From an uncultured Synechococcales cyanobacterium (GTDB lineage Bacteria; Cyanobacteriota; Cyanobacteriia; Thermosynechococcales; Thermosynechococcaceae), in the NCBI GenBank assembly GCA_902806435.1, contig CADCWO010000190.1, forward strand, positions 1 to 33,224: DNA of 33,224 nucleotides, given 5' to 3'. Position numbers and translations under genes: made by a program. This document shows, one piece after another, positions 1 through 33,224 of the stretch. The first letter of the stretch is position 1. Each line of letters begins with the position of its first letter. The notes beneath the pieces were generated by a model. That model did no database searches, was not told the DNA's origin, and saw only the letters and a program-made list of their open reading frames with translations.

Positions 1-1609
1 TTTCCAGATTGCCAACCCGCTGCTCAAACATCACTTTCATCGGTGCCCAGTAGGGGGGAATGCTCTGGAGTAAAGTAATCAAATTACTAGGACCAACAAT
101 ATCCACCCCGGCGGCAAAGACATCCGGGGTAAAGGTCAAGCCCACCAAGGTGGCGTAGCCCCCATAGGAGCCGCCCATGATTGCAATTTTAGCCGGATCA
201 GCAATTTTCTCTTGCCCAAGCCACTGAACGCTATCAAGCAAGTCGTCGTGCATTTTCGCTGCCCATTCCCGGTTACCGGCATTCAAGAATGCTTTGCCGT
301 ACCCCGTCGAACCTCGAAAGTTGACTTGCAGCACCGCATAGCCTCGGTTAGCAAGCCACTGGACAATCGGACTATAACCCCAGGTATCTCGTGCCCAAGG
401 GCCACCGTGAACCAGCAGCACTGTTGGTAAATTTTGGGCGGGGACTCCTACGGGCGTCGTCAAGTAGCCGTGCAACGTCAGCCCGTCCCGTGCCTCAAAT
501 TCAACAGGTTGCATAGGGGCTAAGGGTAAACCCTCTAGTTTCGGCTGGTTACTAAATAGCAGGGTACTGGTCTTACTGTTGCGATCATAGGTGTAGTAGT
601 AAGCAGGACCATCGTCCGTTGTGTAAGCCACCAGCCAGGTTGTGTCTGCTAAATCACGGCTGATAATGTTAAACTCGCCGCGCCGCACCTCAGCATTGGC
701 GGAGCCTCCGAAGGAACGTATTGCCGCAAAATCCTCAGCAATGCTGGAGTCAAGCACTTGCCACTCCAACTGCTCTCTGTAAAAAGAGACGGCCTGGATC
801 ACCCGCTGGCGTGGATGGATGAAAATTCCGCCAACATCGTATTGTGGATCTTCCGCTAAAACTGTTTCCGCTCCCGTTGCCAAATCTAAGGCTAGTAACC
901 GCACAGCGTTGGCATCGTGGCTCCCTGTGATGTAGAGGGTTTTGTTATCGGCGGCAAAGCTAACAGCACTACCTTGATCCTCCGGTCCCCAGTGGCGCAG
1001 GATTTGCCAAGGCTGATCTACTTCTCTAAACAGTAAATCCCAACCCCCATCGGGGGTGGCGGCGATTGCTGAGCGCACCTGGAACTGGGCATCTGCCTCC
1101 CAACCAACCACATTACCGGGGTTTTCCGTGTCAAATTGCACCGTGCCATCTTGCAAATTGAGGCGGTAAACGTCATGTTTGCGCGGGTCATTTTGGTTCA
1201 AGCCAATCAGTGCTTCTTGGGGAAAGTCTGGGTCAAGCCCCACCATCTGTGCCTGTACACCAGGAAATGGCGTTAGATTCCGCACAGTTTGGGATTGAAT
1301 ATTCACGGCGTAGAGGTGCCAGTTCTCGTCACCATCGGCGTCTTGCAGGTAAATCAACTGCTCACCGTCGTAGGTCCAGAAATAGATCCGGATACCGCGT
1401 TTTTTGTCCGCAGTTAGCATCCGGTCATCCTGCTGCCCCACGGTGCGAATCCAGATTTGGAGGACATTGTTTTGATCTGGGGCAATGTAGGTCAGGTACT
1501 TGCCATCAGGGGAAATCTTTGGGTTGGCACGTTCCGGGTTCCCAAAGAGAACCTGACGGGGAATCAAAGGAGCAAGTGCTGGTGATTGATTGACCGCTAA
1601 GTCCTGCAT
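1..1609 (-). CDS. S9 family prolyl oligopeptidase / acylaminoacyl-peptidase, C-terminus cut off by the window edge
   Basis: Serine peptidase of the S9 (prolyl oligopeptidase) superfamily, expected to cleave short peptides in the cytoplasm. I translated it from the ATG at 1609 (starts MQDLAVNQSPAL) and the frame stays open to base 1, about 536 codons. Residues ~20-370 look like the beta-propeller, with repeated strands such as ISPDGKYLTYIAP. From ~390 the alpha/beta-hydrolase domain begins (VLLVHGGPWARD). The nucleophile elbow is GGSYGGYA, with the catalytic Ser at about residue 481 (codon complementary to 167-169). The catalytic Asp and His should lie beyond the left edge. No signal peptide is visible. 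It is divergent from ureE across ~165 bp. The family is clear; the substrate is not. Confidence 0.9.
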   Translation of the reverse strand, partial: MQDLAVNQSPALAPLIPRQVLFGNPERANPKISPDGKYLTYIAPDQNNVLQIWIRTVGQQDDRMLTADKKRGIRIYFWTYDGEQLIYLQDADGDENWHLYAVNIQSQTVRNLTPFPGVQAQMVGLDPDFPQEALIGLNQNDPRKHDVYRLNLQDGTVQFDTENPGNVVGWEADAQFQVRSAIAATPDGGWDLLFREVDQPWQILRHWGPEDQGSAVSFAADNKTLYITGSHDANAVRLLALDLATGAETVLAEDPQYDVGGIFIHPRQRVIQAVSFYREQLEWQVLDSSIAEDFAAIRSFGGSANAEVRRGEFNIISRDLADTTWLVAYTTDDGPAYYYTYDRNSKTSTLLFSNQPKLEGLPLAPMQPVEFEARDGLTLHGYLTTPVGVPAQNLPTVLLVHGGPWARDTWGYSPIVQWLANRGYAVLQVNFRGSTGYGKAFLNAGNREWAAKMHDDLLDSVQWLGQEKIADPAKIAIMGGSYGGYATLVGLTFTPDVFAAGVDIVGPSNLITLLQSIPPYWAPMKVMFEQRVGNLE

Positions 1610-1657
1610 GATGAATTGCCTTTTTAGGATCTACAAGTTTTCTGGGAGGATGATTGG

Positions 1658-1698
1658 GGCGCTGAAAGCGCCAGCGACTTGTAAAGCAAAGTTGCTTT
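1658..1698. other. Two adjacent hairpins between the divergent peptidase and ureE
   Basis: GGCGCT-GAA-AGCGCC (1658-1672) is followed by AAAGCAA-AG-TTGCTTT (1683-1698) and then a T-rich stretch. They lie in the ~165 bp leader shared by two divergent genes, so they could sit in the 5' leader of either transcript. No plus-strand gene ends here, so a terminator role is not obvious. Function unknown. Confidence 0.35.
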
Positions 1699-1775
1699 AT
1701 TCTTTAATCATGATTTGAAGTATCCTTAAGCTTCCTCTGTCGCAGAGCGTGTTTTGGTAGGAGCAGACCGACGTG

Positions 1776-2222
1776 ATGATCCTAACGTTAACGGAGCGCT
1801 TACCTCCAAGCCCTGACACGATGGCCGATCTAACCCTTTCTCTGAGTGCTGAAGAACGAACCCGTAGCCGCCGTCGCTACGACTTACCTGATGGGCATAG
1901 CCTGTCCTTACACCTACCCAGAGGGACGGTACTCCAGGATGGGGACTTGTTGAGGTCTCAGGCCGATGGCCGTCTAGTCCGAGTTACCGCTAAGCCGGAG
2001 CCTGTATTGACAGCAACCGCCGAGACGCAATTAGCTTTACTACGTGCTGCTTATCATGTGGGAAACCGCCACGTTCCTCTAGAAATCACAACCAGTTACC
2101 TGCGATTATCCCCTGATTCAGTCTTGCAACAAATGCTAGAACAGTTGGGCCTTGAAGTCACAGAATCGGTATTGCCCTTTCACCCAGAGTCAGGGGCCTA
2201 CGGAAACCACCATGCTGGTTGA
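1776..2222 (+). CDS. ureE: Urease accessory protein UreE (nickel metallochaperone)
   Basis: UreE binds Ni(II) and hands it to the UreG/UreF/UreD complex that loads the urease active site. The protein is ~148 aa, normal for the family. The N-terminal domain (1-75) is the peptide-binding UreE_N fold with the typical opening LTLTERLP; the C-terminal metal-binding domain carries the diagnostic [12 protein letters not shown] segment with its metal-binding histidine. The tail is short ([14 protein letters not shown]), with only a few histidines rather than the long His-rich tail of Klebsiella UreE. A GTG at 1773 lies just before the ATG at 1776; AGGAG at 1759-1763 is 9 nt from the GTG and 12 nt from the ATG, so either could be used. 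The end overlaps the ureF start by 11 nt, implying translational coupling. Confidence 0.93.
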
Positions 2223-2883
2223 TTCTTTGGCGCTCCTACGTCTATTACAGCTTGCTAGCCCCGCGTTACCTGTAGGAGCGTACAGCTACTCCGAGGGTCT
2301 AGAGACCCTCGCCGATACAGGTAAAGTTCACGATAGTAATAGCCTCCAGCACTGGGTGGTCCAAGAATTGCAGTACGGAGCAGTTCGGCTGGAAGCAGCA
2401 GTAATGCTCCGTACTTACGATGCCGCTAGCACTCAAGACTATCCAACCCTGCAGAAGTGGAATAATTGGCTTTCTGCCGCTAAGGAAACCGCAGAGCTCC
2501 GCCAGCAAAGCTGGCAAATGGGTGGGTCATTGCTACGGCTACTCCAAGAGATTCAGCCATTACAGGTGTTAGATTGCCCAAGCCCTTGTAATTTCGCGAT
2601 CGCCTTTGGCCTAGCTGCCGCCTCCTGGCAGGTTGATCGAGAAGCCACTCTTTTAGGTTATTTACACAGTTGGGCAACCAATCTCATCACTGCCGGAATC
2701 AAGCTGATTCCGTTGGGTCAAACTGCAGGCCAACAGCTTCTACTGGATCTCCATGGCAATCTCACTGAAGCAGCTTCCGAAATTACACTGCTCCAGGATG
2801 AGGAACTAACAAGCTGCGGCTGGGGATTAGCCCTAGCTAGTATGGCCCATGAAACCCAGTACACGCGCCTATTCCGCAGTTGA
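2212..2883 (+). CDS. ureF: Urease accessory protein UreF
   Basis: UreF is the scaffold and GTPase-activating partner of UreG in the urease activation complex. The protein is 223 aa from the ATG at 2212. An upstream ATG at 2152 is also in frame, but it lies inside ureE and would add 20 residues with no family match; the family N-terminus is [24 protein letters not shown], which directly follows the 2212 start. The Ser-Pro-ALPVGA(Y/F)S(Y/F)S(H/E)GLE signature is present, the rest is all-helical, and the C-terminal [13 protein letters not shown] matches the family end. It overlaps ureE by 11 nt, and a small reading frame begins inside its last 35 nt. Co-transcription with ureE and ureG is likely. 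Confidence 0.95.
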
Positions 2884-3016
2884 ATCTTTCTTGGCCGCTG
2901 GCGTCAATAAGCCCTGTACAGTTGATGGCCTGATTCATTTTTTCAATGAGCTATATCCTGAACAAGAAGAAGCTAGTTTCAAACTAAACCAGATTAAGAA
3001 AAAGCTCGATAAGTAG
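2849..3016 (+). CDS. Possible small protein of 55 aa between ureF and ureG, not recognised
   Basis: An ATG at 2849, inside the last codons of ureF in the +1 frame, opens 55 codons ending in TAG at 3014-3016. The product begins [15 protein letters not shown], continues through the aromatic-rich [15 protein letters not shown], and ends in a lysine-rich amphipathic helix ([12 protein letters not shown]). Composition and codon use look like a real soluble protein, not noise, and the frame fills most of the 237-bp ureF-ureG gap. I recognise no family. The 35-nt overlap fits translational coupling to ureF, but no Shine-Dalgarno is evident. It could also be a chance frame; cross-genome conservation would decide. 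Confidence 0.5.
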
Positions 3017-3046
3017 GCTGAATTGAAGCAGGTCGAATGATGGAAT

Positions 3047-3059
3047 CAGGATAATCCTG
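3047..3059. promoter_or_regulatory. Dyad CAGGATAATCCTG upstream of ureG
   Basis: This perfect 6-1-6 inverted repeat lies 61 nt before the ureG ATG. Its size fits a small operator half-site pair, but no regulator can be named and it may be chance. Confidence 0.2.
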
Positions 3060-3120
3060 TGATGGCTTAGAAACTCTAGGCATGGTATTGTTGCCAAGTT
3101 GATTTGCTATCGAAGTCACA

Positions 3121-3717
3121 ATGAATGCATTTCGCGTGGGGGTTGCTGGTCCAGTTGGGTCTGGGAAAACTGCTTTAGTTGATGCCCTATGTAAGGCCCT
3201 ACGCGATCGCTACAAAATCGCGGTAGTCACGAATGATATTTATACCCAAGAAGATGCCCAATTTCTTGTGCGAAGTCAGGCTTTAGAGAGCGATCGTATC
3301 CTGGGCGTTGAAACAGGCGGTTGCCCCCACACGGCGATCCGGGAAGATGCTTCAATGAACTTGGCTGCGATCGCACAGCTAGAACAACACTTTAGCGACC
3401 TTGACTTGGTTTTCGTCGAAAGTGGCGGTGATAACCTCGCCTCTACGTTTAGTCCTGAGTTAGTGGATCTCACCCTCTATGTAATTGACGTTGCTGCCGG
3501 AGATAAAATTCCCCGCAAGGGAGGGCCAGGGATTACCAAGTCCGACTTACTAGTCATCAACAAAATTGACTTAGCACCCTATGTGGGTGCTGACCTGAGC
3601 GTGATGGAGCGCGATGCTCAAAAAATGCGAGGCGACAAACCTTTTGTGTTTACTAACCTAAAAATCCAAGCGGGACTTCCAGAAGTCGTCAAGTTTGTAT
3701 CGCTTAACCTAGTGTGA
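3121..3717 (+). CDS. ureG: Urease accessory GTPase UreG
   Basis: UreG is the SIMIBI-class GTPase that couples GTP hydrolysis to nickel insertion into urease. The protein is 198 aa, typical length. The P-loop GPVGSGKT is at residues 10-17; the nickel-binding Cys-Pro-His motif is at 68-70 within [14 protein letters not shown]; the FVESGGDNL and [13 protein letters not shown] segments are the family's switch and guanine-specificity regions. It follows ureF by 237 bp, a gap that holds a possible 55-aa frame. No ureA, ureB, ureC or ureD lies in the window, so the structural genes must be elsewhere in the genome if urease is made. Confidence 0.97.
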
Positions 3718-3809
3718 CTTTAAAGATTTTGTACCCCCTGGGCAATCTAAAAGGTCATGCGGACAATTAAAACTCTATGGATCAGGAATTAAAGCATCAT
3801 CAGCCATCT

Positions 3810-4775
3810 TTAATCTGAAACCACAATACTATCCAAACCGAGCTCTGCCGGCGGGTACTGGGGATTCATAGCCTCTAGCGTGTCCGCGATTGTACGGGCA
3901 ACGACTAAATTGCGGTACCACTTGTTGTTAGCGGGCACTACATACCAAGGGGCATAGGCAGTCGAGCAATGATTAATCATTGCCTCAAAGGCTGCTTGAT
4001 AGTCATCCCAAAGCAAGCGCTCTTTCAAGTCGTTGCTAGAAAACTTCCAATGCTTATTAGGGTCTTCCAGCCGACTTTCTAGACGCCGTTTTTGTTCGTC
4101 TTTGGAAATGTGGAGAAAAAACTTGATCACTGTGATGTTGTTGAGGACAAGCATATGCTCAAACTCATTAATCAAGTGATAGCGCTGCTGCCAAACCTTC
4201 TCCGAAACCAGCTGTTTCACCCGCACAATCAGCACATCTTCGTAATGAGAGCGATTGAAGATGCTAATCATTCCACGCTGCGGTGTCCGTTGGTGATAGC
4301 GCCAGAGAAAATCGTGGTTTGATTCCTCATCGCTCGGCTTCTTAAATGACCAAACTCGGCAACCTTGCGGATTGAGACCACCAAAGACGTGCTTGATAGT
4401 GCCATCTTTGCCCCCGGTGTCCATCGCTTGTAGCACAATCAATAAGCTGCGCTGATGCTCGGCATACAACCGCTCTTGTAAGCTTTGCAGGCGCTGGCGC
4501 TGCTTTTCAAGCGTCTTCTCAATCTGCTTCTTCTTGTAGCTCTCAGAAGCATTTGGGTCGAGATCAGCTAAGCGAATTGGCTGTTCAGGGTATACCCGGC
4601 AGTGCAGATGGTCTGGCTTAGATGGTGGCTCATCTACAACAATTTTTTCAGGTACCATTTCCTCACCAAGCTTGCTAGTCTCTGTTACTGCTTGTTCAGT
4701 CTGGGAAGATTCTGCTGACGCTACGCGGCTGGTGACTTCAGACTGACTGTTGTGGGGATGATTAACCTGGCTCAT
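3810..4775 (-). CDS. ppk2: Polyphosphate kinase 2 family protein (polyP:nucleotide phosphotransferase)
   Basis: PPK2 enzymes transfer phosphate between polyphosphate and nucleoside mono- or diphosphates. The protein is 321 aa. The catalytic core (~65-305) has the Walker A-type loop MDTGGKDG at 118-125, KHVFGGLNPQG just after it, and the lid/Walker B signature FNRSHYEDVL at 173-182. The single-core layout and motif spelling resemble class III PPK2, some of which use both AMP and ADP, but class cannot be settled by eye. The first ~60 residues are Ser/Thr/Glu-rich, probably disordered, and lack a motif. It converges on ureG across 92 bp. Confidence 0.92.
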   Translation of the reverse strand: MSQVNHPHNSQSEVTSRVASAESSQTEQAVTETSKLGEEMVPEKIVVDEPPSKPDHLHCRVYPEQPIRLADLDPNASESYKKKQIEKTLEKQRQRLQSLQERLYAEHQRSLLIVLQAMDTGGKDGTIKHVFGGLNPQGCRVWSFKKPSDEESNHDFLWRYHQRTPQRGMISIFNRSHYEDVLIVRVKQLVSEKVWQQRYHLINEFEHMLVLNNITVIKFFLHISKDEQKRRLESRLEDPNKHWKFSSNDLKERLLWDDYQAAFEAMINHCSTAYAPWYVVPANNKWYRNLVVARTIADTLEAMNPQYPPAELGLDSIVVSD

Positions 4776-5156
4776 TTTTTGACTGGATAGGGCTCGTCGC
4801 GTCGACCTTGAAATACTTGGAACAAATTCCCACCCTCTACCAAATCGAACGCAAGGAAAATGTCCGCCTTAAGCCGTGGTAATGAGTCCAACTATAACTG
4901 TTCCCTGACTCAACCAAACCTACAACTTAATCTATCTATTTCTTCGCTTCACGAGTGAAGTTGTATGACGATTAACAACACAGCAATTCCATTGAGAGTA
5001 ATTAGCAGCTCAGCAACATCAATTTCCTTTTTATTGCTGCAACGCTAAACTTACATTCCTCCAAGCTACTTGCACCCATGCAGGGATTGTTTTAAGTCTC
5101 GACGTTGCAGTAAATCTATCAATCGAGGTGCTCGTAACTCAGCGCCGAGTAACAAC
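4776..5156. other. 381-bp gene-free gap between ppk2 and ctpA (both minus)
   Basis: This gap should contain the ppk2 promoter and the 3' end of the ctpA transcript. A short stem CTTCA/TGAAG occurs near 4956-4969. Just after the ctpA stop a minus-strand frame of about 33 codons reads like helical protein (AELRAPRLIDLLQRRDL) but has no ATG or GTG start. I see no convincing gene, strong promoter or terminator. Confidence 0.4.
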
Positions 5157-6422
5157 TCATTTAGGGGAGGTTACTGGCTTAGATCGGATCAACTGGCTTA
5201 AGTGAACTAGGGCTTTGCTGTACTGAGGGTCGGTTGACGTAGCTCCACCACCTTGCAATAGGGTAGCTTTTTGTGCCTCAGGAAGTTGCACTATAATATC
5301 CGGTGCAATTCCGACTTTGTTGATGTCCCGACCTTTAGGGGTGTAGTACTTAGCTACGGTTATCTTGACGCCGGACCCATCCTTTAGGGGTGCTAATGAT
5401 TGCACTAGGCCCTTACCAAAAGTTCGAGTTCCCACTAACGTAGCCCGATGGCTATCCTGCAAAGCTCCTGCAAGAATTTCGCTAGCACTGGCAGATTTGT
5501 CGTCAATTAGTACCGCTAAAGGTCGATTGGTTAAGGCCAGATCTTTAGCAAACAGGCGCTCATTCCCCTGCTGGTTCACAATCGAGACAATCGGGTGCCT
5601 ACCCAGCCAGAGCCGGGCAATCGCTACGCTTGATTCTAGAATCCCGCCAGGGTTAGCGCGCAAGTCGAGGATGTACCCTTTCACCTGTTGCTTCTCTAAG
5701 GTTGCGATCGCTTGACGCATCTGCTTGGGGGATTGACTAGTAAATACCGGTAAGCGAATGTAGCCAACCTTGCCAGCGGTTGTAGTTGTAATCCGATAGG
5801 CCACTGGGTTTAACTCGATGTGGTCTCGTAACAGCTTAAAGTTGAGCTGCCGATTACCGCGCTGAACCGTCAGAAAGATCTGGCTACCAACTGGGCCAAC
5901 TAGATATTGGGTGGCCTGCTCGGGACCTATTTCTGAGGTACTTTTGCCATTAATCCTAAGGACAACATCTTTAGGCAAGACGCCAGCGGCAGCAGCAGGA
6001 GACCCTTTAATAGGTGCTACGACAATCCACGCTCTTGTACTCACATCCAGAGCTACGGTAAGACCTACCCCAACAAAGTCTCCAGAGGTATTGGACACCA
6101 GATCTTTGATTTCCTGTGGCTCCAAAAACTCAGTGTAAGGATCATCCAGCTTAGCCAGTAGCTCTCGAATCGCTGCGTAAGCCTGCTGCTGTGAGGAGTA
6201 AGACCGTTGGAGATACTTCTGCCGCACAGCGATCCAGTCATTACGGTTAAAGGTGCGGTCAACATACTGCCGATAAGTAATCTGCCAGGCGGCATCCACC
6301 AGTTCCTTAGGACTGTCTTGCAGTAGAGCCCAGCTTTTGGGCGTGTGACTACTGGTTGCAGTGAGCACAAGTGCCGTCACAGCGATCGCAAAGGTGCGGA
6401 TTGAGCGTCTACGTCTGCTCAT
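5157..6422 (-). CDS. ctpA: C-terminal processing peptidase (S41 family, PDZ), CtpA type
   Basis: A periplasmic/lumenal Ser-Lys protease. In cyanobacteria CtpA trims the C-terminus of the photosystem II D1 precursor. I chose the ATG at 6422 (MSRRRRSIRTFAI...), giving 421 aa; the frame extends upstream only to a TTG at 6452. Order: Arg-rich n-region and hydrophobic signal sequence (~8-32, cleavage near SWA), helical N-terminal domain, PDZ domain (~115-190, FVGVGLTV...SPAAAAGVLPKDVV), then the S41 core with ILDLRANPGGI, the nucleophile in KSASASEI (Ser312) and the general base Lys337 in TFGKG, 25 residues apart as in Tsp and D1 protease. The AKYYTPKGRDINKVGI stretch is typical of the CtpA/B/C group; assignment to the D1-processing paralog is inferred. 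Divergent from def. Confidence 0.88.
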   Translation of the reverse strand: MSRRRRSIRTFAIAVTALVLTATSSHTPKSWALLQDSPKELVDAAWQITYRQYVDRTFNRNDWIAVRQKYLQRSYSSQQQAYAAIRELLAKLDDPYTEFLEPQEIKDLVSNTSGDFVGVGLTVALDVSTRAWIVVAPIKGSPAAAAGVLPKDVVLRINGKSTSEIGPEQATQYLVGPVGSQIFLTVQRGNRQLNFKLLRDHIELNPVAYRITTTTAGKVGYIRLPVFTSQSPKQMRQAIATLEKQQVKGYILDLRANPGGILESSVAIARLWLGRHPIVSIVNQQGNERLFAKDLALTNRPLAVLIDDKSASASEILAGALQDSHRATLVGTRTFGKGLVQSLAPLKDGSGVKITVAKYYTPKGRDINKVGIAPDIIVQLPEAQKATLLQGGGATSTDPQYSKALVHLSQLIRSKPVTSPK

Positions 6423-6720
6423 GGCTTGGCATGTAGATGATTCACTTAGCAACTATAGCAATCTCACGTGATGCATGAGAAAGTTCGCTACAGGGAGAAG
6501 TTGCGAAAGTCAAGGCTTGATGATGCACAACCTCAAATAGAAATTTCATAACACACAGGATTTGCGTAGGTGATACTATCGTCGAAACAAGGGTTTTGAT
6601 TGTCACCAGATGACTTCGGCTAGATTTTGCTCTGAAGCGCATAGGAGAAAAGGGAATAGAGGTGATTGTCCAAGTATCCTCGGCTAAGTCTTGGTTATTC
6701 CGTGAAGTGATATCAATCCT

Positions 6721-7254
6721 ATGGCCACCATCCTAGAAATATCTCAATTGGGGCATCCAGTTCTGCGTAGGACGGCCCAGCCCATTGCAAACAGTCAGGC
6801 TCCTGGTATTCAAGACTTAATTGATGACCTGATCGCAACGGTGACAAGTGCAAATGGAGTGGGTATTGCTGCACCTCAAGTCAACGTAGACCAACGCTTG
6901 TTCATCATTGCCTCACGCCCCAATCTGCGATATCCTCATGCCCCTGTCATGGAACCGACAGCTATGATCAACCCTCGCATCACTACCCATGTTGGTGAAG
7001 TAGTTAAAGATTGGGAGGGCTGTCTAAGTATCCCTGGAACTCGCGGCTTAGTTCCTAGGTACAGAATGGTAGAGGTTGAGTATGTTGACCGCCAAGGTCG
7101 CCAACAAACGCAAGTCCTAACGGACTTTGTTGCCCGGATCTTTCAACACGAACACGATCACCTTGATGGCATTGTCTTTTTAGATCGCCTAGAAAGTACG
7201 CGAGACATCATCACTGAACAGGAGTATCAAAGACAAGTTGTGCAACAGCTCTGA
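6721..7254 (+). CDS. def: Peptide deformylase
   Basis: Removes the N-formyl group from nascent proteins; metal-dependent. The protein is 177 aa. All three family motifs are intact: GVGIAAPQV (46-54), EGCLSIPG with metal ligand Cys101, and HEHDHLDG with His143, catalytic Glu144 and His147. The N-terminal ILEISQLGHPVLRRTA is typical. It stands alone between the divergent ctpA and rpsA, with a good hairpin terminator ~60 nt after its stop. A 268-bp region separates it from ctpA and must hold both promoters. No clear Shine-Dalgarno precedes the ATG. Confidence 0.97.
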   Translation: MATILEISQLGHPVLRRTAQPIANSQAPGIQDLIDDLIATVTSANGVGIAAPQVNVDQRLFIIASRPNLRYPHAPVMEPTAMINPRITTHVGEVVKDWEGCLSIPGTRGLVPRYRMVEVEYVDRQGRQQTQVLTDFVARIFQHEHDHLDGIVFLDRLESTRDIITEQEYQRQVVQQL

Positions 7255-7311
7255 GAATTTTTAGGCTTCTAATTGATTGGTACTAGTCCTACGGCATTTC
7301 CGCAGTCAGGC

Positions 7312-7341
7312 TTGCAGGTGGCGAGAAAACCTGCAACTTTT
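7312..7341 (+). terminator. Hairpin terminator after def
   Basis: Perfect 8-bp stem TTGCAGGT/ACCTGCAA (7312-7319 and 7329-7336) with a 9-nt loop, followed by CTTTTC. It is correctly placed to end the def transcript and insulate rpsA. Confidence 0.6.
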
Positions 7342-7555
7342 CTGTCGAGTTATGACAACTCTGTTGGAAACGCTTCTAGTTACCTTAGTTAAGCTATGAT
7401 GAGACTTCTAGCTTTGTAGGCCCGACCTGACTAAAATAATAGTTTAGTAGGTGCTTAGAACTAATGTGAGGCTTAGCGTTTCTTAAGCTAGCTAAACATT
7501 AAAAAACATCAACGATAAAAAAACGTTGCGGAGAAACCACCAGGAAACACTTAGC

Positions 7556-8524
7556 ATGGTCAATCAGGAAACAACAGCCCCAGCAGCCAGTTTTACACAT
7601 GAGGATTTTGCGGCCTTACTCGATAAGTACGACTATCACTTCAACCCTGGCGATATTGTCGCTGGGACGGTATTTAGTCTTGAGCCTCGGGGTGCTCTGA
7701 TTGACATTGGTGCAAAGACAGCGGCTTACATTCCGATTCAGGAGATGTCTATCAACCGGATTGATAATCCTGAAGAAGTATTGCAATCTAATGAGACGCG
7801 CGAGTTTTTCATCCTCACGGAGGAAAACGAAGACGGGCAACTTACCCTGTCAATTCGGCGTATCGAATATATGCGAGCTTGGGAGCGGGTCCGTCAGCTG
7901 CAGACAGAAGATGCAACGGTTCGCTCTGAGGTGTTTGCAACCAATCGCGGTGGTGCCTTAGTGCGGATCGAAGGATTGCGGGGTTTTATTCCAGGATCTC
8001 ACATTAGTACTCGCACTGCTAAGGACGATTTAGTCGGTGAAATCTTACCTTTAAAGTTCCTGGAAGTTGATGAAGAGCGAAATCGTCTTGTCTTGAGCCA
8101 TCGACGGGCACTGGTTGAGCGCAAGATGAACAAGCTGGAAGTTGGCGAAGTTGTGATCGGCGCAGTGCGCGGCATTAAACCCTACGGTGCCTTTATCGAC
8201 ATTGGGGGCGTCAGCGGCCTGCTACACATTTCCGAGATTTCACACGATCATATTGAGACACCTCATAGTGTCTTTAAAGTGAATGATGAGATCAAAGTAA
8301 TGATTATTGACTTGGATGCTGAGCGAGGGCGGATTTCGCTTTCGACCAAGCAGTTGGAACCTGAACCTGGCGATATGGTCAGAAACCCCCAAGTAGTTTT
8401 TGATCAAGCTGAGGAAATGGCGGCTAAGTATCGTGAGCAAATGGCGGCTCAACAGCAAGCCAGCGATAACTTGGTAGAAGAACAAATCCCTTCTGAAGAA
8501 GAGTTGCCATCAGCTGTTGTCTAG
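7556..8524 (+). CDS. rpsA: 30S ribosomal protein S1, cyanobacterial three-domain form
   Basis: S1 binds mRNA on the small subunit during initiation. The start is the ATG at 7556 (MVNQETTAPAASFTHEDFAALL), the conserved N-terminus of cyanobacterial/plastid S1; the frame opens earlier with a TTG at 7526, but AGGA sits ~10 nt before 7556. The protein is 322 aa with three S1 OB-fold repeats: ~32-100 (GDIVAGTVFSLEPRGALIDIG), ~115-180 and ~195-265 (GAVRGIKPYGAFIDIGGVSGLLHISEIS), then an acidic, Gln-rich tail. Three domains rather than the six of E. coli S1 is normal here. The gene has a ~215-nt leader after the def terminator and its own terminator, so it is monocistronic. Confidence 0.97.
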   Translation: MVNQETTAPAASFTHEDFAALLDKYDYHFNPGDIVAGTVFSLEPRGALIDIGAKTAAYIPIQEMSINRIDNPEEVLQSNETREFFILTEENEDGQLTLSIRRIEYMRAWERVRQLQTEDATVRSEVFATNRGGALVRIEGLRGFIPGSHISTRTAKDDLVGEILPLKFLEVDEERNRLVLSHRRALVERKMNKLEVGEVVIGAVRGIKPYGAFIDIGGVSGLLHISEISHDHIETPHSVFKVNDEIKVMIIDLDAERGRISLSTKQLEPEPGDMVRNPQVVFDQAEEMAAKYREQMAAQQQASDNLVEEQIPSEEELPSAVV

Positions 8525-8550
8525 CTTGCGTGCTATCAAGCGATTAGTTG

Positions 8551-8582
8551 ACCCGCTAGGCCTCAAACAGCCTAGGTGGGTT
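8551..8582 (+). terminator. Hairpin after rpsA
   Basis: ACCC-GC-TAGGC pairs with GCCTA-GGT-GGGT around a ~7-nt loop, with one internal imperfection, starting 27 nt after the rpsA stop. Only a weak T-rich stretch follows (TTATCTAGTTT), so it is a likely but imperfect intrinsic terminator. Confidence 0.5.
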
Positions 8583-8653
8583 ATCTAGTTTCCTTGAGTC
8601 AAGAACTTGATTGTGTGTGAGTAGATAGCTGCTAGCTAAAGATTGCTATAGTT

Positions 8654-9748
8654 ATGCAAACCTCCGTTCGTCCTCGGTTAGCAATAACGATAGGGGACCC
8701 TGCCGGAATTGGTCCCGAGGTGGTTTTGAAGGCGCTCGCAGTTCCAATCATTAACCAAGGGTGCCAACTGACTGTGATTGGTGGCCGCTCAGTACTCAAT
8801 CAAGCTTACACGCGTTTACGCCGTCGGGGAGGCAACTTACAATCTATTGATGACCATGCTGTAGTCGATCCAGAGCAATTAGCCATCTTGGATTGCGATC
8901 GCAGCGGTTCTACGGCAATAATCCCTGGGATGCCTAGTCAAGCTAGTGGAGCGGCCAGCTTCAACTATATGGAGCAGGCGATCACTCAGACATTGGCCGG
9001 GCATTTTGATGGCATTGTGACAGCACCGATCGCAAAATCTGCTTGGAAAGCAGCAGGCCATGCTTATGCGGGTCAAACAGAACTGCTGGCCGAGCGATCA
9101 GGCGTGAACCAGTTTGGCATGTTGTTTGTAGCTCGCTCACCCTACACCGGGTGGACGTTACGGACGCTGCTGGCTACCACCCATATCCCTCTGCGTTGTG
9201 TAGCTGACACGCTAACCCCGGAGTTATTATCGGGAAAACTGGAGCTGCTAGTGCGTTGCTTGGCTGAAGATTTTGGTTTGGCAACCCCAGAAATTGCGAT
9301 CGCAGGTCTTAACCCGCACAGTGGTGAACAAGGACAGCTTGGTTCTGAAGAACAAGACTGGTTAATTCCTTGGCTGGAGGAGGAGCGGTCACGACGACCG
9401 AACATTAAGCTGGAGGGACCAGTCCCACCGGATACCCTTTGGGTTAAACCTGCTGAGGCTTGGTATGGTTCCCACCAGGCCCCTAGACCCGCTAAGCCCA
9501 TTAGTGCCCATGACGGCTACCTGGCGCTTTACCATGACCAAGGACTGATCCCAGTTAAATTATTGGCTTTTGACCAAGCCGTCAATACGACGATCGGGCT
9601 TCCCTTTGTTCGCACCTCTCCCGACCATGGCACTGCGTTCGATATTGCGGGCAAAGGTATTGCAAAGCCTACAAGTATAGTTTCAGCTATTCAACTGGCA
9701 AAGGAACTTGTTTGTCAAAAACAAGTCGCTAGTTCAATCAAAGCTTGA
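8654..9748 (+). CDS. pdxA: 4-hydroxythreonine-4-phosphate dehydrogenase PdxA
   Basis: NAD-dependent step of the DXP-dependent pyridoxal-phosphate pathway. The protein is 364 aa. The N-terminus [21 protein letters not shown] is diagnostic. The three divalent-metal histidines are visible: His177 in TTHIPL, His222 in LNPHSGEQG and His294 in [12 protein letters not shown]. The substrate-binding end INTT...[21 protein letters not shown] is intact (here [17 protein letters not shown]). Residues ~263-285 form an insert before the YHDQG motif that is longer than in E. coli PdxA; I believe such an insert is common in cyanobacterial homologs. Stands alone, with a strong hairpin after the stop. Confidence 0.96.
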
Positions 9749-9751
9749 GCC

Positions 9752-9788
9752 TTAGGGTAGCTCGAGGCTAGTTCCTAGCCTCGCCTAA
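9752..9788 (+). terminator. Hairpin after pdxA
   Basis: Perfect 9-bp stem CGAGGCTAG/CTAGCCTCG (9763-9771, 9775-9783) with a 3-nt loop, extended by TTAGG/CCTAA (9752-9756, 9784-9788). It lies directly after the pdxA stop. No T tract follows, so termination may be inefficient, or the stem may protect the 3' end. Confidence 0.5.
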
Positions 9789-9809
9789 ATTCTCCAGACT
9801 TGTCAGGGG

Positions 9810-9835
9810 TTAACAACTTTAGCAACATTTGTTAA
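9810..9835. promoter_or_regulatory. Inverted repeat TTAACAA-N12-TTGTTAA before the DUF4327 gene
   Basis: A perfect 7-bp inverted repeat about 120 nt before the DUF4327 start, in an A+T-rich region. It could be an operator. No regulator is suggested by sequence. Confidence 0.2.
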
Positions 9836-9954
9836 TATCCAAAAGGAGTAGACAGGTGAGAATAAAGATAATTCAGTATTAAAGGCTACAAAAAGTCGTT
9901 CCATTAAAATGATTTTTCTGTACCTTACTAGTCACGATTATTAGAAAGGTGATT

Positions 9955-10176
9955 ATGATTCAGTCTATTGTTTACTCGCTCGAACTCATTAAATCAGAAG
10001 CACGTCAGCTCGTTCAGAAAGGTGTTGTCAGTCGCCACCAACCTATATACACGCTCTGCCGCCACATTCCAGCACGGGAATGGACTTGGATTGAGCAAGA
10101 GCTGGAAAACAATAATTTCCTATTACGCGATCGCATCGTTGACTTGATGGGGCGTGAAGATTGGGATAATGACTAG
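9955..10176 (+). CDS. DUF4327 family small protein
   Basis: A 73-aa protein resembling DUF4327, a small family found in cyanobacteria with no assigned function. The start is the ATG at 9955 (MIQSIVYSLELIKSEARQLV), preceded by AAAGG at good spacing; a GTG two codons upstream is in frame but less well placed. Visible features are an amphipathic N-terminal helix, a central Cys (TLCRHIPAREW) and a charged C-terminus ending in GREDWDND. No signal peptide or membrane segment. It ends 21 nt before a phosphoribosyltransferase gene on the same strand, so the two are probably co-transcribed. The family call is from memory of the sequence pattern. Confidence 0.85.
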   Translation: MIQSIVYSLELIKSEARQLVQKGVVSRHQPIYTLCRHIPAREWTWIEQELENNNFLLRDRIVDLMGREDWDND

Positions 10177-10197
10177 CGAACGGCTAAAGCCCCTACC

Positions 10198-10761
10198 ATG
10201 CCAGATCTCCACATTTCTTGGTCAGAATACCATCAAAAGATTGAGCGGTTAGCAGCTAAGATCCACCATTCCGACTGGAATTTTAATCAAATCATCTGTT
10301 TAGCAAGGGGGGGGCTGCGGGTTGGTGATACCTTATCTCGGATCTACAATCAACCTTTGGCAATCTTAGCAACTTCCTCCTACGGTGTAGGTAATCAAAT
10401 CCGAGGCTCTTTGGTCTTTTCGCGTGACTTGACCATGACCACAGCCAACTTAGGTAGCCGGGTTTTACTCGTCGATGATCTGGTAGATTCCGGTATTACA
10501 CTTCAAAAAACATTGGCCTGGCTTGATTGTCACTATGGTTTTTACATTGATGAAGTGAAGACGGCTGTACTTTGGTACAAAGGCTGTTCAGTGGTTGCCC
10601 CTGATTACTATGTGGACTTTTTGCCAGGTAACCCTTGGATTCACCAACCTTTTGAAGTTTACGAGCAGATGACGCCTGAGCAACTTGCAACTCAGTGCCT
10701 TAGTTCATCCACGCCACAGGTAGAACAAGAACAGCAAGTATCAGATTCAAGTTGCGCTTAA
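10198..10761 (+). CDS. Phosphoribosyltransferase domain protein
   Basis: The 187-aa protein has a type I PRTase fold. The PRPP-binding signature VLLVDDLVDSGITL lies at ~93-106, preceded by the flexible-loop region and by IICLARGGLRVGDTL, which resembles the purine/xanthine PRTase group (gpt/Hpt-like). It should transfer phosphoribose from PRPP to a base, or act as a PRPP-sensing regulator; substrate is not evident. The C-terminal ~25 residues are Gln/Ser-rich and probably disordered. It follows the DUF4327 gene by 21 nt and converges on the AEC transporter, 13 nt apart. Confidence 0.88.
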   Translation: MPDLHISWSEYHQKIERLAAKIHHSDWNFNQIICLARGGLRVGDTLSRIYNQPLAILATSSYGVGNQIRGSLVFSRDLTMTTANLGSRVLLVDDLVDSGITLQKTLAWLDCHYGFYIDEVKTAVLWYKGCSVVAPDYYVDFLPGNPWIHQPFEVYEQMTPEQLATQCLSSSTPQVEQEQQVSDSSCA

Positions 10762-10774
10762 AGCAATTGCCAGT

Positions 10775-11695
10775 TCAGCCTTGAAACAGCCATATCCAAG
10801 CTGGCAGCAGCAGTAATAAACCAGCAGACCCTGCTACTAGGGTTGTTACCGTAAACTCGTGATCCAGATTGTAGACTTCCGTAATTACTAAAGTTGCAAA
10901 GGCTGGAGGCATAGCCATTTGTAAGACTAGTACGAGCCGCGGGGAGCCAGTTATTCCCACCAGCGTTAAGCCAGTGCCAAGCGCAAGCGGAATTAAAACC
11001 ATTTTGATGCTTAAACTGGCACAAGCTTTGGGAAGCTGTCGCAAAGAGGTTAGCTGCCCTAACCGCATACCAATCAAGATCAGTGACAAAAAGATGATCG
11101 CCCAGGCCAGCACCTTGAGAATTTGCTCAACCGACAGTGGTAAAGGAATATTGCGCAAGTACAAGCCCGCAACCAAGCTCCACAGGGGCGGATTTTTCAG
11201 CAATTGTTGAATCAGTTGCCAATTGCCCTGAAATTGGGAGCCGAAATAGGCACCAACCGCAACCCCTAACCCATAGGCGCCAATTGTGGTACCTAGTAAG
11301 TCATAAAAAAGTGCCCAAGCAAAGTATTTCGGGCCGACTAGAGCTAGAACAATTGGATACCCTAGGTAGCCAGTATTGCCAACCATTGAGGTTAGCAAAA
11401 AGCTGCCTTTGGTTGAGGGTCGCCAAACGGCTTTAGTGCTTCGGTAGCGTATCCAAATCCAAGCTACCCCAGTACTGAGCAAAATGGCTGCCCAAGCTAC
11501 TGTTGGAGCCAACCAGATCATGCCAGACAAGTTTGCTCCCCGCAGAAACGTGACAATGCTTAGGGGCACACCAATCCAAAGCAGAAAATTACCCAAGTAG
11601 ACCGGTGCCTTGGCTGGAGCCACACGTTCCAGACCAATACCAATCAATGCTCCCCCAATCAGGTAAACGTACAAGTTTAATAAACTGTTACCCAT
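10775..11695 (-). CDS. AEC family (auxin efflux carrier-like) transporter
   Basis: A 306-aa polytopic inner-membrane protein with about ten hydrophobic segments arranged as two halves, as in the AEC family. Cues are the N-terminal LYVYLIGGALIGIGLERV, the central GNTGYLGYPIVLALVG (the conserved N-x-G-x-x-G-x-P region) and MAMPPAFATLVITEVYNLD near the end. Bacterial members are thought to export or import organic anions such as malate; the substrate here is unknown. Its stop lies 13 nt from the convergent phosphoribosyltransferase stop. Start is the ATG at 11695. Confidence 0.88.
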   Translation of the reverse strand: MGNSLLNLYVYLIGGALIGIGLERVAPAKAPVYLGNFLLWIGVPLSIVTFLRGANLSGMIWLAPTVAWAAILLSTGVAWIWIRYRSTKAVWRPSTKGSFLLTSMVGNTGYLGYPIVLALVGPKYFAWALFYDLLGTTIGAYGLGVAVGAYFGSQFQGNWQLIQQLLKNPPLWSLVAGLYLRNIPLPLSVEQILKVLAWAIIFLSLILIGMRLGQLTSLRQLPKACASLSIKMVLIPLALGTGLTLVGITGSPRLVLVLQMAMPPAFATLVITEVYNLDHEFTVTTLVAGSAGLLLLLPAWIWLFQG

Positions 11696-11969
11696 TACCC
11701 GCCTATGACTATCCAGGGCTGCTAGTTGTTGAGAGGAAACTGACAGGGTAGACCGGGGGCTTAACTTTAACTCTTCACGCTACTTCCAAGTAACAGTGGC
11801 CTCTTGACGCCACCAGCCTAGGGTTGAGTAGGCTACCTAGCGTGAAAAAGTGTTAAAATTTTAACTGTAAGTACGGTATTTGGCAACCATCGGAAGACCA
11901 GGAGTTTTATATGGTCTTTTTTGGCGATTATCGCCCCGAAAACGGCGTATTATTAGAAATTTTCACCCT

Positions 11970-14531
11970 ATGAGTATAGCTGAAGAGCGGATCATCCCGA
12001 CTGATCTACGTAATGAGATGTCCCGGTCTTACCTAGAATACGCCATGAGCGTTATCGTGGGTCGGGCGCTGCCAGATGCTAGGGATGGTCTCAAGCCCGT
12101 ACATCGCCGGATTCTTTACGCCATGCACGAGTTGGGCTTGGGGCCAGAGCGTCCTTTCCGTAAGTGCGCTCGTGTTGTGGGAGAAGTGCTGGGTAAATAC
12201 CATCCCCACGGCGATACCGCGGTCTATGACGCACTGGTGCGGATGGCGCAGGATTTTTCGATGCGCTCTCCGTTGATCAACGGACATGGCAACTTTGGCT
12301 CAATTGACAATGACCCCCCAGCGGCAATGCGATATACCGAGTGCCGCCTCCAAACGCTGACTCGCGATGCTCTGCTCCAAGATATTGAGCAGGAAACGGT
12401 TGATTTTGGGGATAACTTTGACGGCTCTCAGCAGGAGCCACTGGTGTTGCCGGCAAGAGTGCCGCAACTTCTGCTGAATGGGTCTTCCGGAATTGCCGTG
12501 GGGATGGCGACGAACATCCCTCCCCACAATCTGGGCGAACTGATTGATGGGTTGGTGGCTTTGATTCACAACCCTGAGCTGAGCGATATTGAGCTCATGC
12601 AGTACATTCCTGGTCCGGATTTCCCAACAGGCGGGCATATCCTCGGTACTACAGGAATTCGCGAAGCCTACACCACGGGTCGAGGCTCGATCACGATGCG
12701 TGGGGTTGCCACGATTGAGACTCTAGAGCAACGAGGACGTCCTGACCGCGAAGCAATCATTATTACAGAGCTGCCCTATCAAACCAATAAGGCGGCAATG
12801 ATTGAGAAGATTGCGGAGATGGTTAATGAGAAGCGCTTAGAGGGGATCTCGGATATTCGGGACGAAAGCGATCGCGATGGGATGCGAGTGGTGATCGAAC
12901 TCAAGCGCGATGCCTATCCCCGTGTTGTTCTTAACAACCTGTTCAAGCAAACCCCGCTCCAGACTAACTTCGGCGCTAATATGCTGGCTCTGGTAAACGC
13001 GGAGCCCCAACTGCTGAGTCTCAAGAAGTTTCTGGAAGTATTTCTTGATTTCCGCACCGAGGCCATTACCCGGCGTACCCGTTACGAACTCCGTAAAGCC
13101 CAGGAGCGGGATCATCTATTGCAAGGGTTATTGATTGCCCTGGAAAATTTAGATGCCGTTATCCATTTGATCCGGCAGGCTGCGGATACAACGAGTGCCC
13201 GCCAGGGACTAATAGATTCCTTTGGTCTTTCGGAAGCCCAATCCGACGGTATCCTCCAGATGCAACTGCGGCGGCTCACTGCCTTGGAAGCGGAAAAAAT
13301 TCACCAGGAGCACAATGACCTTCAATCTCGAATTACTGATTTAGAAGATATCTTGGCCCGGCGGGCGCGGATTCTGGAGATTATTGAAACCGAACTGGCG
13401 GAACTCAGAGCTGTCCATGCCACCCCACGCCGGACAATAATTGAAGTCGCTGAAGGTGAAATTGATCCGACCGATTTAATTGCGAATGAGAAAGCGGTAA
13501 TTCTGGTCACGGAGCAGGGCTACATCAAACGGATGCCTGTGAATACCTTTGAAGCCCAGAGCCGGGCAACTCGTGGTAAATCTGGTACCCGGATGAAAGA
13601 TGATGACGGGGTGGACCACTTCTTTACCTGCTGTGACCACGATAGTATTTTATTCTTCAGCGATCGCGGCGTGGTCTATTCTCTGAAGGCTTACCAGATT
13701 CCGCCAGGCTCTCGCACCTCTCGCGGCATGCCGGTCGTGCAACTGTTGCCCATCCCCCGAGATGAAAAGATTACCTCGATTATTCCGGTAACGGAATTTA
13801 GTCAGGACGAATACCTAGTTATGATGACAGCGGGCGGCTATATCAAGAAGACTGCGCTGGCCGCCTTTAGCAACATTCGTGCTAACGGCTTAATTGCGAT
13901 TACTTTAGAAGCGGGCGATCAACTACGCTGGGTGCGCCGCGCCCAGGATGGGGATAGTATTATTATTGGTTCGCGCCAGGGGATGGCGATTCACTTCAAG
14001 ATTGATCCCGAACGCTTACGTGCTTCTGGCCGCACTGCTCGTGGGGTGAGAGCGATGAACCTGCGCAACGGGGACCAGCTGATTGGCATGGATATTCTAC
14101 CGGCAGCAACCATCGCCGATCTAGTCGATGAAGACAGCGACGAACCTACGGATGAAGTAGCAGATTTAGTTGCCACCGGACCCCAGCAAGGACCCTGTGT
14201 TCTTGTGATTACCACCGGAGGTTATGGTAAGCGGGTGCCAGTTTCGCAGTTCCGCTTGCAAAACCGGGCTGGCATGGGCCTAGTTGCGATCAAGTTTCGC
14301 CGTCCCCAGGACCAACTGGCCTCTTTACAAGTGGTCAATCTGGATAATGAATTGATGATGGTTACAAGCCGCGGCATTATTATTCGGCAAGCGGTACAGG
14401 CTATCTCCCTGCAATCACGGATGGCTACAGGTGTGCGCGTGCAGCGCCTGGATGAAGATGACTCCATTGCTGCCGTGGCCTTAGTCCCTCCCTCTGCGGA
14501 AGAAGAAATCCTGTTGGAGGATGACGCCTAA
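11970..14531 (+). CDS. gyrA: DNA gyrase subunit A (type IIA topoisomerase breakage-reunion subunit)
   Basis: Cuts and rejoins DNA in the GyrA2B2 complex. I chose the ATG at 11970 ([28 protein letters not shown]), the normal N-terminus; the frame opens 90 nt upstream at a TTG, but those residues have no family match. The protein is 853 aa. The catalytic tyrosine is Tyr122 ([10 protein letters not shown]); the quinolone region reads [10 protein letters not shown], with Thr83 and Asp87 in E. coli numbering. The C-terminal six-bladed pinwheel begins near 500. Its GyrA box is QSRATRG at 530-536 against the canonical QRRGGKG, so positions 2, 4 and 5 differ. Cyanobacteria also carry a second GyrA/ParC paralog, so gyrase versus topoisomerase IV is not fully settled. 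The stop overlaps the lnt start by 11 nt. Confidence 0.9.
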
Positions 14532-16086
14532 GCATTTGCCCTGGCACCTCAAAAGTCTCCGTGATTGGCGCTGGGCATTGGTTATCGCCTTTACCAGTGG
14601 TCTGGGGATGGGCTTAACTCCGGCTCCAGTCAATGCTTGGCTGCTAGCCTGGGGAGCCTTGGCTCCCCTCTGGCTACTAACACAGGTACATGCTCCTAAA
14701 ATGGCGCTGCTGCTAGGTGCAGCCTGGGGGGTTGGCTATCATGGCGCGGCGATATCCTGGATTACTGGTATTCACCCGATGACGTGGTTAGGGGTGCCCT
14801 GGCTTGCCAGTTTAGCGATCGCCGCATTTTGCTGGATTGCAATTACCCTTTGGGGTGCAGCACTGGTAGCGGTCTGGGCTTGGGCGATGGCACTATATCG
14901 TTTGACTGGTTCACCAAAAACTTCTACCTGGGCACGCGTCTTAGTCGGCGTTGCTCTCTGGTGCGGTTTGGAGTGGATCTGGAGTCAGTCACCCCTCTGG
15001 TGGACTTCGTTGTCCTACACCCAAAGTCCTCACAATTTGGCCATTTTGCACCTGGGCCAACTATCTGGACCTTTAACAGTGACTGCAGCACTTGTGTTGA
15101 TTAATGGCTTGGTTGCCGAGGTGGTAAGTACCAAGGGCCGCTGGCAGGGTATGGGATGGGTGGTAATAGTGTTGGTTAGCCTCCACATTTTGGGCTTTGG
15201 GCTATACAGTCAGCCCCTAGATCAACCGCCTGCAACTGCCTTAAAAGTCGGAATTATTCAAGGTAATATCCCGAATGAAATTAAGCTTTACTCGGAAGGG
15301 GGACGTCGTGCCTTAGAAGGTTACACTAGCGGTTATCGCGCCTTAGCTGAGCAAGGGGTAGAGGCAGTCTTAACCCCTGAAACCGCTTTACCGTTCCTCT
15401 GGACAAGTTCCAGCGCCACCTATAGCTCCTTTCGCCGAGCGATTTTGGAACAAGGGGTAGTAGCTTGGGTTGGGGCGATTGGCCAACAAGGCAAAAACAT
15501 TACAAACAGCCTGTTTACAATCACAGGGCAGGGTGAAATTTTCAGCCGCTACGACAAAGTAAACCTAGTACCGGTTGGGGAATACATTCCTTTTCAGCGC
15601 TGGTTAGGCGGCCTGATTGAACGGCTCTCCCCCCTGGATGCTCATCTTGTCCCAGGCTCTCCCAATCAAACCTTTGATACACCCTTTGGCCAGGCGATTA
15701 CTGGGATCTGTTACGACTCTGCCTTTGCTGAGCACTTCCGGCGACAAACTGCCGCAGGGGGAGAGTTCCTTCTTTCGGCTTCTAACAATGCCCATTACAG
15801 CTCGGCAATGCCCGCCCAACACCATGCTCAAGATGTGATGCGGGCGATTGAAAGCGATCGCTGGGCAGTCCGGGCGACGAATACCGGCTATTCCGGGATT
15901 GTTGATCCCCATGGCAACACACACTGGCTATCTGGCCTCAACACCTATCAAATTCATGCAGATAGGATCTACCGTCGGCACACACAAACGCCTTATGTCC
16001 GCTGGGGAGATTGGCTAACACCGCTCCTGTCTGTTCTGGCTATAGGAACCTGCGTGATGAAGAGGGCTGGATGGAGAGAGCAATAA
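14521..16086 (+). CDS. lnt: Apolipoprotein N-acyltransferase
   Basis: Adds the third acyl chain to the N-terminal Cys of lipoproteins at the outer face of the inner membrane. The protein is 521 aa. The N-terminal half (~15-230) is multi-pass membrane; the C-terminal half is a nitrilase-fold catalytic domain with the complete triad: Glu287 (LTPETALPF), Lys346 ([14 protein letters not shown]) and Cys397 ([13 protein letters not shown]). A final membrane helix is at ~500-515. The ATG at 14521 lies inside the last codons of gyrA, giving an 11-nt overlap and probable translational coupling. Candidate substrates in the window are the lipoproteins at 20120-20734 and 28167-28694. Confidence 0.95.
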
Positions 16087-16196
16087 AGCACAAGGTTGCT
16101 TGGGCTACGATGGTTAATAAGGGGTGTGTTTGAAGTTATTAGCACTGAATGTGCTAAGCAAGAGTCACTCAACTCTCAACATTTGGGATAATTGCC

Positions 16197-16667
16197 ATGT
16201 TAGGTCGTACTCTTCGCTTGCGATCGCAGCAACTATTCGGTTTGATAATCGCTTTTAGCGTTATGCCTGCTTTTGCTGAAACCGCTAATTTTGGTACTTT
16301 TAACCTTGCACCTGGCTTCTCCTCGGGCCAAGGGGTTGTGCAAGGATATACTGGGGGATCTTTCCCCTTATCTACACTGTCAACCAACGTTCGCTGCTTG
16401 GGCTTCAGTGACCCCGCCCCAGACCACATTATGGTTTTAGAGCAACCCTTTCCACGCTTAAAACTAAAAGTGAACAGCCGAGGCGAGGACACTACTTTAT
16501 TAATTCGAGGCCCGGAAAACAATCTGATTGGTTGTGGTGATGACACGGGTAAAGATCAGGATGCTAGTGTTACAGCCTCTAACTTGAAACCCGGAGATTA
16601 TCGAATTTGGGTAGGTGCGCTTGAGCCCGGCTCAAAGTACGACTACACGCTCTCCGTAGAAGAGTAA
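16197..16667 (+). CDS. Secreted protein of unknown function, possibly PPC-like beta-sandwich
   Basis: The 156-aa protein carries a Sec signal peptide (hydrophobic 12-26, probable cleavage after AFA at 27). The mature part is ~129 aa and rich in beta-strand and Gly/Asp. The second half, with TLLIRGPENNLIGCGDD, ASVTASNLKPGDYRIWVG and KYDYTLSVEE, has the look of a bacterial pre-peptidase C-terminal (PPC-like) sandwich; this is inference from pattern only. Two mature cysteines (VRCLGF and LIGCGDD) could form a disulfide. Located 110 bp after lnt on the same strand and converging on the acyltransferase gene. Confidence 0.7.
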   Translation: MLGRTLRLRSQQLFGLIIAFSVMPAFAETANFGTFNLAPGFSSGQGVVQGYTGGSFPLSTLSTNVRCLGFSDPAPDHIMVLEQPFPRLKLKVNSRGEDTTLLIRGPENNLIGCGDDTGKDQDASVTASNLKPGDYRIWVGALEPGSKYDYTLSVEE

Positions 16668-16673
16668 CAAACT

Positions 16674-16694
16674 CAATGATTCATGAAATCATTG
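16674..16694. terminator. Hairpin between convergent genes
   Basis: Perfect 8-bp stem CAATGATT/AATCATTG with a 5-nt loop sits 7 nt after the stop of the secreted-protein gene and overlaps the last codons of the convergent acyltransferase gene. It may end the plus-strand transcript. There is no T tract. Confidence 0.35.
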
Positions 16695-18207
16695 CTTCCA
16701 GAGCAATTTGCAGATCTTGAGTCAGCCTAGTAACGGCCTGCTTAGCGCTACGGCGGTTGGTCTGATAGGTCTCCCAGCGGTCTGACACTGATAAGGGTTG
16801 GCCTACCGTCACTTGAACCCACTGCTTTCCCAGGTGAGGCCGCTGAAAGGGATTGCCGCCTTTGATGCGGGTGATCATGTCCCACATTAGCAAGGTTGTT
16901 TCAGCAAAACGCTCTACAGTAGGTTTTTCTTGAACATACTTGCCAGTGACGGCGACGAAACTTTCGACCAGCCGCATGTGCCACATCCGTAGATCCGCTT
17001 CTGCAGCAATCCAATCTGCTAATCCTCGCTTCAAGGGTGGTAAGACTCCCATCGACTTGAGATCTTCTCGGTAGATGTAATCCCAACCAGCTTGTTCCAG
17101 ACGACGGCAACGCTCAATCGTACTGCCCTGAGGCTGCAAGTGAAAATACTGCTCTGCCACATTTAATGCAGCATCAAGGAGCGCCTGAAGTCGAGCCGTA
17201 AAGTCTTGAGATCCCGTGTTATTAATTGCTGCTCTAGTTGAGACTGCTGGTAGAGTTTGATGATAAAAGCGGCTATAGAATTCCTCCATTGAGGATAATA
17301 AATACTCTCCTAACCGATAAACTCGGCGGTAGCAAGCCGCCTCGCGACCACAAATGCTGGCTTTGGTTCCAACTAGTCGCTCAGGAGTCTCCGCTACAGG
17401 CAAGCCGCAATCAGCTTCCAAATTGCTTAACAGCTTTTCTAGTGCCTTCCAAGGTGCCTTGACATAGTGGTACTGAATGCCCACCGGCACAATCAAAACC
17501 TGCTCGCAGCGCTCAGCCTTCCGCAGATCTTCAACACACCAAAATCCGAGTTGGGCAATCCCCGGCTCCAGCGGACTCACAACTTCATTGTGGCCATTTG
17601 TAGCCCCTTCGGGAGCGGCTGCCAGGGGGAGGCTACCATTAGCAAACAGGTTGCGAGTTGAGCGCAGGCTCAGCCGGTCTACCTTACCCCGATGAATCGG
17701 GATGCCGCCCAGACGGGAGTACAGCCAGCCTACCCATCTTCCAGCCCACAGAGGAATCCCGCGATCATAGATAAAGTAGCTATGGAGTGGACGTTGCAGT
17801 GATATTCCCTGACGTCGTGCTTCCCGGGGAACCATCTGCCACAGTAAAGATGCCATGCAGAAGGGGTCATTGGCACTAGAATGACGAAAGGCTAACAAGA
17901 ATCGAACCTTACCCGATTGAAACTGACGATAAAGCTCGACCAAGCTGTCTAGATTGTTTCCTCGAACGCTTGTAATACCTACCCGAAATTGCAGCCAGAA
18001 GGGCAGCAGTAGTTGCACCCCCTTGAGGACGAAAGGGTCGAAAGCTGCGGGAATGAACTCCAATGGTGGTTGAACTTGGGTAATAGACTGAGGCAAAGTT
18101 GGTTTCTCTAGAGTCCTGATTTTTAGATAAAGGATTTGAAGCTGAGCTTGAGCAGGGCAATCTTCCCAAATCCCCTCCTGGGGAACGGTCACACCCTCAA
18201 GACCCAT
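16681..18207 (-). CDS. PlsC-like acyltransferase with long C-terminal extension
   Basis: Glycerophosphate/lysophospholipid acyltransferase superfamily, 508 aa. The four family blocks appear in order: H(X)4D in FRHSSANDPF (~108-116), GIPIHRGKVDR (~167-177), PEGATNG in place of the usual PEGT (~199-205), and VPVGIQYHYV (~240-249). Acyl transfer to a glycerolipid or related acceptor is expected at the membrane; a hydrophobic stretch at ~65-75 (VQLLLPFWLQF) may help binding. The last ~240 residues are mostly helical and unlike the small PlsC enzymes; their role is unknown. The stop is 13 nt from the convergent secreted-protein gene, and it lies ~60 bp downstream of the AAA+ ATPase gene on the same strand, possibly co-transcribed. 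Confidence 0.82.
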   Translation of the reverse strand: MGLEGVTVPQEGIWEDCPAQAQLQILYLKIRTLEKPTLPQSITQVQPPLEFIPAAFDPFVLKGVQLLLPFWLQFRVGITSVRGNNLDSLVELYRQFQSGKVRFLLAFRHSSANDPFCMASLLWQMVPREARRQGISLQRPLHSYFIYDRGIPLWAGRWVGWLYSRLGGIPIHRGKVDRLSLRSTRNLFANGSLPLAAAPEGATNGHNEVVSPLEPGIAQLGFWCVEDLRKAERCEQVLIVPVGIQYHYVKAPWKALEKLLSNLEADCGLPVAETPERLVGTKASICGREAACYRRVYRLGEYLLSSMEEFYSRFYHQTLPAVSTRAAINNTGSQDFTARLQALLDAALNVAEQYFHLQPQGSTIERCRRLEQAGWDYIYREDLKSMGVLPPLKRGLADWIAAEADLRMWHMRLVESFVAVTGKYVQEKPTVERFAETTLLMWDMITRIKGGNPFQRPHLGKQWVQVTVGQPLSVSDRWETYQTNRRSAKQAVTRLTQDLQIALEAMIS

Positions 18208-18269
18208 CCAGCCCCCTGGATAACAGGCATATAACCGGCATAGTAGCTCACTACAATTAGGGTGATTTC

Positions 18270-20042
18270 CTACTGTGCAGCCTGACGCTGGGCTAAGAGC
18301 TTTTGATAGGCAGCAGTAAAGTCATTAGGCGTGATTTGCACCAGGGTTGGATCTGTGAGACCTTGGCTGCGATGTCGTCGGATTGCCTCTAGAGCCGCTT
18401 GATTACTAAGCAGTGCCAATTCTGCGCCGTTCCAATCCGCTGTTTGGGTAGCCCATTCGGTCAAATCAACCTCCACTAGTGGCCGATTTTGATTATGCAC
18501 CTGCAAAATCGCCAAACGGCTGGCTTCGTCAGGTAAATCGACTTTGAGTTGCAGATCCAATCGCCCTGCCCGCAGTAAAGCAGTGTCCAGCGCTTCTGGC
18601 CGATTTGTCGCCCCGATTAGCAGCACATTGGGGCAGTCCTGAAGACCATCGAGTTCCGTTAGCAGTTGGCCCACAACGCGATCGCTGACGCCAGAATCTC
18701 CCTGGAAGTAGCCACGAGCCGGAGCAAGTGTGTCAATCTCATCAATAAAAACTATGCAAGGAGCAGCTTGCCGGGCTTTGCGGAATAGTTCTCGCACCGC
18801 CTGTTCTGAGGCTCCCACCCAGCGGCTCAGTAATTCTGAGCCATTCACGGCAATAAAGTTGGCTCGCGCTTGGGAGGCCACTGCTTTGGCAAGCAGGGTT
18901 TTACCAGTACCGGGTAGCCCCCATAACAGAATGCCACGCGGCGCTTGAGCACCCGTCTGTTGATAGAGTTCTGGGTAGAGTAGTGCCCCTTCCACTGATT
19001 CTTGGAGAGTCTGCTTGATCTCGTCCAGCCCACCAATTTCTTCCCATAGCACCTGCGGAGATTCCACTTCCACAGAGCGCAGCACCGCCGGTTTCACCTC
19101 CTTGAGGGCCTGAAGAAAGTCCTGTTGGTTAAGCCTCATCGCATCCGGTAGCGGTTCCTTTAAGCTCGGCACTAATCGTCGCAAGGCGCTGTAAGCAGCT
19201 TTTTGAGCCAGAGCTTTTAAGTCAGCACCCACAAAACCGACAGCCAACTCCGCGATCGCCTCCAACTTTACAGAATCATCTAAGGGCATCGCCCGCGTCA
19301 GGATCTGCAAAATCTCCAGGCGGCCATCGCGATCGGGGACGCGAAACCTGACTTCTCGGTCAAAGCGGCCAGGGCGGCGCAACGCTGGGTCAAGATGCTC
19401 AGGCCGGTTGGTTGCGGCGAGGACAATCACGCTTTTGGTGGTCGTAAAGCCGTCCATCAAACCCAGGAGCTGACCGACTAGTCGCTTCTCCACCTCACCT
19501 TCAACGGTGCTGCGGTCTGGGGCAAGGCTATCAATTTCATCAATAAAGATCAGGCAGGGGGCTAAGCGCGCAGCTCTTTCAAAAATTCGTCGTAGGCGCG
19601 ATTCCGCTTCCCCATAGTATTTACCAATCACCTCTGGGCCAACGATTGCAATACAGTTGACGCCTAATTCCTTGGCCAAGGCGCGAGCCGTTAGGGTTTT
19701 ACCAGTACCCGGTGGACCCACTAAGAGAACACCACGGGTCGGTTCTAGACCTAGCTTGGTGAGCAAGTCTGGACGCTTCAGGGGAATCTCAATCAGTTCT
19801 CTTAGTTCTCTAAGCACCTCAGTTAACCCACCGACATCTTCCAGGTGGGGTGAGCTAGCTGAAGAAGTTGAACTTGCAGCAGTTGATTGAGCCTGCTCTT
19901 CAACGTCTAATCCACCAAAGTTGCGGGAGTCGATTTGGATATCTGACCAAATCTCTGTCCAAATTTCCCCTGTCTCAATTTTTTCTTCTAGGGTCTTAGC
20001 GATGTCCAGTAACTCTTCAAACCCTTTGAACAAATCGCTCAT
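18270..20042 (-). CDS. Double AAA+ ATPase, Cdc48/VAT-like, lacking the N-domain
   Basis: 590 aa with two classical AAA modules. D1: Walker A GPPGTGKT (109-116), Walker B FIDEID (166-171), pore loop KYYG, arginine-finger region RRPGRFD. D2: Walker A GLPGTGKT (375-382), Walker B FIDEID (432-437), pore loop RWVG, RAGRLD. Aromatic pore loops in both rings suggest a substrate-threading unfoldase, as in archaeal VAT/PAN. In place of the ~190-residue double-psi-barrel N-domain of Cdc48 there are only ~65 residues: a short helical, acidic stretch and a Ser/Ala-rich linker. Partner or adaptor unknown. A CAP lipoprotein gene lies 77 bp upstream and a PlsC-like gene ~60 bp downstream, all on the minus strand. 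Confidence 0.9.
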   Translation of the reverse strand: MSDLFKGFEELLDIAKTLEEKIETGEIWTEIWSDIQIDSRNFGGLDVEEQAQSTAASSTSSASSPHLEDVGGLTEVLRELRELIEIPLKRPDLLTKLGLEPTRGVLLVGPPGTGKTLTARALAKELGVNCIAIVGPEVIGKYYGEAESRLRRIFERAARLAPCLIFIDEIDSLAPDRSTVEGEVEKRLVGQLLGLMDGFTTTKSVIVLAATNRPEHLDPALRRPGRFDREVRFRVPDRDGRLEILQILTRAMPLDDSVKLEAIAELAVGFVGADLKALAQKAAYSALRRLVPSLKEPLPDAMRLNQQDFLQALKEVKPAVLRSVEVESPQVLWEEIGGLDEIKQTLQESVEGALLYPELYQQTGAQAPRGILLWGLPGTGKTLLAKAVASQARANFIAVNGSELLSRWVGASEQAVRELFRKARQAAPCIVFIDEIDTLAPARGYFQGDSGVSDRVVGQLLTELDGLQDCPNVLLIGATNRPEALDTALLRAGRLDLQLKVDLPDEASRLAILQVHNQNRPLVEVDLTEWATQTADWNGAELALLSNQAALEAIRRHRSQGLTDPTLVQITPNDFTAAYQKLLAQRQAAQ

Positions 20043-20119
20043 TTATTTGTCGCTGCTCGGTGAGTTCAGTATATCAATTCCATTTATCAGGAAGTCTCAG
20101 AGGCAGCCTGCTTAATAGT

Positions 20120-20734
20120 TCAGTAGCCCCGTTCTAAGCCGGGAGAGCGATCCCTGAATAGACTATCAGGAATTGGTGGGGGTCGTAAAAATACTTGCGT
20201 GATGTAGTAAGTGTTGCCGTTACGCCAGACCCCTACTCCTGTTTGAGTAAATTCAGGCTGCAAAATATTTTGGCGGTGCCCTGGACTGTTCATCCAACCC
20301 TGAATTGATGATGGTACTGGGTTCAGAATATTGACACTCTTGAAGAGGTTCTCACCCACCACCCAGTACGAAACGTGGGCAGAGCGGACACGCTGGACCA
20401 CTGTATCTCCAGCAGGACTAGTGTGACTGAAGAAGTTCTGGCGGGCCATCTGCCGACTATGTTGGCGTGCGACCCGTGCTAACCTTTCGTCAACCTGGAG
20501 TTGATTAAGGTGGTGCTGTTGACGAACTTGGTTGATGCGCTGATGGACTAGCGATTCCATCTCAGCAGTCAGGGGTGTCTGGACCGTAACGTTGGGTTCT
20601 TGCTCTTTAGCTGGCTTATTCTCTTCAGGCAGGGGTTTAAAGTGCTTTAAGGCAGACTCGCAGCCCGTAACCATCAAAATGGCTGATCCCAAGATTATCC
20701 AAGGCAGGCGCAGCAAGAGGAAGCTCTTTGTCAT
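20120..20734 (-). CDS. CAP/SCP-domain lipoprotein (YkwD-like)
   Basis: The 204-aa protein has a lipoprotein signal: Lys/Arg start, hydrophobic core and lipobox VTGC with the lipidated Cys at residue 25. A Pro/Glu-rich linker (~30-55) precedes a CAP (SCP/PR-1) domain with its conserved cavity motifs: FFSHTSPAGD, GENLF and the C-terminal signature WMNSPGHRQNIL. Bacterial CAP proteins are extracytoplasmic and their biochemical role is mostly unknown. It should be a substrate of the Lnt encoded in this window. It is upstream of the AAA+ gene on the same strand with a 77-bp gap. Confidence 0.9.
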   Translation of the reverse strand: MTKSFLLLRLPWIILGSAILMVTGCESALKHFKPLPEENKPAKEQEPNVTVQTPLTAEMESLVHQRINQVRQQHHLNQLQVDERLARVARQHSRQMARQNFFSHTSPAGDTVVQRVRSAHVSYWVVGENLFKSVNILNPVPSSIQGWMNSPGHRQNILQPEFTQTGVGVWRNGNTYYITQVFLRPPPIPDSLFRDRSPGLERGY

Positions 20735-20890
20735 AGTTCAACTCTAATGCCTAGCCGCTAATTTCTAAGAGCACCGCTGGAGTTACTGCTGCCATTGCCC
20801 AGCAATACAGCGAGCAGAACTACTACCAGACAGTTGCGAGGTCTGAATCTCAAGTCCAGTTAGCGCTGAGTTTAGGTTGACAGTGCTGAC

Positions 20891-21385
20891 CTACAAGAGG
20901 GCCTTAATCGCTTTCTCTAGATCCTCTGGCTTGCTCAGCGAGGCATAGCGCTCAACAACATTTCCGCTACGATCAACCAGGAATTTTGTAAAGTTCCATT
21001 TGACCGCTGTGGTGCCCAAGATGCCCGGTGCCTGTTTCGTTAGATATTTGTATAGAGGATGCGCGTCTCGACCATTCACCTCAATTTTTTGGAAGAGCGG
21101 AAAAGAGATGCCAAACCGGGTTTCACAAAATGATTGAATTTCAGTGGCATTGCCCGGCTCCTGTTGTCCAAACTGATTGCAGGGAAATCCTAATACAACT
21201 AATCCCTGGCTGGCATACTTGTCATACAATTCCTGAAGGCCCTGATACTGCGGCGTGAAGCCACACTGACTGGCGGTATTCACAATCAGCATTACTTTGT
21301 CTTTGTAGGTACTTAGACTGATGGATTCGCCATCCATACTGGTAGCAGTAAAGTCATAAATGGATTGGGAGGTTTGGGTTGTCAT
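20891..21385 (-). CDS. gpx: Glutathione peroxidase family, thioredoxin-dependent type
   Basis: 164 aa, non-selenium glutathione-peroxidase fold that reduces hydrogen or lipid peroxides. The peroxidatic Cys41 is in NTASQCGFT, the second block is GFPCNQFGQQEPG (Cys69, Gln75), and Trp130-Asn131 in KWNFTKFLV complete the catalytic tetrad. Cys87 (SFCETRFG) is placed where the resolving cysteine of plant and yeast Trx-using enzymes lies, so thioredoxin rather than glutathione is the likely reductant. No signal peptide: cytoplasmic. It stands alone; the 226-bp upstream region shared with the divergent CPXCG gene includes one HIP1 octamer and no clear operator. Confidence 0.94.
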   Translation of the reverse strand: MTTQTSQSIYDFTATSMDGESISLSTYKDKVMLIVNTASQCGFTPQYQGLQELYDKYASQGLVVLGFPCNQFGQQEPGNATEIQSFCETRFGISFPLFQKIEVNGRDAHPLYKYLTKQAPGILGTTAVKWNFTKFLVDRSGNVVERYASLSKPEDLEKAIKALL

Positions 21386-21644
21386 AACGATAAATGCTTA
21401 GCATAACGACACAAGTTTCCACTATGACTTTAGCCTGGTAAGGATGAGGTGAGCTGTCAACCCGTTGCTCATCAGCTGCGATCGCGCACCTCTGCCTCTA
21501 TTTACAGGATTCATAAAGCACCAGGTAGAAGCTGTGATGAACTAGATGACAATCACCACAAAACCAATTTCTTTTCTTACTCTGATCAAAGTTGAGCAAC
21601 TCTAGACCCTAATGGCTCATCCTCTTACAGGCAGGTCAATCAAG

Positions 21645-21833
21645 ATGGAACAGACAGCCGAATATACCTGTGCCTATTGTGGGGAACCAAATCTGGTGTT
21701 TATTGACCTGAGTGCCGGCGGGCTGCAGTCTTACGTAGAGGATTGCCAGGTTTGCTGTCAGCCAAATGTCCTGTCAATTCAGGTCGACGAAGAGACGCTA
21801 GAGATTAGAGTGGACAGCGAGTGCGAAGCCTGA
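21645..21833 (+). CDS. CPXCG-type cysteine-rich zinc-ribbon protein
   Basis: A small protein of 62 aa from the ATG at 21645 (MEQTAEYTCAYCGE). The frame also opens at an ATG at 21612, but AGGCAGG lies ~10 nt before 21645 and nothing like a ribosome binding site precedes 21612. Two Cys pairs, CAYCGE and CQVCCQP, form a likely zinc ribbon, and the C-terminal strand IQVDEETLEIRVDSE completes the fold. This matches the small CPXCG cysteine-rich family seen widely in bacteria, of unknown function. It stands alone, with a possible terminator downstream. Confidence 0.85.
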   Translation: MEQTAEYTCAYCGEPNLVFIDLSAGGLQSYVEDCQVCCQPNVLSIQVDEETLEIRVDSECEA

Positions 21834-21864
21834 GCCTTATCTTTGTAAGTTGCCGTAGTTTAGG

Positions 21865-21905
21865 CTGCCTGGGGAGTTTGCTTCTAGGTTTTAAGGCAGG
21901 TTTTT
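21865..21905 (+). terminator. Possible terminator after the CPXCG gene
   Basis: Stem CTGCCT/AGGCAG (21865-21870, 21894-21899) with a long loop of 23 nt, followed by GTTTTT. The T tract is good but the loop is large, so confidence is limited. Confidence 0.3.
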
Positions 21906-22037
21906 AGATGCGATGCGCGATGTTACTCTCCCTATTGCCTAATCATGCAGAAGCAAATTGAACTGCTCCCACTGGATAAAACCGAGTGAGCTATTCTCAA
22001 ACCATCGCTCCCCCCGGTTCAATGGGAGGCCGGCCTA

Positions 22038-22055
22038 GAACCCGCAATAGGGTTC
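22038..22055 (-). terminator. Hairpin downstream of apt
   Basis: GAACCC-GCAATA-GGGTTC, a 6-bp stem, lies ~35 nt beyond the apt stop on the minus strand. There is no T tract. Weak candidate. Confidence 0.3.
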
Positions 22056-22088
22056 ACAGTCAGATCAACAGTAATTTAGACAATTCAC

Positions 22089-22601
22089 CTAATACTTGAC
22101 CAGTGCTGTAACAGGTACATCAGGCAAGAGTTTCCGTCCTCCTAGATCTTCAAGCTCAATTACAAAGCCAAAACCAACCAACTCGCAGCCAGCTTGCTCA
22201 ACTAGCTGGGCTGAGGCGGCGGCTGTGCCGCCAGTAGCAAGTAAATCATCAATAATTACAACCCGACTGCCAGGTTCAAAAGCATCTCGATGAATTTCTA
22301 GGCGATCCGCTCTGTACTCTAGCTCGTACTCAACAAAGTGAATGATGTGGGGAAGCTTGCCAGGTTTACGTACCGGAACAAAACCAGCTCCTAGCTTGTA
22401 GGCAATTGGTGCTCCAAAGATAAAACCGCGTGACTCTGCTCCTACCACATAGTCAATCGACTGACTGGCAAATTTTTCTGTAAGTCTATCAACTGTGAAG
22501 CGTAGTGCTTCTGGATTTTGAAGTAGGGTAGTGATATCCCGAAATAAAATTCCTGGTTTTGGGAAATCTGGAATTTCACGAATTAGAGACTTTAAATCCA
22601 T
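22089..22601 (-). CDS. apt: Adenine phosphoribosyltransferase
   Basis: Salvages adenine to AMP using PRPP. The protein is 170 aa, standard length. The opening [22 protein letters not shown] is diagnostic; [14 protein letters not shown] is the base-binding and dimer region; PVRKPGKLP is the flexible loop; [14 protein letters not shown] (114-127) is the PRPP site. Cytoplasmic dimer expected. It is divergent from DUF3038 across ~160 bp. It is a second PRTase besides the one at 10198-10761; the two are not close paralogs. Confidence 0.97.
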
Positions 22602-22760
22602 TGACTTATGGGTAAGTTGGCAACTGCATCTTCACGTCAAACCAACCTGTGGGCTGATGCTATTTCTAGCACTAAACGACATGAAGATACGTCAGAAATC
22701 GTACACTAGAAGGCTGCATGGTTTGGATAGTTTCTGGCATTTTTATCGTTTAACAGTGTG

Positions 22761-23366
22761 ATGCAAGTAAATAGTCCCACAGATCAGTCTATTCCTTTCA
22801 TTTTGGCTAATCTGCCAGATCCAGCGATTTCGGCTGAGGATTGTCCTCGCCGAACCCGGCTCCAAATTGACTTTATCCTGCTGGCAATCGAAGCCTTAGA
22901 TTTAGACGGCTCTGAAGGGATGCTGGGTGCTGCCCGGGAACTCCAACTACAAAAGTGGATAAAGAATCGAGTCACACTGTGGCGGTTACGCAACAGTAAT
23001 CCTTATCGGCGTTATAGTCAGCGTCGTCCTTTAACGATAGAAGAAGCAAAGGCCCTAGTTGCGATCGCTTGCCATCTAGCCCGGCGACTAACCGTTGTGA
23101 TTCGCCAATTATTATTAGCTAAAGACCAACTAATTAGCCAGCAACTGCCTGCGGACTACCACTTTGGTTTAGCAAGCTATCTGATGAGGTTTCGCACCCA
23201 TTTTCGCAGCCGAATGAACCTGCGACGGACCGGACTTGTTGCCTATAGTTCCGATGAAAAATTGAACGAGTTAGCCTTAGAACTCTTGGGTCAACTCCTC
23301 TTTTGCACAGGAACCGCGGGGATGCAGCGGTTCTGGTCCAGTTTATTTGATGGAGAGGTGGAATGA
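22761..23366 (+). CDS. DUF3038 family protein
   Basis: 201 aa from the ATG at 22761 (a GTG directly before it is also in frame). It matches DUF3038, a cyanobacterial family without assigned function. Mostly helical and basic, no signal peptide or membrane segment: cytoplasmic. Visible blocks include RTRLQIDFILLAIEALDLDGSEGM near the N-terminus, an Arg-rich centre (NPYRRYSQRRPL) and RRTGLVAY. The last four bases (ATGA) overlap the start of the DUF4335 gene, so the two are translationally coupled and probably act together. No clear Shine-Dalgarno. Function unknown. Confidence 0.87.
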   Translation: MQVNSPTDQSIPFILANLPDPAISAEDCPRRTRLQIDFILLAIEALDLDGSEGMLGAARELQLQKWIKNRVTLWRLRNSNPYRRYSQRRPLTIEEAKALVAIACHLARRLTVVIRQLLLAKDQLISQQLPADYHFGLASYLMRFRTHFRSRMNLRRTGLVAYSSDEKLNELALELLGQLLFCTGTAGMQRFWSSLFDGEVE

Positions 23367-24418
23367 CAATCCGGCGTCAATATAGCCTGCCTAATTGCAC
23401 GTTAATTCTAGAAGGATTAAGCACCAGTCGTTCGCCCCAAGTAGAACGGCCTCCCCTAGATATTTTGATGCGTTTTGAATGTCATCTTGCTGGTTTAAGT
23501 AGTCCCTTAACCGGTGGTCGCGAACTCCTAGAAAACTTGGCAGCAGCAGTCAGTCAATTTGCTCAAGAATTTCTGAGTGGAATTAGTCGCTCTAATAGAG
23601 CTACGCTTAACAGCCATTCTGCCTCGGTTCAGTTGCAGAAAATCAATTCAAATGTTGCTCATTTAGTGGTGCAACCAGGATTGCTTAACAGCACTGGAGG
23701 AACTACAACAGAATCAGGTTCGTCCGGCTCACTTCCTCCGCTTGAAGTAGAGTTATCAACGGTGCAAGCGTTCGATCTCGTAGAAGCTTTTGACCAGTTT
23801 TTTGCTGATACTCAGACCCTACCGGACCTAACCCTCAGTTTTAAGCCGCTGTCCAAGCGCGAGTCAACAGCCCACCAACCTGCAACTGAGCGAGCAGTTC
23901 CGATCGCAATCGGGGCAACAAGCCTTACCTTAGCAGCCGGTGCTCTCTTCTTTATTCCGATTCCGGAGGTGGAACCACCACGGCCCACCCCCCAAAAACC
24001 AAACTCCACTCAACCTCTTCCAGCTCAGCCCTCTGGCGGGTCTGAACCTAGCTCAAAATCATCCCAAAAGCATTCCGCAAAAGCAATTTTGGCAGCTAAC
24101 TCTCCGGCTCGTGATCTGCAACTGTTGGCGAAACTTAACCAAAAACTGTACACCCAGATTGACCAAGCTTGGAAAACAGAAGCTAAGTTTAACGAAGATC
24201 TGGTCTATCAAGTTGGCGTCGATCAAGCTGGTAAGATAATTGGATATTTTGCTGTTAATCAAGCAGCGGCTGACTATGTTCAAGAATTACCATTGCTAGA
24301 ACTGCTAGACGGGCTAATACCGGGTCAGAGTGCCCCAAAGCCTTTGGCTCGATTTCAGGTTGTTTTCACCCCTAGTGGTGCTCTTCGGGTCAGCCCTTGG
24401 GGTGGGTATAGGTACTAA
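23363..24418 (+). CDS. DUF4335 family protein with one membrane helix
   Basis: 351 aa, matches DUF4335, which accompanies DUF3038 in cyanobacteria. Layout: N-terminal domain 1-165 beginning IRRQYSLPNCTLILEGLS (probably cytoplasmic); a single hydrophobic helix ~179-200 (VPIAIGATSLTLAAGALFFI); a Pro/Ser-rich spacer ~202-240; and a small C-terminal domain 250-351. In that domain KLYTQIDQAW, then strands VYQVGVDQAGKIIGYFAV and ARFQVVFTPSGALRV, give an order like TolA/TonB C-terminal domains; this likeness is inferred by eye. The start overlaps DUF3038 by ATGA. A hairpin terminator follows. Confidence 0.85.
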   Translation: MTIRRQYSLPNCTLILEGLSTSRSPQVERPPLDILMRFECHLAGLSSPLTGGRELLENLAAAVSQFAQEFLSGISRSNRATLNSHSASVQLQKINSNVAHLVVQPGLLNSTGGTTTESGSSGSLPPLEVELSTVQAFDLVEAFDQFFADTQTLPDLTLSFKPLSKRESTAHQPATERAVPIAIGATSLTLAAGALFFIPIPEVEPPRPTPQKPNSTQPLPAQPSGGSEPSSKSSQKHSAKAILAANSPARDLQLLAKLNQKLYTQIDQAWKTEAKFNEDLVYQVGVDQAGKIIGYFAVNQAAADYVQELPLLELLDGLIPGQSAPKPLARFQVVFTPSGALRVSPWGGYRY

Positions 24419-24479
24419 GCCAGCTAAGGAAGCTGCCCATGTCCACATCCGGCGACAGGAAGAGTTTTCCAAAATTAGT

Positions 24480-24508
24480 AGCCGTAATCAACGGCTGATA
24501 GGATTTTT
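24480..24508 (+). terminator. Intrinsic terminator after the DUF3038-DUF4335 pair
   Basis: AGCCGT-AATCA-ACGGCT (24480-24496) is followed by a TTTTT tract at 24504-24508. It closes the two-gene unit before the SDR gene. Confidence 0.55.
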
Positions 24509-24539
24509 AGCTCCTGTGCTGTAGGAGGAATTGTTTGGA

Positions 24540-25274
24540 ATGGTATCAAAAGACTTTACTCGGATCAGGCAACGAGCCCTGATTACTGGTGCTAGTAGTG
24601 GTATTGGTAAGGCGACGGCGATCGCCTTTGCCAAGGCCGGAATTCATGTTGCTTTAATGGGTCGCTCTGAATCCAAACTCAAATCAGTTGCTCAGGAGGC
24701 AGAATCTCTAGGAGTCGAAGTCCAGATCTACCCTTTTGATTTAGCGGCAGTAGACCAGGTGAGGGTAAAGGTTGAAACAATCGATCAAGATGGTCCAATT
24801 GATATCCTGGTGAATAATGCAGGGATGGGATACACTGCTGAACTGATCAGTACACCGCTGTCAGACTGGCAGTCCATCCTTAGTCTTAATTTGACCAGCG
24901 TTTTTCAGTGTGTCCAAGGAATCTTGCCTGGTATGCGAATTCGTCAGCAAGGAACCATCATCAATGTCGTATCGATTGCCGGTCGTCAGACCTTTGCTGG
25001 ATGGGGCGCCTATTGTGTCAGTAAATTTGGTCTGATGGGACTATCTAAAACCTTAGCCGCTGAAGAACGTACCCATGGCATCCGAGTTGTTGCTGTGTGT
25101 CCGGGGGCAGTGAATACGCCACTTTGGGATGCTGAGACAGTTCAAGGTGACTTTGATCGCTCAGCAATGTTGTCCCCTGAAGCAGTGGCCCAATCGATTC
25201 TACACACCGTCTTGTTACCAGAACAGGCAGTCGTTGAAGAGTTAGTGTTGATGCCCAGAGGAGGTGCTCTCTAA
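24540..25274 (+). CDS. Short-chain dehydrogenase/reductase (SDR)
   Basis: Classical SDR oxidoreductase, 244 aa from the ATG at 24540; an in-frame TTG at 24531 is only 2 nt from the AGGAGG at 24523-24528, whereas the ATG is 11 nt away. NADP(H)-type Rossmann motif TGASSGIG, then NNAG, catalytic Ser in NVVSIAG and Tyr-x-x-x-Lys in AYCVSKFG, and the PGxVxTP-like CPGAVNTPLW. Substrate not evident; sequence resembles 3-oxoacyl reductase-like and sepiapterin-reductase-like branches. It lies 67 bp upstream of folE on the same strand, so a role in pterin reduction is possible but unproven. Confidence 0.9.
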   Translation: MVSKDFTRIRQRALITGASSGIGKATAIAFAKAGIHVALMGRSESKLKSVAQEAESLGVEVQIYPFDLAAVDQVRVKVETIDQDGPIDILVNNAGMGYTAELISTPLSDWQSILSLNLTSVFQCVQGILPGMRIRQQGTIINVVSIAGRQTFAGWGAYCVSKFGLMGLSKTLAAEERTHGIRVVAVCPGAVNTPLWDAETVQGDFDRSAMLSPEAVAQSILHTVLLPEQAVVEELVLMPRGGAL

Positions 25275-25341
25275 GGTGTGTGACTTGCTCTGTAGCAAAG
25301 TCTGGTCTAAATTCCTATCGTAGAACCTTAATTTAATTAAA

Positions 25342-26040
25342 ATGACCTTTGCTGCTTCGCGTAGTGTAAATAGTTCAGATTCGTCTACTGATAAGTCAAT
25401 GCTTAAGCCCCGGCCTGACCGCAACACCCTGAGAGGGCGTGAGGCAAAACCTCAGCCTCCAGCTGAAGAGCTGAAATCTGAGATGATGGAAGCCGTGCAA
25501 ACCCTTTTACTGGGTGTAGGCGAGAATCCAGAACGGGAGGGTCTGCTCAAGACTCCCAAACGGGTAGCCGAAGCCATGCAGTTTTTAACCAGTGGCTACA
25601 CCCAATCCCTGGAAGAAATAGTCAATGATGCGATTTTTGATGAGGGCCATGACGAAATGGTGCTCGTCCGGGACATCGATACTTGCAGTCTTTGTGAACA
25701 CCATATGCTGCCTTTCATTGGCAAGGCCCATGTGGCTTACATCCCCAACCATAAAGTTATCGGCTTAAGTAAGCTAGCCCGGATTGTCGAGATGTACTCC
25801 CGCAGACTACAAGTTCAGGAGCGCCTGACGCGGCAGATCGCGGAAGCGATTCAGTCTGCCTTAGAGCCCAAAGGGGTGGCAGTAGTCATAGAAGCTAGCC
25901 ATATGTGTATGGTCATGCGCGGCGTCCAAAAGCCTGGTGCTTGGACTGTCACCAGCTCAATGGTAGGGGTTTTCAAAACCGATCAAAAGACGCGGGAGGA
26001 GTTTCTCAACTTAATCCGCCATCAACATGCATTTTTCTAA
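25342..26040 (+). CDS. folE: GTP cyclohydrolase I
   Basis: First step from GTP to 7,8-dihydroneopterin triphosphate, for folate and pterins. The protein is 232 aa. The first ~45 residues are polar and variable, as often in this enzyme. Zn ligands are Cys118 and His121 (LCEHHMLPF) and Cys189 ([10 protein letters not shown]); the catalytic-site segments [20 protein letters not shown] and [12 protein letters not shown] are intact. A zinc-containing type IA enzyme. No Shine-Dalgarno is apparent before the ATG in the A+T-rich leader. Follows the SDR gene by 67 bp and converges on the ferritin-like gene. Confidence 0.97.
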
Positions 26041-26137
26041 CCAGCTTCCGAGTAACTTCAGCCAGAATCTCCTTACTTCAAGAAGATACCCCCTTGGTAT
26101 GCCTTATCTCGTCTGGAGAAAGATGGGAAAGAAACCC

Positions 26138-26902
26138 TTAAGCGGCTGCTAGTTCTGATAGTTCTATAACGCCATCTGCTATTTCTGTGGGTGCCCCATC
26201 TTGAACAAGGTTTGGGGTTTGTCCTTTCTGAAGTAAATTGCCAACCATAGCCAGCATGGCATTAACTTTTCGCGTCCGCCACTCATCTACCACATCTGTT
26301 ACGGTTGAAGCGGGTAGCCGCCGCCTCAATGCCTCATGAAGATAAGCGGCATGACCGGTCTCATCCTGGGCAATGGTGAGTAGTGCTTTTTGCAAGTTAG
26401 CACTTTGTAACGGATCAGTTGGCAAAGCACTTGCCATCCGGGCAAAGTCTTTACTAGCGTCAAGTTCCAGAATATAGGTACTAGCTATAAACACAGTCCA
26501 GTCGATTTGCTGTGGGCTTAAGTCTGCCTGGGAGTAGCCATCGAAGTAGGCAGCAAAAAAAGGGCTTTGTTGACGCTGATCTGGCTTTGATTCTGCCTTG
26601 GGTTTGGGGAGGCTCTTAAAGTCAATCACTTGTTTGTTGAGCTGTTTTAGCGCTTGAGCAAACATTTGGCCGTGGCGCCTTTCGTCAGCTGCATGGCAAG
26701 CAAGTTTTTCTGCTAGCCACAGCTCACCCTCAGCTGTGGCTCGTTCACTCAGAGCTGTCAAAAAGGGAACAGAGCCAGATTCTGCTAGTTGAAATCCGGC
26801 TAAAGTATTGGGCCGAGTTTGCGGATCACGGATACTCCGAGCCAAGAAAAAAGCGGTAGCACTGGAGCCGACAAGATGGAGAACTTGAGTTGAAAAATTC
26901 AT
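26138..26902 (-). CDS. Ferritin-like di-iron protein, specific function unknown
   Basis: 254 aa, four-helix bundle with a complete putative di-iron site: Glu41, Glu74-x-x-His77 (DERRHG), Glu146 (ILELDAS), and Glu181-x-x-His184 (DETGHAAYLHE). This spacing suits a di-iron carboxylate oxidase/oxygenase such as the MiaE/COQ7-like groups or a rubrerythrin-like protein, but I cannot pick a subgroup. A Lys/Pro-rich linker (~97-112) interrupts the bundle between the two ligand pairs. No signal peptide. It converges on folE and lies ~110 bp downstream of trpF on the same strand. Confidence 0.8.
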   Translation of the reverse strand: MNFSTQVLHLVGSSATAFFLARSIRDPQTRPNTLAGFQLAESGSVPFLTALSERATAEGELWLAEKLACHAADERRHGQMFAQALKQLNKQVIDFKSLPKPKAESKPDQRQQSPFFAAYFDGYSQADLSPQQIDWTVFIASTYILELDASKDFARMASALPTDPLQSANLQKALLTIAQDETGHAAYLHEALRRRLPASTVTDVVDEWRTRKVNAMLAMVGNLLQKGQTPNLVQDGAPTEIADGVIELSELAAA

Positions 26903-27012
26903 AGGGGTTGGAATTTTATAGAGAGCCTACAGGCACCTGCCTAAGTTCTAACCCTATTAGTTTAAATTATCTAAAAAATATAGGTTGCGGCTGAGAAGTG
27001 GGGAAATGCTGT

Positions 27013-27669
27013 CTAACCTCGCTGTTGTAGTTGTTCAAATAATTGACGCACTCGAACCAGATCCTTATCTCCAGGGGCCTGTTCTACGCCGCTCGATAAA
27101 TCAATACCGCTTGGTTGAAGTTCCGCCAGAGCAGTTAATACATTATCCGGTGTTAAGCCTCCAGCTAGCAGCCAACCACAATCAGGGTTAAATTTCCGCA
27201 AGCTAGACCAATCCAACGTTTTTCCCGTACCCCCCAAAGCGTGGGGATGATAGGCGTCCAGCAACAGTGTATCTACAACGGCTTCGTATCGTTTCGCCTG
27301 GTTGATTGCTTCTGGTGTCTTGATTCGCAATGCCTTAATGATTTCAATTTGAGGTAAAGCGCGGCGGAGCTGGCGGCAGAACTGAGGGGGTTCACTACCA
27401 TGTAATTGCACCCCATTTAACTGAGCGATCGCTACGGTTTCAGAAATTTCAGCGATATCAGCATCGGCAAACACACCAATCCGATCCACTAGCTGCCCTG
27501 TAGTGGTATGACCAGGTAACTGAGCTACGACAGCTCGGATTTGCTGGGGCAAAACATACCGGGGAGAGCGGTGAACACAAATAAACCCTAAAGCAGTGGC
27601 ACCCAACAGAGCGATCGCTGACCCCTGTTCTTGTTTTGTAATGCCACAAATCTTGACTCGTATACCCAC
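27013..27669 (-). CDS. trpF: Phosphoribosylanthranilate isomerase
   Basis: Amadori rearrangement in tryptophan biosynthesis. The protein is 218 aa, a TIM barrel. The N-terminal VKICGIT carries the catalytic Cys; [38 protein letters not shown] and GIDLSSGVE are family phosphate-binding and catalytic segments. The start codon is GTG at 27669 (GTG GGT ATA CGA). It is divergent from the PsaK-like gene across ~125 bp and not next to other trp genes, as usual in cyanobacteria. Confidence 0.97.
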
Positions 27670-27792
27670 TGGCCGATGTTTGGTAAATACGCAGGCTGGT
27701 AATCTGCTTTTAGTTTTGAGTGGAAGATAACACCACTGGAAGTAAAAAACTGCTAGTTTCTTCCATTAATCTCAAGCAATTTTAGTCATCAA

Positions 27793-28083
27793 GTGGAGAA
27801 AATTACCTTGTTTAACTTTACTTTGTTTAACTCTACTGTATTGGCAGCTTTAATTCCGGAGCACGGTTGGTCTTGGAATATACCCCTGGTCATTCTAGTG
27901 GCTACTGTAGTTGCGACTCCGTTGACACGTCTGCTGATCACTGAACCTGGTAGGGGACCTAACCTCGTACCTCTACCTCTACCCGCCGGTCTGAAGTGGC
28001 CGGAGCTGTTCGCAGCAGTGAGCATTGGTCATATACTTGGCATATCGACTGTTCTATTCCTGAGATACACTGACTATTTCTAA
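27793..28083 (+). CDS. psaK: PsaK-like photosystem I subunit, divergent form
   Basis: PsaK is a peripheral two-helix subunit at the edge of photosystem I. The longest frame is 96 aa from a GTG at 27793. A TTG at 27808 is better placed: GGAG at 27795-27798 lies 9 nt before it, giving 91 aa (MFNFTLFNST...). No ATG is available. PsaK cues: Trp-Ser just before TM1 (~30-50), then a short stromal loop, then TM2 with the family signature SIGHILG (77-83) and a short C-terminus. The usual GGFG segment before TM2 is replaced by LPAGLKWPEL, so this is a divergent paralog. The first codons contain a 15-bp tandem repeat. Divergent from trpF. Confidence 0.75.
   Translation: MEKITLFNFTLFNSTVLAALIPEHGWSWNIPLVILVATVVATPLTRLLITEPGRGPNLVPLPLPAGLKWPELFAAVSIGHILGISTVLFLRYTDYF
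27807..27836 (+). repeat. 15-bp imperfect tandem repeat in the psaK N-terminus
   Basis: Two copies, CTTGTTTAACTTTAC and TTTGTTTAACTCTAC, match at 13 of 15 positions and encode an in-frame five-residue repeat (LFNFT/LFNST). It overlaps the alternative TTG start at 27808. Confidence 0.7.
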
Positions 28084-28166
28084 GCAGGCAGTCCTAGTAA
28101 AAACTGAAGAGCAGAATTTTTCAGATTATCTCATCAGTTACTTAAACAAGATGAAATGGAGTTTTT

Positions 28167-28694
28167 ATGGACAAGCTAATCGCTTGGCTGAGCAATATTC
28201 GCCTCAGACAAACATTAATTATTTTTGTGTTTGGAATTGTGTTTCTGGTAAGCACAGCTTGTAGCGGCGGTAATACACAAGCAAGCTCTAGTACCAAACC
28301 AACGACACCGGAAGCGAGTGCTTATCAAACAGACCTCAAGGGAGTAGATCAGCCCAGTGGTAATAATCTGAGCCAAGCCAACCAAGAGTATGTTCTTGCT
28401 GCCATAAGTGACAATCTACCCAGGAATAGGGACCAGGCAGCTGAACGGGCGATTGAAAACGCTAAAAGTGCTGGCAACAACCAGTTTGCCAAAACGAATC
28501 AGAGTAGTGGCAATGTTTTAGAGGACGTTCGTGAAAAACTTAATCTTGACGAACCTCTTTATCCGCCAACGAAAGAGGTCTTAAATGATGTTGAAAACAT
28601 AGCCAAAGAGACCACTAAGGGCACCCAACGGGTTGCAGAAGATACGGTTGAGGGTACGAGGCAAGCTGTAGAAAGTACAGTCAAGAGTAGATAG
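28167..28694 (+). CDS. Cyanobacterial lipoprotein with helical C-terminal repeats
   Basis: 175 aa. The N-terminus has two Arg/Lys followed by a hydrophobic core ending VSTAC, with a probable lipid-modified Cys32; the -3 residue is Ser, weaker than the usual Leu/Val. After a polar linker the C-terminal ~50 residues repeat the pattern of Thr/Val/Glu/Lys-rich helix (ENIAKETTKGTQRVAEDTVEG), like LEA or apolipoprotein-type amphipathic repeats. I believe this family is sometimes labelled DUF6658, but that is from memory. GGAG precedes the ATG by ~7 nt. It follows psaK by 83 bp and may be co-transcribed. Function unknown; possibly membrane or stress related. Confidence 0.72.
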   Translation: MDKLIAWLSNIRLRQTLIIFVFGIVFLVSTACSGGNTQASSSTKPTTPEASAYQTDLKGVDQPSGNNLSQANQEYVLAAISDNLPRNRDQAAERAIENAKSAGNNQFAKTNQSSGNVLEDVREKLNLDEPLYPPTKEVLNDVENIAKETTKGTQRVAEDTVEGTRQAVESTVKSR

Positions 28695-28756
28695 CTGGCT
28701 GTCGACTGGTTAAGCACAATCGCAAGGGTCGAGCAAGCCCATTCAGCCTGAGGGCG

Positions 28757-28793
28757 AGCGACGTTAGTAGTTAGATTAGCTACCGACGTCGCT
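28757..28793. terminator. Strong hairpin between convergent genes
   Basis: AGCGACGT/ACGTCGCT (8 bp, 28757-28764 and 28786-28793) continues after one wobble and one mismatch into GTAG/CTAC. It lies between the stops of the lipoprotein and the serine hydrolase, so it can serve both directions. Neither side has a T tract. Confidence 0.45.
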
Positions 28794-28803
28794 AGCACAA
28801 TAA

Positions 28804-29727
28804 CTACACTGCTTCCGCAATTTTTCGTGAAACAAATGGCAGTAGCTCTTCATTCTGAGCGGCTTTGCCTTCTGTGAAGACCACCAGTAAGTAAGGTGAC
28901 TGACCTGACGACTCAATGTAGGCAGCATCATGGCGTACGGTGCTAGTAAGTCCTGCTTTTGACCATACCTGGGCAGTCAATGGTAGGCCGCCACCCAGGA
29001 AGCCTGTAACTTGATTTTCTGGATCAGCAGCCAAGTCGTCAGGGTCTAAGCTGCGTTTCATTAAAGCCATCATTGATTGCGATCGCGCTGGCGAAACTGT
29101 TACCCCGCCAATGATCGCATGGACTAGTCGTGCCGTTGCTTCAGTCGTTAGCATGTTTCGGTTGTCTAGCAACTCACCTAAGAAGGCGCGTTCCCGGCCG
29201 TAGGGACCATCACACCAAGTTTTTTGATTGACGTTGATCGTTTCTAGCTCTGGCCAGTTAAGGGAGCTCAGGTAACGGTTAACTAAATTTCGTTGGTACT
29301 TCCAAGTCTCAAACGGTCCCGGTGCTAATTCGGGGCCACTAGTTGTCCCAGTCAACACATCGACAACTAGACCTGTGGCATCATTACTGGAGTCAACAAT
29401 CATGTCGCGTACTGCCCGCTCTAGCTCTGCCGAGGTAGAGATCATCTCACGCTCTAGCCACTCATGGACAGCAACGAGGTAAAAGAGCTTGACAATACTG
29501 GCCGGGTAGATCCGCTCAACACCACGATAACTATACCCACGAACCTGATGTTGCCAGAATTCGGTGGGACTGAGAGCTCCCCCTGTATTCACAACAACTG
29601 GCTGATCATAGATAATCCAGGTCAGGGCTATTTGGTTGCGGGCTAGCCACTTAAACTGGGTCCACGTTTGTTCCAGGATGCGATCGCCCACCGTTGCTAG
29701 GTGCTCATCTTTGCGAAAAAAAGCCAT
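28804..29727 (-). CDS. Serine hydrolase of class A beta-lactamase / DD-peptidase fold, no signal peptide
   Basis: 307 aa. Penicillin-recognising-fold motifs are present in order: Ser77-x-x-Lys80 (YPASIVKLF), Ser113-Ser-Asn115 in the position of SDN (VDSSNDATG), and Lys257-Ala-Gly in the position of KTG (WSKAGLTSTVRHD). I do not see a clear Glu166-x-x-Leu-Asn omega-loop motif, so it may not hydrolyse beta-lactams by the class A mechanism. The N-terminus (MAFFRKDEHLATVGDR) is polar, and the next in-frame codon triplets upstream reach a TGA within 7 codons, so no signal peptide can be added. Cytoplasmic location would be unusual for this fold. Divergent from the membrane-protein gene. Confidence 0.8.
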   Translation of the reverse strand: MAFFRKDEHLATVGDRILEQTWTQFKWLARNQIALTWIIYDQPVVVNTGGALSPTEFWQHQVRGYSYRGVERIYPASIVKLFYLVAVHEWLEREMISTSAELERAVRDMIVDSSNDATGLVVDVLTGTTSGPELAPGPFETWKYQRNLVNRYLSSLNWPELETINVNQKTWCDGPYGRERAFLGELLDNRNMLTTEATARLVHAIIGGVTVSPARSQSMMALMKRSLDPDDLAADPENQVTGFLGGGLPLTAQVWSKAGLTSTVRHDAAYIESSGQSPYLLVVFTEGKAAQNEELLPFVSRKIAEAV

Positions 29728-29791
29728 TTTGATGGAGTTGCCATATCATCAACAGCAGACTAACACTCAAATAAAGCATATAAAAGGCGTG

Positions 29792-30412
29792 ATGAAGCCG
29801 CGCTCAAATCGACTTCCCTGGTTTTGGCTGATCCTATTTCTGCTCATTAGTAGCTTGTTCGGCTGGTTTTTTGCAGAAAGCAGTTCACCCAATCAATGGT
29901 TAAGCCTAGCTGGATTCACAATAGGAAGCGGGGTAGGAGTTTTGGTCGGGAATTTGGTTATGGGCTTGCTCAATACTTTGACAAGCTTGGGAAAGATTCT
30001 CGCAGGAACCGTAATTCTGGCTTTGTTTAGTGCGATCGTCTTAGTGGCGCGGAGCACTATCGCTTTAACTGTAAGCGAAGCTTTGCCACATATTTTAGAT
30101 CAGGTTTTACTAAGAATCCTGGTTCTAGGAACCTTTCTTGGTTTTGTGATGACGACGTTTCAGCGGCAGATTGATCGCGGGACTGCCGTCGGAACGTTGG
30201 TAATTATTTTATCTAGCGTTGCAATTATCACCATTAATGTACAACCAATTGCGTTCTGGTCTGCTTTAGTCGCTGGTGCAGTGGGCATTCAAACCGCAAG
30301 AATGATGATAGTTAATGCTTTTAATGAAAACCAATCCCTACTCATTGTGCTAACAGTTTGGAGCACTGGCTTGGGACTGGGTTGGTTAACAAGTTTGCTT
30401 GACTCAACCTGA
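29792..30412 (+). CDS. Polytopic membrane protein of unknown function
   Basis: 206 aa from the ATG at 29792 (MKPRSNRLPWFWLIL), with AAGG 4 nt before it. The frame opens further upstream (ATG at 29732 and earlier), but that part is antisense to or abuts the hydrolase gene and encodes no recognisable sequence. Five or six hydrophobic segments cover most of the chain (WFWLILFLLI, SLAGFTIGSGVGVLVGNLVMG, ILAGTVILALFSAIVLVA and others), with short polar loops. I recognise no family. Converges on crtD. Confidence 0.65.
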   Translation: MKPRSNRLPWFWLILFLLISSLFGWFFAESSSPNQWLSLAGFTIGSGVGVLVGNLVMGLLNTLTSLGKILAGTVILALFSAIVLVARSTIALTVSEALPHILDQVLLRILVLGTFLGFVMTTFQRQIDRGTAVGTLVIILSSVAIITINVQPIAFWSALVAGAVGIQTARMMIVNAFNENQSLLIVLTVWSTGLGLGWLTSLLDST

Positions 30413-30439
30413 GTAACGTTTTGATACATTATCTCCTAT

Positions 30440-30451
30440 CAGGCTAGCCTG
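30440..30451. terminator. Palindrome CAGGCTAGCCTG between convergent genes
   Basis: Perfect 12-bp palindrome 28 nt after the membrane-protein stop, before the crtD stop. It could form a short stem as a weak terminator. No T tract. Confidence 0.25.
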
Positions 30452-30487
30452 GAGCCGGAATGCTAAGGGCAAATCGGATCAGATTGC

Positions 30488-31996
30488 CTAACTCATTTCG
30501 ATTTGACGTACCGCTGTAAGCGCAGAATAGCTCACACCCGCTGTGCCTTCCCCCGGATGGGTGGAGTCGCCTACTAGCCAAAGATGCCGCAGCGGGGTGC
30601 GGGTGGCGAACCCAAAAGGACCAAAGGTGGACACCCGTTGGCCAATGCCGCCAACCACTCCTTGGGCGCGGGCAGTATAGTGGGCAAAACTGCGGGGTGT
30701 TGCTGCTTCCTGATGGAGAATCGTTGCTTTGCTGAGGTTGAAAAATCGAGCAAGTCGAGAAACAGCCTCGGCAGTGTACTGGTCCTTTAGAGCCTGGTAG
30801 TCAGCGCACTGCGACCAAATTTGGGGATCGGTGAACGAAGAGGCAATAATGGTCGCTTTCCCTTCAGGAGCACGACCATCTCCTGGCTGGCTCACAGATA
30901 CAAACAGGGAATTATTTTCTCCAATCGGCCCCTCGTAGTTGTAAAGAAATTGGAGATGGGGTGGGCATTGGGGTGGAATTGCCGCTTGATCAACGCCTAA
31001 ATAAATGACAAAAGCACCAGACGCAGAAGGTAACTTCTCTACCCGGCGTTTGTAGTTCTGGGGTGCTTGGTCTCCCAGCAGATGGACTAAGTTTTGCACA
31101 GTGACGTTGGCAACGACCTGAGCCGCTGGCTCTGTCCAAGTTTCTCCCTTTGAGTTGCGGATGACAACCCCAGTAGGGTTTCGTCCCTGGATATTGATTC
31201 GTTCCACGCTGTGGCGCATCAACAACTGGCCGCCGTGCTGCTTCAAAGCGGCCACTAGGCGATCGCTGAGCACCTGCATGCTACCTTTAAGGTGAAATAA
31301 TCCCTGAGGCAATTGGGAGACCCCTAGTGCCGTCGCCGCATACAGCAAGGCCGTCCTCTCGGCGTCCACCTGAGAATACAGCTTTAATTGCAAATCTAAA
31401 AAAGTGCGCAACCTCTGATCATTAGCCAAGCCATACCGACGCAAAGCATCTCCAACCGTTGAAAACGTATGCGGTAAGGTGAGTAAGGTATCGGGGCGCA
31501 ATGCCCGCATTAGTTGCCACATATCCCAGATATTACGTGGTGGCAGCACTGGATCACGGGATTGAAAGGCCCAACTGTAGCGGAATAAATCCGCCAGAAG
31601 CTGCCAGAATCGTTCACTACCAGGAAACTGCCGCTGGCGTTCGGCCTGCCAGCGTTGGGGGTCGCGCCAGACAGAAATTGGTGTTGCTTCCTCCGGCAAG
31701 TACACCGCACAGGCGGGATCACAGGGCATTGCTTTCGGCAAGTCAATTTCTAACTCAGAAAAAATGCGGTGATGGATCCCACCAGGTTCTAAACCTGCGA
31801 CCTGAGTGGCACCGACATCAAAGGTAAAACCATGCCGCTTGAACGTAGATGCACAACCCCCCGGTACCGAAGCTTGATCCAGCACCAGCACACGGTACCC
31901 TCGGCGAGCAAGCAATGCTCCTGCGGTTAAACCACCAATCCCGGCACCAATGACTACAACACGCGTAGGGTCATTAAGGCTATCAGAACCCGGCAT
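30488..31996 (-). CDS. crtD: Carotenoid C-3',4' desaturase-like FAD oxidoreductase
   Basis: 502 aa FAD-dependent enzyme of the phytoene desaturase/carotene isomerase superfamily. The dinucleotide motif VIGAGIGGLTAGALLARRG (~15-33) is followed by PGGCASTF, GFTFDVGATQVAGLEPGG, and the C-terminal FAD-contact WLVGDSTHPGEGTAGVSYSAL. The pattern around DVGATQVAG differs from the CrtH isomerase (DVGASMIFG) and matches the cyanobacterial group named CrtD, which makes the 3',4' double bond of myxoxanthophyll; this is from memory of the family. Start ATG at 31996; no Shine-Dalgarno, and the leader is A+T-rich with TATAAT immediately before the start codon. Confidence 0.8.
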   Translation of the reverse strand: MPGSDSLNDPTRVVVIGAGIGGLTAGALLARRGYRVLVLDQASVPGGCASTFKRHGFTFDVGATQVAGLEPGGIHHRIFSELEIDLPKAMPCDPACAVYLPEEATPISVWRDPQRWQAERQRQFPGSERFWQLLADLFRYSWAFQSRDPVLPPRNIWDMWQLMRALRPDTLLTLPHTFSTVGDALRRYGLANDQRLRTFLDLQLKLYSQVDAERTALLYAATALGVSQLPQGLFHLKGSMQVLSDRLVAALKQHGGQLLMRHSVERINIQGRNPTGVVIRNSKGETWTEPAAQVVANVTVQNLVHLLGDQAPQNYKRRVEKLPSASGAFVIYLGVDQAAIPPQCPPHLQFLYNYEGPIGENNSLFVSVSQPGDGRAPEGKATIIASSFTDPQIWSQCADYQALKDQYTAEAVSRLARFFNLSKATILHQEAATPRSFAHYTARAQGVVGGIGQRVSTFGPFGFATRTPLRHLWLVGDSTHPGEGTAGVSYSALTAVRQIEMS

Positions 31997-32008
31997 ACAT
32001 TATAATTC

Positions 32009-32037
32009 TTTACAAACCGTAATAATTCAATTGTAAA
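32009..32037. promoter_or_regulatory. Inverted repeat TTTACAA-N15-TTGTAAA upstream of crtD
   Basis: Perfect 7-bp inverted repeat in the 62-bp gap between crtD and the phosphoesterase gene, 13 nt from the crtD start. Possible operator. No regulator can be named. Confidence 0.25.
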
Positions 32038-32058
32038 TGGCGGCTAGAACGGTTGCTA

Positions 32059-32892
32059 CTAAGATGCAACCAGAGTAATGACGGTAACTTCTGGCTGGCA
32101 GAACAAGCGTCCCGGCAAGTAAGTGCCCAAGCCGCGATTGACATACAAAAGGTTAGAGCCAACCTGGTGTATGCCTAAATACCACTCCCAATGCTGGACC
32201 ACGCTAAAACAGGTGCGCGTCAGGTTTGAGAGCAAGGGTTGAAGCAATTGGGGGGCACTCAGGCTCCACTCCATAAACGCAGCAATAATCGGGCCAACGC
32301 CAGGAATCACCACTTGACCACCATGCGTGTGGCCAGAGAGTTGCAAATCTACTCGCCACTGCTGCAATTGCTCAGCACTGTCTGGGTTATGTGAAAGGAC
32401 AATTCGGGGTAATTCTGGTTTGATTTGGGCCATCACCGGACCAGGATTGAAGTGGCGAGACCAAAAATCACATAAACCCACTAGTGCCAAGGTGTCCCCA
32501 AACGGATAAGCGACCTGATTCCAGAGCACATAAATGCCTGCATTAGTCAAAGCTGTAGTAATCTCCGTTTTAGAATTTTGGTGGTAGAGGTCATGATTAC
32601 CTAGTACCGCATAGACTCCAGCTTTGCTTTGCAGTTCCTTCAAATGGCAGGCAAGCTGGTAAATCGGAGCTGGATTGTCAGTAACGTAATCTCCTGTGAG
32701 TAGAACTAGATCAGGTTCAGCCTCATTGCTAGCTTCAATAACTTGCCGTAGAAGCTTTTCGGATAGCCGTAGACCATCAAAATGAAAGTCTGATAACTGA
32801 ACAATTTTTAGACCTTGTAGTGATTGAGGTAATCCTTGGATGGGAATCGTCAATGCTTCCACACTTAAGGGGCCTGCTAGCAGGCTATACAT
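32059..32892 (-). CDS. Calcineurin-like metallophosphoesterase (YkuE type)
   Basis: 277 aa. The five metal-binding blocks of the calcineurin-like fold are intact: QLSDFHFD (~33-40), LLTGDYVTD, LGNHDLY, LSHNPDS and LSGHTHGGQVVIP. The N-terminal ~20 residues are mildly hydrophobic but not a clear signal or anchor; related proteins often have an N-terminal membrane anchor. The substrate is unknown: small phosphodiesters or UDP-lipid headgroups are known for relatives. AAGG lies ~11 nt before the ATG. It precedes crtD by 62 bp on the same strand. Confidence 0.92.
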   Translation of the reverse strand: MYSLLAGPLSVEALTIPIQGLPQSLQGLKIVQLSDFHFDGLRLSEKLLRQVIEASNEAEPDLVLLTGDYVTDNPAPIYQLACHLKELQSKAGVYAVLGNHDLYHQNSKTEITTALTNAGIYVLWNQVAYPFGDTLALVGLCDFWSRHFNPGPVMAQIKPELPRIVLSHNPDSAEQLQQWRVDLQLSGHTHGGQVVIPGVGPIIAAFMEWSLSAPQLLQPLLSNLTRTCFSVVQHWEWYLGIHQVGSNLLYVNRGLGTYLPGRLFCQPEVTVITLVAS

Positions 32893-32948
32893 GACTTACC
32901 AACCTTATTCCTAAGCTAATTTTGGTCCGCTTGAATGGTGTCATTGTC

Positions 32949-32974
32949 AAAAAACTTCGTAAGGCTGCTTACGA
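32949..32974 (-). terminator. Intrinsic terminator on the minus strand
   Basis: Read on the minus strand: TCGTAAG-CAGC-CTTACGA (7-bp perfect stem, 4-nt loop) then AG and TTTTTT. This is a good rho-independent terminator for a transcript coming from the right, yet no long gene lies upstream of it within the window. Confidence 0.6.
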
Positions 32975-33039
32975 GCTTAAGCTCAAGGGGTAAACCTAAC
33001 GTTAAGACCTTGGAGTACTGCCATGCAGATTTTGTCAAC

Positions 33040-33135
33040 TCACCACAACTCTAGGCTCTTGTAAGCTGCTGTGCTGAGTTTGCCAAAGGCTCGTCGCAGA
33101 TACATGTGAGATGCCTCTACATGCATAAATGTCAT
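33040..33135 (-). CDS. Possible 31-aa peptide upstream of the minus-strand terminator
   Basis: ATG at 33135 to TGA at 33040: begins MTFMHVEASHMYLRRAFG and ends KSLELW. Basic with aromatic residues, no membrane segment. No Shine-Dalgarno is clear. It lies in the stretch that the terminator at 32949 would close, so it is either a tiny gene or a chance frame in a non-coding transcript. Confidence 0.2.
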   Translation of the reverse strand: MTFMHVEASHMYLRRAFGKLSTAAYKSLELW

Positions 33136-33224
33136 AGTTAACGTGAGTTCTGGATAAGAAAGGGCAAGGGAAGTACGCTGAAAATTGCAAATCCTTAAGT
33201 ATCCCCCGCCGCTTATGTTCAGTT

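Follow-up and report, generated by a model that had tools for sequence, protein, structure and literature searches.

The DUF3038 and DUF4335 genes, which lie together in the window (the whole stretch of 33,224 nucleotides that was analyzed), are predicted to encode two proteins that form a membrane-tethered module for thylakoid biogenesis or organization, an assignment to which we give an even chance. The pair bears on the origin of thylakoids, being apparently confined to thylakoid-bearing cyanobacteria and kept there almost universally, and few known proteins, to our knowledge, show such a distribution. A plant protein with a thylakoid phenotype is a plausible counterpart, and the pair is open to simple gene deletion in laboratory cyanobacteria.

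Organization and pairing of the two genes

The DUF3038 gene (22761-23366, plus strand) starts at ATG 22761, or alternatively at GTG 22758, and encodes a basic, helix-rich protein of about 201 amino acids, which is predicted to be cytoplasmic. The DUF4335 gene (23363-24418, plus strand) encodes a protein of 351 amino acids. In the Pfam search, the former product matched PF11237 over profile positions 1-168 of 168 (E 6.7e-66; 221.9 bits against a cut-off of 25) and the latter matched PF14233 over profile positions 1-186 of 186 (E 1.6e-57; 194.9 bits against a cut-off of 27), indicating that both are full-length members, far above the curated cut-offs. Sequence searches detected no relatives of DUF3038 or DUF4335 among solved structures, the NCBIfam scan gave only a sub-threshold match to TraP, the Rfam search found nothing, and the viral contigs searched contained neither DUF3038 nor DUF4335. 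The literature search retrieved no mention of DUF3038, one paper naming DUF4335, and no localization, interaction, or phenotype data on the cyanobacterial DUF3038 and DUF4335 proteins.

The stop codon of DUF3038 and the start codon of DUF4335 share the four bases ATGA (23363-23366, plus strand), as read from the sequence and as an earlier note on this DNA had stated. Many genomes carry two paralogous DUF3038-DUF4335 pairs (pair A and pair B), and the genome of the window (4.8 Mb) also has a further, paralogous pair, which lies on a different contig. The identical four-base overlap was found in 46 of 85 distinct pair-A loci, and the gap between the two genes was zero or less in 61 of the 85, while the pair-B genes lay at most 200 bp apart in 21 of 22 cases. 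Judging from this gene layout, DUF3038 and DUF4335 are likely to be translationally coupled. The closest locus found to that of the window, with 58% identity, belonged to a Thermosynechococcaceae record.

The Pfam search of 292 genomes of the phylum detected DUF3038 in 138 and DUF4335 in 132. The six genomes with DUF3038 but no Pfam DUF4335 were small and Prochlorococcus-like, and a custom DUF4335 profile, which already included two Prochlorococcus-like sequences, located DUF4335 beside DUF3038 in all six of them (E about 1e-33). Since the custom profile recovers all six, DUF3038 and DUF4335 occur in the same genomes. No fused DUF3038-DUF4335 protein was seen among the sampled genomes. In the f13 genomes (e.g., loci L089 and L090 of G056), the pair-A genes were mostly split to distant chromosomal sites, and both were retained.

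The DUF3038 tree contained one clean B clade (100/100), which takes in the single copies of families f25 and f53, with f9, f18, and the picocyanobacteria outside it. This clean clade indicates that the pair was duplicated early and as a unit. The divergence of DUF3038 was correlated with that of DUF4335 beyond the divergence of apt (partial r 0.62; 21 genomes). The pair-A partners are oppositely charged, with a mean pI of 9.3 for DUF3038 versus 5.1 for the N-terminal domain of DUF4335; the pair-B DUF3038 proteins, with a mean pI of 6.7, are not basic. The coupling of the two genes suggested earlier is thus supported by co-occurrence, adjacency, co-duplication, and joint absence from genomes.

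Domain layout and topology of DUF4335

Structure models were built with AlphaFold2 from three or four sequences only (a four-sequence alignment for DUF4335). The DUF3038 model was all-helical and of low confidence (pLDDT 49), too poor for a fold search, whereas DUF4335 was modeled as two medium-confidence domains, between which lies a disordered stretch containing the membrane helix. The N-terminal domain comprises residues 1-157 (23363-23833, plus strand; core pLDDT about 70-80) and is predicted to be cytoplasmic. It is followed by a single membrane helix at the hydropathy peak (residues 180-198; 23900-23956, plus strand), a Pro/Ser-rich linker of low pLDDT with 9 Pro and 9 Ser in 46 residues (residues 202-247; 23966-24103, plus strand), and a C-terminal domain (residues 248-347; 24104-24403, plus strand), which is predicted to lie outside the cytoplasm. 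Hydropathy, composition, and the AlphaFold2 model therefore agree with the layout of folded N-domain, one helix, Pro/Ser spacer, and compact C-domain that was read from the sequence before.

Lys and Arg residues around the helix were more frequent on the N-side in 80 of 107 DUF4335 proteins and on the C-side in 7 of the 107, a positive-inside bias from which DUF4335 is predicted to cross the membrane once with the N-terminus inside and the C-terminus outside. The conserved motif IPIPEV (residues 198-203; 23954-23971, plus strand) is located at the predicted lumenal or periplasmic end of the helix. P199 and P201 were conserved in at least 90% of 63 DUF4335 homologs, and a PxPE-like motif followed the helix in 72 of 85 pair-A proteins. 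The N-domain and the helix are kept throughout the DUF4335 family, usually joined in pair A by the Pro-x-Pro-Glu-like motif; the conserved core is DUF3038 together with the acidic DUF4335 N-domain and the helix.

The N-domain model consists of two units, each with strands followed by a helix. With this medium-confidence model, VIA matched 2it9 (Z 8.8), 2nvn (Z 8.3), and human PURA (Z 8.0), and the Foldseek match to PURA had an E value of 3.8e-4. The structural matches include the nucleic-acid binders PUR-alpha, Whirly, and MRP1/2 and also the cell-division proteins SsgA/SsgB. PUR-alpha, Whirly, SsgB, 2it9, and 2nvn have a fold in common with the N-domain but no sequence similarity to it. Because the Z values barely exceed those reached by models without a clear match, the fold is named PUR/Whirly-like with caution. 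The DUF4335 N-domains are acidic in both paralogs (mean pI 5.07; net charge about -7), so the common fold with PUR-alpha and Whirly does not show nucleic-acid binding. The entries 2it9 and 2nvn are solved cyanobacterial proteins of unknown function that have the PUR/Whirly-like fold.

C-terminal domain with a probable TolA/TonB-like fold

The C-domain model was fairly confident, with pLDDT mostly of 75-86 over residues 250-310. Its elements are a helix (residues 248-269), a strand (280-286), a Gly-turn, a strand (292-297), short helices, and two further strands (329-335 and 341-345), and G290, within VDQAGKII, is the sole invariant residue among 76 C-domain copies. This order bears out the helix followed by strands with a Gly-turn that had been proposed from the letters. 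VIA matched TolA domain III with low Z values of 4.1-4.9 and TonB with a Z value of 3.5, also low, and of the matches listed for this domain alone, every one except a single entry was to TolA domain III, TonB, or FusB.

In the Pfam scans of homologs, TonB_2 (PF13103) was the top family, with matches at E up to 1 in 27 of 76 domains and 20 of 63 proteins. Most of these matches were below the cut-off, and one homolog passed it (E 2.3e-6; 28.1 bits against a cut-off of 22); the C-domain of the window itself gave no TonB_2 match at E 1. Since the structural matches are nearly all to TolA, TonB, or FusB and homologs match TonB_2, the likeness to TolA/TonB domains that was suggested earlier is probably right, and the modeled C-domain probably has a fold like that of TolA domain III and TonB.

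The C-domain is optional in the family. It was undetectable in 31 of 107 distinct DUF4335 proteins, including all picocyanobacterial copies tested and several other families, and most of the proteins without it stop shortly after the helix. Two C-domains in tandem were found in many copies of family f7 (Nostocaceae-like) and in others, and the pair-B DUF4335 proteins have one, at the very end. The C-domain search in five genomes gave matches only in known DUF4335 frames, except for one match in G089.

Distribution among cyanobacteria and relation to thylakoids

DUF3038 was present in 376 of 388 genomes of the class. The 12 genomes without it comprised nine in families f47, f54, and f55, two that are 62-68% complete and whose relatives have DUF3038, and G051. 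In the nine f47/f54/f55 genomes, no DUF4335 above the threshold and no CurT/CAAD (PF14159) was found, and PsaA/PsaB were carried by each of the seven in which they were looked for. Mutually rooted PsaA and PsaB trees placed f47 and f54/f55 apart from all other sampled lineages, with the deepest order not fully resolved. We infer from the tree position and the lack of CurT that f47, f54, and f55 are Gloeobacterales, which have no thylakoids (PMC13326532). In addition, about 153 genomes of other classes contained neither DUF3038 nor DUF4335. What this work adds to the Pfam families is that they are strictly paired, form two paralogous pairs, and are missing from the genomes assigned to Gloeobacterales.

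G051, which belongs to the same family as the f7 genomes, is near-complete (3.8 Mb, one contig); photosystem I and CurT are present in it, and both genes of both pairs are missing. A DUF3038-like match in this genome (E 0.04) had stops inside it and was rejected as noise after tblastn. G051 has lost both genes and is a natural knock-out, and its retention of photosystem I and CurT indicates that the module is not strictly required.

The distribution resembles that of CurT/CURT1 (CAAD), which is likewise missing from the Gloeobacterales-like genomes and found in most of those with thylakoids. However, the sequence of CurT is unrelated to those of the pair, and in f25 and f53 the pair is present whereas the CAAD profile finds nothing. 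Being near-universal in the expected thylakoid-bearers and lacking in the thylakoid-less lineage, the pair is a good candidate for thylakoid building or organization. This correlation amounts to a single gain at the root of the thylakoid-bearing cyanobacteria, a point at which numerous unrelated genes appeared as well. A survey of such candidates, published in 2026, dealt with membrane-trafficking proteins and photosystem II assembly factors and names no DUF family in its text (PMC13326532).

Reported weak similarity to the plant protein ANU10

Casanova-Saez et al. described Arabidopsis ANGULATA10 (ANU10, At1g28530) as a protein of 614 amino acids with one helix (residues 421-443), which is located in thylakoid membranes and is required for thylakoid biogenesis and grana (PMC4036511). 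A Pfam match of ANU10 to DUF4335 was of low significance, and the authors, who found no obvious cyanobacterial ortholog, called the family plant-specific (PMC4036511). According to a 2025 review, the molecular function of ANU10 is still unknown (PMC12427647). With a single helix, a large part N-terminal to it, and about 170 residues C-terminal to it, ANU10 has the layout of the long form of DUF4335, but it differs in its transit peptide and its length of 614 amino acids. A relation between DUF4335 and ANU10 is plausible and rests on the published low-significance match.

Proposed role of the module and alternative explanations

In the preferred reading, the basic, helical, and cytoplasmic DUF3038 would be translated together with DUF4335 and would dock on its acidic, PUR/Whirly-like N-domain, and the complex would sit at the thylakoid membrane, which DUF4335 would span once in the N-in/C-out orientation suggested by the charge bias. 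In many species, one or two domains of tentatively TolA/TonB_2-like fold would serve as binding modules in the lumen or periplasm. The module may be a passive scaffold or recruitment platform, not a transducer of proton-motive force, by which a cytoplasmic process, e.g., photosystem or lipid assembly or membrane shaping, would be tied to the membrane. It would have arisen on the stem of the thylakoid-bearing cyanobacteria, and both genes would have been duplicated together early on; plastids probably inherited it as ANU10, as the published weak similarity suggests. It is possible, although we propose it tentatively, that the pair is a dedicated thylakoid-biogenesis complex that arose with thylakoids and was inherited by chloroplasts as ANU10, in which DUF3038 recruits cytoplasmic assembly factors and re-used TolA/TonB-like domains reach the lumen.

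With one gain only, thylakoids cannot be told apart from other traits that arose on that stem, and the pair may instead be a factor of the envelope in general (plasma membrane) in crown cyanobacteria that was gained with thylakoids but is unrelated to them, and whose TolA-like domain meets periplasmic cell-wall or outer-membrane partners. The resemblance of the C-domain to periplasmic TolA/TonB modules and the retention of photosystem I and CurT by G051 without the pair are consistent with such a factor; it is nevertheless doubtful, as the C-domain is missing where the rest is retained, and a possible distant relative in plants has been described in thylakoid membranes and has a thylakoid phenotype. 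A tether for nucleic acids or ribosomes, in which the DUF4335 N-domain or the basic DUF3038 brings mRNAs or the nucleoid to thylakoids, is unlikely. The structural matches of the N-domain to PUR-alpha, Whirly, and MRP1/2, the strongly basic pair-A DUF3038, and the position of pair B after mutS2 in 11 of 20 loci argue for it, but the N-domain is acidic, the structures that it matches best are of functionally uncharacterized proteins, SsgA/SsgB have the fold too, and the pair-B DUF3038 is not basic.

Energy transducers of the TonB/TolA type are marked by an N-terminal membrane anchor with a short cytoplasmic tail and a conserved His in the helix. The order of helix, Pro-rich spacer, and C-domain and the TolA/TonB-like fold and profile similarity of the latter recall these proteins, and the earlier note had likened the layout of the pair to an envelope-spanning transducer. 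However, DUF4335 lacks their whole-protein architecture and motor hallmarks: His was found in or beside the helix in 2 of 107 proteins, the helix comes after a large folded domain that is predicted to be cytoplasmic and is not an anchor of the TonB/TolA type, and neither ExbB/ExbD nor TolQ/TolR recurred next to the pair in the neighborhood survey of loci. Because these motor-related features are absent and the C-domain is dispensable, it is very unlikely that DUF4335 draws on membrane energy to work across the envelope, as TonB and TolA do. Of the earlier reading, the coupling of the genes, an N-in/C-out layout, with which the charge bias agrees, and the likeness of the C-domain were supported; an energized, TonB-like version of the transducer was not.

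Flanking sequence and neighboring genes

An inverted repeat downstream of the pair (24480-24496) had been taken as part of a terminator at 24480-24508 closing the unit. It was no better than shuffled sequence, and its T-run is on the minus strand only; on the plus strand, TTTTT occurs about 8 nt past the stem. A plus-strand terminator was rejected, with 4 such sites in the region compared with 3.4 expected from shuffled sequence. Upstream, the apt gene (adenine phosphoribosyltransferase; 22089-22601, minus strand) is a divergent neighbor outside the unit. The statement that the pair is not joined to apt was right as to strand, yet the divergent arrangement is conserved in 21 of 43 pair-A loci.

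A conserved protein of 91-107 amino acids without a Pfam match is encoded upstream of pair A in 12 loci (e.g., L076:10834-11109). Among the 20 pair-B loci (L105-L124), 11 have the pair downstream of a mutS2 gene of the same orientation. Elsewhere in the window, a gene for a double-AAA, Cdc48-like ATPase is located at 18270-20042 (minus strand), and a gene at 27793-28083 (plus strand) codes for a small protein with a match to the PsaG/PsaK family of photosystem I and is followed by a DUF6658 gene at 28167-28694.
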